Positions 1 through 61,286 of a stretch of 61,286 nt of DNA are shown in pieces. Source of the stretch: Sphingomonadales bacterium. Its GTDB lineage: Bacteria; Pseudomonadota; Alphaproteobacteria; Sphingomonadales; Sphingomonadaceae. The stretch covers positions 1 through 61,286 of the forward strand of contig JAIXYT010000017.1 in the NCBI GenBank assembly GCA_027490095.1, in the 5' to 3' direction. Each line of letters starts with the position of its first letter. Positions within the stretch are counted from its first letter, which is position 1. The position numbers and the translations under genes were made by a program. Under the pieces are notes generated by a model. It did no database searches and had not been told where the DNA came from. It worked only from the letters and a program-made list of their open reading frames with translations.

Positions 1-117
1 GCAGATTCCCACGCGTTACGCACCCGTGCGCCACTAGACCCGAAGGTCTCGTTCGACTTGCATGTGTTAGGCATGCCGCCAGCGTTCGTTCTGAGCCAGG
101 ATCAAACTCTCAAGTTC
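1..117 (-). rRNA. rrs: 16S ribosomal RNA, 5' end only
   Basis: Read on the minus strand, this is the conserved start of bacterial 16S rRNA: the GAGTTTGATCCTGGCTCAG segment, then the GAACGCTGGCGGCATGCC block and the first variable hairpin (GACCTTCGGGTC). The gene runs off the left edge, so only about the first 115 nt are present. The right boundary is placed from the usual distance of the mature 5' end before GAGTTTGATC and is good to a few bases. The variable-region sequence fits Sphingomonadales; the finer affiliation is inference. Confidence 0.97.
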
Positions 118-528
118 ATTTCCGAACAATCACCCAGGTGGAATTCCCGAATGAAAGCCCGTTTCAAGGAGCTTATCTCTGCACAACGTCTACTGACTTT
201 GTTTGAGACCAATCTTGCGATCGGCCTCCACAAGCGTATGCGTTGAGACATATAGACAAGCTTAGTTTCACGACACCCGAGCCTTGACGCCCCGGGGCGT
301 GGAACCGCCGTCCACATGTCCCTTCATATAACCAACGATGAGAAAGAGCGACGCTTACCCCCACCGGCTTTTCACCACCGGAGCAAACCAGCGGACAAGC
401 GGACTTGCGTCCTCAGGCCCTGTCGGTCTGTTGGGAGGTCGGCACCATCCTCGTTGCCGTCCCTGGTGTCCTGCCTTGCGGCAGAGCCTCGTGGGCGGCG
501 GCGAAGTCGGCGTCGACTGCGGAGGCGG
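118..528 (-). other. rRNA operon leader, no protein gene
   Basis: About 410 nt between the 16S 5' end and the likely promoter. No reading frame here is convincing. It should be the transcribed leader of the rRNA operon, holding RNase III and antitermination signals. I cannot point to an exact boxA or a closed processing stem because the 3' partner of the stem lies outside the window. Confidence 0.6.
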
Positions 529-557
529 CATATGGCGATGCCGTCCCCACCCGTCAA
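529..557 (-). promoter_or_regulatory. Likely rRNA operon promoter
   Basis: On the minus strand there is TTGACG (557-552), a 17-nt spacer, then CATATG (534-529). An A-rich tract (GCAGAAAAAAG) lies just upstream of the -35 box, like an UP element. Spacing and position, roughly 400 nt before 16S and between the divergently placed leader and the end of the CBS gene, fit a strong housekeeping-sigma rRNA promoter. The -10 box is imperfect. Confidence 0.6.
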
Positions 558-644
558 CAACTTTTTTCTGCAACAATCGCCTTTTTCCAGGCGGTGACGC
601 AGAACGCTGTCGAGCCGCCGACTATACGCAATTTCCGGAAAGCT

Positions 645-1073
645 TCAAGCCGTGGCGATGTAATCCTTCAGCGCCAGCGCCTCCTGCTCGGCCTCCGCGA
701 TCCGCCGCTTCACCAGGTCCCCGATCGACACGATTCCCACCAGCGCACCCGATTCCATCACGGGCAGGTGCCGAATCCGTCGATCCGTCATCAATTCCAT
801 CGCATCGCACACGCTTTCGTCGGGGCGAATCGTGATCACCGGCGCCGTCATCACGTCGCGCGCCTCCAGCTCCATCACCGCTCCACCCTTCACCGCAAGG
901 CAGCGCACGATGTCCCGCTCCGACACGATCCCCACCGGCCGCCCATCCTCCAGCACCAGCACCGCACCGATTCGGCGCTGCACCAGAAGGTCGACGATCG
1001 CCGAAACCCGCGAGTCGGGTCGAACGCTCGCCACCCCCCCGCCCTTGCCCTTGAGAACAGTCGCGATTCCCAT
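645..1073 (-). CDS. CBS-domain protein
   Basis: A 142-residue protein made almost only of a pair of CBS domains: roughly residues 5-60 (with IGAVLVLEDGRPVGIVSERD) and 70-128 (with RIRHLPVMESGALVGIVSIGD). Stand-alone CBS pairs bind adenine nucleotides and act as sensors, but the ligand and partner here are unknown. The start is the ATG at 1073 because a strong GGAGGAGGG ribosome site lies just upstream; the frame is open further but that part is not conserved-looking. It is transcribed toward the rRNA promoter and appears to be a single-gene unit, divergent from the small membrane protein at 1160. Confidence 0.88.
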   Translation of the reverse strand: MGIATVLKGKGGGVASVRPDSRVSAIVDLLVQRRIGAVLVLEDGRPVGIVSERDIVRCLAVKGGAVMELEARDVMTAPVITIRPDESVCDAMELMTDRRIRHLPVMESGALVGIVSIGDLVKRRIAEAEQEALALKDYIATA

Positions 1074-1159
1074 GAACGCCCTCCTCCCAGCCTCTGCCGC
1101 GGGAAGCTCTCCCAAACTCCCCGCTTGAATGTCACCCAAATGACCCGGATTGGAAAGCC

Positions 1160-1444
1160 ATGACGAACAGTGCGCCGCCACCCACCCCTGCCCAGGCACG
1201 GATGATCGAGGCCCGCCGGCGATTCGCGCGCCTCATGAAGCTGATGTTCGGCGCCAGCCTCGTCACGCTGATCGGCGCCTTCGCCTGGCTCCACGCCAGC
1301 GGCACCCCCATGCCACTCCCCTTCCTCGGCGCGATCGCCGTCGCAGTCATCGGCTCGCTGATGCTGGCGGCAGCCCTCATGGGCCTCGTCTTCTTCTCGG
1401 CAGCCTCTGGCGCCGACGAATCGGTCGACAAGCTCGATCCCTGA
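1160..1444 (+). CDS. Small two-helix membrane protein, function unknown
   Basis: A 94-residue protein with a proline-rich, then basic N-terminus (about 1-28), two hydrophobic segments (about 29-46 and 52-80) and a short acidic tail ending DESVDKLDP. This is the layout of small inner-membrane proteins with both ends in the cytoplasm. I do not recognise a named family. It is the only plus-strand gene in the first 21 kb and ends two bases before the stop codon of the convergent PNPOx-like gene. Codon use matches the neighbours, which supports it as a real gene. Confidence 0.75.
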   Translation: MTNSAPPPTPAQARMIEARRRFARLMKLMFGASLVTLIGAFAWLHASGTPMPLPFLGAIAVAVIGSLMLAAALMGLVFFSAASGADESVDKLDP

Positions 1445-1446
1445 TC

Positions 1447-1989
1447 TCAGGGAACCAGCGCCGCCGCCTCCCAACCCTCACCCAGTCGGCGCGATTCCCC
1501 GCGGCAGTGCCGGTCGGGCCCCAGCCACAGCCATTCCAGCCGCTCGACGCGAATCGCCAGCATGGCGAAGTTCCGCTCCCCCCGGGCGTCGAACAGGATC
1601 TCGCCCGCCAGCCGCCGCCCGGGCGGCTCCACGGTGCAATAGCTCCGCCGCGCCACCTCGGGCACCCGCGCCCAGGCCTGTGCCAGGATCGCCGGATCCG
1701 GCTCGAACCCCGCCACGCCCTCCACCCGCAGCTGCAGCGCCCGCCGCGGGTCCCAGAAGGTCAGCGCCGCGCGCGGGTCCGCTGCCAGCTCGGCAACCTT
1801 GGCCGAGCGCAGGTCGGTGTGCAGCCACAGCAGGCCGGCCGCCGGTTCGGCCCTGCGCAGCACCAGCACGCGGGACCGCGGCGCACCGTCCAGCCCGATC
1901 GTGGACAGGACAGGGGTCCGCCAGGCAGCCCGCCGGTCGCGGGATCCGCGCACAAGCAGCTGCCAGCAATGGGCAGCAGCCGCGCCCAC
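1447..1989 (-). CDS. PNPOx-like FMN-binding flavoprotein
   Basis: The protein resembles the pyridoxamine 5'-phosphate oxidase-like split-barrel family (HugZ/Alr4036 type). An early strand reads TPVLSTIGLDGAPRSRVLVL, followed by LLWLHTDLRSAKVAELAADP and ALTFWDPRRALQLRVEGVA, the FMN-contacting part of this fold; the C-terminus ends in the usual Trp/Leu-rich strand (ERLEWLWLGPDRH). Substrate unknown. The start is uncertain. GTG at 1989 is the first acceptable codon, but the conserved-looking residues FDD lie just before it, and the frame stays open through two in-frame 27-bp repeats into the DUF4167 gene with no ATG, GTG or TTG nearby. A CTG start at about 2087 or translational coupling to the upstream gene is possible. 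Confidence 0.75.
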   Translation of the reverse strand: MGAAAAHCWQLLVRGSRDRRAAWRTPVLSTIGLDGAPRSRVLVLRRAEPAAGLLWLHTDLRSAKVAELAADPRAALTFWDPRRALQLRVEGVAGFEPDPAILAQAWARVPEVARRSYCTVEPPGRRLAGEILFDARGERNFAMLAIRVERLEWLWLGPDRHCRGESRRLGEGWEAAALVP

Positions 1990-2010
1990 GTCGTCGAACG
2001 GCGCCGCAGC

Positions 2011-2064
2011 GCCGGGCTGTCGTTTCGGCGCATCCGCGCCGGGCTGTGGGGTCGGCGCGTCCGC
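2011..2064. repeat. Two tandem 27-bp imperfect repeats
   Basis: Two copies (2011-2037 and 2038-2064) both begin GCCGGGCTGT and share CGGCGC.TCCGC. Read in the frame of the PNPOx-like gene on the minus strand they encode two nine-residue units (GADAPTPQP, GADAPKRQP). They lie between the DUF4167 stop codon and the first possible start of the PNPOx-like gene. Confidence 0.75.
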
Positions 2065-2074
2065 GCCGTTCGGC

Positions 2075-2827
2075 TCAGCCCTCGGCAGGTTCGGCTTCCG
2101 CCTTGCGCGGGCGGCCACGGCGGCGCGGCTTGGGCGCCTCGTCGTCCGCTGCCTCCGCCACGGCTTCGCGCGCCGGCACCCCGCCAAAGGCAACCAGCGC
2201 CGCTTCCCCGTCCGAAAGCGCCTGCTCGGCGGCCGCCGGCTGAAGCCGGTTGCCGTCGCGCTCGCCGCGCTCGTCGCGGTTCCCGCGCCTGTCCTGCCAG
2301 CGATCGCGATTGCCGCGCTCGGCGCGATCGCCCTCCTGGGCGCCATCCTGGCCCGGGCCCCGCTCCCGCGGCTCGAACCGCTGGCGGCGCTCGCCCCGGT
2401 CGCCCCGGTCGCCATCGCCGCGCGGCTGCTGCCGCTGGCGATCGCCGCCGTCGCCCTGCTCCTCGCCGCCGTCCTGCGCACCGTCCATTCCGCCGTCTGC
2501 GTCGCCGCCGACGGGTTCATCCTCGAACTGGTCGAACACCCCGCGACGGGCCCGCATCTCTTCCTGCCGGATCCGGCTGTCGTTCAGAACGCGGAAATAA
2601 TGGTCGGCGTGCTGCAGATAATATTCCGCCGCCACCCGGTCGCCGGCCTGGTGCGCATCGCGTGCCAGCTGCTTGTACTTCTCCAGCAGCTGGTGGGCGT
2701 TGCCGCGCACCCGCACTTCCAGCCTGGCGGCATTCTGCCCACCGGCCGCCATACCCATGGGGCGCGGGTTGCTCCCGTTGCCGCCACCACCGCCGCGCCG
2801 CCTGCGACCGCTCTGCCTGTTCTGCAT
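2075..2827 (-). CDS. DUF4167 domain protein
   Basis: 250 residues. The N-terminus (about 1-75) carries the DUF4167 signature of alphaproteobacteria: a basic RRRRGGGGG run, then LEVRVRGNAHQLLEKYKQLA and AAEYYLQHADHYFRVLND. The rest is low-complexity, with D/G/R/E/Q repeats (about 110-200) and a basic RRRGRPRK tail. Family members are thought to be nucleic-acid associated because of the basic segments; no function is established. ATG 2827 is chosen because conservation begins right after it, although the frame is open for 66 more codons. An SD-like GGAAGG lies about 11 nt upstream. It is probably cotranscribed with the PNPOx-like gene. Confidence 0.88.
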   Translation of the reverse strand: MQNRQSGRRRRGGGGGNGSNPRPMGMAAGGQNAARLEVRVRGNAHQLLEKYKQLARDAHQAGDRVAAEYYLQHADHYFRVLNDSRIRQEEMRARRGVFDQFEDEPVGGDADGGMDGAQDGGEEQGDGGDRQRQQPRGDGDRGDRGERRQRFEPRERGPGQDGAQEGDRAERGNRDRWQDRRGNRDERGERDGNRLQPAAAEQALSDGEAALVAFGGVPAREAVAEAADDEAPKPRRRGRPRKAEAEPAEG

Positions 2828-3204
2828 GCCTGGATGTCGTCCTTCCGTTCGCGCAGCCGCACCGCCTCCCGGCTCCAACATCCGCCGGGGTGCACTCCGA
2901 GGGCAGATTCCGCCAAGTTTTGCCGGGGCACCTGGTCCGAAAGGACCCTGGCCCCGATTGGCCAAAACGGAATGTGCCAGCCGCCAGGGTCCCGAAGGCC
3001 TCAAGACAGGCCCTCGGCCCATCATCCCGCCTGCCCATCCAACCCGGCCCTGTTCGGGGTAACCAGACGATCAGATCGGCCAGTCCTGGTTTGGGGGGGC
3101 AGGCTGGCCGGCCCCAACAAAGGGCGTCCCGGCTGCGCTGCGCTCCCTGTCTAGACGGGGCAATCGCCGTTGCCAAGCCTATAACGGTCCGTCCCCAATC
3201 CTTC
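2828..3204. other. Intergenic, no gene seen
   Basis: About 377 nt between the DUF4167 start and the prmC stop, both on the minus strand. No reading frame looks like protein. It should hold the promoter of the DUF4167 gene and the 3' end of the prfA-prmC transcript. No clear terminator hairpin with a T-run was found. Confidence 0.6.
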
Positions 3205-4029
3205 TCATGCCACCGCAATCACCAGCACACGGGGCCGCCCGGCAAGGTCCGGAACGGTCCGCGCCGCGTGCCCGCTCGCCTTCGCCATCGCCACCAGCGC
3301 ATCGCCCTGCCCCTCGCCGAACTCGAACAGCGCCACCCCGCCCGGCGGCAGCAGGCGCGCCACCTCCGGCAGCAGCAGCCGATAGGGCCCCAGCCCGTCC
3401 GGCCCGCCGAACAGCGCGCCGGCAGGCTCGAACCGCGCCACATCCGGCATCAGGGGCGTCCCATCGGCAATATAGGGCGGGTTGCACAGGATCAGGTCGA
3501 ACCGCTCCTCCACCCCTTGCGCCCAGTCCCCCAGACGCCACTCCGCCCGCGCACCCATTCCCAGCCGCCCGGCATTCTCCGCCGCCACCGCCAGCGCCTC
3601 AGCCGAACGATCGATCCCCAGCCCCGTCGACGCCGGCCACTCGCTCAGCGCCGCCAGCAGCAGCGCACCCGATCCCGTCCCCAGGTCCAGCACCCGCGCC
3701 GGCGGCCGCCCGGCAAAATGCCGCAGCGCCTCGGCAATCAGCGTCTCGCTGTCCGGCCGCGGCACCAGCACATCGCGCGTCACCTTCAGCGGCAGGCTCC
3801 AGAACTCCCGCTCGCCCACGATATGCGCCACAGGCTCATGCGCCCGCCGCCGCGCGAGCAGCGTCTCGAACCGCGCCACCGCCTCGTCCGGCACAGGCGC
3901 CCGCCCCACCAGCATCATCAGCCGATCCTCGCCCAGCACATGCGCCAACAGCAATTCCGCATCCAGCCGCGGCGTCTCCCCGGGCAGGGTCGCAGCCGCC
4001 GCGCGCAACACCGCGTGGCGATCAGTCAT
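3205..4029 (-). CDS. prmC: Peptide chain release factor N5-glutamine methyltransferase
   Basis: PrmC (HemK) methylates the Gln of the GGQ motif in release factors RF1 and RF2, using S-adenosylmethionine. The 274-residue protein has the helical N-terminal domain (about 1-85), then a Rossmann methyltransferase domain with the SAM-binding loop DLGTGSGAL (115-123) and the catalytic NPPY (183-186). Length is normal. It lies 18 nt downstream of prfA, its substrate gene, on the same strand, a conserved pairing. Start ATG 4029. Confidence 0.97.
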   Translation of the reverse strand: MTDRHAVLRAAAATLPGETPRLDAELLLAHVLGEDRLMMLVGRAPVPDEAVARFETLLARRRAHEPVAHIVGEREFWSLPLKVTRDVLVPRPDSETLIAEALRHFAGRPPARVLDLGTGSGALLLAALSEWPASTGLGIDRSAEALAVAAENAGRLGMGARAEWRLGDWAQGVEERFDLILCNPPYIADGTPLMPDVARFEPAGALFGGPDGLGPYRLLLPEVARLLPPGGVALFEFGEGQGDALVAMAKASGHAARTVPDLAGRPRVLVIAVA

Positions 4030-4047
4030 TCTTGATCGCCATCCGGC

Positions 4048-5127
4048 TCAGCCATCCAGCTGCGCCAGCCGCTCGGCCTCATCCTCCGCGATCAGCGCGC
4101 TCACCAGCTCCTCCAGCCCGCCGCCCTCCAGCACCTCGGGCAGCCGGTGCAGCGTCAGGTTGATCCGGTGGTCCGTCACCCGCCCCTGCGGGAAATTGTA
4201 GGTGCGGATCCGCTCGCTCCGGTCGCCACTGCCCACCATCGCCTTCCGGTCGGCCGACCGCGCACTCGCCAGCTTCTCCCGCTCCAGCTCATACAGCCGG
4301 CTCCGCAGCACCTTCATGGCCTTGGCCTTGTTCTTGTGCTGGCTCTTCTCGTCCTGCTGGCTCACCACCAGCCCCGTGGGCAGGTGCACGATCCGGACGG
4401 CACTGTCCGTCGTGTTCACGCTCTGCCCGCCGGGCCCTGAAGACCGGAACACATCGATGCGCAGATCCTTGTCATCGATCTGCACATCCACCTCCTCGGC
4501 CTCCGGCAGCACCGCCACCGTCGCCGCCGAGGTGTGGATCCGCCCCTGCGCCTCGGTCGCCGGCACCCGCTGCACCCGGTGCACGCCGCTCTCGAACTTC
4601 AGCCGGGCGAACACGCCGTCGCCCTGCACCCCCATCACGATCTCCTTGAACCCGCCAAGGTCCGCGGGCGACGCACTCATCGTCTCCACCCGCCACCCGC
4701 GAAGCTCGGCATAGCGCTGGTACATGCGCGCAAGATCGCCTGCGAACAGCGCCGCCTCGTCCCCCCCGGTCCCGGCCCGGATTTCCAGGATCGCCGGCTT
4801 CGCATCCGCCGCATCCTTGGGCAGCAGCTTCAGCGCCAAAGCCCGCTCGGCCTCCGGCAGCTTTGCCTTCAGCTCCGGCAGCTCGTCCGCCGCCAGGGCC
4901 CGCATCTCGGCATCGCCCGAAGCATCGCCTGCCAGCGCCTCCAGCTCGGCAATTTCCCGCCGCATCGCGATCACCTCGCGCGCAGCGTCAGCGGCAGGCG
5001 TCAGCTCGGCATAATCCTTCGACAGCGCCACGAACCGCGAAGCCTCCAGCGCCGGGTTCGACATCTCGCTCTGCAACGCCTCATGCCGCTGCACGATCTG
5101 CGCCAGCCGCTGGTCAGCCAGCAGCAT
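4048..5127 (-). CDS. prfA: Peptide chain release factor 1
   Basis: RF1 recognises UAA and UAG stop codons and triggers peptide release. The 359-residue protein has the PAT recognition tripeptide at about 189-191, the RF1 version of the P-x-T anticodon motif, and the catalytic GGQ at 233-235 inside [17 protein letters not shown]. The ATG at 5127 shares its A with the hisS stop codon (TTGATG), which implies translational coupling; a TTG one codon earlier is the alternative. It is part of a hisS-prfA-prmC unit. Confidence 0.97.
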
Positions 5128-6446
5128 CAAAGTGGCCCAAATATCTTAATCATGCGCGTTTCAGGATCGTCAGAATGGTGGAACGCCCTTTTGATCGACC
5201 TCAAGATTCTCGCTCGCACGGGCTCAGCATCTTCGTTGGCAACAAGATTTCGGAGGCGTAGTTCAGTCCAACCTGAGCCAGTATTCCCCACATTGAGGAG
5301 GCGCCAAGCGCCTGCCTTTTTCGCCTTCTCGAAGCGCTTCTTTTCGGAACCGCTGAATCCCAGCTCAACACGTAGCCCATCCGCTCGTAGCAAGGCAGCC
5401 AATTCCATGGCAATGCCTTCATCTGAGACTGTTAGCGGCACTATCGCAATCTCGATCGGGGCCACCTCCGGCTCACCGCACAGCATCATCAGCCGCTCGA
5501 TCCCCCCGGCCCAGCCCACCGCCGGCGTATGCGGCCCACCCATCGTCTCGATCAGCCCATCATAACGCCCGCCACCGATCACCGTCGCCTGCGCGCCCAA
5601 GGCATCGCTCACGAACTCGAACGCCGTATGCCGGTAGTAATCAAACCCCCGCACCAGCCGAGGCGCCCGCTCAAAGGCCACGCCAGACGCCTGAACCCCC
5701 TTCTGCACCGCCTCGAAAAACGCCCCCGCCTCGGCGGTCAGAAACGCATCGATCACCGGCGCATCCGCCACCAGCGCCCGATCCCCCGGCTCCTTCGAAT
5801 CCAGAATCCGCAGCGGGTTCGTCTCCAGCCGCCGCAAGCTCTCCTCGCTCAGAACATCCCGATGCGCCGAAAAATGCGCCACCAACGCCGCACGCCAGGC
5901 CTCCCGCGTCTCCGCATCCCCCAGCGTGTTCAGCTGCAAGGTCACGCCAGCAACCCCCAGCTCCTTCAGCAGCAAATCCGCGAACGCCAGGAGCTCCACA
6001 TCCGCCTGCGGCTCGGCCGCGCCCAGCACCTCGGCATCGATCTGGTGAAACTGCCGATACCGCCCCTTCTGCGGCCGCTCATAGCGAAACAGCGGCCCAT
6101 GGGTCACCAGCTTCAACGGCGCAAACTGCTGCCACCCCTCGCTCACATAAGCCCGACAGATCCCCGCCGTGAACTCCGGCCGCAGCGTCAGCGAATCCCC
6201 ACCCCGGTCCGGAAAGGTGTACATCTCCTTGGAAACAACATCCGTCGTCTCCCCAAGCGTCCGCGCAAACACACTCGTCGCCTCGACGACCGGCACCATG
6301 ACGGGCTTGAACCCGAACCGCCGAGCCACATCCCGAAACCGGCCGACCACATGGTCGAACCGCTCCGCCTGCTCCCCCAGGAAATCCTGCATCCCCCGAA
6401 CCGGCGCCGGCTTCGGCGCCCTCTGGGCCTTCACATCATCGCTCAT
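5127..6446 (-). CDS. hisS: Histidine--tRNA ligase with an unusual C-terminal domain
   Basis: Class II synthetase charging tRNA-His. The first ~320 residues are clearly HisRS: GMQDFLG near the start, motif 2 ([18 protein letters not shown]) and histidine-specific motifs ([36 protein letters not shown]). The last ~100 residues, normally the anticodon-binding domain, are poorly like the usual form: [19 protein letters not shown] is followed by a tail ([35 protein letters not shown]) that lacks the usual I-x-G-E-x-E segment. DNA at 5150-5450 is visibly richer in A/T than the rest of the gene, suggesting the 3' part came from another source. Start ATG 6446; the longer frame is not conserved. Confidence 0.95.
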
Positions 6447-6516
6447 GGCCGCGCGCCTAGCAGCCTCGCCGTCGTTGCGCAAAACAGAGAAGATGCCTCC
6501 GGCGGGCCCCCGCACC

Positions 6517-6837
6517 TCAAGCCGGCGAAACCAGCTTCAGCCCCACGATAGCCCCCACCAGCACCGCCAGCAGCACCAGCCGCACCGTCTCCACCGGCTC
6601 CCGGAACAGCCACATGCCCACGATCGCGGTCCCGAACGCCCCGATCCCCACCCACACGGCATAGGCGGTGCCCAGCGGGATCACCCGCGCGCTGCGTTCC
6701 AGCAGGATGAAGCTCAGCACCGCGCTCGCCACGAAGCCGCTTGTCCACCACGGGTTCCGGAACCCGTCCGAAAGCCGCATGCAGGTCGTGAACCCCACCT
6801 CGAACAGGCCTGCCGCCACCAGGATCAGCCAGGCCAT
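6517..6837 (-). CDS. Small multidrug resistance (SMR) family transporter
   Basis: 106 residues, four predicted transmembrane helices, the size and layout of SMR dimeric proton-coupled exporters. The conserved membrane glutamate is in helix 1 (GLFEVGFTT), followed by the SugE/Gdx-like RLSDGFRNPW; helix 3 carries AYAVWVGIGAFGTAIVGM. The first helix looks closer to the guanidinium exporter/SugE branch than to EmrE, but one protein does not settle the substrate. Start ATG 6837. Only four bases separate it from the GNAT gene, so the two are likely cotranscribed with ispG. Confidence 0.92.
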   Translation of the reverse strand: MAWLILVAAGLFEVGFTTCMRLSDGFRNPWWTSGFVASAVLSFILLERSARVIPLGTAYAVWVGIGAFGTAIVGMWLFREPVETVRLVLLAVLVGAIVGLKLVSPA

Positions 6838-6841
6838 GCGC

Positions 6842-7312
6842 TCAGCCTCCGAACGCTGCCAGCGCCTCGCCCTCCAGCCGCCAGGTTTCCCACCCGGCCG
6901 CATGGCGCGTCCCGAAGCTCGCGTAGAAGCCCTTCGCCGGCGCGTTCCAGTCCAGCACGTTCCACTCCATCCGCCCGCAGTCCATCTCCACCGCCAGGCG
7001 CGCCAGCCGCTTCAGCAGGTCCAGCCCCACGCCTGTCCCACGCACCTCCGGCGCCACGAACAGGTCCTCCAGGAACAGCCCACGCTTCCCCGTCCAGCTC
7101 GAGAAGTTGAAGTAATAGAGCGCCATCGCAACCGGCTGCCCATCGGCAAAGCCCAGCAGCGCGTGCAAATGCCCGGCCGCCAGAGCGTCGCGCGCGCCGG
7201 CCACCGTCATCTTCACCTTGTCCGCCTCTTTCTCATAGACCGCCAGCGCCGTCACAAGCGCCAGCACAGCCGCCGCATCCTCCGGCGTCGCCTGCCGGAT
7301 CGATACGGTCAC
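6842..7312 (-). CDS. GNAT family N-acetyltransferase (diamine-acetyltransferase-like)
   Basis: 156 residues, one GNAT domain. The acetyl-CoA site is [18 protein letters not shown], with the R-G-x-G-x-G loop at about 91-96, and the C-terminal [13 protein letters not shown] segment is typical of the spermidine/spermine and thialysine acetyltransferase branch. Substrate not known. The start is GTG 7312, which overlaps the ispG stop codon as GTGA and fits the conserved N-terminal strand [10 protein letters not shown]; no ATG is available nearby. It is probably translationally coupled to ispG. Confidence 0.9.
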
Positions 7313-8439
7313 TCCGCCGCCTGCGCAGCCTCGGTTGCCAGCTTGTCCGCCTCGATCTCGGCGGCCTTCGCCTCCACCAGCTTCACGATATGGTCGACGA
7401 TGTCGGCATCCTGCACATGGTGGTCGGTCACGCCCGACAGATAGACCATGTGCTTGCCGTTCCCGCCGCCGGTCAGCCCGATGTCGGTCTCGCGCGCCTC
7501 GCCGGGCCCGTTCACCACGCAGCCCAGCACAGAGAGGCTCAGCTCGGTCGTAATGTGCGCCAGCCGCTTCTCCAGCGTCTCCACCGTCCGGATCACGTCG
7601 AAGCCCTGCCGCGCACAGCTCGGGCAGCTCACGATCCGCACCCCCCGCGCCCGGATCCCCAGGCTCTTCAGGATATGATAGCCGACCTTCACCTCTTCCT
7701 CGGGCTCGGCCGAAAGGCTCACGCGGATGGTGTCGCCCACCCCGCCCCACAGCAGCATGCCGAGCCCGATCGAGCTCTTCACCGTGCCGCCGATCAACCC
7801 GCCGGCTTCCGTGATCCCAAGGTGCAGCGGATAATCCGACCGCGCGGCCAGCTCGTTGTAGGCGGCAACCGCAAGGAACACGTCGCTCGCCTTCACGCTG
7901 ATCTTGAATTCGTGGAAGTCCGCGTCCTCCAGCAGCTTCGCATGCTCGAACGCGCTTTCCACCAGCGCCTCGGGGCAGGGCTCGCCATATTTCTCCAGCA
8001 GGTGCCGCTCGAGGCTGCCGGCGTTCACCCCGATCCGGATCGCACAGCCGTTCGCCTTGGCCGCACGCACCACTTCCTTCACCCGCTCAGGGCTGCCGAT
8101 GTTGCCGGGATTGATCCGCAGGCACGCAGCCCCCGCGTCGGCCGCTTCCAGCGCCCGCTTGTAGTGAAAGTGGATGTCGGCAACCACCGGCACCTTCGCG
8201 GCCCGCGTGATCAGCGGCATGGCGGCCGTCGCCTCTTCGGTCGGGCAGCTCACCCGGATGATGTCGACCCCCACCTCCTCGCAGCGGCGGATCTGGTCGA
8301 TCGTCGCCGCCGCATCCTCGGTCGGGGTGTTCGTCATGGTCTGCACCGCAATGGGCGCATCGCCGCCCACGGGCACCTTGCCCACCATGATCTGCCGCGA
8401 CTTGCGGCGGACAATGTCTCTCCACGGGCGATGACTCAT
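7309..8439 (-). CDS. ispG: 4-hydroxy-3-methylbut-2-enyl-diphosphate synthase
   Basis: IspG (GcpE) makes HMBPP from MEcPP, the penultimate step of the MEP isoprenoid pathway, with a [4Fe-4S] cluster. The 376-residue protein has the N-terminal TIM barrel ([19 protein letters not shown] early, INPGNIG at about 109-115) and the cluster cysteines C272 and C275 ([12 protein letters not shown]) and C307 ([12 protein letters not shown]), with the conserved Glu at about 314. Start ATG 8439. It ends the pal/tol block, four bases after pal, and overlaps the GNAT gene. Confidence 0.97.
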
Positions 8440-8443
8440 CTGC

Positions 8444-8992
8444 CTACCTTCCGGATACCACCAGCGTCACGGCCCGGCGGTTCAGCGCCCAGGCCTCTTC
8501 ATTGGACCCATCGACCGCCGGCCGCTCGGCACCATAGCTGATGATCGACATCCGCTCGGTACCGACCCCCTGCGCGGCCAGGAAATTCTTCGCCGCATTC
8601 GCCCGCCGCTCGCCGAGCGCCAGGTTGTATTCCCGCGTGCCCCGCTCGTCGGCATGACCCTCGATCGACACCCGCACTTCAGGGTTCCGGCCCAGCCACT
8701 CGGCCTGCGCACCCAGTGTCTGCCGCGCCTTCTCGTCCAGACCATAGCTGTCGAACGGAAACAATATCGTGTCAGACCCGGCCGCTTCCACCAGGGCAGC
8801 CTGGCTTCCCGCCAGCGTGGTCGACCGCACGGGTTCGGGCGGCGGCACCGTGCCGGCCTGGTCGATCGCGCCGGTGCCCGCCTGCGCAGGCGCCGGCTGC
8901 CAGGCCTCGGGCGGCAGCACATCGCGCGTCTTGCCGCAGCCGGCAAGAAGCAGCGAGCCGGCGACCAGCAAAAGGGGAAGGGCCTTGGTCAT
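8444..8992 (-). CDS. pal: Peptidoglycan-associated lipoprotein Pal
   Basis: Pal anchors the outer membrane to peptidoglycan and works with TolB and TolA in envelope constriction at division. 182 residues: a lipoprotein signal peptide with lipobox LLLAGC (lipidated Cys19), a proline/alanine-rich linker, then an OmpA-like peptidoglycan-binding domain from about residue 73 ([12 protein letters not shown], then [20 protein letters not shown]). ATG 8992 has a good AAGGAG site upstream. Last gene of the tol operon. Confidence 0.97.
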
Positions 8993-9045
8993 CTCAGGTC
9001 TCCTTAAGCATCCTTGGCGCGATTGGGAATCATTTCGGCTGACCC

Positions 9046-10359
9046 TCACCTCAGCAGGGGACCCCAGGCGGGGTCGCTCGCCTCAAGAGGCGTCGGAATC
9101 CGCCGGTCGTTGCGCCCGGTCAGGTCGATGGACCTGAGGCTCGACCGGCCGTTCCGCTCGGTGCGGCTGAACAGGATCACCCGCCCGTTGGGCGACCAGC
9201 TGGGGCCCTCGTCCTGCCAGCTGTCCGTCAGCAGCCGCTCGCCCGATCCATCCGGGCGGATCACCGCAATGCGGAACTTGCCGCCCTGGATCCGGGTGAA
9301 GGCAATCAGGTCGCCGCGCGGGCTCCACACCGGCGATCCGGCGCGCCCCTCGCCAAAGCTGATCCGCTGCGCGCCCGACCCATCGGCGTTCATCACATAC
9401 AGCTGCTGGCTGCCGCCCCGGTCGCTCTCGAACACGATTGCGCGCCCGTCCGGCGAGAAGCTCGGCGAGGTGTCGATCGAATTGCCGCTCGTCAGCCGCC
9501 GCGTGGTCCGGCTCGCCACGTCATAGGCATGGATGTCGCTGTTCCCGGCGCGCGTCACACTGAACACCAGGGTCCGCCCGTCGGGCGAAAAGCGCCCGGC
9601 AAAGCTCATGCTGTCGAAGTCGCCCACCGGCTGCTGCTGGCCGGTTCCCATATTGTAGATCCACATCCGCGGCCGGTCGTTCTGGAAGCTCATGTAGCTC
9701 AGCGTCTCGTTGACCGGCGAAAAGCGCGGCATCAGCACCAGCGACGCGCCCGAGGTCAGGAAGCGGTGGTTCGCCCCGTCCTGGTCCATCACGGCCAGCC
9801 GCTTCACCCGCTTCGTCCGTGGCCCGCTCTCCGCCACATAGACGATCCGGCTGTCGAAATAGCCGCTTTCCCCGGTCAGCCGGGAATAGACGATGTCCGA
9901 ACATTTGTGCGCCGCCCGCCGCCAGCCCGCAGGCGTCACGGTGAAGCCCTGCGCCGCCAGCTTCTCTTCCGAAAACACGTCATACAGCGTGCAGCCAATG
10001 GTCAGCGTGCCGTCCGGATTGGCGGTCACGAACCCCGTCACCAGCGCCTGCGCCGCCGCGGTCCGGAACGATCCGAACGGCGGCGCATTCACCTGGTTCA
10101 TCGTGGGCGCCGCAAAGGCGCCCGCCGGCAGCGGCCTGAACAGCCCGGTGCCCGACAGGTTGTTCGAAATGATGTCCGCCACCTGCCGCCCCAGCTCCGC
10201 CGTGTTCCCCGCCGGCGTCGCAACCGGGGCGCCCGTCGGAAACGCCGGAATGGCCACCGGCATCGCCGCTTGCGATCCGCTGGTGATGTCGATTCTCAGC
10301 TGCGCCGCCGCCGGCACGGCGATCAGGGCCAGGAACAGGGCGGCGAATGTGCGGATCAT
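9046..10359 (-). CDS. tolB: Tol-Pal system periplasmic protein TolB
   Basis: TolB links Pal to the TolQRA inner-membrane machine in the periplasm. 437 residues: signal peptide (FAALFLALIAVPAAAQ), an alpha/beta N-terminal domain, then a six-bladed propeller from about residue 190 with repeated TolB-type blades such as PRFSPVNETLSYMSF, GRFSPDGRTLVFSV, PSFSPDGRAIVFESDRGG, PVWSPRGDLIAFTR and PSWSPNGRVILFSR. Normal length. The start overlaps the tolA stop codon (ATGA). Confidence 0.97.
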   Translation of the reverse strand: MIRTFAALFLALIAVPAAAQLRIDITSGSQAAMPVAIPAFPTGAPVATPAGNTAELGRQVADIISNNLSGTGLFRPLPAGAFAAPTMNQVNAPPFGSFRTAAAQALVTGFVTANPDGTLTIGCTLYDVFSEEKLAAQGFTVTPAGWRRAAHKCSDIVYSRLTGESGYFDSRIVYVAESGPRTKRVKRLAVMDQDGANHRFLTSGASLVLMPRFSPVNETLSYMSFQNDRPRMWIYNMGTGQQQPVGDFDSMSFAGRFSPDGRTLVFSVTRAGNSDIHAYDVASRTTRRLTSGNSIDTSPSFSPDGRAIVFESDRGGSQQLYVMNADGSGAQRISFGEGRAGSPVWSPRGDLIAFTRIQGGKFRIAVIRPDGSGERLLTDSWQDEGPSWSPNGRVILFSRTERNGRSSLRSIDLTGRNDRRIPTPLEASDPAWGPLLR

Positions 10360-11165
10360 GTCATCAGCCTCGGGTCAAAATTCAGCTCGAACTCGCGCCA
10401 ATAGGGGAACAGGTCCGCCGGCAGCTGCAGCGGCGCACAGCGCAGCACCGCCCGCCGCGCCGTCTCCACGAAGGCCCGGGCATAGGCCTGGTTGCCGGCC
10501 GTCGCCCCCGACTGGCTCACGAACTCCGGCGGGGCCGCCACCGTTCCATCCCGGTTCAGCCGGATCCGCAGCACCGCCGTCATCTCGGCCACATCCGCGC
10601 CCCCGATCGGCGGGTTCCAGCAGGGCGCGATCTGCGCCCGGATCGCCTGCTCCAGCGTGGCCGCCTGGATCGCCGACAGCTTCGCCTGCTTCGGAATCGC
10701 ATCCTCGACGGTCTTCTCGAAATCCTCGGTCTCGCGCGGCTTCGCAGCCGCCTTGGGCTTCGACCTGTCCACCAGCGCCGCATTCTGCCCTGCCGTCGCC
10801 GCGGGCTTCGCCTTCGAAGGCGGCTGCCGTGCAGGCGCTGCCGCCACCGCTTCGGCAATCGCATCCTGCGCCGCCACATCCGGCGCGGCCTTTGCCGGCG
10901 TCGGCGGGCTCGGCACCTGCGGCGCAGGCGGCGCCTCCGGCATCTCGGGCGCAGCCGCCGGCGGCTCGGGGTCCTGCGGCGCAGCCTCCATGCTCGGCTT
11001 TGGCGGCGTCGTCACCGTCGCCACGTCCGACACGTCCAGAAACTCGATCGGGGTCACATCCGGCTCGGATTCAGGCGCGATTGCGCCGGCCAGCCCCAGC
11101 GACAGGGCAACCAGCAGCAGCAGGTGCAACCCCGCCGCAATCCCAAGCGCCCGTCCCTCCGTCAC
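10356..11165 (-). CDS. tolA: TolA-type envelope protein
   Basis: Its position between tolR and tolB, and its layout (one N-terminal membrane helix at about 8-30, a Pro/Ala-rich linker at about 50-150, a C-terminal TonB/TolA-like domain at about 185-269), identify it as TolA. The C-terminal domain has TAVLRIRLNRDGTVAAPP and a paired-Cys pattern (IAPCWNPP and RCAPLQLP). At 269 residues it is short: it lacks the long Lys/Ala helical domain of enterobacterial TolA and has a flexible PP-rich spacer instead. GTG start overlaps the tolR stop codon (GTGA). Confidence 0.92.
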   Translation of the reverse strand: MTEGRALGIAAGLHLLLLVALSLGLAGAIAPESEPDVTPIEFLDVSDVATVTTPPKPSMEAAPQDPEPPAAAPEMPEAPPAPQVPSPPTPAKAAPDVAAQDAIAEAVAAAPARQPPSKAKPAATAGQNAALVDRSKPKAAAKPRETEDFEKTVEDAIPKQAKLSAIQAATLEQAIRAQIAPCWNPPIGGADVAEMTAVLRIRLNRDGTVAAPPEFVSQSGATAGNQAYARAFVETARRAVLRCAPLQLPADLFPYWREFELNFDPRLMT

Positions 11166-11593
11166 GCGGCCACCTTCGGCTGGTTCACCAGCGCCACCTT
11201 CGTGAACCCACTCCCCGTCACATCCGCCAACAGCGCCGCCACCTGGCCATAGGGCAGCCCCGCATCCGCCCGGATCACCACCCGCGCTTCCACCCCCCGC
11301 GCCTCCCGCAAAGCCTCCAACCGCGCCGCAAAGGCCGCATCCGACAAGACCTCGTCCCCGATCGACCGCTGCCCCCGCGCATCGATCGTCACCGAAATCG
11401 GCTCCACATCACTCGGCAACGCCTTCGCACCGGTCTTCGGCAAATCCACCGCCACACCCGTCACCAGCAACGGCGCCGCCACCATGAAGATGATCAGCAA
11501 CACCAGCATCACATCCACCATCGGCGTGACATTGATCTCAGCCATCGGCTGCCGCCTGCGCCCCCGCCGGCCGCCGCCTGTGCCCATCCCCAT
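11162..11593 (-). CDS. tolR: Tol-Pal system inner-membrane protein TolR (ExbD family)
   Basis: TolR couples the proton flux through TolQ to TolA. 143 residues: a basic N-terminus (GGGRRGRRR), then MAEINVTPMVDVMLVLLIIF, where the Asp in the membrane helix is the conserved proton-pathway residue, and a periplasmic domain with VVIRADAGLPYGQVAALLADV. ATG 11593 or, two codons later, ATG 11587. The frame is open upstream, but that part encodes the REP palindrome. Unusually, tolR is separated from tolQ by about 290 nt of palindromic DNA. Confidence 0.95.
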   Translation of the reverse strand: MGMGTGGGRRGRRRQPMAEINVTPMVDVMLVLLIIFMVAAPLLVTGVAVDLPKTGAKALPSDVEPISVTIDARGQRSIGDEVLSDAAFAARLEALREARGVEARVVIRADAGLPYGQVAALLADVTGSGFTKVALVNQPKVAA

Positions 11594-11604
11594 CAGAGGG
11601 TTTC

Positions 11605-11650
11605 GAAGGGGCTCTGCCCCTTCACCCCGGCAGGGCATTGAATGCCCTGC
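11605..11650 (+). repeat. REP-like palindrome unit a (plus orientation)
   Basis: Two adjacent hairpins. Hairpin 1 at 11605-11623 has arms GAAGGGGC/GCCCCTTC. Hairpin 2 at 11630-11650 has arms GCAGGGCATT/AATGCCCTGC. The linker is ACCCCG. It forms an inverted pair with unit b at 11813. The same two-hairpin design recurs at 30005, 39287, 39964, 58593 and 58733. Confidence 0.9.
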
Positions 11651-11812
11651 ACCCACGGAGTTTGACGTGGTGCAGCGCCGGCACCAGCGGCTCCAACCTC
11701 CGCGGAATCGATTGCGCCTGCGGCGCCACCACCCCCGCGCCGAAGGCGCAATAAACCCATCATCCGCACAAGCCGACGCTCGCCCGGATGCCCTGCCTCA
11801 AACAACGAGGGT

Positions 11813-11858
11813 GCAGGGAAATCATTTCCCTGCCGGGGTCCAGGGGCAGCGCCCCTGG
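11813..11858 (-). repeat. REP-like palindrome unit b (minus orientation)
   Basis: Hairpin 2 at 11813-11833 (arms GCAGGGAAAT/ATTTCCCTGC), then hairpin 1 at 11840-11858 (CCAGGGGC/GCCCCTGG). It is the reverse orientation of unit a. The stretch between the two units (11651-11812) shows no convincing gene and looks like spacer. Hairpin 2 is identical, base for base, to the copy at 39964. Confidence 0.9.
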
Positions 11859-11882
11859 AAAACCCAGCCTGCACGCCCAAAC

Positions 11883-12572
11883 TCACCGCACCCCGTCCAG
11901 TTCGCGCGACATCAGCGCGTGGAAGGCGCTTGAGAAGCCTTGCAGCCTGTCTTCCAGCCGCGTGATCCGGTGCAGCAGCCGGTTGTAGCCGATGACGGCG
12001 GGGATGGCTGCGAACAGGCCGATCGCGGTTGCGAACAGGGCTTCGGCGATGCCGGGCGCCACAACCGCAAGGCTGGTGTTCTGGGTCGCACCGATGGCGA
12101 TGAAGGCGCGCATGATGCCCCAGACGGTGCCGAACAGGCCCACGAAGGGGGCGACGGAGCCGATGGTGGCCAGCACGTTCAGCCGGTCGGACAGGTCGGA
12201 AATGCTGCGGTCGATGGAGGCTGCCATCACGGTGTGCAGCCGCGCACGCACGCCTTCGCGATCGATGTTCTGGCGCCCTTCCACGCTCGCCTGCCACTCG
12301 TCCATCCCGGCGCGGAACAGGTCGGCGGTCGGGTGGCTGCCCTTGGTCGCCTGCAGCTCGTCCAGCGTCTTCGCCTTCCAGAAGCGGTCCTCGAAGGCTT
12401 GCGCCTCGCCGTCGATCTGCTTCAGCCGGCGCGAGCGTTCGAAGATGATCGCCCAGCTCCAGATGGAGGCCAGCAGCAGGCCCACCATCACCGCCTTCAC
12501 GACAATGTCCGCCTGAAGGAACAGCGCCCAGGGAGACAGGGTCTCCGCCGTCTGCACGATCACCTTGTCCAA
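11883..12572 (-). CDS. tolQ: Tol-Pal system inner-membrane protein TolQ
   Basis: TolQ forms the proton channel/stator that powers TolA. 229 residues, three membrane helices: about 23-45 (VVKAVMVGLLLASIWSWAI), about 133-158 (ATIGSVAPFVGLFGTVWGIM) and about 173-195. The GLFGTVWGIM helix is the family hallmark. The start is TTG 12572, six bases after GGAG; a GTG three codons in is the alternative. Its coding strand is relatively C-rich, opposite to the genes on either side. Gene order from the 5' side is ybgC-tolQ-tolR-tolA-tolB-pal. Confidence 0.96.
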   Translation of the reverse strand: MDKVIVQTAETLSPWALFLQADIVVKAVMVGLLLASIWSWAIIFERSRRLKQIDGEAQAFEDRFWKAKTLDELQATKGSHPTADLFRAGMDEWQASVEGRQNIDREGVRARLHTVMAASIDRSISDLSDRLNVLATIGSVAPFVGLFGTVWGIMRAFIAIGATQNTSLAVVAPGIAEALFATAIGLFAAIPAVIGYNRLLHRITRLEDRLQGFSSAFHALMSRELDGVR

Positions 12573-12659
12573 ATCCGTCTCCGACCCAGCATGTCCCGGC
12601 GGCGTTCGTTGCAGCCCCGGATTAGGGTACCGCGCTTTACGGGAAGTGAACGGGCCTTC

Positions 12660-13136
12660 TCAAGCCATTCCGGGCGGCAGCAGCGTCCGAAACCGCGCCA
12701 GCCACTCCGCCGGCTGCCGCCGCGGGCGCCCGCCCGGCGTCAGGAACCCGGCCCTGACGGTTGCTTCGGCCAGCAGCGTGTCCCCGCGCAGCACCCGCTG
12801 GTCCATCGTCACGCTCGCCCCGCCCAGCGCGATGCAGCGTGTCTCCACCAGCAGGTCATCTTCCAGCCTCGCAGGCGCACGATAACGGATCTGCAGGTCG
12901 GCCACCGCATAGACCCCTTCGCCCGCCTCGAACGCCCCGCGCTGGTCGATCCCCACCACGCGCAGCAGGTCGCTCCGCGCCCGCTCCATCCAGCGCAGGT
13001 AATTGGCGTGATAGGCCACGCCCGAAAAGTCGGTGTCCTCGAAATAGACGCGCAGCGGGAAGCGGTGAACGCGCCCGCCCGCATCCTCCTGGATAACGCC
13101 GGTCGCCGGCGCGGGGATCGCGCCAGCGTCAGGCAT
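12660..13136 (-). CDS. ybgC: Tol-Pal associated acyl-CoA thioesterase YbgC
   Basis: A hotdog-fold thioesterase of the 4-hydroxybenzoyl-CoA thioesterase family; YbgC usually opens the tol-pal operon. 158 residues. The active-site segment is FEDTDFSGVAYHANYLRWME, with the catalytic Asp at about residue 36, followed by RARSDLLR and the C-terminal strands VTMDQRVLRGDTLLAEA. ATG 13136 sits one base past the rplS stop codon, so it may also receive transcription from the ribosomal cluster. The longer open frame is not conserved-looking. Confidence 0.95.
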   Translation of the reverse strand: MPDAGAIPAPATGVIQEDAGGRVHRFPLRVYFEDTDFSGVAYHANYLRWMERARSDLLRVVGIDQRGAFEAGEGVYAVADLQIRYRAPARLEDDLLVETRCIALGGASVTMDQRVLRGDTLLAEATVRAGFLTPGGRPRRQPAEWLARFRTLLPPGMA

Positions 13137-13137
13137 T

Positions 13138-13527
13138 TCAGGCTTCGGTCGTCTCGGCAACCGGCCGCGCGTCGCGGCGCTCGGCGATCCGGGCCGACTT
13201 GCCCGACCGGCCGCGCAGATAATAGAGCTTCGCCCGGCGCACGGCGCCACGACGAACCACCTCGATCGATTCGATCACCGGCGAATACAGCGGGAACACG
13301 CGCTCCACGCCTTCGCCGAAGCTGATCTTGCGAACCGTGAAGCTCGACCCGATGCTCTTGTTCGACCGCGCGATGCACACGCCTTCGAACTGCTGAACGC
13401 GGGTGCGCTCGCCTTCCTTCACCTTCACGCCCACGCGCAGCGTGTCGCCGGCGCGGAATTCGGGAACAGCGCGCTGGGCCTTCAGCCGGGCCACCTGTTC
13501 GGCTTCGATCGTCTGCAGCAGATTCAT
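13138..13527 (-). CDS. rplS: 50S ribosomal protein L19
   Basis: L19 sits at the 30S/50S interface. 129 residues with the family core: [33 protein letters not shown] and [15 protein letters not shown], then [18 protein letters not shown] and a short acidic-rich tail. Last gene of the rpsP-rimM-trmD-rplS series, 89 nt downstream of trmD. Confidence 0.98.
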
Positions 13528-13616
13528 TCTTCACTCCATCGGGTGCAGGTCCGGCCAACACCGGTCCGCCCCATGCCCTCTTGGGGGCAGGTTGAACTCG
13601 CCAGAGGGCGGATGCC

Positions 13617-14318
13617 TCAGGCCTTGCCCGAAGGAAGGTCCGTCAGCAGGTCAGGCCGCCATAGCCTCGTGTCTTCGGTCGCCCGGCGCTTGCGCCAGGC
13701 CTCGATCTTCCCATGGTCGCCCGAGGTCAGCACCTCCGGGATCCCATGTCCCTCCCACACGGCAGGTCGGGTGTAATGCGGATATTCAAGGAGGCCGCTT
13801 TCGAAGCTCTCCTCGTCTCCGCTGGAAGCGGCGCCCATTACGCCAGGAAGCAGCCTGACGCAAGCGTCCAGCAGGGCAAGGGCGCCAACCTCCCCGCCCG
13901 ACAGGATAAAGTCCCCGATCGCAACCGGCTCCACGCCGCGCCCGGCAAAGATCCGCTCGTCGAACCCCTCGAATCGCCCGCACAGCAAGGTCACCCCCGG
14001 CCCCGCCGCCAAAGCCCGCACCCGGCCCTGCGTCAGCCGCGGTCCCCGTGGCGTCAGCGCCAGCACAGGAGCCTCCGGGCTCGCCGCGCGCGCGGCATCC
14101 ACGGCCCGCGCCAGCACATCCACTTTCAGCACCATGCCGGGCCCCCCGCCCGCCGGCGTGTCATCCACGCTCCGGTGCCGGTCGGTCGCAAAATCCCGCA
14201 GCTGCAGCGTCTCCAGCCGCCATCGCCCCTCGCCCAGCGCCCGCCCCGCAAGCGACACCCCCAACGGCCCCGGAAACATCTCCGGGTACAAGGTCACCAC
14301 CTGCGCAAGCCAGCTCAC
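13617..14318 (-). CDS. trmD: tRNA (guanine-N1)-methyltransferase
   Basis: TrmD makes m1G37 in tRNAs and so prevents +1 frameshifting. 233 residues with the knotted SPOUT fold: N-terminal [13 protein letters not shown], then [37 protein letters not shown] and [19 protein letters not shown]. The start is GTG 14318, overlapping the rimM stop codon as GTGA. Length is normal. Confidence 0.97.
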
Positions 14319-14821
14319 GCCGCCTCCACCCAGGCCCGCACCACGCGCACAACGTCCGCGACCTCGGTCACGGCGTCGGGCACCAGCGGCACCAGCACGC
14401 GCCTGCCGCCCGCCAGCTCGATCTCCAACAGGTCCGAGGCACCGTAGTTCTCGACGCCCACCACATGCCCCAGCCCGTCGCCCGCCTCGTCCACAACGGG
14501 CAGGTCCACAAGGTCATGCCAGTAATACTCGCCCGGCGGCAACGCCGGCAGGCTGTCGCGCGGCACCGTCAGCAGCGTGCCCCGCAGGGCCTCGGCAGCC
14601 GTCCGGTCGCCCACTTCCGCAAAGCGCGCAACGGCCCCCTGCGGGCCCGGCCGCACCGCCTTCAGCGTCAGCGTGCGGCCGCCCGCCTCGAACCGGGAAT
14701 GCGGCTTCAGATTGTCGGCCGACGCCGTGAACAGCTTCAGCCGCACCTCGCCGGAAATGCCATGGGCGCCGGCAACCGCCGCCATCACGACCGGACGGTC
14801 GGAGGGCCGCCCGGCGCCCAC
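14315..14821 (-). CDS. rimM: Ribosome maturation factor RimM
   Basis: RimM helps mature the 3' domain of 16S rRNA in the 30S subunit and binds S19. 168 residues: an N-terminal barrel with [19 protein letters not shown] and a PRC-barrel at about 95-165 with [12 protein letters not shown] and [13 protein letters not shown] 14821 is five bases after the rpsP stop codon; the first beta strand would be lost with the internal ATG at 14785, so GTG is preferred. Confidence 0.95.
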
Positions 14822-14826
14822 AGGGA

Positions 14827-15381
14827 TCAGCCTTCGGCCTTCTCGGCGTCGGCGGCAGCCTCTTCGGCCACCGGCTCTTCCGCCGCAGGCGCTTCGGCAG
14901 CAGCTTCCTCGGCCACCGCCTCTTCGGCAGCAGGCGCTTCCTCGGCCACCGCCTCGGCGGCAGGCTCTTCCGCCGCAAGCTCGGCCACCGGCTCTTCAGC
15001 AGGCGCCGGCGCCGCAGCAGCTTCCGCCGCCGCTTCGGCCGCTTCGGCTTCCTTCTGCGCCTTCAGTTCGGCGCGCTCCTTGGCCTTCTCGCCCGGCTCG
15101 CCCTTCTTCGGGTTGTTCTTCGGCGCACGGGTCACAAGACCCGCCGCGTCCAGGAAGCGCTCCACCCGGTCGCTCGGCTGCGCGCCGACCGACAGCCAGT
15201 GCTTCGCCCGCTCGGTGTCCAGCGTCACGCGCTCGGCCGAATCCTTCGGCAGCAGCGGGTTGTAGGTGCCCAGCTTCTCGATGAAGCGGCCATCGCGCGG
15301 CGCGCGGCTGTCCGCCACCACGATGCGATAGAAAGGACGCTTCTTCGCGCCACCGCGCGACAGTCGGATCGAAAGTGCCAT
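14827..15381 (-). CDS. rpsP: 30S ribosomal protein S16 with a long Ala/Glu tail
   Basis: The first ~85 residues are S16: [40 protein letters not shown], then the [18 protein letters not shown] helix. S16 is usually about 80-90 residues. Here ~95 further residues follow: a Lys-rich hinge ([20 protein letters not shown]) and then an Ala/Glu/Pro-rich acidic tail of near-repeats ([17 protein letters not shown]). Such tails occur in several alphaproteobacteria; their role is not known. Start ATG 15381. Confidence 0.97.
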
Positions 15382-15435
15382 TCTCTTGTTCCTTGCTCTC
15401 AGTCTGATTGGTTGATGTCTGTTATCGCCTGGAAA

Positions 15436-16878
15436 TCATCGCTTGAACTTGAACCCGCCCGGCAACCGCGGCGGCGTGAACCCCGGCGGAAGGCCCGGCA
15501 TTTCGCCCGGGGCGCCCCCGCCCGGCATCCCCGGCATCCCGCCACCACCGAACATGCCGGCCAGCGCGCCAAGGCCGCCCATCTTCTTCAACCGCTTCAT
15601 CGCGGTCTCCATGTCGGCGTGCATCTTCAGCAGCTTGTTCACTTCCTGCACCGTCACGCCCGCGCCGTTGGCGATGCGGATCTTGCGCCGGGCGTTCAGC
15701 ACTTCGGGCTTCGCCCGCTCCTTGGGCGTCATGGACAGGATCACGGCTTCCATCCGGGCGATCGACTTGTCGTTGATCCGGCCCTTGTCCATCGCCTCCT
15801 GCGCCTTGCCCATCCCCGGCAGCATCTTTGCGAGCGCCCCCAGGCCGCCCATCTTCTTCATCTGCTGGAACTGGGCGCGCAGGTCGTTCATGTCGAACTT
15901 GCCCTTGGCCAGCTTCGCCGCCATCGCCTCGGCTTCCGCCATGTCGATGGTCTCGGCAGCGCGCTCCACCAGGCTGACGACATCGCCCATGCCCAGGATC
16001 CGGCCGGCCGCCCGCTCGGGGTGGAAGGCCTCCAGCGCATCGATCTTCTCGCCCGTGCCAACGAACTTGATCGGCTTGCCCGTGATGAAGCGCATGCTCA
16101 GCGCAGCGCCACCCCGCGCGTCACCGTCCATCCGGGTCAGCACCACGCCGGTCAGAGGAACCTCGCGGCCGAAATTCTCGGCCACGTTCACGGCGTCCTG
16201 GCCGGTCAGCGCATCCACCACCAGCAGCGTCTCGGCAGGCGCGCTCGCGGCGGAAACCGCCTTCATCTCGGCCATCAATGCCTGGTCGACATGCAGCCGC
16301 CCGGCCGTGTCCAGCATCAGCACGTCAAAACCCTGCAGCTTTGCCGCCTGAAGCGCGCGCTTCGCGATATCGACCGGCTGCTGGCCCGCGATGATCGGCA
16401 GCGTCGCCACGCCCACCTGCTCGCCCAGCACCCGCAGCTGCTCCTGCGCCGCAGGCCGGTTCACGTCCAGGGATGCCATCAGCACCTTGGAACGCCGCTT
16501 TTCCTTCAACAGGCGGGCCAGCTTCGCCGTCGTCGTCGTCTTGCCCGAACCCTGCAGGCCCACCATCATCACGACAGCGGGCGGAGTCACGCCCAGCTCC
16601 AGGTCCGCACTGTCCCCGCCCAGCGTCTCCACCAGGCAGTCGTTCACGATCTTCACGACCTGCTGGCCGGGCGTCACCGACTTCAGCACCTCGGCGCCGA
16701 CGGCCCGCTCCGTCGCCCGGCCGCTGAAGTCCTTCACCACCGGCAGCGCGACATCGGCCTCCAGCAGGGCGATCCGCACCTCCCGCATGGCGGCGCGCAC
16801 CTCAAGCTCGTTCAGGCTCCCGCGCCCGCGCAGCTTGTCGAACACGCCGGCAAGGCGTTCTGACAGGCTCTCGAACAT
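15436..16878 (-). CDS. ffh: Signal recognition particle protein Ffh
   Basis: SRP GTPase that binds 4.5S RNA and signal peptides of nascent membrane proteins and meets FtsY at the membrane. 480 residues: N domain about 1-90; G domain with P-loop VGLQGSGKTTTTAKL (about 106-120), DTAGRLHVD and TRMDGDARGGAALS; Met-rich M domain about 320-440 (QMKKMGGLGALAKMLPGM and similar); and a Gly/Met/Pro tail ending LPGGFKFKR. Start ATG 16878. It lies 54 nt upstream of rpsP, the usual neighbour. Confidence 0.98.
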   Translation of the reverse strand: MFESLSERLAGVFDKLRGRGSLNELEVRAAMREVRIALLEADVALPVVKDFSGRATERAVGAEVLKSVTPGQQVVKIVNDCLVETLGGDSADLELGVTPPAVVMMVGLQGSGKTTTTAKLARLLKEKRRSKVLMASLDVNRPAAQEQLRVLGEQVGVATLPIIAGQQPVDIAKRALQAAKLQGFDVLMLDTAGRLHVDQALMAEMKAVSAASAPAETLLVVDALTGQDAVNVAENFGREVPLTGVVLTRMDGDARGGAALSMRFITGKPIKFVGTGEKIDALEAFHPERAAGRILGMGDVVSLVERAAETIDMAEAEAMAAKLAKGKFDMNDLRAQFQQMKKMGGLGALAKMLPGMGKAQEAMDKGRINDKSIARMEAVILSMTPKERAKPEVLNARRKIRIANGAGVTVQEVNKLLKMHADMETAMKRLKKMGGLGALAGMFGGGGMPGMPGGGAPGEMPGLPPGFTPPRLPGGFKFKR

Positions 16879-16952
16879 CAGGCAGTCACTTCCGTCACCA
16901 GAACTTCGCTTTCACTCGGCACGGCCCAAAGGCCGTTGAAACCATTCCAACC

Positions 16953-17013
16953 CAAAACGCGTCGTCACCGACGCAGCGCAAAACGCGTCGTCACCGACGC
17001 AACGCAAAACGCG
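16953..17013. repeat. 26-bp tandem repeat, 2.3 copies, upstream of ffh
   Basis: Copies at 16953-16978 and 16979-17004 differ at one base, followed by a partial copy at 17005-17013. Each contains CGCGTCGTCACCGACGC, and the GCGTCGTCACCGACGC part is itself partly palindromic (GCGTCG/CGACGC). The repeats lie in the 332-nt gap between the ffh start and the end of the PEP-CTERM gene. No gene is visible in the gap. Confidence 0.9.
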
Positions 17014-17162
17014 CCGGCGGGCGAACCTTCGCTGACCGGCGTGCATCCATGGACACTCGAAACAGGTTTTCGGGTGCTGATTTTCGCCTGCGCCATGGCG
17101 CATGCAGGCGGCAGAGTCAAGAATTGCGGGTCGCCGCCCCCCGCAGACCGCGGCAAAGGAAA

Positions 17163-17188
17163 AGGGCGGGATCCGAAGACCCCGCCCT
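17163..17188 (-). terminator. Terminator of the PEP-CTERM gene
   Basis: Perfect 8-bp stem: AGGGCGGG at 17163-17170 pairs with CCCGCCCT at 17181-17188, with a 10-nt loop. On the minus strand the stem is followed by TTTTCCTTT, a short T-rich tract, about 22 nt past the stop codon of the gene at 17211. Confidence 0.75.
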
Positions 17189-17210
17189 GCCCCTGTTCAC
17201 GTGAAAAAGT

Positions 17211-17945
17211 TTAGGCCGAAACGCTCGACAGCGAAGCCTTGCGGCGGCGCATCGCGAAACCGACGAGGCCGAAACCGGTGATCATCATCGCCCAGGTGGC
17301 GGGTTCCGGGATCACGTTCAGCACGTTGGCAAAGGCGAAGCGGTGGTCGTTGTAGTCGAAGTCGTTGAGCAGGCCGGGCTGGCCGCCGTTGCGCGGCGGG
17401 GCCTGGAAGCCCAGGATGTCCTCGAAGGCCACGAAGGTGTAGTCACCAGCCGGGATCATGCCGTTCATGACGGTGCCGAAGCCATTATCCGCATAGGTGA
17501 ACGCACCACCACCCCAGCTCTCGCTGAAGATCTGGTTCAGGCCGTCGTCATCGCTGCCGGGCGTCGACTGGCCGATCGTCGACCAGATTTCCTGGTTGGA
17601 AACGCTCGGCGGCGCAAGGATGTCGAGCACGAACTCGATCTTGTCGCCTTCCGACACCGAACCGAAGGTGAACGACGAGCCCGGCGTCGCGAACTGCGTG
17701 TTGAAGGCAGCCGGCCCAAGCTGCGAACCGTTCACGAAGACCTTCAGGCGGCTGGTGAAGCTGCGCGTGAAGCCACCCAGGTAGAAGGCCGTCAGGTCGC
17801 CGTCACCGGCAGCCTCGAACGAATAGAACACGCCGTTGGGCGTGCCGACCGGAGCATAGACGGGCTCGGCGGCAGCGGCAGGCACCGAAACCGCAAGCGC
17901 GGCGGCGGCAAGCGCCAGGGCCGGAATGGTGAACTTGAACGACAT
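17211..17945 (-). CDS. PEP-CTERM sorted secreted protein
   Basis: 244 residues. Signal peptide (PALALAAAALAVSVPAAAAE), a secreted body of unknown fold rich in Gly/Asn/Phe, and a classic C-terminal PEP-CTERM signal: VIPEPATWAMM, a hydrophobic helix (TGFGLVGFAM) and RRRKASL. Such proteins are cut by an exosortase and released or anchored at the surface in exopolysaccharide-forming bacteria. No exosortase gene is in this window. The body contains DFDYNDHRFAFANV, often seen near the end of this class. Monocistronic, with its own terminator. The biological role cannot be told. Confidence 0.93.
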   Translation of the reverse strand: MSFKFTIPALALAAAALAVSVPAAAAEPVYAPVGTPNGVFYSFEAAGDGDLTAFYLGGFTRSFTSRLKVFVNGSQLGPAAFNTQFATPGSSFTFGSVSEGDKIEFVLDILAPPSVSNQEIWSTIGQSTPGSDDDGLNQIFSESWGGGAFTYADNGFGTVMNGMIPAGDYTFVAFEDILGFQAPPRNGGQPGLLNDFDYNDHRFAFANVLNVIPEPATWAMMITGFGLVGFAMRRRKASLSSVSA

Positions 17946-18102
17946 GTGGATGCTCCCTGTTGATTTCCGACGAACTGCAACATGTCATGCAAACCACGTG
18001 CCAAACGGGAGACTCCATGGAATCAGCCACTTGCGATTCAGCGGCTGCCGGAATCTGTAAGGGAATTTTACACCGTTAACCATTCGCCGGTGCACTGCAG
18101 CA

Positions 18103-18123
18103 GGCGCCGGTCCCTCCGGCGCC
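18103..18123 (-). terminator. Hairpin after purB (possible terminator)
   Basis: Perfect 8-bp stem GGCGCCGG/CCGGCGCC with a 5-nt loop, 11 nt beyond the purB stop codon on the minus strand. No T-run follows, so it could be a transcript-end stabiliser rather than a true intrinsic terminator. The rest of the gap up to the PEP-CTERM start (18124-18133 and 17946-18102) holds that gene's promoter region and nothing else visible. Confidence 0.45.
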
Positions 18124-18133
18124 ACATCCTGGG

Positions 18134-19471
18134 TCAGGCCACGCCCGACCCGCCGGCCGCGTCCCCGAACACGCGCCCGAAGATGGTGTCCACATGGGCG
18201 AAATGGTGATCAAGCCGGAACAGGCCCTCCAGCTGCGCCGGTGTCAGCCGCGCCGACACATCTGGATCGGCCTCCAGCAGATCGCGCAGCTGCAGGGCCC
18301 CGTCCGCGTCCCACACCCGCATCGCGTTGCGCTGCACGATGGCATAGGCATCCTCCCGGCTCACCCCCGCCTGGGTCAGCGCCAGCAGCACCCCCTGCGA
18401 GTGGATCAGCCCCCCCATCCGGTTCAGATTCTTCAGCATCCGCTCCGGATAGACGACCAGCTTCTCCACCACCTGCGTCAGCCGCGCCAGCGCGAAGTCC
18501 AGCGTGATCGTCGCATCCGGCCCGATCCCGCGCTCCACCGACGAGTGCGATATGTCCCGCTCATGCCACAGCGCCACATTCTCCATGGCCGGCGTCACCG
18601 CAGACCGCACCAGCCGCGCCAGCCCCGTCAGATTTTCCGTCAGCACCGGGTTGCGCTTGTGCGGCATCGCGCTCGAACCCTTCTGCCCGGGCGAAAAATA
18701 CTCCTCCGCCTCCAGCACCTCGGTCCGCTGCAGATGCCGTATCTCCACCGCAAGCCGCTCGATCGAGCTCGCAATCACCCCCAGCGTCGCAAAGAACATC
18801 GCATGCCGGTCGCGCGGGATCACCTGCGTGGAAATCGGCTCCACCGCCAGCCCCATCTTCGCCGCCACATGGGCCTCGACCGCCGGATCGATGTTCGCAA
18901 ACGTCCCCACCGCGCCCGAAATCGCACAGGTCGCGATCTCCGCCCGCGCCGCCACCAGCCGCGCCCGACACCGGGCAAATTCCGCATAAGCCTGTGCCAG
19001 CTTGAAACCAAAGGTCACCGGCTCGGCGTGAATGCCATGGCTGCGCCCCATCGAGGGCGTGTATTTGTGCTCCATCGCCCGGGTCCGGATCGCCGCCAGC
19101 AGCGCATCCATATCCGCCAGCAATATGTCGCTCGCCCGCGCCAGCTGCACCGACAGGCAGGTGTCCAGCACGTCCGAGCTCGTCATCCCCTGGTGCATGA
19201 AGCGGGCTTCCTCGCCCACCTGTTCGGCCACCCAGGTCAAAAAGGCGATCACGTCATGCTTCGTCACCGCCTCGATGGCGTCGATCGCCGCCACGTCGAT
19301 CGCAGGCTTCGTCGCCCACCAGCGCCACAGCGCATCCGCCGCCGATTGCGGCACCACGCCCAGCTTCGCCAGCGCGTCCGTCGCATGCGCCTCGATCTCG
19401 AACCAGATGGCAAAGCGGGTCTCGGGCGCCCAGATGGCAACCATGGCGGGGCGGGAATAGCGCTGGATCAT
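18134..19471 (-). CDS. purB: Adenylosuccinate lyase
   Basis: PurB carries out two fumarate-releasing steps of purine synthesis (SAICAR to AICAR, adenylosuccinate to AMP). 445 residues of the fumarase/aspartase superfamily: HDVIAFLTWVAEQ and GMTSSDVLDT (about 95-104) near the first active-site region, GRSHGIHAEPVTFG (about 142-155), and the signature loop GSSAMPHKRNP (265-275). ATG 19471 is chosen since conservation begins with MIQRYSRPAMVAIW. Length is normal. Confidence 0.97.
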   Translation of the reverse strand: MIQRYSRPAMVAIWAPETRFAIWFEIEAHATDALAKLGVVPQSAADALWRWWATKPAIDVAAIDAIEAVTKHDVIAFLTWVAEQVGEEARFMHQGMTSSDVLDTCLSVQLARASDILLADMDALLAAIRTRAMEHKYTPSMGRSHGIHAEPVTFGFKLAQAYAEFARCRARLVAARAEIATCAISGAVGTFANIDPAVEAHVAAKMGLAVEPISTQVIPRDRHAMFFATLGVIASSIERLAVEIRHLQRTEVLEAEEYFSPGQKGSSAMPHKRNPVLTENLTGLARLVRSAVTPAMENVALWHERDISHSSVERGIGPDATITLDFALARLTQVVEKLVVYPERMLKNLNRMGGLIHSQGVLLALTQAGVSREDAYAIVQRNAMRVWDADGALQLRDLLEADPDVSARLTPAQLEGLFRLDHHFAHVDTIFGRVFGDAAGGSGVA

Positions 19472-19493
19472 GGCGCCACGCCCTACCGAGGCG

Positions 19494-21137
19494 CTACCCC
19501 ATCTGCAACCGCTTCTGCCCCGCACCCACCCGCGCCCGCTGCACCCCCGTCAGCTTCGCCGACCGGCTCGTCACCGGGGCACTCAGCCGCCATTCGCAGA
19601 TCGCCTCGGCCGGCGTCAGCACCACCTGCATATAGCCCCGGTTGCTCATGTCCGCCCACTTGAGCGTCGGGTTCGCCTGCATCAGCGCGCCCGCAACCGC
19701 GCTTGGCGGCGCCTTCAGATAGCTCTCGAACCCCGGCGAGGTCACCGACTGCCCGGCAAACTCCACCCCCGCAGGCCGCCCGTCGTTCACCAGGTCGTTC
19801 GCCCAGGCATTGTGGCTGTCACCCGACAGCACCACCAGGTCCACCCCATTGCGCTGCGCGGCCCCCAGCACGCGGGCCCGCGCCGCCGGATAGCCGTCCC
19901 ACGCGTCCAGGTTGATCGGCAGCCCCACCCTCGCTGCAAGCTCCGCCGCCCCGAAGAAGGCCGCCACCTCGCCGCTCGGGTTCGGCCCGGCCAGCTGCGA
20001 AGCGCCCTGCGGCATGTTCACCTTCCCCATCACCACCTGCTGCCCCAGCACCTGCCAGCGCACCCCGCGCTTGGCCGCCGCCTGCATCTCCGCGAACAGC
20101 CACTTTTCCTGTTCCGCCCCCAGCAGCTGCCGGTTGCCGGCAACCCACTGCTCGTCGCGCAGCCGCTTCAGCGCCGTCATCGTGTCGGGGCCCTTCTTGA
20201 TCGCAGCCCCCAGGTCCAGCGGCTCGTCGCGTCCGGAAATCCGCGTGTCGATCCGGTACAGCGTCGCCAGGCGCCCGATGTCATACCGGCCCCAGGGCGC
20301 CTCGCTCACCGGCATCCAGTCATGATAGGCCGCCTTCGCCGCCGCCACCCGCGCGTCCCACGCCCCCTCGTTCGGCTGGTGGTTCTCCGCCCCGCCCGCC
20401 CAACTGTCGTTCGCGACCTCATGGTCGTCCCACACCGTCACGGCCGGCACCTGCCCATGCAGCGCCTGCAGGTCCGGGTCCGCGCGATAGCTGCGATAGC
20501 GCGCCCAGTAGTCCTGCTTGCGCACGATCTCGCCCGCCGGCTCGATCACCCGCCCCTCCACGGCCTTCGCCGGATAGGTCCCCCGCGGATATTCGTAGAT
20601 ATAGTCGCCCAGATGCACGAACAGGTCGATGTCGTCGGCCGCCACCGCATGGCCATAGCCGTTGAAATGTCCGTAAGGCATGTTCGAACAGGAAAAGACC
20701 CCCATCCGGAACGCCGCCGGCGTCCCGTCCGGCAGCGTCCGCGTCCGTCCCACCACCGATCGCACATTCTTCCCCGGACCCGTGAAGCGGTAATAATAGG
20801 TCCGCCCCGGTGTCAGCCCCTTCACCGTCACCCGCGCGGTCCAGTCGCGCTCCGGCTCGGCCAGCGCCTGCCCCATCACCCGCGCCCGCGCCATCCGGGG
20901 ATCGGTCGAAACCTCGAGCGCCAGCGGCACGGCCGTGTCGCCCGTCCCCTCGAACCGCGTCCAGAACAGCATGCTCGTCGCCGACGGCTCGCCCGAGGCA
21001 ACCCCGTGCGTGAACCCGCCCAGCGGCACCACAGGGCTACTGCGCTTCTGCGCCATCGCGGCACCCCGCAGCAGCAGCCCGCCCGCAAGTCCCGCCGCCC
21101 CCAGCAGCTCCCGCCGATCGAATGTCCAGTCGCGCAT
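19494..21137 (-). CDS. phoD: PhoD-like alkaline phosphatase/phosphodiesterase, Tat-exported
   Basis: 547 residues. A twin-arginine signal (DRRELLGAAGLAGG, Arg8-Arg9) and then a PhoD-type calcium/iron metallophosphatase: GGFTHGVASGEPSATSMLFW, YYYRFTGPGKNVRSVVGRTR, LFVHLGDYIYEYPRG (metal-binding Asp/Tyr), VTVWDDHEVANDSWAGG and, late, VVLSGDSHNAWAND. It acts in the periplasm or outside the cell on phosphate esters, typically under phosphate starvation. ATG 21137 has a strong GGGAGGAG site. No Pho box was identified with confidence. It is divergent from the DUF2256 gene. Confidence 0.93.
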   Translation of the reverse strand: MRDWTFDRRELLGAAGLAGGLLLRGAAMAQKRSSPVVPLGGFTHGVASGEPSATSMLFWTRFEGTGDTAVPLALEVSTDPRMARARVMGQALAEPERDWTARVTVKGLTPGRTYYYRFTGPGKNVRSVVGRTRTLPDGTPAAFRMGVFSCSNMPYGHFNGYGHAVAADDIDLFVHLGDYIYEYPRGTYPAKAVEGRVIEPAGEIVRKQDYWARYRSYRADPDLQALHGQVPAVTVWDDHEVANDSWAGGAENHQPNEGAWDARVAAAKAAYHDWMPVSEAPWGRYDIGRLATLYRIDTRISGRDEPLDLGAAIKKGPDTMTALKRLRDEQWVAGNRQLLGAEQEKWLFAEMQAAAKRGVRWQVLGQQVVMGKVNMPQGASQLAGPNPSGEVAAFFGAAELAARVGLPINLDAWDGYPAARARVLGAAQRNGVDLVVLSGDSHNAWANDLVNDGRPAGVEFAGQSVTSPGFESYLKAPPSAVAGALMQANPTLKWADMSNRGYMQVVLTPAEAICEWRLSAPVTSRSAKLTGVQRARVGAGQKRLQMG

Positions 21138-21232
21138 GTCCGTCGTCTCCTCCCGTGCGGCGCTAGCGCGCGTCGATGACAGCCCGGTTGCACCCGCGCC
21201 CGTCCCGCTCCACATGCGCCCGCATGCCCCGG

Positions 21233-21382
21233 ATGCGCAAGAAAGCCGACCTGCCCAGCAAGGATTGCGCCCATTGCGGCCGCCCGTTCAGCTGGCGGAA
21301 GAAATGGTCGCGCGACTGGGAGAATGTGCGATACTGCTCCGATGCATGCCGGGCCGGAAAGACCCCGCGCCCGCAAGACTGA
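21233..21382 (+). CDS. DUF2256 small zinc-ribbon protein
   Basis: 49 residues from ATG 21233 (or 52 from ATG 21224). The DUF2256 pattern is plain: [20 protein letters not shown], then [18 protein letters not shown]. Four cysteines in C-x2-C and C-x3-C pairs should bind zinc. Function is unknown; the family is widespread and often sits near cryptochrome/photolyase or redox genes, neither of which is seen here. It ends 17 nt before the aldolase gene and may be cotranscribed. Confidence 0.88.
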
Positions 21383-21399
21383 TCTCGGGGAGAGGATCG

Positions 21400-22176
21400 A
21401 TGGCAACGCAACTGAAGACGCCGACAGACGTGCGGTCGCAGGTCTCGGAAGAGGAATGGCAGCTCCGCGTCGATCTCGCCTGCGCCTACCGCCTCGTCGC
21501 CCACCACGGCTGGGACGATCTCATCTTCACCCACCTCTCGGTCCGCGTGCCCGGCCCCGAGCACCACTTCCTCATCAACCCTTACAACCTGATGTTCGAC
21601 GAGATCACCGCGTCGAGCCTCGTGAAGATCGACGTCGAGGGCCATCCGGTGATGGAAACCCCCTACCTCACCAACCCGGCCGGCTTCACCATCCACTCCG
21701 CGATCCACATGGCGCGCGAGGATGCCCACGCCGTCATGCACCTCCACACCCCCCACGGCCAGGCCGTCGCCGCCATGTCCGATGGCCTCATGCCCCTCAC
21801 CCAGACGGCGATGCTCATCCGCGACGAAATCGCCTACCACCACTATGAAGGCGTCGCGACCGACCTCGACGAGCGCGAGCGCCTCGTCGCCGACCTCGGC
21901 ACCAAGTCCGCGATGATCCTCCGCAACCACGGCACCCTCACCGTCGGCGAAACCGTGGGCGAGGCCTTCCTCAAGATGTATTTCCTGGAACGCGCGTGCG
22001 AGGCGCAGATCCACGCGCTCGCCGGCGGCACCCAGCTCATCAACCACCCCCCGCAGGGCACGCCCGAGAAAGCCGCCGAGCAGGGCGCAGCCGGCCTCAA
22101 GGTCGTGGGCAACCTGCTCGCCTGGCCGGCGCTGCGGCGCAAGATGGACCGGGTCGACCCTTCCTACCAGAACTGA
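21400..22176 (+). CDS. Class II aldolase/adducin family protein
   Basis: 258 residues. The aldolase/adducin head domain covers nearly all of it: ACAYRLVAHHGWDDLIFTHL, then VRVPGPEHHFLINPYNLMFD and HAVMHLHTPHGQAVAAM with the metal-binding HLH, plus ILRNHGTLTVGETVGEAF with the third His. This metal site is shared by fuculose-phosphate aldolase relatives, but the longer eukaryotic-adducin-like form present here (DPSYQN end) has no known substrate. ATG 21400 follows GGGGAGAGG. Confidence 0.93.
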   Translation: MATQLKTPTDVRSQVSEEEWQLRVDLACAYRLVAHHGWDDLIFTHLSVRVPGPEHHFLINPYNLMFDEITASSLVKIDVEGHPVMETPYLTNPAGFTIHSAIHMAREDAHAVMHLHTPHGQAVAAMSDGLMPLTQTAMLIRDEIAYHHYEGVATDLDERERLVADLGTKSAMILRNHGTLTVGETVGEAFLKMYFLERACEAQIHALAGGTQLINHPPQGTPEKAAEQGAAGLKVVGNLLAWPALRRKMDRVDPSYQN

Positions 22177-22347
22177 ATCGAACCAATCGCCTGTCGTGCC
22201 CCGGGGGCTTGAATCCCGGCGCGCGGCCCCTACCTCCCGGCCAATTCCGGGCCCCTCTGGCCGCGCGGGCGCGCGCGGCGATGTCGGAAGCGCAGATGAA
22301 AATCGGCGCTTACGCGGCGCATGTGCGACAGATACAAGGGGACCCGC

Positions 22348-23337
22348 ATGGAATTCCTGTTCACACCCTGGCTCGGCACGCCGCTCTGGCTGTGGCTCAG
22401 CTTCTTCACAGCCGTCGTGTCGCTCCTCGCCTTCGACCTCGGCGTCCTCCACAAGGACGACCACGAGATCGGCGTGAAGGAAAGCCTCTGGCTCTCGGCC
22501 GGCTACATCACGCTCGGCCTGTCGTTCGGCGCCTTCGTCTGGTGGCAGCTCGGCCAGCAGGCCGCCCTCGAATATGTCACCGGCTTCGTGGTCGAAAAAA
22601 GCCTCGCGATGGACAATGTCTTCGTCATCGCGATGATCTTCACCTACTTCGCGATCCCGCGCCTCTACCAGCACCGCGTGCTCTTCTGGGGCATCCTCGG
22701 CGTCATCGTGCTGCGCGGCCTCATGATCGGCTTCGGCGCAGCGCTCGTCGCCCAGTTCAGCTGGGTGCTCTACCTCTTCGCCGTCTTCCTCATCTACACC
22801 GGCATCCAGATGTGGCGAACCGCCGAGGACGCGCACGACATCGGCGACAGCAAGGTTCTGAAATGGCTGCGCAACCACCTGAACGTGACCGAAGGCCTCC
22901 ACGGCAACCGCTTCTTCGTGAAACAGCCCGACCCCGCCACCGGCAAGCCCGTCACCTGGGTCACCCCGCTCTTCCTCGCCCTCATGATGGTCGAATTCGT
23001 CGACGTCGTCTTCGCCGTCGACTCGATCCCCGCCATCTTCGCGATCACGACGGACCCGTTCATCGTCTACACCTCGAACATCTTCGCGATCCTGGGCCTG
23101 CGCGCCCTCTACTTCGCGCTTGCCGCCATGGTGCACCGCTTCCACTATCTGAAATACGCCCTCTCGGTGCTCCTCGTGTTCATCGGCTCCAAGATCTTCC
23201 TGGGCGACCTCGCCGGCTTCGAGAACGGCAAGTTCCCGCCTGCGCTCAGCCTCGGGATCACGTTTGCGATCCTCGGCGTGGGGGTGGGGTATTCGCTGTG
23301 GAAGACCAAGGACGACCCGGCCCTCGAGGCAAAGTAG
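22348..23337 (+). CDS. TerC family integral membrane protein
   Basis: 329 residues, about eight or nine membrane helices. The TerC/Alx signature is present: FDLGVLHKDDHEIGVKESL near the start and VEKSLAMDNVFVIAMIF (about 90-106), and later FVDVVFAVDSIPAIFAITTD. Relatives export manganese (Alx, MntX-like) or insert membrane proteins with metals. ATG 22348 follows AAGGGGA. I looked for a yybP-ykoY manganese riboswitch in the 170 nt upstream and did not see its core. Confidence 0.93.
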   Translation: MEFLFTPWLGTPLWLWLSFFTAVVSLLAFDLGVLHKDDHEIGVKESLWLSAGYITLGLSFGAFVWWQLGQQAALEYVTGFVVEKSLAMDNVFVIAMIFTYFAIPRLYQHRVLFWGILGVIVLRGLMIGFGAALVAQFSWVLYLFAVFLIYTGIQMWRTAEDAHDIGDSKVLKWLRNHLNVTEGLHGNRFFVKQPDPATGKPVTWVTPLFLALMMVEFVDVVFAVDSIPAIFAITTDPFIVYTSNIFAILGLRALYFALAAMVHRFHYLKYALSVLLVFIGSKIFLGDLAGFENGKFPPALSLGITFAILGVGVGYSLWKTKDDPALEAK

Positions 23338-23625
23338 CCGCGCCTCTCCCCTCCCCCGCCGGGGGAGGGGTCGGGGGTGGGGGTGGCGGCTGGGCGATAC
23401 CTGCGCGTCGTCCCAGCGGAAGCTGGGACCTCATGCCGGCGAAGGGCCGGCGGGGGTCGGGCAAAGCCCGCCCTCTCCGCTTGCGGGCTTCAGAAGAAGG
23501 AGGAAGAAAGGGTCCGGCCAAGCCGGACTCGTCGGCCGGGCTCGTCGGGCTGAAGCCCTCCGCCCCGCCGGCCGTGCCGAGCGGCGAGTCTGCCGATCAG
23601 CGCTGCGCACTGACGGCAGCCGCCT
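23338..23625. other. Intergenic palindrome-rich stretch after terC
   Basis: No gene. It holds a C/G-rich inverted repeat right after the terC stop codon (CTCCCCTCCCCC.../GGGGGAGGGG, likely terminator-like), the hairpin at 23410-23429, and several short GC inverted repeats (GGGCAAAGCCC, GTCCGGCCAAGCCGGAC). A mild purine-rich run lies at about 23490-23512. Confidence 0.7.
23410..23429. repeat. Second intergenic palindrome family, copy 1
   Basis: GTCCCAGC/GCTGGGAC with a GGAA loop, preceded by GCGTC and followed by CTC. The element at 29944-29964 has the same frame (GTCGTCCC...GGGACCTC) with a different loop. Palindromes of this form are known to be scattered in alphaproteobacterial genomes. 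Confidence 0.75.
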
Positions 23626-23657
23626 AATTGAACCTCGTCAGGAAACGAGGTTCAATT
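23626..23657. terminator. 13-bp perfect inverted repeat across the araC stop codon
   Basis: AATTGAACCTCGT (23626-23638) pairs perfectly with ACGAGGTTCAATT (23645-23657); loop CAGGAA. The araC stop codon (23640-23638) is inside the structure. With A/T at its base it could work as a terminator in both directions between the terC and araC transcripts, but no long T-run follows. Confidence 0.55.
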
Positions 23658-24531
23658 TCGGCATGGTAACCAAATTCTGCCGCTTCGCGATCGTCAACCG
23701 CGTCAGCCAGGGGCTCTCCTTGTCGGTGAACTGGCTCGGCGTCATCCCAACGAACGTCTTGAAATCGCGGATGAAGTGCGACTGGTCATAGAAAACCCCA
23801 CCGGCCGCCGCCTCCCAGCCGGCATCCGGGTCCAGCCCCAGCCGCACCGCTGCCTGCAAGGTGCGGTACTTCCGCGCCAGCAGCTTCGGGCTCGCGCCAT
23901 AGACCTTCAGGGCAAGCCGCTCGATCTGGCGCGAGGACATCCCCGTCAGCTCGACAAGCGCGTTCACGTCCGGATTGATCGAGCTCGCCAGCCACTCGTC
24001 GGCCGCGCGCGTGAACCACATCGGCGGCGGCTTCGCCTGCATGGAGAGCAGCAGGAAGAAGGCGTCAGCCGCCGCCACCACCTCGCGGTGCGATCGCGCC
24101 TCGCCCATCCGGTCGAGCGCACGCCGGGCGACCGGCCCGGCGATGGCCTCGAGGTCGGTCACACGATCGGCAAACTCCTGCGCGCCGGCACCCACCAGCG
24201 CCGCCCAGCCGGCGGGCAGCAGCCCGGCACCGAAAATCCTCAGCGGCCCGCGCGCCTCGAAATGCACCGCGACATTGGTCGGGCCACACAGCGCGGCACG
24301 CGGAAGCGGAACCGCCGCCGCGCCCCCATAGGAAAAGGTGCCGCTCCCGCTGTACAGGAAGCGCACCTGCGGAAGCTCCGCCCGCAACGTGTCCGACAGG
24401 ACGGGCGTGTCGGCCTCGAAGACATAATAGCTGGAAATCCAGCCGCGCAGCGGCGCGGCAGGCGAAAAATAGCGCAGCGAGAAAAGCGGGGGCCTCACCG
24501 GCCTCGCACCGGCGGGCCGGCAGCAGCGCAC
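23638..24531 (-). CDS. AraC family transcriptional regulator
   Basis: 297 residues from a GTG at 24531; a second GTG at 24498 would also keep the conserved SLRYFSPAAPLRGWISSYY and may be the true start. The N-terminal half (about 15-170) resembles the effector/regulatory domain of AraC proteins. The C-terminal half (about 190-285) is the double helix-turn-helix: NALVELTGMSSRQIERLALK (first HTH), then a second with GGVFYDQSHFIRDFKTFVGMTPSQF, the family signature. Target genes and ligand unknown. The upstream DNA has overlapping alternative hairpins. Confidence 0.9.
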   Translation of the reverse strand: MRCCRPAGARPVRPPLFSLRYFSPAAPLRGWISSYYVFEADTPVLSDTLRAELPQVRFLYSGSGTFSYGGAAAVPLPRAALCGPTNVAVHFEARGPLRIFGAGLLPAGWAALVGAGAQEFADRVTDLEAIAGPVARRALDRMGEARSHREVVAAADAFFLLLSMQAKPPPMWFTRAADEWLASSINPDVNALVELTGMSSRQIERLALKVYGASPKLLARKYRTLQAAVRLGLDPDAGWEAAAGGVFYDQSHFIRDFKTFVGMTPSQFTDKESPWLTRLTIAKRQNLVTMPKLNLVS

Positions 24532-25069
24532 ACACCGGCGCGCGCGACATTTCGGGACAGGCCCGAAAGGGGCCTGGAAACTGCAAACATGCGACCACCT
24601 GTTCCCATCGCCGGCACGCGCGCGGCGAGATGCCCATTCCCGGTTTGGAATCGCACAACCCCGATAGGCAACAAGGGGTTAACCAGCCCGATTGCCCCTG
24701 CATGATCTCGCAAGACCGCCCAAAAAGCAAGATTTGTTCGAGAAACCGGGAAAAGACACCCTGGAGCCACAGGGCTCCAGGGTGAATAGTAAGGACGGTG
24801 GCCGGTCGAGCCGATCCACCACTGCCTTCGCAGCGTGGCCTGCTCTCGGGCACGAAACCATCCTTTGGGTCGCACAGCATGCTTACGGGTGGCAGCCCAG
24901 GCCTGTATTGGACGAAAGCGACACAAATTCCGGCCGGTCCGCCCGCTCCAACGGCGGCCGAAATCCGGCCCATCCACCTGTTTTCAATGCATTTTTCCAA
25001 CCATCATCCGTGCAGCCATCCACGGCGCACCGCGCTTGCGCACAGCCCTGCCGACGGTAAAGAAGCCGC
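24532..25069. other. 538-nt noncoding region between araC and pyrD
   Basis: No convincing gene on either strand. It holds two mutually exclusive hairpins at 24550-24576 in the araC leader (TTTCGGG/CCCGAAA and CAGGCCC/GGGCCTG share the middle arm) and a perfect 12-bp hairpin at 24757-24784 (CACCCTGGAGCC/GGCTCCAGGGTG). Stretches around 24650-24760 and 24980-25010 are visibly richer in A/T than the genes. The promoters of both flanking genes must be here. Confidence 0.7.
24757..24784. repeat. Perfect 12-bp inverted repeat
   Basis: Arms CACCCTGGAGCC (24757-24768) and GGCTCCAGGGTG (24773-24784), loop ACAG. It sits mid-way in the noncoding araC-pyrD region and is not followed by a T-run on either strand, so it is not an obvious terminator. 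A small RNA or protein-binding site is possible. Confidence 0.7.
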
Positions 25070-26107
25070 ATGTTCGGCGCGCTTCGGCCCCTCCTCTTCC
25101 GGCTCGATCCGGAAACCGCGCATGGCCTCACGCTCACGGCCCTGTCCGCCCTGCCGCACGGTCGCGGGCCGGCGCAGGATCCGCTGCTCGAGACCCGCTT
25201 TGCAGGGCTCGCCTTTCCGTCGCCCATCGGGCTCGCCGCCGGCTTCGACAAGGATGCGCGCGCCTGGCGCCAGATGCTCGGGCTCGGATTCGGCTTCGTC
25301 GAGGTCGGCACCCTCACCCCCCGCCCCCAGGGCGGAAACCCCCGGCCGCGCATCTTCCGCCTCGCCGAGGACGAGGCCGTCATCAACCGCCTCGGCTTCA
25401 ACAACGGCGGCCTCGCGGATGCGCTCCCCAGGCTCGCACCCCACGGCCGCCTCGGCGTGAACGTCGGCGCCAACAAGGATTCGACCGACCGGATCGCCGA
25501 CTATGCAGCCGGTGTCCGGGCCGTTGCCGGCAAGGCCGCCTGGATCACGCTCAACATCTCCTCGCCCAACACGCCGGGCCTGCGTGGCCTCCAGGGGGAT
25601 GCGCTGCCAGAGCTTCTCGCGGCAGCCGCCGAAGCCCGCGGCGACTCCGGCCCGCCCCTGCTGCTGAAGGTTGCACCCGATCTCGACGACGCCCAGATCG
25701 ATGCGATCGCGGCCGCCTGTCTCGACAGCCGGCTGTCCGGCCTCATCGTCTCGAACACCACCCTCGCCCGGCCGCCCGAACTCCGCTCGCGCCACAGGGC
25801 AGAAGCCGGCGGCCTGTCCGGCCAGCCCCTGTTCCAGCCGTCGACCGAGATCCTGAAGGCCTTCGCCCGCCGCCTCGGGCCCAGGCTTCCGCTCATCGGC
25901 GCGGGCGGCGTCGCGACCGCGGAACAGGCCTATGCCAAGATCCGCGCCGGGGCATCGGCCGTGCAACTCTACACAGCCCTTGTGTACCACGGCCCGCGCC
26001 TGCCGGCCCGGATTGCCGCGGGGCTCTCCCTCCTGCTCCGCCGCGACGGGTTCCAGTCCATCGCGGACGCAGTCGGCGTCGACATTGAAAAGAGTCCAAG
26101 GGCTTGA
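25070..26107 (+). CDS. pyrD: Dihydroorotate dehydrogenase (quinone), class 2
   Basis: PyrD oxidises dihydroorotate to orotate in pyrimidine synthesis and passes electrons to quinone at the inner membrane. 345 residues with the class-2 N-terminal helical extension (MFGALRPLLFRLDPETAHGL) and an FMN barrel: PIGLAAGFDKDA, VEVGTLTPRPQGGNPRPR, RLGFNNGGLAD, TLNISSPNTPGLRGLQ (region of the catalytic Ser), LIVSNTT and the phosphate site GAGGVATAEQAYAKIRAGAS. Start ATG 25070. Followed closely by ggt. Confidence 0.97.
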   Translation: MFGALRPLLFRLDPETAHGLTLTALSALPHGRGPAQDPLLETRFAGLAFPSPIGLAAGFDKDARAWRQMLGLGFGFVEVGTLTPRPQGGNPRPRIFRLAEDEAVINRLGFNNGGLADALPRLAPHGRLGVNVGANKDSTDRIADYAAGVRAVAGKAAWITLNISSPNTPGLRGLQGDALPELLAAAAEARGDSGPPLLLKVAPDLDDAQIDAIAAACLDSRLSGLIVSNTTLARPPELRSRHRAEAGGLSGQPLFQPSTEILKAFARRLGPRLPLIGAGGVATAEQAYAKIRAGASAVQLYTALVYHGPRLPARIAAGLSLLLRRDGFQSIADAVGVDIEKSPRA

Positions 26108-26139
26108 GCCGTTGCAGCCCCGCCCCTAGGGGACTGGCC

Positions 26140-28050
26140 ATGCACCCAGCGCTTCGCCCGGCCCGACCGCTCGTCATCCCGCTGGCACTGCTGCTGGCCG
26201 GGGCCGCCCCGGCACAGACTGCCCCAGCCCAGACCGCACCGGCCCAGACCGCACCGGCCCAGACCGCACCGGCCCAGACCGCACCGGCCCAGACCGTGAC
26301 GCCCCCGACAGTCGAAACCGGCCCGACGACCCGCTTCTACCTGTCCGACACAGAGGGCAAGGTCCGCACGCCCGCCGACACCGCCGCAACCGGCGCGGCC
26401 GTCACCACCGCCGCAGACCCGCTTGCAGCCGAAGCCGGGCGCGACCTGCTGAAGGCCGGCGGAAGCGCCGCCGACGCCGCGCTCGCCATGATGATCGCGC
26501 TCACCGTGGTCGAACCCCAGTCCAGCGGGCTCGGCGGCGGCGGCTTCCTCGTCTGGCACGACGCGCGGCTGGGCCGCACCTTCACCCTCGATGGCCGCGA
26601 ACGCGCCCCCGCCTCCGCAGTGCCCGGCCGGTTCCTCCTCGAAGACGGCAAGCCCATGTCGTTCCAGCAGGCCGTCCCCGGCGGCTACTCGGTCGGCGTC
26701 CCCGGCGCCGTCGCCCTCATCGCCGAGGCCCACAAGCGCTGGGGCAAGCGCCCCTGGGCCGAACTCTTCGCCCCCGCCATCCGCCACGCCCGCGAGGGGC
26801 TCATCGTCTCGGCCCGGCTCAACCGCTTCACCGCAGGCCGGCAACCCATGCTCGCCAAGGACCCGGCGGCCGCCCGCATCTTCCTCGATCCCGCGGGCAA
26901 GCCCTGGCCTGTCGGCCACCTGCTGAAGCAGCCCGAGCTCGCCGACAGCCTGGAAAAGATCGCCCGCGAAGGCCCCGACGCCTTCTACAAGGGCCCGATC
27001 GGCGCCGCGATCACGCACGCGGTCGCCACCGCCGCCAACAACCCCGCCGTCCTCTCGGCCGAGGATCTCGCCGCCTACCGGGTCACCGAGCGCAAGCCGC
27101 TCTGCCGCCCCTACCGGCAGTGGAAGGTCTGCACCATGGGCCCGCCGTCCGCCGGCGGCACCGCGGTCCTCCAGATCCTCCTCCAGCTCGAACGCTTCGA
27201 TCTGAAGGCGCTCGGCCCCGACAACCTGCTGTCCCAGCACCTCTTCGCCGAAAGCCAGCGCCTCGCCTTCGCCGACCGCGAGGCCTTCGGCGCCGATGCC
27301 GACTTCGCCCCCGTCCCCACCGAAGGCCTGCTCGCGCCCGATTATATCGCGGCCCGCAGCGCCCTCATCCGCCTCGACCGCGCAATGGCCGATGCCCCCG
27401 CCGGCAGCCCGAAGGGCGCGACCCCCCGGCTCGGCCAGCGCCTCGCCGACGTGCCTGCCACCAGCCACATGTCGGCCGCCGACGCGAAGGGCAATCTCGC
27501 AAGCCTCACCTCCACCATCGAAGGCCCCTTCGGCTCGGGCCTCGTCGCCGCCGGCATCGTCCTCAACAACGAGCTCACCGACTTCGATCTCGATCCCCGC
27601 CGACCCGACGGCACGCAATCCCCCAACGCCGTCGAGCCCGGCAAGCGCCCGCGCAGCTCCATGGCCCCCACCATCGTCTATGATGCAAAGGGCAGGCCCG
27701 TCGCCAGCTTCGGCGCCGCCGGCGGCGCCACCATCATCGCCCAGGTCGCCAAGGCGATCATCGCCCATCTCGACTGGGGCCTGTCGATCGAGGACGCACT
27801 CGCCGCCCCGCAACTCCTCGCAGACCGGCGCGGCCTGCGCTACGAACAGGGCAGCCGGCTCGAGGCCCAGGCCGCGGGGCTGAAGGCGCTCGGCCACAAG
27901 GATGTGCGCCCCGCCCCGCTCCCGCTCAAGGCCAACGCCATCGCGGCGGTCCCGGGCGGCTGGCGCGGCGCCGCAGATCCCCGGAGCGAAGGCGACGCAA
28001 GGGGAGTCGGCAGCGAAGGCAGCAGTGCAGCGGTTGGGGGGGCACAATGA
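26140..28050 (+). CDS. ggt: Gamma-glutamyltransferase
   Basis: Periplasmic GGT cleaves or transfers the gamma-glutamyl group of glutathione. 636 residues: a signal peptide (VIPLALLLAGAAPA), six tandem APAQT units right after it, then the N-terminal nucleophile hydrolase: AAGRDLLKAGGSAADAALA, QSSGLGGGGFLVW, FTLDGRERAP, GPPSAGGTAVLQILLQLE. The self-cleavage Thr starts the small subunit at about residue 441 (ATSHMSAADAKGNLAS), followed by STIEGPFGSGLVAAGIVLNN and GAAGGATIIAQVAKAI. ATG 26140 has GGGGA upstream; a TTG at 26104 overlapping the pyrD stop codon is less likely. It overlaps the next gene as ATGA. Confidence 0.95.
   Translation: MHPALRPARPLVIPLALLLAGAAPAQTAPAQTAPAQTAPAQTAPAQTAPAQTVTPPTVETGPTTRFYLSDTEGKVRTPADTAATGAAVTTAADPLAAEAGRDLLKAGGSAADAALAMMIALTVVEPQSSGLGGGGFLVWHDARLGRTFTLDGRERAPASAVPGRFLLEDGKPMSFQQAVPGGYSVGVPGAVALIAEAHKRWGKRPWAELFAPAIRHAREGLIVSARLNRFTAGRQPMLAKDPAAARIFLDPAGKPWPVGHLLKQPELADSLEKIAREGPDAFYKGPIGAAITHAVATAANNPAVLSAEDLAAYRVTERKPLCRPYRQWKVCTMGPPSAGGTAVLQILLQLERFDLKALGPDNLLSQHLFAESQRLAFADREAFGADADFAPVPTEGLLAPDYIAARSALIRLDRAMADAPAGSPKGATPRLGQRLADVPATSHMSAADAKGNLASLTSTIEGPFGSGLVAAGIVLNNELTDFDLDPRRPDGTQSPNAVEPGKRPRSSMAPTIVYDAKGRPVASFGAAGGATIIAQVAKAIIAHLDWGLSIEDALAAPQLLADRRGLRYEQGSRLEAQAAGLKALGHKDVRPAPLPLKANAIAAVPGGWRGAADPRSEGDARGVGSEGSSAAVGGAQ
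26206..26295 (+). repeat. Six 15-bp repeats encoding APAQT
   Basis: Six in-frame 15-bp units, the last four identical (GCACCGGCCCAGACC), encode (APAQT)6 between the signal peptide and the folded part of GGT. In-frame tandem units like this change number by slippage, altering only the linker length. Confidence 0.9.
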
Positions 28051-29903
28051 GCAAGGCAGACATCGAGCGCGCCGAACGCCTGCGCGCCGCCGAACGCGGC
28101 GTCCAGAGCACGGGCGTCGAGAAATGGGCCAACCTCGTCCAGATGTTCTTCGGCCAGGCCCAGCGCCTGGGTGACGCCCCCTTCCTCTGGCGCAAGGCCG
28201 GCGGCAAATGGCACGCCACCAGCTGGTCAGAGGCCGCAACCCGCGTCGCCGGCTTCGCAACCGCCCTCAAGGCGCTCGGCCTCAAGCCCGGCGACCGCGT
28301 CGTCCTCGTCTCCGAAAACCGCCCCGAATTCTGCCTGTGGGACCTCGCCATCATGGCAGCCGGCGGCATCACCGTCCCCACCTACACCACCAACACCGCG
28401 CGTGATCACACCCACATCCTGGAAAACTCGGGCGCCATCGGCGCCATCGTCTCCACCCCCAAGCTCGCCCGCACGCTCGCCGAGGCCGCCTACCAGGCCA
28501 GCGCCTGCCGCTTCCTCATCGGCATGGAGCCGCTGAAGCTCGGCCAGGCCAGCGAGCAGCTCGAAATCCACGACATGGAAACCCTCGTCGCCGCCCACCC
28601 CGGCGACGTCGCCGCAATCGCCGCGCAGGCGACCATGAAGCGCACCGACACCGCCTGCCTCATCTACACCTCGGGCACCGGCGGCACGCCCCGCGGCGTC
28701 AAACAGCACCACGGCGCCATCCTCCACAATGTCGCCGGCTGCATCGACATCATCCAGGCCGATTTCCCGCCCGAACCCAAGGCGGAAACCTTCCTCTCCT
28801 TCCTGCCCACCTCCCACGCCTACGAACACACCGCAGGCCAGTTCCTGCCCATCGGGCTCGGCGGCGAAATCTACTACGCCGAAAGCCTCGAAAAGCTCGC
28901 CGCCAACATCGAGGAAACCCACCCCTCGATCATGGTCGTCGTCCCCCGCCTGTTCGAGGTGCTCCGCGCCCGCATGCTGAAGACGATCGAGAAACAGGGC
29001 GGCCTCGCGCCCAAGCTGCTGTCGGCCGCCGAACGCCTCGGCCGCAAGCGCTACGAACGGGGCAGCCTCTCCCTCCTCGACCGCCCGCTCGACTTCCTGA
29101 TCGACCGCACGCTCCGGCAAAAGGTCCGCACCCGCTTCGGCGGCCGCCTCAAGGCCATGGTCTCCGGCGGCGCACCCCTCAACCCCGAGGTCGGCTTCTT
29201 CTTCGACGCCATCGGCGTCACCATCCTCCAGGGCTACGGGCAGACCGAATCCGCCCCCGTCATCTCCTGCAACCGCCCCGGCGCCCGTATCAAGATGCAC
29301 AGCGTCGGCCCCCCCTTGCGCGACGTCGACGTGATGATCGCCGAAGACGGCGAGATCCTCGTCGCCGGCGAGCTCGTCATGCAGGGCTACTGGAACAATC
29401 CGGCCGAAACCGACCGCGTCCTCACCCCCGAAGGCTGGCTCGCAACCGGCGACATCGGCCTCATCGACGAGGACGGCCACATCGTCATGACCGACCGCAA
29501 GAAGGACATCATCGTCAACGATAAAGGGGATAACGTAGCGCCTCAGCGCGTCGAGGGCATGCTCACCCTCCAGCCCGAAATCGGCCAGGCCATGGTCTAC
29601 GGAGACCGCCGCCCCTACCTCGTCGGCGTCGTCGTCCCCGATCCCGAACACATGATGGAATGGGCCGCCAAGCACGGAGTCGAAGTCGCGAGCCTGCGCC
29701 AGAACCCCGAATTCCTCCGCACCCTCCAGGCCGCCGTCGACCGCGTCAACGCCAACCTCTCCGTCATCGAAAAGGTCCGCCGCATCATCCCCGCCGACGA
29801 ACCCTTCACCGTCGAAAACGAACAGATGACCCCCAGCCTGAAAATCCGCCGCCACGTCCTGAAAAAGATCTACGGCGAAAGGCTCGACGCGCTCTACAAA
29901 TAG
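28047..29903 (+). CDS. Long-chain acyl-CoA synthetase (AMP-binding)
   Basis: Activates fatty acids to acyl-AMP and then acyl-CoA. 618 residues of the FadD15/FAA-like type. The P-loop is CLIYTSGTGGTPRGV (about 209-223; the usual T-S-G-T-T-G is T-S-G-T-G-G here), then SFLPTSHAYEHTAG, MVSGGAPLNPEVGFFF, ILQGYGQTESAPV and the A8 motif TGDIGLIDEDGHIVMTDRKK, ending DIIVNDKGDNVAPQRVE. ATG 28047 overlaps the ggt stop codon (ATGA). The substrate chain length is not determined by sequence alone. Confidence 0.94.
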   Translation: MSKADIERAERLRAAERGVQSTGVEKWANLVQMFFGQAQRLGDAPFLWRKAGGKWHATSWSEAATRVAGFATALKALGLKPGDRVVLVSENRPEFCLWDLAIMAAGGITVPTYTTNTARDHTHILENSGAIGAIVSTPKLARTLAEAAYQASACRFLIGMEPLKLGQASEQLEIHDMETLVAAHPGDVAAIAAQATMKRTDTACLIYTSGTGGTPRGVKQHHGAILHNVAGCIDIIQADFPPEPKAETFLSFLPTSHAYEHTAGQFLPIGLGGEIYYAESLEKLAANIEETHPSIMVVVPRLFEVLRARMLKTIEKQGGLAPKLLSAAERLGRKRYERGSLSLLDRPLDFLIDRTLRQKVRTRFGGRLKAMVSGGAPLNPEVGFFFDAIGVTILQGYGQTESAPVISCNRPGARIKMHSVGPPLRDVDVMIAEDGEILVAGELVMQGYWNNPAETDRVLTPEGWLATGDIGLIDEDGHIVMTDRKKDIIVNDKGDNVAPQRVEGMLTLQPEIGQAMVYGDRRPYLVGVVVPDPEHMMEWAAKHGVEVASLRQNPEFLRTLQAAVDRVNANLSVIEKVRRIIPADEPFTVENEQMTPSLKIRRHVLKKIYGERLDALYK

Positions 29904-29943
29904 GGGCCTGCCACCAACGCGTCGTCCCGAAAGAATCCGCGTC

Positions 29944-29964
29944 GTCCCGGGCTTGACCCGGGAC
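29944..29964. repeat. Second intergenic palindrome family, copy 2
   Basis: GTCCCGGG/CCCGGGAC with a CTTGA loop, followed by CTCCCG. A truncated neighbour starts at 29919 (CGCGTCGTCCC, then AAAGAATC). It belongs with the hairpin at 23410. No gene lies between 29904 and 30154. Confidence 0.75.
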
Positions 29965-30004
29965 CTCCCGCCGTCCGAGAGCCAGCAAACCCGAGCACCA
30001 ACGA

Positions 30005-30048
30005 AGGGGCTCCGCCCCTCCACCCCGGCAGGGGCATGATGCCCCCGC
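30005..30048 (+). repeat. REP-like palindrome unit c (plus orientation, unpaired)
   Basis: Hairpin 1 at 30005-30019 (AGGGGC/GCCCCT) and hairpin 2 at 30028-30048 (GCAGGGGCAT paired with ATGCCCCCGC, one mismatch), linker CCACCCCG, followed by ACCCCTCG. The same design as the other units, but no inverted partner was found within the next few kb. Confidence 0.85.
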
Positions 30049-30154
30049 ACCCCTCGGTCACGAGCGCTTTTGCAGCGAAGCGTCAACCAAGGGGCCGAAA
30101 GCGGACTGACTGCTCCGAGTTGGGTGCAACTGGAAAGCTGCCCGCTCCATTCCT

Positions 30155-30865
30155 CTAGGCCTCGATTCGACGAGGTCTGTTCGCCAGTTCCATGAGTCTG
30201 GCCACGTCGAGGAGCCTGATCGAGCGGTACTCAAGCTTCAAGAGGTCGCGTTCCGCGAGCCGTGCAAGGGTCTTAGCAAGGGTACTGCGCGACATGTTGG
30301 CGAGCGCTGCGATATTCTGATGCGATGTCCAGACGACGGGGTCTGTGCTGGGCGACGAAGGAGCGTGGCGGCAGCCGGCGCTGTGCAGCAGGATTGCGGC
30401 GCATCGTTGCGCCGAGCTTTGCAACTGAAGGTCGACCGCCATGCTGGCTACCGAGTCGAACTCCCGCAATAGCCCATGACCGAAGTGTCGCCACCAAAGT
30501 GGATGGCGGTCGAGCAAGGCGGTGATCGCTGACAGGGGTGCAATCGCGACGGTGCTTTTCACGGCCGCCTCAACGGAGCCGCGGCGCGGCTCCTGTGACA
30601 TCAATGGGCCGAACCCGCTCCATTCCCCCGCTCCAGCAAGTCGGTTCGGCAGCGCCCCGGGTGACGCTTGATGGTGCGACATGAGCAGCGCTCCCGATGC
30701 AATGCCAAAGATGCCGCCAGGCGGGTCCCCCGCCACATACAGGCTTTCACCAGCAGAGAGCGACCGCCATCGGCAGTCGTCCAGCACCGCTTCTCGGAAG
30801 TCCGCCGGGCTGACCGACAGCCAGCCTCGCTCGCTCAGGGCACGCCTGCTTGCAGAGCTATCCAT
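30155..30865 (-). CDS. Crp/Fnr family transcriptional regulator
   Basis: 236 residues. A cyclic-nucleotide-type sensor domain (about 25-140; ESLYVAGDPPGGIFGIASGA) and a C-terminal winged helix (about 170-225) with VVWTSHQNIAALANMSRSTLAKTLARLAERDLLKLEYRSIRL. There is no Cys cluster of the Fnr kind, and the cAMP-contact Arg/Ser of Crp are not obvious, so the ligand is unknown. The start is ATG 30865; a GTG at 30874 is possible. GC is lower than in the surrounding genes. Divergent from the DUF1254 pair, which it probably controls. Confidence 0.9.
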   Translation of the reverse strand: MDSSASRRALSERGWLSVSPADFREAVLDDCRWRSLSAGESLYVAGDPPGGIFGIASGALLMSHHQASPGALPNRLAGAGEWSGFGPLMSQEPRRGSVEAAVKSTVAIAPLSAITALLDRHPLWWRHFGHGLLREFDSVASMAVDLQLQSSAQRCAAILLHSAGCRHAPSSPSTDPVVWTSHQNIAALANMSRSTLAKTLARLAERDLLKLEYRSIRLLDVARLMELANRPRRIEA

Positions 30866-30892
30866 CGATCGCACTGTAATTTGTTAAGATCG

Positions 30893-30912
30893 ATTGTCCA
30901 GAACGAGACAAT
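30893..30912. promoter_or_regulatory. Candidate operator in the Crp/Fnr-DUF1254 gap
   Basis: ATTGTC (30893-30898), 8 nt, GACAAT (30907-30912): a perfect 6-bp inverted repeat with Crp-like size and symmetry. A second inverted repeat, ATCGATC (30864-30870) and GATCGAT (30888-30894), lies beside it, over the regulator's start codon. Both sit in the 139-nt divergent promoter region, where an autoregulated Crp/Fnr protein would be expected to bind. Confidence 0.5.
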
Positions 30913-31004
30913 GACTTTTGCCGCCTACGGCAGGCTTCACGCCTGAAGATCCGCGCCTGGGTTGGCTGACCTTCGCCAGCCTGGCGTATGCTGGGAGAAG
31001 CCTA

Positions 31005-32009
31005 ATGGTCAGCACAATTCCCGACATCGACTCGTCCGGATGGGCCGTCGATCCGCGCAAGCATGGAATGAACGCACGCGAATACATCCAGGCCGAAAGT
31101 CGCGCCTTCTTCGCGGACTTCCTCGGGCGCGCCGGCCTCAACACCTTCTTCCATTTCAAGACACTGACCAAGGCAGCCGACCATTGGGTTGTCTCGCCCA
31201 ACCTCGACACCATCTACTCGCTGGCGATCATCAACGCTCGCAAAGGCTTTACCCTCAGGCTCCCGGACGTGGGCAGCCGCTTCATCTCCACCCAGATCAT
31301 CACCGAGGATCACCTGACGCCCTTCTACATCTATGGCGGGGGCACGCACCGGTTTGCCGCCGGGGACTTCGCAACCGATTTCGTCGGGGTCGGGGTGCGC
31401 ATGGGCACCAATGGCACGCCAGACGATGTCAGGGCCGTCGTCGAGCAATTGCAACCGCATTACGCGATCGAAGGCGCCGCTCCTGAGGCGGACCTCGCGC
31501 CATTCGACAAGGCAGTTCTCGAAAAGGTGCGCGCCGCACTGATGCCAGAGTATTCGAAGCTCCCCAACACCTTCGGTGCCATGCAGAAAACGGCGGCCGA
31601 CGTCCGCGACTGGGAGTATTTCACCTATGCCACCGCCGGCGCCTGGGGGCTCTCGGCCGACGAGAACGCGATGTACGCGATCGGCGGCCCTGCCGACGCC
31701 AAGGGCAGCCAGGGCTATCTGGCAACCTTTCCCAAGGTGCCGGCCGAAGCCTTCTTTTCGATCACCGCCTATGGTCCACAGAAGTATCTGATGACCGACA
31801 GCGACAATGTTGTTGGCAGCAACCATGGCGTGATCCTGGAGCCCGACGGCAGTTTCAAGGTTGCCTTCGGCGGAGAACAGCATCGCGGGCTGGCGCCCAA
31901 TTTCCTGGCCACTCCCGAGGATGGCTGGAGCATCCTGCTGCGCGCCTACAAGCCCGATGTCGCGGCCTTCAAGGCCTATCAGGTCCCCGAATTCAGAAAG
32001 GTCGACTGA
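31005..32009 (+). CDS. DUF1254/DUF1214 domain protein, first of a tandem pair
   Basis: 334 residues. The DUF1254 N-terminal part carries YIQAESRAFFADFLGRAGLN, VSPNLDTIYSLAIINARKGF and LRLPDVGSRFISTQIITEDH; the C-terminal DUF1214-like part contains FFSITAYGPQKYLM and NHGVILEPDGSFKVAFGGEQ. No signal peptide is visible with ATG 31005, which follows GGGAGAAG; an in-frame TTG at 30918 would add 29 residues and is less likely. Function unknown; the family occurs in two-domain form in many bacteria. Lower GC than the window average. Confidence 0.88.
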   Translation: MVSTIPDIDSSGWAVDPRKHGMNAREYIQAESRAFFADFLGRAGLNTFFHFKTLTKAADHWVVSPNLDTIYSLAIINARKGFTLRLPDVGSRFISTQIITEDHLTPFYIYGGGTHRFAAGDFATDFVGVGVRMGTNGTPDDVRAVVEQLQPHYAIEGAAPEADLAPFDKAVLEKVRAALMPEYSKLPNTFGAMQKTAADVRDWEYFTYATAGAWGLSADENAMYAIGGPADAKGSQGYLATFPKVPAEAFFSITAYGPQKYLMTDSDNVVGSNHGVILEPDGSFKVAFGGEQHRGLAPNFLATPEDGWSILLRAYKPDVAAFKAYQVPEFRKVD

Positions 32010-32977
32010 TGCCCGCAACGATCGTCACCGAAGACAACTTCATCGTGGCGGAGACGGACCGCTATTTCTCGGAGCATGTCGCCAAGCACCCGGTCAACAC
32101 GGTGCGCCATGCACGTGAGCCCTCCGGGCCGAACAACCAGTTCGTCATCACCGAAAACCAGGACGTCCTCTACAGCCATGCGCTGGTCGATACCCGCGGC
32201 GGTGCCACGATCACCAACCCCGACTGGGACTATTTCTCGGTCATCCAGATCATCGACGAGAACCAGTACACGCTCGACGTCCTCTACCCCGGCCAGAGCC
32301 GCACCCTGACACCCGACGACCTGACGCTTGGATCCTATGTCTTCCTCAACATGCGCACCGGGCTGAAGGGGCTTGATGCCAAGTCCCTCGCAGAATCCCA
32401 CGCGCATCAGGACGCACTGAAGATCGAGACGAAGTCGGCGATCCCCTATCAGCCGAAGGGCTTTGACAAGGCGAGCCTTGATGCTGTGCGAACGGAGCTG
32501 ATCTCCCACGCACGCGAGATCAAGGATGTCGAAAAGGCCTTCGGCTTGCCGGAGGAAACCGAGCCACGCACCCGGCTGGTCGCGGCGGCCGCCGGCTGGG
32601 GTGGCCTGCCCGTGGCGCACGCCGCCTACATCGCATCGATCAAGCCCGGACCGGAGGCGGCAAAGGGCAAATGTGCCCGGATGACCTTGCCCAGACCACC
32701 GCTCAAGTTCGACAAGGGCGCATTCTTCTCGGTCACCACTTACGGTCCGGACAGCTGGATCAAGACCGAGAAATTCGCTGTCAACAACCGCCGGGCCGAG
32801 GCCAATCCCGACGGGTCTGTGACGTTCCGCTTCAACTGCCCCGGTCAGCCGAACAATATCGATACGGTGGACGACTGGATCCTGATGATTCGCCTGTATC
32901 AGGCCGAAAGCGTGGAACAAATCCTAGACTATATGAAGCATGTCCAGGCCAACGTAAAAATTGAGGTTTGCAGCTAG
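32009..32977 (+). CDS. DUF1254/DUF1214 domain protein, second of a tandem pair
   Basis: 322 residues, a paralogue of the upstream gene. Shared blocks: GPNNQFVITENQDVLYSHAL near residues 40-59, SVIQIIDENQYT, a C-terminal FFSVTTYGPDSWIKTEKFAV and NPDGSVTFRFNCPGQPNNID. ATG 32009 shares one base with the stop codon of the first gene (TGATG), so the two proteins are made together. It lacks a signal peptide. The function is unknown; a two-subunit complex is a reasonable guess. The 519-nt gap that follows has no gene. Confidence 0.87.
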   Translation: MPATIVTEDNFIVAETDRYFSEHVAKHPVNTVRHAREPSGPNNQFVITENQDVLYSHALVDTRGGATITNPDWDYFSVIQIIDENQYTLDVLYPGQSRTLTPDDLTLGSYVFLNMRTGLKGLDAKSLAESHAHQDALKIETKSAIPYQPKGFDKASLDAVRTELISHAREIKDVEKAFGLPEETEPRTRLVAAAAGWGGLPVAHAAYIASIKPGPEAAKGKCARMTLPRPPLKFDKGAFFSVTTYGPDSWIKTEKFAVNNRRAEANPDGSVTFRFNCPGQPNNIDTVDDWILMIRLYQAESVEQILDYMKHVQANVKIEVCS

Positions 32978-33496
32978 TCGGTGGCGAACGACCGCTATAC
33001 GGAACGACAATTGCTTCGCCAAATGGCGGTATTGCGGGCGCAGAGCCGCCGCAAAGCGTCCAGCCCATCCAGCAATCCCCGATGTACAGCTGCTTCCTGC
33101 CACCCCGAAACCGCCGTCCAGATTAGCCCCATCATCCACTTCGGCGCCGAACTGCGCGCGCAAAGTCCCGCAATCACCCCAAAACACACCCCAAAAACAC
33201 GCGACATGTCATGTATGTGATGCAAAAAATCGGCGCCTTTCAGCCCTGAAACCGCTCCACCCCGGCGGCCCTCTCCTACAGCTGGCCCCTCCATCCCGTT
33301 GATTTCACGGCAAATAGGATTGTTCCACGTGGAACAACCAATATGGTTACTTGGCCCACCAGCGGCCGGCGGCACAGCCGCCGAGTCCGCTCGCACACAA
33401 AAACAGGAGAAATTGCCGGCAAAGCCGGCGCGTCGGACGTGTCGGCGGAGGTCTCCGCCGCACGCCGGCCGGGTGCTCTGGCGAGTCTTTCGACGT
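32978..33496. other. 519-nt noncoding region with parS-like site
   Basis: No convincing gene on either strand. The left part (33000-33230) is A/C-rich and has a short direct repeat around CATGTCATGTATGTGATG. The right part has the palindrome at 33320-33337 and the inverted repeats GCCGGC...GCCGGC and GGCGGAG/CTCCGCC (33416-33461), just beyond the ubiB stop codon and possibly ending its transcript. Confidence 0.65.
33320..33337. other. parS-like centromere palindrome
   Basis: TGTTCCACGTGGAACA is a perfect 16-bp palindrome at 33321-33336, extended by T/A to 18 bp. It matches the chromosomal parS consensus TGTTNCACGTGNAACA, the ParB binding site near replication origins. It lies 4.5 kb from dnaA and about 6 kb from the change in strand composition. 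Chance occurrence of a perfect 16-bp match in a noncoding gap is very unlikely. Confidence 0.85.
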
Positions 33497-35044
33497 TCAG
33501 CCGATTGCGTCCGCAATCGCCATGAACGCAAAAGCCGCCGCCGCGCCCAAAATCACCCAGCCCAACCGGCTCCCGCGCTGCACCACCACCCCCAGAACCG
33601 GCTCCTCCTCCAGCACCGGCACGCTCGGCGGCGCGGCACTTTCCGGCGGCAGCTGCCGCACGAACCGCTGGGCGAGCTCCGGCAGCCGCCGCAGCAGCCG
33701 GATGTTGGCAATCAGCCCGTCGGCGGCCTTCGCCTCCGGCCCCAGCTCGTCGCGGATCCAGCCCTTCACATAAGGCGCCGCCACGTCCCACATGTTCACA
33801 TCCGGGTCCAGGCTCAGCGCAACGCCTTCCACCATCACCATCGTCTTCTGCAGCAGCAGCAGATGCGGCTGCACCGGCATATCGAAGCTCCGCGTGATCG
33901 CGAACAGCCCGTCCAGCAGATTCGCGACCGAAATGTCCCGCGTTTGGCGGCCCCGGATCGGCTCGCCTACCGCGCGCAGCGCCGTCGCGAAGGCGCCGGG
34001 GTCATGATAGGCCGGCACATAGCCCGCCTCGAAATGGATGTCGGCAACCCGCCGGTAATTGCCCGTGATCAGCCCATAGAGGATCTCGGCCAGATACACC
34101 CGCGCCCGCCGGTCCAGCCGCCCCATGATCCCGAAATCGATCAGCACCAGTCGCCCGTCATCGGCGAGCAGGATGTTCCCCTGGTGCAGGTCGGCATGGA
34201 AGAACCCGTTCCCGATCGCCTGTTGCAGGAACCCCCGCACCAGCGTGGAGGCCAGCACCCGCCTGTCGGCCCCGCTCGCCTCCACGGCTGCAAGGTCCGT
34301 CAGTTTCACCCCGTCGATCCACTCCAGCGCCAGCGTCCGCCGCGTGGTCAGCGCCCATTCCACGTCCGGCACCCGCACCCCCGGCTCGCCGCGCACCGCG
34401 TCCGCCAGTTCGCTCGCATTGCCGGCCTCGCGCCTGAGGTCCAGCTCGGCGTTGGTCCATTGCCGAAAGGTCTCGATCACCACCCGCGGCTTCAGCCGGG
34501 CGAATTCGCCGCCGGCCCGCTCCAGCCGCGCCGCCGCCCAGGCATAGCTCGACAGCGCCTCGGCAAAGGCCTGCTCCACGCCGGGCCGCAGCACCTTCAG
34601 CGCGATCGCCCGGCCATCTATCGTCACCGCCCGGTGAACCTGCGCGATCGACGCGGCACCCGCGGGCTTTTCCGACACTTCGGCCAGATGCGCCCGCCAC
34701 CCGCCCGGGAACACCGAATCGAGCTCCTTCTCGATCACGCTCCAGGGGGCAGGCGGCAGATCGTCCTGCAGCCGCTTCAGATCTTCGGCCGCCGCCGGCC
34801 CCACCAGGTCGGGCCGGGTCGCCAGCGCCTGGCCCAGCTTCACCGCCGCCGGCCCGCAGGCCTTCAGCCCGCCGGCAAAGTCGGGCGTCTCCGGCGCGCC
34901 CGATCCGAACCGCAGCAGCCGCGCCCCGATTCGCGCGAACGCCGGCACATCGGCATGCGTCTCGAACGGCCGCAGCGCCCCGTGCCGGGCAAGCTTCCTG
35001 GCGTCGCCCAACAGGCGCCAGCCATGACCGATCCCGCCCAGCAT
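33497..35044 (-). CDS. ubiB: Ubiquinone biosynthesis regulatory protein kinase UbiB
   Basis: UbiB is an atypical ADCK/ABC1 kinase-like ATPase needed for ubiquinone synthesis at the membrane. 515 residues: KLGQALATRPDLVG with the KxGQ-type motif, then the A-rich nucleotide loop (KPAGAASIAQVHRAV), LKVLRPGVEQA, FFHADLHQGNILLADDG (catalytic Asp-like and Asn) and LVLIDFGIMGRLD, and two C-terminal membrane helices (the last around VILGAAAAFAFMAIAD). It starts 8 nt after ubiE. Confidence 0.96.
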   Translation of the reverse strand: MLGGIGHGWRLLGDARKLARHGALRPFETHADVPAFARIGARLLRFGSGAPETPDFAGGLKACGPAAVKLGQALATRPDLVGPAAAEDLKRLQDDLPPAPWSVIEKELDSVFPGGWRAHLAEVSEKPAGAASIAQVHRAVTIDGRAIALKVLRPGVEQAFAEALSSYAWAAARLERAGGEFARLKPRVVIETFRQWTNAELDLRREAGNASELADAVRGEPGVRVPDVEWALTTRRTLALEWIDGVKLTDLAAVEASGADRRVLASTLVRGFLQQAIGNGFFHADLHQGNILLADDGRLVLIDFGIMGRLDRRARVYLAEILYGLITGNYRRVADIHFEAGYVPAYHDPGAFATALRAVGEPIRGRQTRDISVANLLDGLFAITRSFDMPVQPHLLLLQKTMVMVEGVALSLDPDVNMWDVAAPYVKGWIRDELGPEAKAADGLIANIRLLRRLPELAQRFVRQLPPESAAPPSVPVLEEEPVLGVVVQRGSRLGWVILGAAAAFAFMAIADAIG

Positions 35045-35052
35045 GGGCCGCG

Positions 35053-35805
35053 TCAGTACTTCCAGCCGCTGTGGATCGCCACCGCGCCGCCCAGGATCGG
35101 CCGCGCCCTCACCTGCCGGAAGCCGGCCTCTTCCACCAGCCGGGCAAAGCCCGGCATGTCCGGAAAGCGCCGGATCGATTCGACCAGATACTGGTAGGCG
35201 TCCGCATCGCGCGCCACCGCCGCCCCGATCCGCGGCACCACCTTCATCGAATAAAGGTCATAGGCCTCGGCGAAGCCCGGCCAGGTGCTGGTCGAAAACT
35301 CCAGGCAGAAAAAGCGCCCGCCCCATTTCAGCACCCGGTGGATGTCCTTAAGCGCCTTGGGGATGTCGGTCACGTTGCGGATCCCGAAGGCGATCGTCAC
35401 GGCATCGAACTGCGCCGACCCGAACGGCATTTCCTCGGCATTGGCCTCCACGAACTGCATGTGGGGAAAGCCCTTTTTCTGGGCCCGCTCGCGCCCCACG
35501 GCCAGCATGCCGGGGTTGATGTCGGCAACGGTCACGTCCGCGCCCCGCTTGGCGATCCGGAACGCGATGTCGCCCGTGCCGCCGGCGAGGTCCAGGATCC
35601 GCTCATGCGGCTGCGGCTTCAGCAGCTTGACGAAATCGTCCTTCCACAGCCGGTGCATGCCGCCCGACATCAGGTCGTTCATCAGGTCGTAGCGGGGCGC
35701 CACGCGCTCGAAGATGTCGCGCACGGCCTGCGTCTTCTCGGCAGGGGCCACATCCCTGAAACCAAGGGAAACGAGCGGCTCGGAAGGGTTTGTCTGGTCT
35801 GTCAC
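35053..35805 (-). CDS. ubiE: Demethylmenaquinone/demethylubiquinol methyltransferase UbiE
   Basis: UbiE methylates the quinone ring in ubiquinone (and menaquinone) synthesis with SAM. 250 residues of the Class I methyltransferase fold: RYDLMNDLMSGGMHRLWKDD, the SAM loop ILDLAGGTGDIAFRIA and the signature YDLYSMKVVPRIGAAVARDADAY (in part). The start is GTG 35805. Fits a ubiE-ubiB operon; mutM runs divergently from a 53-nt gap. Confidence 0.96.
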   Translation of the reverse strand: MTDQTNPSEPLVSLGFRDVAPAEKTQAVRDIFERVAPRYDLMNDLMSGGMHRLWKDDFVKLLKPQPHERILDLAGGTGDIAFRIAKRGADVTVADINPGMLAVGRERAQKKGFPHMQFVEANAEEMPFGSAQFDAVTIAFGIRNVTDIPKALKDIHRVLKWGGRFFCLEFSTSTWPGFAEAYDLYSMKVVPRIGAAVARDADAYQYLVESIRRFPDMPGFARLVEEAGFRQVRARPILGGAVAIHSGWKY

Positions 35806-35858
35806 GATCCTGCGTCTAGCGCCTGCCGGCCATCCGTGCCACTGGCGTCAAACGCCAC

Positions 35859-36671
35859 ATGCCCGAACTTCCGGAAGTCGAAACCGTTGTCAGGGGCTTG
35901 CAGCCCCTTCTGCTCGGCCAGCGGCTCGGGCAGGTGATCGCGCGCCGGCCGGATCTGCGCTGGCCGCTGCCTCCCGATCTCGGCCAGCGCTTGACGGGCG
36001 CCACCGTCACCGGCCTCAAGCGCCGCGCCAAATACGGCCTCATGGAAACCGACCGCGGCGACACGCTGATCTTCCACCTCGGCATGTCGGGCAGATTCCA
36101 CCAGCTCACCGGCGCGCCCGGCACCCACGACCATGTCCTGTTCGTCACCCAGCAGGGCACGCTTGCCTACAATGATCACCGCCGATTCGGCTCCATGCAC
36201 CTCACCCCCACGCCCGAGGTGGCAGCGCACCCGCTGATCGCCCCGATCGGCCCCGAGCCGCTGTCGGACGCCTTTTCGGGCCCCTGGCTGCAGGCCCGCG
36301 CCGCCGGCCGCTTCACCTCCATCAAGGCCCTGCTGCTCGACCAGCACACGGTCGCCGGGATCGGCAACATCTACGCCTGCGAGGCGCTGTTCGAGGCCGG
36401 GATCAACCCGGTTCGCATGGCCGGCGCGATCGCACCGAAGCGACTCGACCGGCTGGTCGACGTGATCAAGGCAACGCTCGATCGAGCGATCGCGGCCGGC
36501 GGCTCCACCTTGCGCGACCATGCACAGGTGTCCGGCGACCTCGGCTATTTCCAGCACAGCTTCCGGGTCTATGGCCGCGCGGGCGAGCCCTGCCCCGGCT
36601 GCGGCGCCCCGGTCCGGCGCCGGGTGCAGCAGGGCCGCTCCACCTTCCACTGCCCGGCCTGCCAGCGCTGA
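35859..36671 (+). CDS. mutM: Formamidopyrimidine-DNA glycosylase
   Basis: MutM (Fpg) removes 8-oxoguanine and formamidopyrimidines. 270 residues beginning [14 protein letters not shown], in which the N-terminal Pro after Met is the nucleophile and the Glu is catalytic. It has the helix-two-turn-helix DNA contact ([18 protein letters not shown]) and a C-terminal zinc finger C-P-G-C ... C-P-A-C ([10 protein letters not shown] ... FHCPACQR). All key residues are present. Conserved next to ubiE in alphaproteobacteria. Confidence 0.97.
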
Positions 36672-36775
36672 GCCCCGCCCGTGCAGCTTGACAGCAGGCC
36701 AAGCCCCAAGTAGGTGCGCCGCCTTTCCGGCAGGCACGGCCTCGCCGGTCGGTTTGTCTTGGAGAGACTGGATTT

Positions 36776-37039
36776 ATGGCGAACACGCCTCAGGCAGAAA
36801 AGCGGATTCGGCGCAACGAACGCCGCGCGGCGGTCAACAAGGCGCGCCTGTCGCGCATCCGCACGCAGGTGAAGAAGGTCGAGTCGGCAATCGCCGCCGG
36901 TGACAAGGGGGCCGCGCAGGCCGCCCTCCAGGCCGCGCAGCCCGAACTCGATCGCGGCGTGGCCCGGGGCGTCCTGCACCGCAACACCGCTTCCCGGAAG
37001 CTGTCGCGGCTGACCAAGCGCATCTCTGCGCTGGGCTGA
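36776..37039 (+). CDS. rpsT: 30S ribosomal protein S20
   Basis: 87 residues: [40 protein letters not shown] and [17 protein letters not shown]. The helical basic protein binds the 5' and 3' minor domains of 16S rRNA. Lies between mutM and dnaA, its usual place in alphaproteobacteria. Followed by a strong terminator. Confidence 0.98.
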
Positions 37040-37092
37040 ACCAGCCTTGCCGGCCAGGCCGGCGTGTCATTGATCCGACACGGATCTGTCAT

Positions 37093-37120
37093 AGCGGGCG
37101 GCCCCCAGGGGCCGCCCGCT
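37093..37120 (+). terminator. Terminator after rpsT
   Basis: Perfect 12-bp stem AGCGGGCGGCCC (37093-37104) and GGGCCGCCCGCT (37109-37120) with a 4-nt loop, then TTGCGTTG. Strong stem but a weak T-tract. It closes the rpsT transcript 53 nt after its stop codon. Confidence 0.8.
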
Positions 37121-37788
37121 TTGCGTTGTCGGGCCAACGGCTTGCGCCCTTCTACCGAGGACCGGCCGTCTCGTCCGATTCGCAAATCTGCAACAATATA
37201 GTCATTTGAAAGTCGTTGTATTTCAATGACTTGCAGAAATTCTGCGAAGAATCCGAGGTTTGCGCTGTCAATCGAATTATTTGCCGTGGATGCAATTTTG
37301 CGGCCTTGTGTCGGCGTCGGGACGCTGATTTAAGGCCCCTCACGCCGGCGCAGGCCGCCTGAAAGGACAAGGGGCGAATCACTCCCCACCCGGCCAGGGC
37401 AGCCCGGCAGACCAACATTCTGGCATGCATAGCCCGGCAAACTCCGGAGCCTTGCTTGCGCCGATTGGTCCGGAAGCAGCCGCTTCCGGAAAAGGGGAAG
37501 TCTTGCGCGTTCGGGAGGGCAATAGAAACATGGGTCGAGTCGCATACCAAAGCCTGAGCACCGGGTCCGTCGTGCTGCACATCGGGCAGGCAGCAGCTGC
37601 CCAGGGCAAGGGCGCCCGCATCCGCCACCGCACCTGCAGCTGGAAGCATCTCGGTCGCCCTCCCTTCCTGCCGGCCCCCGTTCCACTGGAGCGCCCGGGC
37701 AGCTGACGGGCCTCCATCCGGGCCCCACCCAGCAGTCCGCCTTCGCCCGCGAAGGCATACGTTCCGTTCCAGCAGGCAGGTATCTCCC
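37121..37788. other. dnaA upstream region with A/T-rich island
   Basis: No gene seen. From about 37175 to 37310 the DNA is markedly A/T-rich, with a perfect 13-bp palindrome GCAGAAATTCTGC (37233-37245), a near-palindrome TCATTTGAAA/TTTCAATGA (37202-37229) and GANTC sites (37177-37181, 37249-37253), the target of CcrM-type methylases in alphaproteobacteria. Further right, at 37469-37490, is TCCGGAAGC/GCTTCCGGA. No cluster of canonical DnaA boxes (TTATCCACA) was found. A duplex-unwinding element or regulatory region is possible. Confidence 0.6.
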
Positions 37789-39270
37789 TTGACGCACCCA
37801 ACACCCCATTCCGCCCAGCCTGCCCGGCAACCGCTTCCCGGCCTGGACGGTCTTCCCGAAGCCCACATGGCCGCCGATCCGGAACTGCTTGCCGGCGGGC
37901 TTGGACCCGATGCGACCCGCGGATCGGTCGACGCCCAGGCGCTCAGGGCCTGGGGCCTGGTGCGCGCCCACCTCTTGTCGGACCTGGGCGAAAAGACCTT
38001 CAACAGCTGGCTGAAGCCGCTGCAGCTCTCGGGCGTGTCGAACGGGGACGTGCGCCTGTCCGTTCCGTCGCGCTTCATGGCAGACTGGGTGAGGAACCAC
38101 TTCGCCGACCGGCTTCGCCACGCCTTTGCCCAGCACATCCCCGGTATCCGCCAGGTGACGATCGACGTCGGCGCCGGCGCCACCATCGTTCCCAGCGAAC
38201 CGGAGGCCGCCGTCGACGGGCCGACACTGTCGGAACAGTCCAGCTTCGAACCGCGCTACAGCTTCACGACGTTCGTTGTCGGCAAATCCAATGAACTTGC
38301 CTTCAACGCCGCCCAGACGCTGGCGGCCGCCGTGACCTCCGGCAAGACGGCAGGCTTCAACCCGCTGTTCCTCCACGGCCCCACCGGGCTCGGCAAGACG
38401 CACCTGATGCACGCAATCGGCTCGGCCGTCCTCGCCGCCAACCCGAAGGCCAAGGTGGTCTACCTCTCGGCCGAGAAGTTCATGGTCGAATTCCTCGCAG
38501 CGCTCCGCGCGAGGGACACCATCGCCTTCAAGCAGCGCCTGCGCTCGGCCGACCTGCTGATGGTCGACGACGTGCAGTTCATCGCCGGCAAGGAATCGAC
38601 GCAGGAAGAATTCTTCCACACCATGAACGAGATCATCTCGGCCGGCCGCTGGCTGGTGATCTCCGCCGACCGGTCCCCGCAGAACCTCGAAGGCATCGAA
38701 TCGCGAATTCTCTCGCGCCTCGCCTGGGGCCTCGTCGCCGACATCAACCCGGCCGACTTCGAACTGCGCTACAACATCCTGCGCACCAAACTGGCCGCCA
38801 TGCCGGGCGCGCAGGTGCCCGACGAAGTGGTGCAGTTCCTCGCGCGCAAGATCGTCGCCAACGTCCGCGAACTGGAAGGCGCGCTGAACCGCGTCATCGC
38901 CTACTCGAACCTCGTCGGCCGCAAGCTGGACATGGACTTCACCCGCGAAGTGCTCGCCGACGTGCTCCGCGCCCACAGCCGCAAGCTGACGATCGACGAA
39001 ATCCAGCGCCGCGTCGCCGACCACTATGCGCTGAAGATCAACGACCTCATCTCCCCTCGCCGCGCCCGCGAAGTCGCCCGGCCCCGGCAGGTGGCGATGT
39101 ACCTGGCCAAGATGCTGACGCCGCGCTCCCTGCCGGAGATCGGGAGAAGGTTCGGCGGCCGCGACCACACGACGGTCATGCACGCGGTGAAGCGGATCGA
39201 GGAACTGCGCGCGACCGACCACGAGCTGGATCGGGACATCAACCAGCTGCGGCGGGCGCTGGACAGCTGA
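37789..39270 (+). CDS. dnaA: Chromosomal replication initiator DnaA
   Basis: DnaA binds DnaA boxes and opens oriC. 493 residues with TTG 37789 (SD-like AGGCAGG upstream); ATG 37867 would give a shorter protein and is also possible. Domain [19 protein letters not shown] (about 62-79). AAA+ domain: Walker [20 protein letters not shown] (about 193-211), Walker [18 protein letters not shown], then [20 protein letters not shown]. Domain IV: helix-turn-helix and signature [19 protein letters not shown]. No long N-terminal Pro stretch beyond the first ~40 residues. Confidence 0.97.
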
Positions 39271-39286
39271 GAAGGGCCTCCGGCGG

Positions 39287-39307
39287 GCAGGGAAATGATT
39301 TCCCTGC
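39287..39307 (+). repeat. REP-like palindrome unit d (plus orientation)
   Basis: Hairpin 2: GCAGGGAAAT/ATTTCCCTGC with a single-base loop, followed by ACCCTCGAAG. Seventeen bases past the dnaA stop codon. Its hairpin 1 is degenerate (GGGCCTCCGGC). It faces unit e at 39964, so the acetyltransferase gene at 39439 is enclosed by an inverted pair. Confidence 0.85.
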
Positions 39308-39438
39308 ACCCTCGAAGTTGGGTCGGCTCGTGACGCTTTTTCCGCGACGTCTGAATGCCTGCGGCGCTCTGCTCCCGAAAGGCGGGCTTGGCCTTTCAGC
39401 GGATTGCTGCTGGCGGCAACGCCGGGCTACGACATGTC

Positions 39439-39858
39439 ATGGTGTACATCAGCACATATGCAGACAGGCACTTCGCCGGCGTCGAGTCCCTTTGGAGCGC
39501 GGTCTTTCCGACAGACCCGCCCTGGAACAAGGCCGCAGTGGCCATCCCGGAGAAGCTAAAGGTGCAGCCTGAGCTGTTCCTTGTTGCCGAAGAGTCCGGT
39601 GAGGTGATCGGCACGGCAATGGCAGGGTATGACGGCCATCGCGGATGGCTGTACGCCATCGCCGTCATGCCTCAGCGCCAGAGGGAAGGCATTGGCTCGA
39701 AATTGCTTCTGGACGCCGAGGCTCGGCTGATGCGACTGGGATGTGGCAAGGCGAACCTGCAAATCAGAGCTGGAAATGAGGAGGTCGCTGCATTCTATCG
39801 CCGGCACGGTTACGAGGTCGAAGAGCGCATCAGCATGGGAAAGCGTTTCGAACGCTAG
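39439..39858 (+). CDS. GNAT family N-acetyltransferase between inverted REP units
   Basis: 139 residues: ISTYADRHFAGVESLWSAVF at the N-terminus, then VIGTAMAGYDGHRGWLYAIA and the acetyl-CoA loop VMPQRQREGIGSKLLLDAEA with R-x-x-G-I-G, and LQIRAGNEEVAAFYRRHGYE. A YpeA-like GNAT; substrate unknown. ATG 39439 is the best start; no ribosome site is clear. GC content is lower than in dnaA or thrS on either side, and the gene lies alone between two REP-like units in opposite orientation, consistent with gain by transfer. Confidence 0.85.
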   Translation: MVYISTYADRHFAGVESLWSAVFPTDPPWNKAAVAIPEKLKVQPELFLVAEESGEVIGTAMAGYDGHRGWLYAIAVMPQRQREGIGSKLLLDAEARLMRLGCGKANLQIRAGNEEVAAFYRRHGYEVEERISMGKRFER

Positions 39859-39963
39859 AGGCCGGGTTCGCGACATGGCTCCGCGCGGAAGGCGCATTCA
39901 AAGCCGGGCGCCGGTTGAACCCCGGCTCGCAGATGGAGAGCGATAGCTTTCCAGTCCGAGGGT

Positions 39964-40006
39964 GCAGGGAAATCATTTCCCTGCCGGGTGGAGGGCGGAG
40001 CCCTCC
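39964..40006 (-). repeat. REP-like palindrome unit e (minus orientation)
   Basis: Hairpin 2 at 39964-39984 (GCAGGGAAAT/ATTTCCCTGC) and hairpin 1 at 39990-40006 (GGAGGGC/GCCCTCC), linker CGGGT. Preceded by CGAGGGT. Hairpin 2 is identical to that in unit b at 11813, 28 kb away. The thrS gene begins 79 nt on. Confidence 0.9.
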
Positions 40007-40084
40007 CCGCCGGAGGCCCTTCCCTTGCTCTTTCCCCCTCTCCCCAAGTAGGGAGCGCCCTCAACACGCGAAGGAGTGCCCCCA

Positions 40085-42094
40085 GTGTCTGCCCTTATCC
40101 GTCTCACGCTTCCGGATGGCTCGGTGCGCGAAGTTGCGGCCGGGACCACTGGTGGCGATGTGGCGCGCAGCATTGGGCCGGGGTTGGCGAAGGCGGCGTT
40201 GGCGGCGCGGGTGGATGGCGAGGTTGTCGATCTCGAGCGGCCGATCACCAAGCACGCGAGCCTGGCGATCGTGACGGCGAAGGACGAGGCGGACGCGCTG
40301 GAGTTGGCGCGGCATGACTTTGCGCATGTGCTGGCGGAGGCCGTTCAGGCCCTGCATCCGGGCACGCAGATCACCTTCGGGCCGGCGACGGACGATGGCT
40401 TTTACTATGATCTGGCGCCGCCGGCTGGGCGGGGGCCGTTCACGGACGAGGAGCTGCCGGCGATCGAGGCCGAGATGCGGCGGATCATTTCGGCCGACAA
40501 GCCTTTGCGCCGGGAGGTGTGGCGCCGGAATGACCTGATTGCGCGGTGGCGGGACCAGGGCGAGACGTTCAAGGCCGAGTGGGCGGCGGAGCTGCCCGCG
40601 GGCGAGGAGCTGAGTGTCTATTGGTCGGGTGAGGACTGGATGGACATGTGCCGCGGGCCGCACTTGCCAAGCACGGGGAAGCTCGATCCGGCGGCGTTCA
40701 AGCTGACGCGGGTGTCGGGGGCTTATTGGCGGGGGGATCAGAAGAACCCGCAGCTTTCGCGCATCTATGGAACGGGCTGGCTGAGCAAGAAGCAGCTGGA
40801 TGCCCACCTGACGATGCTGGAGGAGGCCGCGAAGCGCGACCACCGCAAGCTGGGCGCGGAGATGGACCTTTTCCACCTGCAGTCCGAAGCGCATGGCAGC
40901 GTGTTCTGGCATCCGAAGGGATACCTCATCTGGCGGACGCTGGAGGCCTATATGCGCCGCCGGCTGGATGCGGCGGGCTATGTCGAGGTGAAGACCCCGC
41001 AGGTGATGGACGCGAAGCAGTGGGAGCAGAGCGGCCACTGGGGCAAGTATCGCGAGAACATGTTCGTGATCCCCGACGAGGTGCCCAACACCGAGGATGA
41101 GGGGCCGATCGTATCGGACGACGCCGAGTGGATGGCGCTGAAGCCGATGAACTGTCCTGCGCATGTGCTGATCTTCCGCCAGGGCATCAAGAGCTACCGC
41201 GACCTGCCCTTGCGGATGGCGGAGTTCGGCTGCTGCCACCGGAACGAGCCGCATGGCGCGCTGCACGGCATCATGCGGGTGCGGCAGTTCACGCAGGACG
41301 ACGCGCACATCTTCGTGCGCGAGGACCAGCTGGTGGGCGAGGTGGCGGCGTTCATCGACCTTCTGCACTCGGTCTATGCCGACCTCGGCTTCGACAAGTA
41401 CGCCGTGAAGCTGGCTCTGCGGCCGGAGAAGCGGTTCGGGTCCGAGGAGATGTGGGATCTTTCGGAGGAGGAGCTGCGCCGGGCGGTGCAGGTGTCGAAC
41501 CTTCCCGACAGCATCAAGGCCGGCTTCGAGGAGCTTCCGGGTGAGGGCGCCTTCTATGCGCCGAAGCTGGAGTTTCACCTGACGGACGCGATCGGGCGGA
41601 CCTGGCAGGTGGGGACGATCCAGTCGGACCGGGTGCTGCCCGAGCGGCTGGATGCGAGCTATGTGGGCGAGGATGGCGAGCGTCACCGGCCGGTGATGTT
41701 GCACCGGGCGATCCTGGGGACATTCGAGCGCTTCATCGGAATCCTGATCGAGCATCATGCCGGGCGGTTCCCGCTGTGGCTGGCGCCGGTGCAGGTGGTG
41801 GTGGCGACGATCGTGTCGGATGCGGATGATTATGCCGTGGGGCTTGTCGAGCAGCTGAAGGCGGCGGGCATCCGGGCCGAGACGGACCTGAGGAACGAGA
41901 AGATCAACTACAAGGTGCGCGAGCACAGTCTCGCCAAGGTGCCGGTTCTGCTGGTGGTTGGGCGCCGCGAGGCGGAGGAGGGCACGGTCGCTGTCCGCCG
42001 GCTGGGCAGTGACGGGCAGCAGGTGGCGGCGTTCGGCGAGGTTCTGGACGGGCTTCGGGGCGAGGCACTGGCGCCGGACTTGAGGAGCGGTTGA
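40085..42094 (+). CDS. thrS: Threonine--tRNA ligase
   Basis: 669 residues. TGS domain (1-60), editing domain with [19 protein letters not shown] (His-rich) and catalytic class II core: [20 protein letters not shown] with the zinc-binding Cys, [24 protein letters not shown] (motif 2) and [20 protein letters not shown] (motif 3), and a C-terminal anticodon domain. GTG 40085 is preferred over the GTG at 40076, because AAGGAG lies 8 nt before it. The plus-strand skew turns strongly G-rich here. Confidence 0.96.
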
Positions 42095-42525
42095 TGCCGG
42101 ACATCCGCAGGCTTTCGGAGACGTTCGCTGTCGCGCCGCAGATCGAGCTCGACGAGATCGAGGCGGTGAAGGCCGCCGGCTTCGGCTTCGTGGTGAACAA
42201 CCGGCCGGATGGCGAGGCGTTCGACCAGCCGGAGGGGGCCGAGATGGAGGCCGCGGCTCTGGCGGCGGGGCTTGGCTATTGCGCGATCCCGATCGATCAT
42301 TCGGGGTTTTCGGTCGAGCAGGTGGCGGCGCTGTCGGCGCTGATGGTGTCGCCGCGGCCGATCCTCGCCTATTGCCGCTCGGGCACGCGCTCCGCGATGC
42401 TGTGGGCGCTGGCATCGGCTGCGCGCGGGGCCGATATCGAGGGCATCATCGATTCGGCGATGACCGCGGGCTATGATGTGCGGGGCCTGCGGCCGGCGAT
42501 GGAGCAGCTCGCCGCGCAGGGCTGA
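42094..42525 (+). CDS. TIGR01244 family (DUF442) phosphatase-like protein
   Basis: 143 residues. Protein-tyrosine-phosphatase-like fold with the P-loop YCRSGTRSAMLW (Cys94, Arg100) and preceding IELDEIEAVKAAGFGFVVNN and GYCAIPIDH. Family TIGR01244 is often described as a beta-lactamase-hydrolase-like or sulfur-transferase-like domain; its activity is not settled. The ATG overlaps the thrS stop codon (TGATG). Confidence 0.88.
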   Translation: MPDIRRLSETFAVAPQIELDEIEAVKAAGFGFVVNNRPDGEAFDQPEGAEMEAAALAAGLGYCAIPIDHSGFSVEQVAALSALMVSPRPILAYCRSGTRSAMLWALASAARGADIEGIIDSAMTAGYDVRGLRPAMEQLAAQG

Positions 42526-42538
42526 AGGGGGCTTCTTG

Positions 42539-43750
42539 ATGGCGAAGGCAGCAGGCACCGGGACGGCCGAGCCACGGATCGACTGCCGTGACACGCCGGT
42601 TGAACAGCGGCCGCCGCACCTCAATGTCCTTGTGCTGCAAGGCGGGGGCGCGCTTGGCGCCTATCACCTTGGCGTGTGCGAGGAACTTGCGCAGATGGAG
42701 GTGTCGCCCGACTGGGTGTGCGGGATTTCCATCGGGGCGATCAACGCGGCGCTGATCGCCGGCAACCGGCCGCAGCATCGGATCGAGGCGCTGGTGACCT
42801 TCTGGGAGCAGATCTCCTCGGGTCTGGTGCCGGGCTTTGCCATTCCCGACGGCACGGCGCGCGATCTGTGGTCGCAGGGGGCGGCTGTCTGGATTGCAGC
42901 GACGGGGGTGCCGGGCTTCTTCCGGCCGCGCTTTCCGCCGGCGAAGTTCCAGCCGGACGGCTCGCTGGGGGCGATCAGCTATTACGACACCGAGCCGCTG
43001 CGGCAGACGCTCGAAGGCCTTATCGACTGGGACTATCTGAACGATGGGCCGATCCGGCTGTCGGTGGGGTCGGTGTCGGTGACCACGGGGCGGATGCACT
43101 TCTTCGACACCAAGGGCGGACCGGACCACACCCGTTTGACGGTCGACCATGTGATGTCGTCTGGGGCGCTGCCGCCGGGCTTTCCGCCCGTGCAGATCGG
43201 GGACGACTGGTTCTGGGACGGCGGGATCGCGTCAAATGCGCCGCTGCAGCATGTTCTGGACGAGGGCGTGAGCCACGACAAGAACATCTTCCAGGTGGAC
43301 CTGTTCCCATCGGAGGGACCGTTCCCGGCGACGCTCCTGGATGCCGAGACGCGGGCGCAGGACATCCGCTATGCGAGCCGGACGCGGCTGAACACGAACC
43401 TGGAGATGGCGCTGAGCCCTGCTCGGCTCATCGTGCGCCGGGTGCTCGACAGTTGCGGCGCCGACCTGTCCGGGCTGACCGACGCCGAGATCGAAACCCT
43501 GCGCGCCTTTGCCTGCGAGCAGCATATCGAGATCGCGCAGATCATCTATCGCGACAAGGCCTACAGCGGGAAGGCGCGGGGCTATGAATTCAGCCGCCCC
43601 ACCATGGAGGCGCACCGCGCGGCCGGGCGGCGGGATGCGGCCCGGGCGCTTGCCGTGCGGGACTGGCGGCTGCGCCCGGCGGTGAACGGGGTGCACTGTG
43701 TCGATGTGGGCGCCGACGACCTGTCGCTGAGGCCCAAGGCCAGCCGCTAG
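42539..43750 (+). CDS. Patatin-like phospholipase
   Basis: 403 residues. Patatin domain: LNVLVLQGGGALGAYHLGV (oxyanion hole), nucleophile elbow CGISIGAIN (Ser64 in G-x-S-x-G) and catalytic Asp in WFWDGGIASNAP, followed by a DUF3734-type C-terminal part (FEFSR-type YSGKARGYEFSRPTMEAH). A cytoplasmic or membrane-associated serine lipase/acyl hydrolase. Start ATG 42539; no signal peptide. Thirteen bases separate it from the TIGR01244-like gene, so it is probably in one operon with thrS. Confidence 0.92.
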   Translation: MAKAAGTGTAEPRIDCRDTPVEQRPPHLNVLVLQGGGALGAYHLGVCEELAQMEVSPDWVCGISIGAINAALIAGNRPQHRIEALVTFWEQISSGLVPGFAIPDGTARDLWSQGAAVWIAATGVPGFFRPRFPPAKFQPDGSLGAISYYDTEPLRQTLEGLIDWDYLNDGPIRLSVGSVSVTTGRMHFFDTKGGPDHTRLTVDHVMSSGALPPGFPPVQIGDDWFWDGGIASNAPLQHVLDEGVSHDKNIFQVDLFPSEGPFPATLLDAETRAQDIRYASRTRLNTNLEMALSPARLIVRRVLDSCGADLSGLTDAEIETLRAFACEQHIEIAQIIYRDKAYSGKARGYEFSRPTMEAHRAAGRRDAARALAVRDWRLRPAVNGVHCVDVGADDLSLRPKASR

Positions 43751-43757
43751 GGGCGCG

Positions 43758-45032
43758 CTAGAAGGCGGTCGGGGCCGGGCTGACGGTGGTGAAGCCGCTG
43801 GGGCCGACCTGCTGCACCTCGAGCCCACGTTCGGCGATGTTGCCCTTGAAGCGGAAGATGCCGTCGACGCCCGCGAAGCCTTGCGGATCGGCAAGGATCG
43901 ACTGCGGGAACGGCGTGCCCAGCCTCCACTGCTGCCCGGCTGTGCTGACGGCGAGAAGCATCGCGTCGTAGGACAGGCTGGCAAGCCGGGAGGGCGTGCC
44001 GCCGAAGCGGGCCTGGTAGCGCTTGGCCATCGACTGGAAGCGCTGGTCGGGGACGGCTGCGAACACGGCCCCGCGCAGGGCCGGCGAGGCGCCGAGGCCG
44101 GGCTCGGTGTTCCAGAGCTCGGTCCCCATCATCAGGAAGCTGCCCGTGGGCGCGCCGAACTTGGCGAGATGCGGGCCGAAGGCAGCCGCGATGGCGCCCG
44201 AATCGGCAACCAGCAGCGCTTCGAACGGCACTGGTGCCGGGCCGGCCGCGGGTGTGGCGATGGTTCCATCGGGGCGCTTCACGGGCGCGGTGCTGCCGGC
44301 CTGCTTCATCCGGGCATCGTAGTCGGTGACTTTGCGCGCGGCGGTCGGCAGGGCGGCGGGCGTGCGCGCGAAATTCTGCAGGGCCACGACCTGGCCTCCG
44401 CTGGCGCTGACGGCGCGGGTGAAGGCGACCGAGGCGCGCTGGCCGTAGACGCCGTCGGGCACCAGCGCTGCAAAGCGTTTCAGGCCCTTTGCGGCCGCGT
44501 AATCGACCACGCGGCTGACCGACTGGGCCGGCTGGAAGCCCAGCACATAGAGCCGTCCGCCTGCGATCGAGCTGTCGTTCGAGAAGCTGAGCATGGTGAT
44601 GCCCTTCGCCTCTGCAGCCGCCTTCACCGCTGCGGCATCGGAGGCGAGCAGGGGCCCCAGGATGAGCTGGGCGCCATCGGCAATGGCGCGGTTGGCGGCG
44701 CCTGCGGCCCCGAGCGCTGCTGTGTCATAGCTGGAGAGGCGGACGCCCTGCTTGTTCGTGTCGACAAGGGCGAGCGTTGCGGCGTTGGCGAGGCTGACGC
44801 CCACCGGGGCGTTCGAGCCCGACAGGGGCACGAGAATCGCGATCCGGTGCACGTCGCCGGGCTTCACCTCGGCCGGCCTTTCGGCCTGCGGCGGAGGGGC
44901 GACAGGGGCAACCGGTGCCTTGGCCCGCGGCGCACAGGCCGCCAGAACGGCAAGCGATGCGAGGGCGCATATCCCCGCTGTCCTCGAGGCGCCGCTTGCC
45001 CTTGCCCCGGCTGCCGCCCAAACTGCCTGCAT
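43758..45032 (-). CDS. lpoA: Penicillin-binding protein activator LpoA-like lipoprotein
   Basis: 424 residues. Lipoprotein signal with lipobox LAVLAAC (Cys33), a Pro/Ala-rich linker, then a type-1 periplasmic-binding fold: IAILVPLSGSNAPVGVSLAN, LILGPLLASDAAAVKAAAEA and LVPDGVYGQRASVAFTR. This matches the penicillin-binding protein activator (LpoA/YraM C-terminal) group, which stimulates PBP1A in peptidoglycan synthesis. It lacks the TPR-like N-terminal domain of enterobacterial LpoA. GGAG precedes ATG 45032. The start codon overlaps that of rsmI on the other strand. Confidence 0.88.
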   Translation of the reverse strand: MQAVWAAAGARASGASRTAGICALASLAVLAACAPRAKAPVAPVAPPPQAERPAEVKPGDVHRIAILVPLSGSNAPVGVSLANAATLALVDTNKQGVRLSSYDTAALGAAGAANRAIADGAQLILGPLLASDAAAVKAAAEAKGITMLSFSNDSSIAGGRLYVLGFQPAQSVSRVVDYAAAKGLKRFAALVPDGVYGQRASVAFTRAVSASGGQVVALQNFARTPAALPTAARKVTDYDARMKQAGSTAPVKRPDGTIATPAAGPAPVPFEALLVADSGAIAAAFGPHLAKFGAPTGSFLMMGTELWNTEPGLGASPALRGAVFAAVPDQRFQSMAKRYQARFGGTPSRLASLSYDAMLLAVSTAGQQWRLGTPFPQSILADPQGFAGVDGIFRFKGNIAERGLEVQQVGPSGFTTVSPAPTAF

Positions 45033-45939
45033 GCGTCCTGCTCCGCCTGTTGAACCTGATGATGGCCCCGATGAACATGCCGTCGACGAGGGGCCCGGGC
45101 CTGCAGCCGGCCGGCTGCCGCCCGGGCTCTATATCGTCGCAGGCCCGATCGGCAACCTCGAGGACCTGACGGCGCGCGCTGCGCGCATCCTTCGGGAGGC
45201 CGATCTGGTCGCCTGCGAGGACACGCGGGTGACGGCAAAGCTGTTGCGGGCGGCCGGAAGCGCGCGGCCGATGCTGCCCTACCATGATCACAGCGCGCCC
45301 AATGTCACCGCGCGCCTGATCGACCGGATGGCAAGCGAATCGGTTGCGCTGGTGTCGGATGCTGGCACGCCGCTGATTTCCGATCCGGGCTACGGGCTGG
45401 TGCGGGAGGCCCGTGCGCGGGGGATTCCCGTGACCAGCGCCCCGGGACCATCGGCTGCCGTCATGGCGCTGTCGATCAGCGGGCTTCCGACCGACCGTTT
45501 CCTGTTCGCAGGGTTCCTTCCGCCCAAGGCGGCAGCCCGCGACAAGGCGATCGCGGGGCTGGCGGGCGTTCCGGCAACGCTGGTCTTCTACGAGACGGGG
45601 CCGCGCATCGCCGCGACGCTGGCGGCGATGGCGCAGGCCCTGGGCGCGCGCGAGGCCGTCGTCGCCCGGGAGCTGACGAAGCGGCACGAGGAGGTGCTGA
45701 CCGGAACCCTTGCCGCGCTGGCCGACCGGCTGGCGGGAACCGAACCCAGGGGCGAAATCGTGCTGGTGGTCGGCCCGCCGGCTGCGGAGGTGACCGGGGC
45801 GGAGGCGCTGGACCAGGCGCTGTTGACGGCGTTGAAGACGATGGCGCCCGGCAAGGCCGCGGCCAGTGTCGCGGCGGCGCTGGGTGTGCCGCGGGGGGAC
45901 GCCTATGCCCGCGCGATGGCGCTGAAGGCGCAGCCTTGA
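45031..45939 (+). CDS. rsmI: 16S rRNA (cytidine-2'-O)-methyltransferase RsmI
   Basis: Methylates the 2'-OH of C1402 in 16S rRNA. 302 residues of the tetrapyrrole-methylase fold: PPGLYIVAGPIGNLEDLTAR, CEDTRVTAKLLRAAG, SDAGTPLISDPGYGLVREAR, TSAPGPSAAVMALSISGLPT and ELTKRHEEVLTG. ATG 45031 overlaps the lpoA start codon by two bases on opposite strands, and no ribosome site is visible upstream, so the mRNA may be leaderless. rsmI-yraN next to lpoA (yraM) is a conserved order. Confidence 0.94.
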   Translation: MRPAPPVEPDDGPDEHAVDEGPGPAAGRLPPGLYIVAGPIGNLEDLTARAARILREADLVACEDTRVTAKLLRAAGSARPMLPYHDHSAPNVTARLIDRMASESVALVSDAGTPLISDPGYGLVREARARGIPVTSAPGPSAAVMALSISGLPTDRFLFAGFLPPKAAARDKAIAGLAGVPATLVFYETGPRIAATLAAMAQALGAREAVVARELTKRHEEVLTGTLAALADRLAGTEPRGEIVLVVGPPAAEVTGAEALDQALLTALKTMAPGKAAASVAAALGVPRGDAYARAMALKAQP

Positions 45940-46277
45940 GCCGGCGGGATGCCGAGCGGCGCGGGCGGCGGGCCGAACAGGTTGCCGCCCTGTTCCTGAT
46001 GCTGAAGGGCTGGCGAATCGTCGCAAGGCGGCGCCGGCTTCCCATGATCGAGGTGGACATCGTCGCGCGCCGGGCCGGGGTGGTTGCCGTGGTGGAGGTG
46101 AAGCAGCGCACGACCCTGGAGGGCGCGATGGGGGCGCTTGCACCGGAAGCGGCGGCCAGGCTGCGCGCGGCCGCGCGGCAGATTGCTGCGGAACAGGGGC
46201 CGGATCTGGTTGCCCGGGTCGATCTGATTGCACTGGCGCCCGGACGTTGGCCAAGGCATATTGCCGGGGTGGAGTAG
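45936..46277 (+). CDS. yraN: UPF0102 protein YraN
   Basis: 113 residues of the UPF0102 nuclease-like fold: RRAEQVAALFLMLKGWRIVA and PMIEVDIVARRAGVVAVVEV, then KQRTTL, with the Glu/Asp and Lys residues expected for an endonuclease-type site (E-V-D ... E-V-K). The function is not established. TTG 45936 overlaps the rsmI stop codon as TTGA and is needed to keep the N-terminal helix. Confidence 0.9.
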   Translation: MSRRDAERRGRRAEQVAALFLMLKGWRIVARRRRLPMIEVDIVARRAGVVAVVEVKQRTTLEGAMGALAPEAAARLRAAARQIAAEQGPDLVARVDLIALAPGRWPRHIAGVE

Positions 46278-46286
46278 GAGGGAGCC

Positions 46287-47075
46287 ATGGATCCTCTCGC
46301 CGGCATTGGGTGCCAGACCGACGCGGACATCCGCGTGGACGAGGCCGCGCTTCACCTGGCAGCAGCCGATCGGCCCAAGGCCGACCTTCGCCCCGACCTT
46401 GCCTGGCTTGATTCGCTGGCCGGGCGCCTGCCGACCGGGGTCGCCACGTCGGCACAGCGGGCAGCCGCACTGGTGGCGCTTCTGGCCGAAGGGGAAGGCT
46501 TTGCCGGGGCCACGGAGGATTATGACGAACCCCGCAACGCGGATCTGATTTCCGTTCTTGCCCGGCGCCGCGGACTGCCGATTTCCCTTGCGGTCCTGTA
46601 CGTGGGCATTGCCCGCCGGGCCGGCTGGAATGCCCGCGTCCTGGCGCTTCCGGGGCATGTTCTTGCGGCCATCGAAGGCGAATCGAGCGTGACGCTGATC
46701 GATGTGTTTGCCGGTGGGCGGACGGTGGAGGCATCCGAGTTGCCGAGCCTTGCCACCACCCTTGCGCGCGGGCAGCCGCTGCGGCGCGGCGATGCCGCAC
46801 TTCTGACGAACCGCGAAACGCTGGTGCGCCTGGTGATGAACCAGGCCAGCCGCGCGCGCCAGGCCGGCGACATCCAGCGGGCGCTCACGCTCTACCGGCG
46901 GCTGACCCTGGTTGCGCCGGCCATGCCCGCGCTCTGGTGGGAACAGGCACGACTGGAACAGCTGTCCGGCGACCTTGGCGCGGCGCGGCGGTCTCTGGCC
47001 GCGATGCGCGAGACCACCCGGGATCCTGCGCTGTCGGATCGGATCCGCCAGGCCTATGAGGCGCTGGCCCGTTGA
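46287..47075 (+). CDS. SirB1 family protein (transglutaminase-like with TPR)
   Basis: 262 residues. SirB1-type core: YDEPRNADLISVLARRRGLP, ISLAVLYVGIARRAGWNARV and LALPGHVLAAIEG (with the His seen in transglutaminase-like folds), then a helical TPR-like region (about 195-255: ALTLYRRLTLVAPAMPALW). The family has no firm function. ATG 46287 follows GGAGGGAG, nine bases after yraN. Confidence 0.88.
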   Translation: MDPLAGIGCQTDADIRVDEAALHLAAADRPKADLRPDLAWLDSLAGRLPTGVATSAQRAAALVALLAEGEGFAGATEDYDEPRNADLISVLARRRGLPISLAVLYVGIARRAGWNARVLALPGHVLAAIEGESSVTLIDVFAGGRTVEASELPSLATTLARGQPLRRGDAALLTNRETLVRLVMNQASRARQAGDIQRALTLYRRLTLVAPAMPALWWEQARLEQLSGDLGAARRSLAAMRETTRDPALSDRIRQAYEALAR

Positions 47076-47135
47076 CGGCGCCGCCGCTCGTCGGCTGAGC
47101 TTGGTTTCCCGGGCGGCAGCCCCTATCAGGTCGCC

Positions 47136-48107
47136 ATGGCGAAGACCCTGAATGTGGCGGTCCAGATGGATGCGCTGGAGTCCATCAATGTGGCCGGCGA
47201 TTCCTCGCTGGCGCTGATGCTGGAAGCCCAGGCGCGCGGGGCCCGGATCTTCCACTATCTGCCCGACCAGCTGGACTGGGATGAGGAGCGGGTTGTCGCG
47301 GCTGCGCGGCCGGTCGAGCTGATGTGGCCGCCGGTGCCCGGCGAGGCCCATTTCCGCTGGCTGGGCGAGCGTCGCCCGGTCGACCTGGCGGCCGAGATCG
47401 ACGTGGTGCTGCTGCGGCAGGACCCGCCCTTCGACATGGCCTACATCACGTCGACCCACCTGCTGGAGCGTGCACGGGACGCGGGCGTGCTGGTGGTGAA
47501 CGACCCGACCTCGGTTCGCAACGCGCCCGAGAAGCTGTTCGTGCTGAACTATGCCGACCTGATGCCGCCGACACTGGTGACGCGGTCGCTGGAGGCCGCG
47601 CAGGCGTTTCGCGCGAGACACGGCGAGGTGGTTGTGAAGCCGCTCTATGGCAACGCCGGTGCCGCGGTGTTCCATGTGCCCAGGGGCGACAGCAATCTGC
47701 CGGCGCTGGTGGAGCTGTTCGGCGAGGTGTGGCGCGAGCCGTTCATGGTGCAGGCCTTTCTTCCGGAGGTGGCGAAGGGCGACAAGCGGATCGTGCTGAT
47801 CGACGGGGAGCCTGCAGGGGCGATCAACCGGCTGCCCAAGGATGGGGAGATCCGGTCGAACCTGGCAGCCGGGGGCAGTGCGCATGCCACCGACCTGACG
47901 CCGGAGGAGGAGGCGATCTGCGCCCGGCTTGGGCCCGACATGCGGCGGCTGGGGCTGGTGTTCGTGGGGATCGATGTGATTGCGGGCCGGCTGACCGAGA
48001 TCAACGTGACGTCGCCGACCGGCATCCGGGCGATCGACCGCTTCAACGGCACCAACATTCCGGGCCTTTTCTGGGACCGCGTGCAGGCAAGGCTGGAAGG
48101 CCGATGA
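47136..48107 (+). CDS. gshB: Glutathione synthetase
   Basis: GshB joins gamma-glutamylcysteine to glycine with ATP, the last step of glutathione synthesis. 323 residues of the ATP-grasp fold: VAVQMDALESINVAGDSSLA, LLRQDPPFDMAYITSTHLLE, VNDPTSVRNAPEKLFVLNYA, GEVVVKPLYGNAGAAVF and FVGIDVIAGRLTEINVTSPT. Start ATG 47136. Glutathione is needed by the GST-like proteins downstream. Overlaps dedA as ATGA. Confidence 0.97.
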   Translation: MAKTLNVAVQMDALESINVAGDSSLALMLEAQARGARIFHYLPDQLDWDEERVVAAARPVELMWPPVPGEAHFRWLGERRPVDLAAEIDVVLLRQDPPFDMAYITSTHLLERARDAGVLVVNDPTSVRNAPEKLFVLNYADLMPPTLVTRSLEAAQAFRARHGEVVVKPLYGNAGAAVFHVPRGDSNLPALVELFGEVWREPFMVQAFLPEVAKGDKRIVLIDGEPAGAINRLPKDGEIRSNLAAGGSAHATDLTPEEEAICARLGPDMRRLGLVFVGIDVIAGRLTEINVTSPTGIRAIDRFNGTNIPGLFWDRVQARLEGR

Positions 48108-48724
48108 CCGACTGGATCGGCGAGCTGATCAACGGCTGGGGCTATCTGGCGGTCGGGCTGCTGATGTTCATCGAGACGGTCTTCCCGCCGATCCCGTCGG
48201 AAGTGATCATGCCGCTGGCGGGTGTTCATGCCGCACAGCAGGGCGCATCGCTGGCGGGGATGATCCTTGCCGGCACGACCGGGGCAATGGTGGGGAACGT
48301 CTTCTGGTTCGTGCTGGCCTGGAAGCTGGGGCTTGACCGGTTCGAGGGCTTCCTGGTGCGCTATGGGCGGGTGTTCACCATGGACGAGACGGAGATTGCC
48401 CGCGGGCGCGCCCTGTTCGAGAAATATGGCGCGGGCTTCGTGGGGGTGGGACGGATCCTGCCGACCATCCGGTCGCTGATCTCGGTGCCGGCCGGGCTTC
48501 TCCATATGCGTCCGCGCACCTTCCTGCTCTTTTCCACACTGGGCACGTTCCTGTGGACGATGGGGCTTGCCGTTGCAGGCTATCTGCTGGGGCGCAATTT
48601 CGGCGAGGTGGACCGGGTGCTGGGGCCGCTGTCGACGGCTGTCATCGTGATCTGCTTCCTCGTCTACCTTTACCGCGTCATCATGTGGAACCAGCTGAAG
48701 GCACGGCGCGACGGGAAGGCCTGA
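48104..48724 (+). CDS. DedA family membrane protein
   Basis: 206 residues, about five to six membrane helices. The DedA/VTT pattern is ETVFPPIPSEVIMPLAGV near the start (E and P-P-I-P-S-E), then FEKYGAGFVGVGRILPTIRS (G-R-x-x-P-x-R) and LISVPAGLLHM. DedA proteins act as flippases for undecaprenyl phosphate or phospholipids in the inner membrane. The ATG overlaps the gshB stop codon. Confidence 0.93.
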   Translation: MTDWIGELINGWGYLAVGLLMFIETVFPPIPSEVIMPLAGVHAAQQGASLAGMILAGTTGAMVGNVFWFVLAWKLGLDRFEGFLVRYGRVFTMDETEIARGRALFEKYGAGFVGVGRILPTIRSLISVPAGLLHMRPRTFLLFSTLGTFLWTMGLAVAGYLLGRNFGEVDRVLGPLSTAVIVICFLVYLYRVIMWNQLKARRDGKA

Positions 48725-48783
48725 GGCTGGAACCGCGGCCGATGAAATGATACTCCTGGTGCCATAACCGGGAGGAGATGCGC

Positions 48784-49401
48784 ATGTGGTGGCCCTTTGC
48801 CGTGGCGTTGATGGCCTATCTGCTGTTCCGCCTGTGGTATGATGGCGTGAGTGGGCCGCTGACGGCGGCCGAGATCGACGAGGGGCTTGCGCGCATTGCC
48901 GCGCGCGGCGGTAGCGTGGGCACCGAGCTGGGCGCGTTCCGCGGCTTTCTGGAGGCCGATGACGGGCGCGAGTTCGTGATGCTGAACCTGGTGAAGTTCG
49001 CGAGCGGAATGGCGCCCCATCCCGAGACCGGGGAACAAGTGCCGGCGCGAAGCCTGATGGACCATTACAGCCGGCACTTCATCCGGCGGCTGGTGCGGCG
49101 CGGCGGGCATCCGGCCCTGGTTGCGCGCAAGGTGGGGCCCTATGTCGACGCCTGGGGGGATGTGCAGGCGGACCCGGGTTGGAGCATCATGGGATACATG
49201 CGCTACCGGAGCCGGCGCGACCTGCTGGCGCTGGCGGCCGATCCGAGCTTCGGGCCTGTGCACGCCTACAAGGCGCTGGGGGCGGCCACGACGCTGTCGT
49301 TTCCGACGCAGCGGGTGATCTCGCTGTTCGTCGGGCCGCGGCTGTGGGTCGCCCTGGTCCTGCTGCTGCTGGCAGCGCTGTGGGCTCTGGCGTTCGGCTG
49401 A
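48784..49401 (+). CDS. Membrane protein with dimeric alpha/beta-barrel-like domain, unknown
   Basis: 205 residues. An N-terminal helix (WWPFAVALMAYLLFRLWYDG), a soluble middle with GREFVMLNLVKFASGM, then YSRHFIRRLVRRGGHPALVA and IMGYMRYRSRRDLLALAADP, and a C-terminal helix (LWVALVLLLLAALWALAFG). The soluble part resembles the DUF1330/EthD-like ferredoxin fold, but I do not recognise a named family. ATG 48784 is set by GGAGGAG six bases before it, against ATG 48778 that abuts the site. Confidence 0.75.
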   Translation: MWWPFAVALMAYLLFRLWYDGVSGPLTAAEIDEGLARIAARGGSVGTELGAFRGFLEADDGREFVMLNLVKFASGMAPHPETGEQVPARSLMDHYSRHFIRRLVRRGGHPALVARKVGPYVDAWGDVQADPGWSIMGYMRYRSRRDLLALAADPSFGPVHAYKALGAATTLSFPTQRVISLFVGPRLWVALVLLLLAALWALAFG

Positions 49402-49983
49402 TCAGGCGCCGACGAGCCCGCCCACGATCCGGTGCAGGATGGCGGTCGCGGCATCGGGCGTGAGGCTCTGGTCCTGCCGGAGCCGCCGCCACAGATCGAT
49501 GCTGAGAACCGCGTCGAGCGCTTCGAACTGGGCTGGATCGAGCCCCGGGCCGAGGACGGCTGCGAGGATGTCCCGCAGTTCGGCCTGGATGGCCCTGTGG
49601 TCGGACTGGAGGACAGGCGAGCGGTGGCGGTGCACGGCCGCTGCCACGGTGACGGGCATCACCTCTTCGAAGAAGCGGACCCGGCGCTCGACCAGGGCGT
49701 GCAGGCGCGCTTCGGGGGTGTCGCCGGCGAGGGGGAGGGCGCGCACCGGGGCCACCTTGTCGCGCATGATCGCGTTCATCTCGCGGTAGATGCCCTCCAT
49801 GTCGGAGAAGAGGCGGAAGACGGTGCGGCGCCCGACCCCGGCACGGGCGGCGACCGAATCGGCGCTGGGCGACAGATCGCCCTCGCGCACGAGCTCCAGC
49901 ATGGCTTCGACGATTCGGCGGCGGCTGTCTGCCGAGCGGCGGCGGCGGCCGTCTTCGGGGGCTTGAATCCGTCCTGCGTCCAC
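49402..49983 (-). CDS. TetR family transcriptional regulator
   Basis: 193 residues from GTG 49983 (an AAGGA site lies before it); an ATG at 50073 would add 30 residues. An N-terminal helix-turn-helix: RRRIVEAMLELVREGDLSPS, ADSVAARAGVGRRTVFRLFS (about 28-62), then a helical ligand domain. Divergent from the sulfatase operon across a 185-nt gap, so it probably represses that operon and itself. Ligand unknown. Confidence 0.9.
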   Translation of the reverse strand: MDAGRIQAPEDGRRRRSADSRRRIVEAMLELVREGDLSPSADSVAARAGVGRRTVFRLFSDMEGIYREMNAIMRDKVAPVRALPLAGDTPEARLHALVERRVRFFEEVMPVTVAAAVHRHRSPVLQSDHRAIQAELRDILAAVLGPGLDPAQFEALDAVLSIDLWRRLRQDQSLTPDAATAILHRIVGGLVGA

Positions 49984-50168
49984 GCGTCTTCGTCCTTCAC
50001 GCCACCGGGTGACTGTTCGGGCGATATTGACGCATTCGCGCGCCCATGTCACTATTGGCCCTTCAAGTGCCATAAAAAGAGGGGCAAAGGGCCCCTGGGA
50101 GGAGCGGTTGGTGCCATTGCGAGGATCGCAGCGCCGGTCGGCATGGGCGGCGCGCCGGAAGACCGGGC

Positions 50169-51428
50169 GTGCGGGGCTGGCTTGAAGCCCAGGGCTCCCG
50201 ATTGGTCACGAGCCCCGCGCTCCTGCGGATCGGCCGTGGCCTGCATGCAGCCAGGCGCAAGCTGATGGGTGCGGCGCCGACCCTTCACTATTTCCACGGG
50301 GTGGGCGACCCCTATTCGCATCTGGCCGTGCAGCTGTTGCCCCGGCTGGCGGCAGCTTATCCGCTGACGATCGTGCCGCACCTGGTGCCGCCGCCGGCGC
50401 CCGAAGCGGCGCCGGAGCTTGCGATGCTGGACGGCTGGGCGTTGCGCGATGCGCAGCGGTTGGCTGCGATGCACGGGCTTGCCTTCCCGACCATGGCGCA
50501 GCGGCCGGAGGCCGAGGCCATCGCTGCCGTGGAGGCGCATCTGGCCGATGTTGCCCCCGAGGCCTTTGCCGAAACGGCTGTCCGGCTTGGTCTGAGGCTT
50601 TGGGGCGGCGAGGGAATCGAGGCGGGCATTGGAGATCGGGCGGCAGCGCTGACGGACGGCGCAGCGGCCCTGGGTGCAGCCGGCCATTATCTGCCGGGTG
50701 TCTTTGCCTTCGAGGGCGAGTGCTATTGGGGCGTCGACCGGCTTCCCCACCTGGAGGCCCGCCTTGCGCCCATGCGCCGGTCGGGCCCGCCGGTCGTGCG
50801 GCAGCTTGAGGGAAGCGACGCGACCGGCGACGTGCGGGGCGCGGAGCTGCACTTCTTCCTGAGCTTCCGGAGCCCCTACACGCATGTGGCGGCTGCCCGG
50901 GTGCGTCGGCTTGCCGAGCGCTGGAATGCGCGGCTTGTGCTGCGGCCGGTGCTGCCGATGGTGATGCGCGGGCTTCCGGTGCCGATGGTGAAGCGGATCT
51001 ACATCGTTCGCGACACCAAGCGGGAGGCCGAGCGGCTGGGGATCGACTTCGGGAAGGTGCGGGACCCGGTGGGGCCTGGCGTGGAGCGGGGGCTGGCCGT
51101 GCTGCACCGGGCCATCGCACTTGGGCGGGGACCGGCCTTTGCCGAGAGCTTTCTGGCGGGCGCCTTTGCGCAGGCCGTGGACACGACCAGCGACGAGGGG
51201 CTGCTGATGCTGGCGGAGCGAGCCGGGCTGTCGGCGGCCGATGTGTCCGCTGCGCTGGCCGATGAGAGCTGGCGCGCGGTCGCGGAGGCGAACCGGGCAG
51301 AGCTGTTCGGGCTGGGCCTTTGGGGTGTGCCGAGCTTCCGGGTTGCTGATCTGCCGGCGCACTGGGGGCAGGACAGGCTGTGGGCGGTCGAGCAGGACCT
51401 GGCCCGAATGGCGGGAGCGGGGGCATGA
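50169..51428 (+). CDS. Double kappa-GST/HCCA-isomerase-like protein
   Basis: 419 residues with two DsbA/kappa-GST-like halves. The first (about 37-200) starts LHYFHGVGDPYSHLAVQLLP; the second (about 227-410) starts HFFLSFRSPYTHVAAARVRR and ends GVPSFRVADL. Both carry the x-P-Y-S/T motif of the HCCA-isomerase/kappa-GST branch rather than C-x-x-C, so glutathione binding is more likely than disulfide exchange. The fused double form is unusual. GTG 50169; the internal ATG at 50265 would shorten it. It overlaps the MBL gene. Confidence 0.87.
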   Translation: MRGWLEAQGSRLVTSPALLRIGRGLHAARRKLMGAAPTLHYFHGVGDPYSHLAVQLLPRLAAAYPLTIVPHLVPPPAPEAAPELAMLDGWALRDAQRLAAMHGLAFPTMAQRPEAEAIAAVEAHLADVAPEAFAETAVRLGLRLWGGEGIEAGIGDRAAALTDGAAALGAAGHYLPGVFAFEGECYWGVDRLPHLEARLAPMRRSGPPVVRQLEGSDATGDVRGAELHFFLSFRSPYTHVAAARVRRLAERWNARLVLRPVLPMVMRGLPVPMVKRIYIVRDTKREAERLGIDFGKVRDPVGPGVERGLAVLHRAIALGRGPAFAESFLAGAFAQAVDTTSDEGLLMLAERAGLSAADVSAALADESWRAVAEANRAELFGLGLWGVPSFRVADLPAHWGQDRLWAVEQDLARMAGAGA

Positions 51429-52498
51429 AGCGCTGGCTGGGGTTCGGGTTGCTGGGCCTGCTGTTGCTGACGGCAGGCGGCTGGTTCGCGCGCGAGCGGA
51501 TCGCGCTGGGGCTTTACCAGCGCGGGGCCGAGCGGGCCATGACCGCGAACAGCCTGGAGAGCCTGCCGGACGGGCTGCATGCCGCCTTCTGCGGAACGGG
51601 GAGCCCCCTGCCCGATCCGGACCGCGCCGGGCCGTGCCTGGCCGTCATTGCGGGCAAGCGCCTGATCATCGTGGACGCCGGCGAAGGTGCGGCGCGCAAC
51701 CTGGCGCTGATGGGGCTGCCGGCGGCAGGCATCGAGCGGGTGCTGCTGACGCATTTCCATTCCGACCATATCGACGGGCTGGGCGCGCTGGGCCTGCAGC
51801 GCTGGGTGCAGGCAAATGCCGTGCAGCCGCTGATCCTGCAGGGGCCGGTGGGCGTGGGCGACGTCGCGGCCGGGTTCAATTCGGCCTACCGAATCGATTC
51901 GGGCTATCGCACCGCCCACCATGGGGTCTCGGTCGCGCCGCCATCGGGCTTCGGCTTCTCGCCGCGGGCCTTTGCCTTGGCCGATGGGCCGGGGGTGATC
52001 CTGAACGAGGGCGGGCTGAAGATCACGGCGGTCGCGGTGGACCATGCCCCGGCCGAGCCGGCCGTTGCCTACCGCTTCGACTACAAGGGGCGCTGCATCA
52101 CGGTTTCGGGCGACACTGCGCAGTCGGCGGCGCTGGAGGCGCTGGCCGAGGAGTGCGACCTGCTGGTGCACGAGGCGCTGCAGCCGCGGCTGACGCGCAT
52201 GCTGGGCACCGCGGCCGGCCGCGCGGGCAATGCGGGGCTCGCCAAGATCATGGTGGATATCGAGGATTATCACACGGCACCCGAGCTGGCGGCCGAATCC
52301 GCTGCGAAGGCGCGGGTGAAAGCGCTGGCGCTGACGCACATCGTGCCTCCGCTGCGGCTTGCCGGCCTGGAGAGCGCGTTCCTGGGCGATGCGCACATGC
52401 GCTTCGACGGCGAGCTGTGGATCGCGGCCGACCGCGAGCTCGTGAGCCTGCCGGCAGGCGGCGGCATGACGCGGAGCATGCTTGGAGGGACGCGATGA
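51425..52498 (+). CDS. MBL-fold metallohydrolase (RNase Z/arylsulfatase-like)
   Basis: 357 residues. An N-terminal membrane anchor or signal (about 4-20, GFGLLGLLLLTAGGW), then a metallo-beta-lactamase fold with LLTHFHSDHIDG, the H-x-H-x-D-H motif (110-115), AVDHAPAEPAVAYRF, VSGDTAQSAAL (Asp) and LTHIVPP (His). Relatives include secreted arylsulfatases and RNase Z; the chemistry here is unproven. The ATG overlaps the upstream stop codon. Confidence 0.88.
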   Translation: MKRWLGFGLLGLLLLTAGGWFARERIALGLYQRGAERAMTANSLESLPDGLHAAFCGTGSPLPDPDRAGPCLAVIAGKRLIIVDAGEGAARNLALMGLPAAGIERVLLTHFHSDHIDGLGALGLQRWVQANAVQPLILQGPVGVGDVAAGFNSAYRIDSGYRTAHHGVSVAPPSGFGFSPRAFALADGPGVILNEGGLKITAVAVDHAPAEPAVAYRFDYKGRCITVSGDTAQSAALEALAEECDLLVHEALQPRLTRMLGTAAGRAGNAGLAKIMVDIEDYHTAPELAAESAAKARVKALALTHIVPPLRLAGLESAFLGDAHMRFDGELWIAADRELVSLPAGGGMTRSMLGGTR

Positions 52499-54135
52499 AG
52501 AAGCGCTGGATTCTGCTGGGAACTGCAGTCGCGCTGGGCGTTGCCGGCACCGCACTCTGGCAGCGCTATTGGTACTACACCCCCGGCCTGATCGGCGCGA
52601 TCCGCAACCCGGTGCAGCCCAACCAACCGGTGACATGGGCGCGCGGGCCCGAGACGGCGACAACGCCGGTTGCCGGGCGGCCGCCCAACATCATCCTGAT
52701 CGTGGCCGATGACCTGGGCATCAACGACATCTCGGCCTTCGGCGGTGGGATCGTGCCGACACCGCACATCGACCGGCTGATGAAGGAGGGCGCCAGCGTC
52801 GACAGCTTCTACGCGGCAAATGCTACTTGCTCGCCCAGCCGGGCGGCCATGATGACGGGGCGCTATCCCACGCGCTTCGGGTTCGAGTTCACCGCGGTGC
52901 CGCCGATCTTCGCGAAGAACATCGCTCACACCACCAGGGACGCGCCCGTTCAGCCGATCTTCCACGCTGACCGGGTGGAGGGGATCATGCCCTACGAGAA
53001 GATGGGCGTGCCGCCTTCGGAGATCATGATCCCCGAGGTGCTGAAGGCGCGCGGCTATCGCAGCCTGCATATCGGCAAATGGCATCTGGGGGAAAGCGAT
53101 GGCCTGAGGCCCGAGGACCAGGGGTTCGACGAGTCGCTTGCGATCCTGGCCGGCGGCGGGATGTTCGATGATCCGGACTCGCCCGATGTGGTGAATGCGA
53201 AACTGCCCTGGGACCCGATCGATCGCTTCATCTGGGCCAACCTGCCCTTCTCTGTCAGGTGGAACGGGGGGAAGCACTTCAAGCCGGATCGCTACATCAC
53301 CGACTATTTCACGACCCAAGCGCTGGCCGCGATCGACGCGAACCGCAACCGGCCCTTCTTCCTGTATCTCGCCTACAATGCGCCGCACACGCCGCTGCAG
53401 GCGAAGAAGAGCGATTTCGACAAGCTGGGCCACATCAAGGACCATCGCGACCGGGTCTATGCCGCGATGCTGGTCGCGCTGGACCGGGGGGTGGGCGAAA
53501 TCCAGGCCAAGCTGGAGGCGGAGGGCCTGGCGGAGAACACGCTGATCCTGTTCACCTCGGACAATGGCGGGGCCTGGTATGTGGGGATGAACGACCTCAA
53601 CAAGCCCTACCGCGGCTGGAAGGCGACGTTTTTCGAGGGCGGCATCCGGGCACCGCTGTTCGCGAAGTGGCCGGCGCGGATTCCGGCCGGCACGAAGGTG
53701 GCGGGCGTGGGCACGCACATCGACTTCATGGCGACGGCGGCCGCGGCTGCTGGCGCGGCGCTGCCGACGGACCGCAGGCTGGATGGGATGAACCTGCTGC
53801 CGAACCTGACCAGCGGAACGCCTATTCCGCCCCGCACGCTGTTCTGGCGCTCGGGCGATTATCGCGTGGTCCGCGACGGAGATTGGAAGCTGCAGGTGTC
53901 GGCCCGGCCGGACCGGGTGTGGCTGCACAATCTGGCGGCCGACCCGACGGAACAGCGCGACCTGTCGGCTGCCATGCCGGACAAGGTTGCAGACCTGCGT
54001 GCAAAGATCGATGCACAGGCAGCCGAAATGCCGAAACCCCTGTGGCCTGCGCTGCTGGAAGGGCCGGTCAGGATCGATGTGCCGCTGAACGCGCCGTGGA
54101 AGGAAGGGCAGGACTATGTCTTCTGGGCCAACTGA
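52495..54135 (+). CDS. Sulfatase, formylglycine type, first copy
   Basis: 546 residues. N-terminal membrane segment (about 5-20), then the alkaline-phosphatase-fold sulfatase: PPNIILIVADDLGINDIS with two metal Asp, ATCSPSRAAMMTGRYPTRFG with the sulfatase signature C-S-P-S-R (Cys112, expected to become formylglycine), LHIGKWHLG, LAYNAPHTPLQAKK and FTSDNGGAWYVG. All metal ligands look present. Substrate unknown. No formylglycine-generating enzyme gene is in the window. The ATG overlaps the MBL gene stop codon. Confidence 0.93.
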   Translation: MKKRWILLGTAVALGVAGTALWQRYWYYTPGLIGAIRNPVQPNQPVTWARGPETATTPVAGRPPNIILIVADDLGINDISAFGGGIVPTPHIDRLMKEGASVDSFYAANATCSPSRAAMMTGRYPTRFGFEFTAVPPIFAKNIAHTTRDAPVQPIFHADRVEGIMPYEKMGVPPSEIMIPEVLKARGYRSLHIGKWHLGESDGLRPEDQGFDESLAILAGGGMFDDPDSPDVVNAKLPWDPIDRFIWANLPFSVRWNGGKHFKPDRYITDYFTTQALAAIDANRNRPFFLYLAYNAPHTPLQAKKSDFDKLGHIKDHRDRVYAAMLVALDRGVGEIQAKLEAEGLAENTLILFTSDNGGAWYVGMNDLNKPYRGWKATFFEGGIRAPLFAKWPARIPAGTKVAGVGTHIDFMATAAAAAGAALPTDRRLDGMNLLPNLTSGTPIPPRTLFWRSGDYRVVRDGDWKLQVSARPDRVWLHNLAADPTEQRDLSAAMPDKVADLRAKIDAQAAEMPKPLWPALLEGPVRIDVPLNAPWKEGQDYVFWAN

Positions 54136-55132
54136 GGCGGGGCTCGTCCGTCTCCACGGCGCGCTGGGCTCGCCCTATTCGATGAAGATGCGGGCGCTCA
54201 TGCGCTATCGCCGGATCCCGCACGCCTGGGTGCAGGACAATGGCGCCCGGATGGCACTGTTCCCCAAGGTGAAGGCGCCCGTCATCCCGCTTCTCGAGTT
54301 CCCGGATGGCACGGTCGAGAATGACAGCACGCATCTGACCCGCCTGCTGGAAGCGCGCGTTCCGGGCCGCAGCGTGATTCCGGAAGACCCCTGCATCGCC
54401 TTCCTGGCCTTTCTGATCGAGGACTTCGCCGACGAGTGGCTGACCAAGGCCATGTTCGGCTATCGCTGGCTGGCCGAGGTGGACCAGCAGCAGATGAGCC
54501 GCTGGCTGATGTTCGACGCCATGCCGGGCACTGGCGACGAGGCCCAGCGCGCGATGGCGCAGGCTTTCCGCGACCGGCAGGTGGGGCGGATGGGGCTGGT
54601 GGGCTGCACGGCGGCGAATTTCCCGCTGATCGAAGCCTCCGCGCGCGCGGTGCTGGACGCGCTGGAGACGCATGTGGCGGACGGCATGTTCCTGTTCGGC
54701 ACCCGGCCTTCGGAAGCGGAGTTCAGCCTGTTCGGCCAGTTATCGCAGCTGGGAGTCGATCCGACCCCTGAGGCGATGATGCGGCGCGACTTTCCGCTGG
54801 CCTTCCGCTGGCTGGCGCACATCGACGACCTGTCGGGCGTCGAGGGCGAATGGGGCGGGGTGCGGCCGGTGGTGCAGCCGATCCTGAAGGTGATCGGCGA
54901 GGTGTATCTGCCCTTCCTGGTGGCCAATGCGGCTGCGGTGGAGGCCGGGGCCCCGGAGGTGCGGCTGGAGGCCTGGGGCATGACGCTGGTGCAGCCGCCG
55001 TTCCGCTACCAGGCGAAATGCCTGACCGCCCTGCGCGCGGCGTTCGCGGCGCTGACGCCCGACTGCGCGGCAGACATCCTGCCCCTGCTGGCGGCGACCG
55101 ACTGCCTGCCTTTTCTGGAGACACGCGCATGA
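54116..55132 (+). CDS. Glutathione S-transferase-like protein
   Basis: 338 residues. N-terminal thioredoxin-like GST domain (about 10-95): VRLHGALGSPYSMKMRALMR, VKAPVIPLLEFPDGTVENDS and THLTRLLEAR, then a helical domain with APEVRLEAWGMTLVQPPFRY near the end. The N-x-S-P-Y-S motif is the glutathione site. It overlaps the end of the first sulfatase by 20 nt, with GGAAGGGCAGG before its ATG. The substrate is not known. Confidence 0.88.
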   Translation: MSSGPTEAGLVRLHGALGSPYSMKMRALMRYRRIPHAWVQDNGARMALFPKVKAPVIPLLEFPDGTVENDSTHLTRLLEARVPGRSVIPEDPCIAFLAFLIEDFADEWLTKAMFGYRWLAEVDQQQMSRWLMFDAMPGTGDEAQRAMAQAFRDRQVGRMGLVGCTAANFPLIEASARAVLDALETHVADGMFLFGTRPSEAEFSLFGQLSQLGVDPTPEAMMRRDFPLAFRWLAHIDDLSGVEGEWGGVRPVVQPILKVIGEVYLPFLVANAAAVEAGAPEVRLEAWGMTLVQPPFRYQAKCLTALRAAFAALTPDCAADILPLLAATDCLPFLETRA

Positions 55133-57507
55133 GCGACGAGACGGAGGGCAAGAAGGGTCTCGACCGCCGCTCTCTGCTGATCGGCGGGGCAGTCGGTGCG
55201 GGTGTGGCGGGCGCTGCCGCTGTCGGCGCGCGGGAGGTGGAGAAGCGCGCGCGGCAGTTCATCACGCCCGAGGCGGTGGCGGACGGGCCGGCCCAGATCG
55301 GCGAGAGCTTTGCCGACAGCCGCCCGATCGACGTGACGAAGGAGAAGTGGAAGCCGGGTGCGCCCAATGTGGTCGCGATCATCCTGGACGATGTGGGGTT
55401 CGCCGATCTCGGCTGCTTCGGCTCGGAGATCCCGACGCCCAACATCGACGCGCTGGCCGCCCGGGGCCTGCGCTATGCGAACTTCCGGACGACGGCCATG
55501 TGCAGCCCGACGCGGGCGGCCTTCCTGACCGGGCTGAACCACCATTCGGCGGGCATGGGCTGGCTGGCGGACGTGGACGCGGGGTTTCCGGGGTACCGGG
55601 GCGACCTGACGCACGAGGCCGCAACTGTTGCCGAGATCCTTGGGGATGCCGGCTGGAACACCCTGCTGGTCGGCAAATGGCATGTGAACAGCGGCCATTC
55701 GACAGGCGCCAATGGCCCGTACCACAACTGGCCGACCAACCGCGGCTATGAACGGGCCTACTGGTTCCAGGGCCATTCCACGGACTTTTTCCATCCGAGC
55801 GAGTTGTTCGACGGGGTGGCTCCGGTGGAACCGCCTCGGACAGACGATTATTATGTGATGGATGACCTGACCGACCGGGCCTGCGCCTATATCGGGACGC
55901 AGAAGGCGCTGGAGCCCGAGCGGCCCTTCTTTCTGCACATGGCCTTTCCGGGCGTGCACTCGCCCTTGCAGGTGAGGGGGCGGGAGCGGGACCGGTTCAA
56001 GGGGCAGTATGACAGGGGCTGGGACGCGATCCGGGCCGAGCGGCTGGAGAAGCAGAAGCAGCTGGGGATCGTGCCGGCCAACACGCCGCTGCCGCCGCTG
56101 TCGTCCAACGCCAAGCCGTGGGACAGCCTGAGTGCCGGGGAGAAGCGGCTCTATGCGCGCTACATGGAGGTCTATGCCGCCATGCTGGCCAATGTGGACG
56201 CCAATGTCGGGCGGCTGATGCAGCGGCTGGAGGAGCTGGGGATCGCCGACAACACGCTGGTGCTGCTGTTTTCGGACAATGGGGGGTCTGCCGAGGGAAC
56301 CGAGACCGGCACGCCCAACGTGTTTGCGGCGGCCTTCGGGCGGCCGGTGCCGGTGGCCGAGGCCGAGAAGCTGATCGACGTGATGGGCGAGGACCCGACC
56401 TTTCCGCACTATCCGATCGGTTGGACCAATGCCTCGACCACCCCCTACCGGCTCTACAAGCAGTTCACCCACCTGGGCGGGGTGGCCGACCCGCTGATCG
56501 TGAGCTGGCCCAAGGGGATGGAGGCGGGCAAGGTTCGCCAGCAGTTCGTGCACGTGATCGACCTGATGCCGACGATCCTGGAGGTTACGGGGGTTGAGGC
56601 GCCGGTGGCGCGGCGGGGCGTAAAGCTGAAGCCGGTGCAGGGCAAGTCCATCGTGCCGACCTTCAAGGCCGCCGACGCCCCCACGCGGACTGAGCAGTAT
56701 TTCGAGCTGGGCGGTCACCGGGCCTTCTATGCCGCGCCCTTCCGGATCGTGACGCGGCACGAGCGGGGGAAGCCCTTCAAGGATGACAGCTGGGAGCTCT
56801 ATGACCTGTCGAAGGATCCGAACGAGTTGACCGACCTGGCGCCGAAGATGCCGGAGAAGGTGAAGGAGCTTGCCGACAAGTGGCAGGCGGCCGCCGAGCG
56901 CTATGGCGTGTTCCCGCTGGACGACCGGCAGATGGTGATCCGCATGGTGCAGGACCGGCAGGCGCGCGGCATCCGCGAAACGTGGGACCTGAAGCCACCG
57001 ATCGAGCGGCTGAGCCGGGAGATGGCGCCGGTGTGCTGCGGGCTGCCGCACGAGATCATCATCGACTGCGTGCGGCAGGGCGACGGCGTGCTGGTGGCAC
57101 ACGGCAGCCAGCCGGCGGGCTATACCCTGTATGTGAAGGACGGGCGGCTCTACTACGAACAGTCGCTGCTGCCCTGGCGGGAGGTGATCGACGGCGGGCC
57201 GGTGCCGATGGGCAAGGTGGAGATCCGCTACAGGCAGACGATGAAGAGCCGGCCCTTCGACGGCTCAGGCGCGCTGTTCGTGAATGGGGAGAAGCGGGCT
57301 GAGAAGGCGTTTGCCCATGCGCTGTTCTCCACCAGCTACGATGGCTTTTCGGTGGGGGCTGACCTCGGCAACCGGGTGTCACCCGCCTATACGGCGCCCT
57401 TCCCCTTTGCCGGCAGCATCGCGCGGGTGCGGATCGAGGTGGATGCCTCGGCGCTGAGCCCTGTCGAGACGATGCGCTTCATCAAGGCGATGGCGCTGCG
57501 GGTGTGA
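55129..57507 (+). CDS. Arylsulfatase, Tat-exported, second copy
   Basis: 792 residues. A twin-arginine signal (GLDRRSLLIGGAVGAGVAGA), then the sulfatase core: PNVVAIILDDVGFADLGCFG, TAMCSPTRAAFLTG (Cys125, C-S-P-T-R for formylglycine), LLVGKWHVNSGHS, and LLFSDNGGSAEGTETGTPN. Longer than the first copy by about 245 residues, in a C-terminal beta-rich extension of the large arylsulfatase subclass. Acts in the periplasm. The ATG overlaps the GST stop codon; 47 nt of noncoding DNA follow. Confidence 0.94.
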   Translation: MSDETEGKKGLDRRSLLIGGAVGAGVAGAAAVGAREVEKRARQFITPEAVADGPAQIGESFADSRPIDVTKEKWKPGAPNVVAIILDDVGFADLGCFGSEIPTPNIDALAARGLRYANFRTTAMCSPTRAAFLTGLNHHSAGMGWLADVDAGFPGYRGDLTHEAATVAEILGDAGWNTLLVGKWHVNSGHSTGANGPYHNWPTNRGYERAYWFQGHSTDFFHPSELFDGVAPVEPPRTDDYYVMDDLTDRACAYIGTQKALEPERPFFLHMAFPGVHSPLQVRGRERDRFKGQYDRGWDAIRAERLEKQKQLGIVPANTPLPPLSSNAKPWDSLSAGEKRLYARYMEVYAAMLANVDANVGRLMQRLEELGIADNTLVLLFSDNGGSAEGTETGTPNVFAAAFGRPVPVAEAEKLIDVMGEDPTFPHYPIGWTNASTTPYRLYKQFTHLGGVADPLIVSWPKGMEAGKVRQQFVHVIDLMPTILEVTGVEAPVARRGVKLKPVQGKSIVPTFKAADAPTRTEQYFELGGHRAFYAAPFRIVTRHERGKPFKDDSWELYDLSKDPNELTDLAPKMPEKVKELADKWQAAAERYGVFPLDDRQMVIRMVQDRQARGIRETWDLKPPIERLSREMAPVCCGLPHEIIIDCVRQGDGVLVAHGSQPAGYTLYVKDGRLYYEQSLLPWREVIDGGPVPMGKVEIRYRQTMKSRPFDGSGALFVNGEKRAEKAFAHALFSTSYDGFSVGADLGNRVSPAYTAPFPFAGSIARVRIEVDASALSPVETMRFIKAMALRV

Positions 57508-57554
57508 CCGGCTGAGGCCTTGCGCCGGCGCGACGGGTGGGGAAGAAGCGGGCC

Positions 57555-58589
57555 ATGGCTTCCGCACCTGCCTCCCTGCGCCTGCGTCTGGATGGCGCGG
57601 CACTTGCCGACAACTACCGGCGCCACCGCGACATGGCCGGCGTGCCTGCCATTCCGGCGGTCAAGGCCGACGGTTATGGGCTGGGCGTGCGCGAGGTGGT
57701 GCGCAGGCTGGAGGCAGCCGGTGCGCCAGCCTTTGCGGTCGCCACCTGGCCGGAGGCGCTGGCGCTCGATCGGCCCGACCTCGAGCTGCTGATCCTGCAT
57801 GGCTTTACCGCGCCCGCAGCATCGGCTGCAGCCGCCCTGCCCCGCGCGCGGCCCGTTCTGAACACGACCGCGCAGATCGCCGCCTGGGCCGGCGCCTTTC
57901 CGGGACGCGCGGCCGACCTGATGGTCGACACGGGCATGAACCGGCTGGGCATCGCGCCCTCTGAGGTGGCAGCCGCTGTCGCGGCCCTTTCGATCCACAC
58001 GATCCACAGCCACCTGGCCTGCGCCGATGACCCCACGCACCCGCTGACGCTGCGCCAGCTCGCCGCCTTCCAGGCCGTCGCCGCCGCAACCCCGGGCCAC
58101 GCCCACGCGCTTGCCAACTCGGCCGGAATCCACTGGGGGCGGGACTTCAGCTTCTCGGCCGTGCGGCCAGGCCTTGGCCTGTTCGGCGGCCGTCCGCACC
58201 CCGCTGCCCAAAGTCTCCGAGTAGTGACACCGGAAGCCCAAGTGATCCAGGTCCGCCACGTCCCCGCCGGCGAGACCGTCGGCTATGGCGCCACCTGGAC
58301 CGCCCACCGAGACAGCCGCATCGCCACCGTCAACATCGGCTACGCCGACGGAATCCCCCGCGCCGTCGCCCCCCACCTGCACCTCCAGGCCGGCCCAACC
58401 CGCCTCCCCGTCGCCGGCATCATCTCCATGGACATGCTCGCCGTCGACGCCACCGGCACCACCGTCACCGAAGGCGACTGGCTCCAACTCGACTGGGACT
58501 TGGCCCACCTCGCCGACGCGATCGGCGCGTCCCAATTCGAACTCCTCGTCCGCCTGGGCCCCCGCTTCGACCGGGTCTGGAGCGGTTGA
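57555..58589 (+). CDS. alr: Alanine racemase
   Basis: Alr makes D-alanine for peptidoglycan with PLP. 344 residues: PAVKADGYGLGVREVVR with the PLP lysine (Lys37), LMVDTGMNRLGI, SHLACADDPTHP, RPGLGLFGG, and VGYGATW with the catalytic Tyr244, then IGYADGIPRAVAPHL and SMDMLAVD. All active-site residues are present. The reading is intact, but from about 58205 codon choice shifts to C-ending while the first half is mixed. ATG 57555; the GTG at 57537 is the alternative. Confidence 0.95.
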   Translation: MASAPASLRLRLDGAALADNYRRHRDMAGVPAIPAVKADGYGLGVREVVRRLEAAGAPAFAVATWPEALALDRPDLELLILHGFTAPAASAAAALPRARPVLNTTAQIAAWAGAFPGRAADLMVDTGMNRLGIAPSEVAAAVAALSIHTIHSHLACADDPTHPLTLRQLAAFQAVAAATPGHAHALANSAGIHWGRDFSFSAVRPGLGLFGGRPHPAAQSLRVVTPEAQVIQVRHVPAGETVGYGATWTAHRDSRIATVNIGYADGIPRAVAPHLHLQAGPTRLPVAGIISMDMLAVDATGTTVTEGDWLQLDWDLAHLADAIGASQFELLVRLGPRFDRVWSG

Positions 58590-58592
58590 TGT

Positions 58593-58643
58593 CAGGGGGC
58601 TTTGCCCCCTGAAACCCCCAGCAGGAGGCATTTAGCCTCCTGC
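58593..58643 (+). repeat. REP-like palindrome unit f (plus orientation)
   Basis: Hairpin 1 at 58593-58611 (CAGGGGGC/GCCCCCTG), linker AAACCCCCA, hairpin 2 at 58621-58643 (GCAGGAGGC/GCCTCCTGC), then ACCTCG. Starts four bases after the alr stop codon, so it is transcribed as the 3' end of alr. Confidence 0.9.
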
Positions 58644-58652
58644 ACCTCGTTA

Positions 58653-58724
58653 GTTTGCAGAAGAGGGACCCCGACGGGTCTGGTGCCAGTGGCACCGGCT
58701 TACCGGGGTCCCTCTTCTGCAAAC
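58653..58724. repeat. 72-nt stem-loop with perfect 21-bp arms
   Basis: The left arm (58653-58673) is the exact reverse complement of the right arm (58704-58724); the arms run GTTTGCAGAAGAGGG... and ...CCCTCTTCTGCAAAC. The 30-nt loop carries its own perfect hairpin GGTGCC/GGCACC (58682-58687, 58691-58696). It lies exactly between REP units f and g. No reading frame. Confidence 0.93.
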
Positions 58725-58732
58725 GATGGGGT

Positions 58733-58782
58733 CAAGGGGCCTACAGGCCCCTTGCGGGGATCCAAGGGGCAGCGCCCCTTGG
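58733..58782 (-). repeat. REP-like palindrome unit g (minus orientation)
   Basis: Hairpin 2 at 58733-58754 (CAAGGGGCC/GGCCCCTTG, loop TACA) and hairpin 1 at 58762-58782 (CCAAGGGGC/GCCCCTTGG), linker CGGGGAT. Opposite orientation to unit f. The cysH stop codon follows nine bases on. Confidence 0.9.
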
Positions 58783-58791
58783 CGTCAGCGC

Positions 58792-59535
58792 TCAGAACAC
58801 CGGGTCGTTGCCGGGCTCGGACGGAACGTGGATTCCGCATTCGGATTTGTCCCAGCCGCGCCAGCGGCCGGCGCGGGGGTCTTCGCCGGGTTGGACGCGC
58901 GACGTGCAGGGGGAGCAGCCGATGGAGGGGTATCCGTCGGCGACGAGGGGGTGTGGGGGGAGTTTGTGTTGGGCGGCGTAGGCGCGGAGCTGGTCGGCGG
59001 ACCAATTGTGCAGGGGGTTGAGTTTGAGGCGGGTGCCTTGGGGCTCGAACAGGGAAAGTTGGGCGCGGGCGCGGTTCTGGTGGGATTTGCGGCCCGAGAT
59101 CCAGAGGTCGAAGCCGGTGAGGGCGCGGTCGAGGGGTTCGACCTTGCGGATGTCGCAGCAGCCGTCGGGGTCGTAGCTCCAGCGCAGGCGCTTGGGGTCT
59201 TTCTCGTCGAGGGTGGCTTGGAGGGGCGAGAGCCATCGCACGTCGGTGAGGCCGAGGTGGTGGGAGAGGTCTTCGGCGTAGCGCAGGGTTTCCGGGAACA
59301 GCCAGCCGGTTTCGACGAAGAGGATGGGGGTATCGCAGCGGATCTGGGCGGCGAGGTGGAGGAGGACGGCGGAGTCGGCCCCGAAGGAGGAGACGAGGGC
59401 GGTGGCGCCGAAGGCCGGGTCGGTGAGGGTGTCGGCGAGCGCGTCGAGGGCGCGGCCGCTGTAGCGGTCGTTCAGCGCGCCTGCTTGTGCAGGGCCCCAT
59501 TGGGGCTCTGCACGCGCGAGGCTGGCTGCTGTCAT
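58792..59535 (-). CDS. cysH: Phosphoadenylyl/adenylyl-sulfate reductase
   Basis: Reduces activated sulfate to sulfite. 247 residues: STALVSSFGADSAVLLHL-like N-terminal region (ALVSSFGADSAVLLHL), ILFVETGWLFPETLRYAEDL, and the [4Fe-4S] ligands CC (126-127, DGCCDIRKVEPL) and C-x-x-C (207-210, SIGCSPCTSRV), with the catalytic KSECGIH (Cys233). The four cluster cysteines point to the APS-reducing type. ATG 59535 overlaps the DUF934 stop codon (ATGA). Confidence 0.94.
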   Translation of the reverse strand: MTAASLARAEPQWGPAQAGALNDRYSGRALDALADTLTDPAFGATALVSSFGADSAVLLHLAAQIRCDTPILFVETGWLFPETLRYAEDLSHHLGLTDVRWLSPLQATLDEKDPKRLRWSYDPDGCCDIRKVEPLDRALTGFDLWISGRKSHQNRARAQLSLFEPQGTRLKLNPLHNWSADQLRAYAAQHKLPPHPLVADGYPSIGCSPCTSRVQPGEDPRAGRWRGWDKSECGIHVPSEPGNDPVF

Positions 59536-59927
59536 GCGGCGGCTCCCGGGTGGCGCAGCGCCCAGGCCGGTTGGGCGGCGTCGGTTCCGCGCTGGTAGAC
59601 GAAGGGGAAGCGCGCCAGGGCGGCCTTGGCGACGGCCGGGTCGATGGGGCGTTCCGGGGCGAGCGAGGAGAAGCCGGCGCGCGCCAGGAAGACGAGCTGG
59701 TCGACCGTCAGGTCGCCGATTGCGCGGATGTCGCCGGTGAAGCCCTGTTCGCGCAGGATTCGGGCCGAGGAATAGGCCCGGCCGTCGCGCCACTTCGGGA
59801 AACTGAGGCCGATCACGCGGTGGTTGCTCAAGTCCGCATGGGCGCGGACATCCTCGTCCGGGCCAAGCACCACATCGGGTTCGGCACCAGTTGCTGCGCG
59901 GTCGTCGATTGCGAAGAGGTCAGCCAT
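59532..59927 (-). CDS. DUF934 protein of the sulfite reductase cluster
   Basis: 131 residues. DUF934 core: VIGLSFPKWRDGRAYSSARI, LREQGFTGDIRAIGDLTVDQ and LVFLARAGFSSLAPE. The family sits beside sulfite/nitrite reductase and cysH genes in alphaproteobacteria; a supporting role in sulfate assimilation is inferred from that context. ATG 59927 overlaps the sulfite reductase end by eight bases. Confidence 0.9.
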   Translation of the reverse strand: MADLFAIDDRAATGAEPDVVLGPDEDVRAHADLSNHRVIGLSFPKWRDGRAYSSARILREQGFTGDIRAIGDLTVDQLVFLARAGFSSLAPERPIDPAVAKAALARFPFVYQRGTDAAQPAWALRHPGAAA

Positions 59928-61286
59928 AGACGGCCTCCTTGAAGGGTGCGGCGCCGAGGCGGCGGTAGGTGTCGAGGAAGCGTTCACCGGACTCGCGCTT
60001 TGCGAGATAGGTTTCGGTGAGCTTTTCGACGGCGTTGACGATGCCGGCCTCGTCGAAGCCGGGGCCGAGGATCTGGGCGAGGCTGGTGTCTTCGGCGCCC
60101 GAGCCGCCGAGGAGGAGCTGGTAGTTCTCGGTGCCCTTCCGGTCCACGCCGAGCACGCCGATGTGGCCGGCGTGGTGGTGGCCGCAGCCGTTGATGCAGC
60201 CCGACACCTTGATCTTCAGCTCGCCGAGGTCGCTTTCCTTGGGCGCGAGGCGCTGGGCGATCTGCTTGGCGACGGGGATCGAGCGGGCGTTGGCGAGCGT
60301 GCAGTAATCGAGGCCGGGGCAGGCGATCACGTCGGTTGCGCGGTCGAGGTTGACGTCGGCGAGGTCGATGGCGCGAAGGGCTTCCCACACCGCCTTCAGG
60401 TCCTTGGTCGGCACATGGGGCAGGACGAGGTTCTGGGCGTGGGTGACGCGCACCTCGTCGAAGCTGTAGCGCTCTGCGAGGTCGGCGATCGCTTCCATCT
60501 GCTCGGCCGACGCGTCGCCGGGGATGCCCGAGAGCGGCTTCAGCGAGATGTTGACGATGGAATAGCCCGGCGCCTTGTGCTGGGCGACCTGGCGGTCGAC
60601 CCAAAGGGCGAAATCGGGGTCGGCGCGGTCGATTGCGGTCGACAGGCCGGTTTCGAAGGCGGGTGGCGCGAAGAAGGCGCGGATGCGGTCGATCTCGGCC
60701 TGCGGGGCGTCGAGGCCCAGCGTCTTTACGTGGGCGAACTCGGCTTCGACCTGGCGGGCGAATTCTTGCGCGCCCAGTTCATGTACGAGGATCTTGATGC
60801 GCGCCTTGTAGATGTTGTCGCGCCGTCCGTAGCGGTTGTACACGCGCAGGATCGCCTCGTTGTAGCTGAGGTAGTCGCTGACGGGCAGGAACTCGCGGAT
60901 CACCGGGGCGATGAAGGGCGTGCGGCCCATGCCGCCGCCGACGTACATGCGGAAGCCGAGTTCGCCGGCGGCATTGCGCACCACCTGGATGCCGATGTCG
61001 TGCAGCTTCATGGCGGCGCGGTCGGTGTCGGACGCGATGACGGCGATCTTGAACTTGCGCGGCAGGTAGCTGAATTCCGGGTGGAAGCTGGACCATTGGC
61101 GCAGCAGTTCGGCCCAGATGCGCGGGTCGTCGACCTCGTCGGCGGCGGCGCCGGCATATTGGTCAGAGCTGATGTTGCGGATGCAATTGCCGCTGGTCTG
61201 GATGGCGTGCATCTCGACGGTGGCGAGATCGGCGAGGATATCGGGCGCTTCCGATAGCTTGATCCAGTTATACTGAATGTTCTGGC
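59920..61286 (-). CDS. cysI: Nitrite/sulfite reductase (siroheme, 4Fe-4S), partial
   Basis: The C-terminal ~455 residues; the N-terminus lies beyond the right edge, where the frame stays open (QNIQYNWIKLSEAPDILADL). Siroheme/4Fe-4S enzyme reducing sulfite to sulfide: TSGNCIRNISSDQYAG (substrate-binding Arg), GFRMYVGGGMGRTPFIAPVI, and the cluster cysteines IACPGLDYCTLANARS and KVSGCINGCGHHHAGHIGV. Neighbours cysH and DUF934 support sulfite over nitrite. Transcribed first in the three-gene operon. Confidence 0.93.
   Translation of the reverse strand, partial: QNIQYNWIKLSEAPDILADLATVEMHAIQTSGNCIRNISSDQYAGAAADEVDDPRIWAELLRQWSSFHPEFSYLPRKFKIAVIASDTDRAAMKLHDIGIQVVRNAAGELGFRMYVGGGMGRTPFIAPVIREFLPVSDYLSYNEAILRVYNRYGRRDNIYKARIKILVHELGAQEFARQVEAEFAHVKTLGLDAPQAEIDRIRAFFAPPAFETGLSTAIDRADPDFALWVDRQVAQHKAPGYSIVNISLKPLSGIPGDASAEQMEAIADLAERYSFDEVRVTHAQNLVLPHVPTKDLKAVWEALRAIDLADVNLDRATDVIACPGLDYCTLANARSIPVAKQIAQRLAPKESDLGELKIKVSGCINGCGHHHAGHIGVLGVDRKGTENYQLLLGGSGAEDTSLAQILGPGFDEAGIVNAVEKLTETYLAKRESGERFLDTYRRLGAAPFKEAVYG

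Follow-up and report, generated by a model that had tools for sequence, protein, structure and literature searches.

Organosulfates occur in abundance in water, plants, animals and drugs; assigned substrates are known for few bacterial sulfatases. Among the catabolic and detoxification operons controlled by TetR-family repressors, the NemR-type regulons are an example. Kappa-class glutathione S-transferases (GSTs) and 2-hydroxychromene-2-carboxylate (HCCA) isomerases are single-domain, DsbA-like proteins of about 200 aa with an S-P-Y motif, the serine of which we take to be catalytic. To our knowledge, no pathway has been described with a glutathione-dependent branch of organosulfate catabolism. 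PMC5066984 gives C/S-x-P-x-R as the signature of the S1 sulfatase domain and places the S4 arylsulfohydrolases close to RNase Z.

The gene set and its products

The window analyzed here, a stretch of 61,286 nucleotides from a Sphingomonadales bacterium (contig JAIXYT010000017.1), contains five genes at 50169-57507 which overlap by 4, 4, 20, and 4 nt, in gene order, and probably form an operon. The preliminary description gave the coordinates, order and overlaps of these genes and of the opposing TetR gene correctly, and left out a DUF1330-like gene on the other side of tetR. The features of the locus are as follows.

48778-49401, plus strand: DUF1330-like gene, recognized by a profile from related loci
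49402-50073, minus strand: tetR, divergent, opposite the five-gene set
50056-50072, no strand assigned: palindromic probable operator, found by comparison across related loci
50169-51428, plus strand: kappa-GST-like protein, kGST2 (DSBA, PF01323, 69.8 bits, cut-off 25.6)
51425-52498, plus strand: metallo-beta-lactamase (MBL) hydrolase (Lactamase_B_2, 57.4 bits, cut-off 27)
52495-54135, plus strand: sulfatase 1 (Sulfatase, PF00884, 169.9 bits, cut-off 25)
54116-55132, plus strand: GST (GST_N_3, 38.6 bits, cut-off 22; GST_C_2)
55129-57507, plus strand: sulfatase 2 (Sulfatase, PF00884, 185.2 bits, cut-off 25)

Promoter and terminator scans remained at chance level.

Both sulfatases are of the S1 type and carry the C-x-P-x-R signature, as CSPSR in sulfatase 1 (C112, R116, D72, and D73 in 36/36 rows) and as CSPTR in sulfatase 2 (C125 and R129 in 6/6 rows). 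Among solved structures, S1_19 and carrageenan sulfatases come closest to sulfatase 1 (best match 9hh3, E 9e-74), and 7all (E 2e-86) and the arylsulfatase 1hdh (E 6.5e-84) are among the closest to sulfatase 2; both sets are too distant for a substrate to be assigned from sequence. Sulfatase 2 is 792 aa long, of which its best solved relatives span only residues 78-603 or so, and begins with a twin-arginine signal (DRRSLL at 12, hydrophobic segment 15-34). A formylglycine-generating enzyme (FGE), proposed earlier as something to be sought elsewhere in the genome, is encoded at G000:C41:53157-54065 (269 bits), on a contig other than that of the operon.

Three start codons are candidates for kGST2 (GTG 50169, TTG 50202, and ATG 50265), and PF01323, at residues 227-411, is the single Pfam domain recognized in it. 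Since its two halves are homologous to each other by hhalign profile comparison (probability 97.9, 172 columns), the term "double" kappa-GST used in the preliminary description is correct. Like the kappa-class GSTs and HCCA isomerases, the C-terminal half combines PF01323 with S-P-Y (SFRSPY; S235 in 88/88 rows), whereas the protein as a whole is a tandem duplication of about 420 aa, the first half of which carries D-P-Y (D47 in 87/88 rows). The serine half is likely the catalytic one and the aspartate half the modified one. The nearest PDB structure is 3fz5, the best PDB match reaching only 37 bits. The GST encoded between the sulfatases has a long C-terminal extension and an SPY motif (S19-P20-Y21) in 15/15 rows; its matches in the PDB are weak and mostly of the omega class, and the fold assignments of both glutathione-type proteins rest on profiles.

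The MBL protein contains the HxHxDH zinc motif of its fold (H113, H115, D117, and H118, conserved together with H210, D233, and H308 in 28/28 rows) and an N-terminal hydrophobic segment (residues 7-25, numbered in the reading frame of the Pfam search). The anchored MBL hydrolase recognized previously has an arylsulfatase as its nearest solved structure (8gyg, "Arysulfatase", E 4e-23), so that the operon may encode three sulfate-ester hydrolases belonging to two folds. It resembles the S4 zinc arylsulfohydrolases, such as AtsA of Pseudoalteromonas carrageenovora, in the MBL fold with HxHxDH and in its proximity to RNase Z (its scores with the NCBIfam RNase Z models fall short of their cut-offs), and differs from them in being membrane-anchored. 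We regard it as a membrane-anchored hydrolase and a candidate S4-like zinc arylsulfatase.

The DUF1330-like protein is matched by a family profile from related loci with E 2.1e-6 (set of 10 proteins) and by no Pfam model, and has a hydrophobic C-terminal segment at 179-207. Searches of plasmid records returned no match for kGST2 or for two TetR queries, one weak match for the GST and, for sulfatase 1, only sulfatases of less than 60% identity (626 records).

The TetR repressor and the common palindrome

The tetR product scores 21.4 bits with TetR_N, under the Pfam cut-off of 24; its helix-turn-helix region aligns with that of 37 relatives (38 aligned rows, conserved), and its ortholog group is joined at E 1.4e-62 or better. 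The window palindrome, TGGCCCTTCAAGTGCCA, has one mismatch to the consensus TGRCAYTNNNARTGYCA and lies 96 nt ahead of the first kGST2 start codon. Because the first ATG of tetR falls at the palindrome edge, translation may in fact begin at GTG 50052 or GTG 49983.

With at most one mismatch, the palindrome is present in nine of ten independent TetR-anchored loci, none of which took part in defining it (an eleventh, L181, repeats L038 and was left out). In the same ten loci, shuffled palindromes (n=300) scored 0.27 on average and 6 at most, and reached at least 5 in two cases. In total, 89 sites were found in 145 loci, 81 of them no more than 250 nt upstream of genes of the set; the 15 loci retrieved by the motif itself (L148-L162) are excluded from these counts. 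Among kGST2 loci, it accompanies 21/23 with tetR compared with 15/51 without, and it occurs in 0/15 hand-picked loci lacking the TetR cluster. The palindromic symmetry extends to flanking bases outside the search pattern (T at -2 in 64/86 and A at +20 in 69/86 sites). In the relatives, the palindrome-bearing promoter regions are those of kGST2, tetR, a hydrolase, the DUF1330-like gene, sulfatase 1, MBL, sulfatase 2, and GST; the DUF1330-like gene of the window has no palindrome of its own. Of 17 sulfatase-1-anchored loci, ten have the palindrome, none of them repeating an earlier locus, and seven do not; 12 of the 17 have no TetR ortholog above threshold.

The palindrome at the divergent promoter is probably the operator of TetR. 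As 81 of the 89 sites precede genes of the set and nine of the ten TetR-anchored loci carry the motif, the conserved TetR and the common palindrome point to a single regulon. This link to TetR, by a palindrome common to loci across bacteria, is a result newly added by the present analysis.

A second close TetR is encoded in the same genome at C41:13205-13741, with neither a palindrome nor a sulfatase in 19.9 kb. The genome was scanned with TGGCAYTNNNARTGCCA, a pattern narrower than the final one; allowing two mismatches, it matched 21 places compared with 35 for the reversed control, and therefore no second site is claimed.

Recurrence in related genomes

The gene set recurs, with its order reshuffled, in alpha-, beta-, and gammaproteobacteria, and the synteny search proposed in the preliminary description retrieves it from three anchors, kGST2, TetR, and sulfatase 1. 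Sequence extends for 8 kb to either side of 35 double-kappa-GST loci. A sulfatase lies within this distance in 27 of them and is absent from eight, whereas genomes of this bacterial order contain 2.47 PF00884 matches on average (363 in 147 genomes). FGE is present in 20 of these 35 loci, including 19 of the 27 with a sulfatase. The ten independent TetR-anchored loci contain a sulfatase in nine cases, the DUF1330-like gene in seven, FGE in six, and kGST2 in one. Since kGST2 occurs in only this one and in three of the 17 sulfatase-1-anchored loci, it is not an obligatory part of the set. Taken with the palindrome, the synteny counts make the set more than a chance assembly.

In Sandaracinobacter neustonicus (L034), the gene order is identical and the kappa-GST is 71% identical; two other loci (L035 and L036) keep the order with no GST between the sulfatases. 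In the kGST2 tree, the window falls in a group with three others, and all four have sulfatases. In Comamonadaceae, kGST2 is found near marC or FAA hydrolase genes, with no sulfatases. Relatives of the DUF1330-like protein occur in L085, L112, L128, L130, L131, L133, L134, L183, and L185, often adjoining tetR. The related loci also hold TonB receptors (a family present in 7/25 of them), an FAD monooxygenase and a DUF1302 protein, and in L201 and L202 a P450 gene lies opposite kGST2, with an exact palindrome site between the two; these neighbors fit a hydrophobic substrate. DUF2855 and a small membrane protein (F14) recur in related clusters as well. Some members of an alpha/beta-hydrolase family (F6) were antisense readings of kGST2, and the profile of this family was built from the six clean rows.

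Proposed function and relation to described systems

The reading that we favor as the more probable is a TetR regulon, with this operon as its local copy, through which a hydrophobic organosulfate (an aryl, steroid-like or terpenoid sulfate ester) would be used or cleared. A ligand, either substrate or product, would release TetR from 50056-50072, and the five genes would then be transcribed together. Hydrolysis of the sulfate esters would take place outside the cytoplasm, through sulfatase 2 with its Tat signal, the anchored MBL protein and probably sulfatase 1. The phenol or alcohol set free would enter the cell, and kGST2 and GST would bind glutathione and isomerize, conjugate or reductively process the freed product or a reactive product. 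In Caenibius tardaugens, an arylsulfatase gene is induced by cholate, according to PMC12882949. The preliminary description had suggested both uptake and cleavage of an organosulfate: the joining of formylglycine sulfatases with glutathione-type enzymes in a probable operon is borne out by the gene set, the overlaps and the recurrence, whereas uptake is not, as the operon contains no transporter gene, and the stepwise order and the sulfated aromatic substrate of that description stay suggestions.

The regulon could instead serve detoxification rather than nutrition, sensing a toxic electrophile or sulfated toxin that GSTs, P450, catalase-peroxidase and efflux neutralize, with the sulfatases as one step. 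We consider this unlikely, although the P450 gene opposite kGST2 in L201 and L202 would suit it. The same applies to a catalase-peroxidase gene that faces kGST2 with the palindrome between them in L066 (L068, L069, and L077 have ORFs of that family), to the MATE gene adjoining kGST2 in L201, to the aldo/keto reductase in L051, and to the ADH_N_2-type dehydrogenase in L122. Against it, few parts of the set are as constant as sulfatase and FGE, and the AMP-binding ligase (L123), the TonB receptor (L122) and the hydrolase genes look catabolic.

Sulfur scavenging, in which sulfate is released under sulfur shortage and the carbon skeleton is left unused, is less probable still. The S1-type sulfatases and the candidate S4 enzyme are compatible with it, and a TauD-family dioxygenase adjoins kGST2 in five loci (L040, L044, L047, L051, and L056), but the regulator is a TetR and not a sulfur regulator, and sulfate release needs no glutathione enzymes, P450 or hydrolase. 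Desulfation of a sulfated polysaccharide, as by the known S1_19 and S1_16 carrageenan sulfatases, is suggested by the nearest structures of sulfatase 1 and appears improbable: these matches are distant, the neighbors scanned (a minority of all) include only two glycosidases, GH43 (L134) and NamZ (L198), and the glutathione enzymes would have no role. That unrelated genes overlap here by chance, in a gene-dense, GC-rich genome with many overlaps, is hardly credible given the recurrence from three anchors and the common palindrome.

More tentatively than for the organosulfate regulon itself, we suggest that the locus may represent a widespread undescribed TetR regulon, in which two unrelated sulfatase folds are combined with a new two-headed kappa-type glutathione enzyme whose aspartate and serine halves possibly cooperate on the desulfated product, in a glutathione-dependent branch of organosulfate catabolism. 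The gene set is apparently undescribed: in agreement with the earlier view that no described pathway has it, no account of it or of a tandem kappa-GST was found in the literature searched (titles and abstract openings, with subscription papers thinly covered), and the PDB and family searches gave no close homologs of a different known function, which had been named as grounds for rejecting the idea. With its repressor defined and its operator probable, the regulon offers a direct route to the substrate: whatever ligand releases TetR should be either the substrate itself or its product. Through the palindrome, the tandem kappa-GST and the DUF1330-like protein are also brought into a single pathway that can be tested.

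Compared with the S1 formylglycine-dependent sulfatases of SulfAtlas, those of the window have the same PF00884 domain, C-x-P-x-R signature, metal and catalytic residues and an FGE in the genome, whereas here glutathione enzymes accompany them under the same TetR. With the NemR-type operons the locus shares the divergent tetR and a palindrome at the tetR start; it differs from them in the palindrome TGRCAYTNNNARTGYCA and in this combination of sulfatase and glutathione genes, neither of which was found described in the literature searched.

Gene set and its proteins

The preliminary description placed a run of five plus-strand genes opposite a TetR-family gene, and the positions hold, with overlaps of 4, 4, 20, and 4 nt. 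Each enzyme family it named is backed by Pfam.

48778-49401, DUF1330-like gene, tail to tail with tetR
49402-50073, minus strand, tetR
50056-50072, palindrome, probable TetR operator, 96 nt before the first kGST2 start codon
50169-51428, plus strand, kGST2 (tandem kappa-GST/DsbA-like protein)
51425-52498, plus strand, MBL (metallo-beta-lactamase-fold hydrolase)
52495-54135, plus strand, sulfatase 1
54116-55132, plus strand, GST
55129-57507, plus strand, sulfatase 2

The TetR domain scores slightly below the Pfam cut-off, and its helix-turn-helix is alignable with 37 relatives. Downstream of sulfatase 2, 29 nt away and in the same orientation, is alr; gshB and dedA are found upstream both here and in the related locus L034. 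Rfam matches in the window are a partial 16S rRNA gene (1-117), an ffh sRNA (17004-17056), and a terC RNA (22239-22296).

Sulfatase 1 keeps C112, R116, D72, and D73 in all 36 aligned rows and K195, H197, H298, D356, N357, and K376 in 35 of them, while D87, D88, C125, R129, K183, H185, H277, D383, N384, and K444 of sulfatase 2 are kept in 6/6 rows. The two are 25% identical; the nearest solved structures are S1_19/carrageenan sulfatases for the former and arylsulfatases 7all and 1hdh for the latter. The sequence of sulfatase 2 has a twin-arginine signal. No hydrophobic segment of sulfatase 1 exceeds the threshold applied, and a membrane anchor in its N-terminal stretch is a guess. The genome has eight PF00884 matches and, as the preliminary description had proposed to check, one clear formylglycine-generating enzyme (FGE), located on another contig. 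Four more sulfatase matches, only distantly similar to the window's two, follow one another on the minus strand of G000:C4:46945-53004 (L108).

The "double" character of kGST2 is borne out: its halves are homologous to each other (hhalign 97.9, E 3.8e-13), the first with D47 within D-P-Y (87/88 rows) and the second with S235 within S-P-Y (88/88). GST has S-P-Y in 15/15 rows.

Conservation of the set

Scanning named genomes for kGST2 yielded 74 loci. Among the 35 flanked on each side by 8 kb or more, the neighbors are sulfatase (27), FGE (20), MBL (19), tetR (17), DUF1330-like (14), GST (12), and hydrolase (12) genes. Counted per side by midpoints of matches of at least 150 bits, sulfatases number 24 at 0-2 kb (130 sides), 13 at 2-4 kb (107), 10 at 4-6 kb (100), and none at 6-8 kb (92) or 8-10 kb (46); as a yardstick, the 147 genomes of the order hold at least 363 PF00884 matches, three genomes having at least 14 each. 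On a quick kGST2 tree of 88 rows with long branches, the sulfatase label requires 15 changes versus 29.8 for shuffled labels (0/500 as low). The nearest kGST2 relatives, in Sandaracinobacter, Sandaracinobacteroides, and Sandarakinorhabdus, all have sulfatases; a Comamonadaceae and a Sphingomonadales group (f5) have none within the DNA examined.

The TetR profile finds a close ortholog in 13 other genomes of 397 (E 2.5e-65 or better; the next only E 2e-28). Ten loci form the independent TetR-anchored set, leaving out L128 and L132, fetched earlier for sulfatases, and L181, a repeat of L038. Within 19.5-kb regions they contain sulfatase (9), DUF1330-like (7), FGE (6), hydrolase (5), GST (4), MBL (3), and kGST2 (1) genes. 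The sulfatase 1 anchor was found in 18 other genomes of 288; the 17 loci counted (the eighteenth, L187, was already among the loci examined) contain the palindrome (10), FGE (8), GST (8), the TetR ortholog (5), DUF1330-like (4), and kGST2 (3). Given the counts from these two anchors, the most constant parts are the sulfatase, FGE, and the DUF1330-like protein, plus the repressor in one branch; the glutathione proteins and MBL are modules that recur often.

No gene of the set lies near either of the two more distantly related TetR genes (L192, L193). The genome also encodes a second close TetR paralog (G000:C41:13205-13741; L180:10176-10757; E 1.4e-62), followed by a 632-aa ORF; the 19.9 kb examined there contain neither a palindrome match nor a sulfatase.

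The palindrome

First noticed in the window and in the loci most closely related to it, the palindrome was generalized from loci L034-L147 to TGRCAYTNNNARTGYCA. Nine of the ten independent TetR-anchored loci, fetched after the pattern was set, carry it at no more than one mismatch (10/11 counting L181), and 300 shuffled palindromes hit on average 0.27 of these loci (maximum 6; two reached at least 5). It occurs in 0/15 hand-picked loci lacking the TetR cluster, and in 36/74 kGST2 loci: 21/23 with a tetR ortholog and 15/51 without, where many contigs are short. A scan of 145 loci, L181 and L038 both included, gives 89 sites distributed over 68 of them, and 81 sites have a set-gene start within 250 nt downstream: kGST2 34, tetR 17, hydrolase 17, DUF1330-like 12, sulfatase 1 11, MBL 10, sulfatase 2 9, GST 6, and FGE 1. 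Since these loci were picked for holding set genes, the statistics rest on the held-out and shuffled tests. The palindrome continues into the flanking bases beyond the pattern (86 sites: T -2 in 64, A -1 in 58, T +19 in 64, A +20 in 69). In the window it extends as far as the first tetR ATG, and the gene therefore probably starts at GTG 50052 or 49983.

Predicted function and relation to known systems

The palindrome common to their genes suggests a single shared response for the sulfatases, MBL, kGST2, GST, hydrolase, and DUF1330-like proteins. Further genes in related loci encode or include TonB receptors, an AMP-binding ligase, an ADH_N_2-type dehydrogenase, DUF2855, a P450 gene divergent from kGST2 with an exact palindrome between them (L201:4079, L202:16594), an FAD monooxygenase (L202), and, in Parvibaculum, a catalase-peroxidase gene facing kGST2 across a palindrome (L066:7555-9753). 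These neighbors fit a hydrophobic sulfate ester, perhaps aromatic or terpenoid, as the putative substrate. ORFs of the catalase-peroxidase family lie at the equivalent place in L068, L069, and L077.

The main rival reading assigns the set a role in detoxification. In MAGs from Comamonadaceae and other Burkholderiales, kGST2 is found close to a fumarylacetoacetase-type FAA hydrolase gene, marC, or both, without sulfatases (L063, L064, L075, L078, L083, L084, L088, L089, L093), a setting that hints at a glutathione-dependent isomerase role for kGST2. We classify the set as a putative regulon for organosulfate processing that includes a glutathione module.

The Caulobacter clusters have, near their TetR end, a gene whose product combines Methyltransf_33, FGE-like, and DinB domains (L086:1381-3696; Pfam scan of L086), with family members in L071, L076, L104, and L107. 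This combination is of the ergothioneine type and may be a further connection to low-molecular-weight thiols. In L040, L044, L047, L051, and L056, kGST2 converges on a gene for a TauD-family dioxygenase (Pfam check: L047), a superfamily that includes the S2 alkylsulfatases.

All parts of the set come from known superfamilies; titles and abstract openings of the literature searched yielded no description of the gene combination, its palindrome, or the tandem kappa enzyme. MBL keeps its zinc-ligand residues in 28/28 rows, and its N-terminal hydrophobic segment agrees with the predicted anchoring of this hydrolase. Among solved structures MBL is closest to an arylsulfatase (85 bits; the next scores 53). 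NCBIfam places it near RNase Z, with scores below the cut-offs, and in PMC5066984 the S4 arylsulfatases are likewise the group close to RNase Z.
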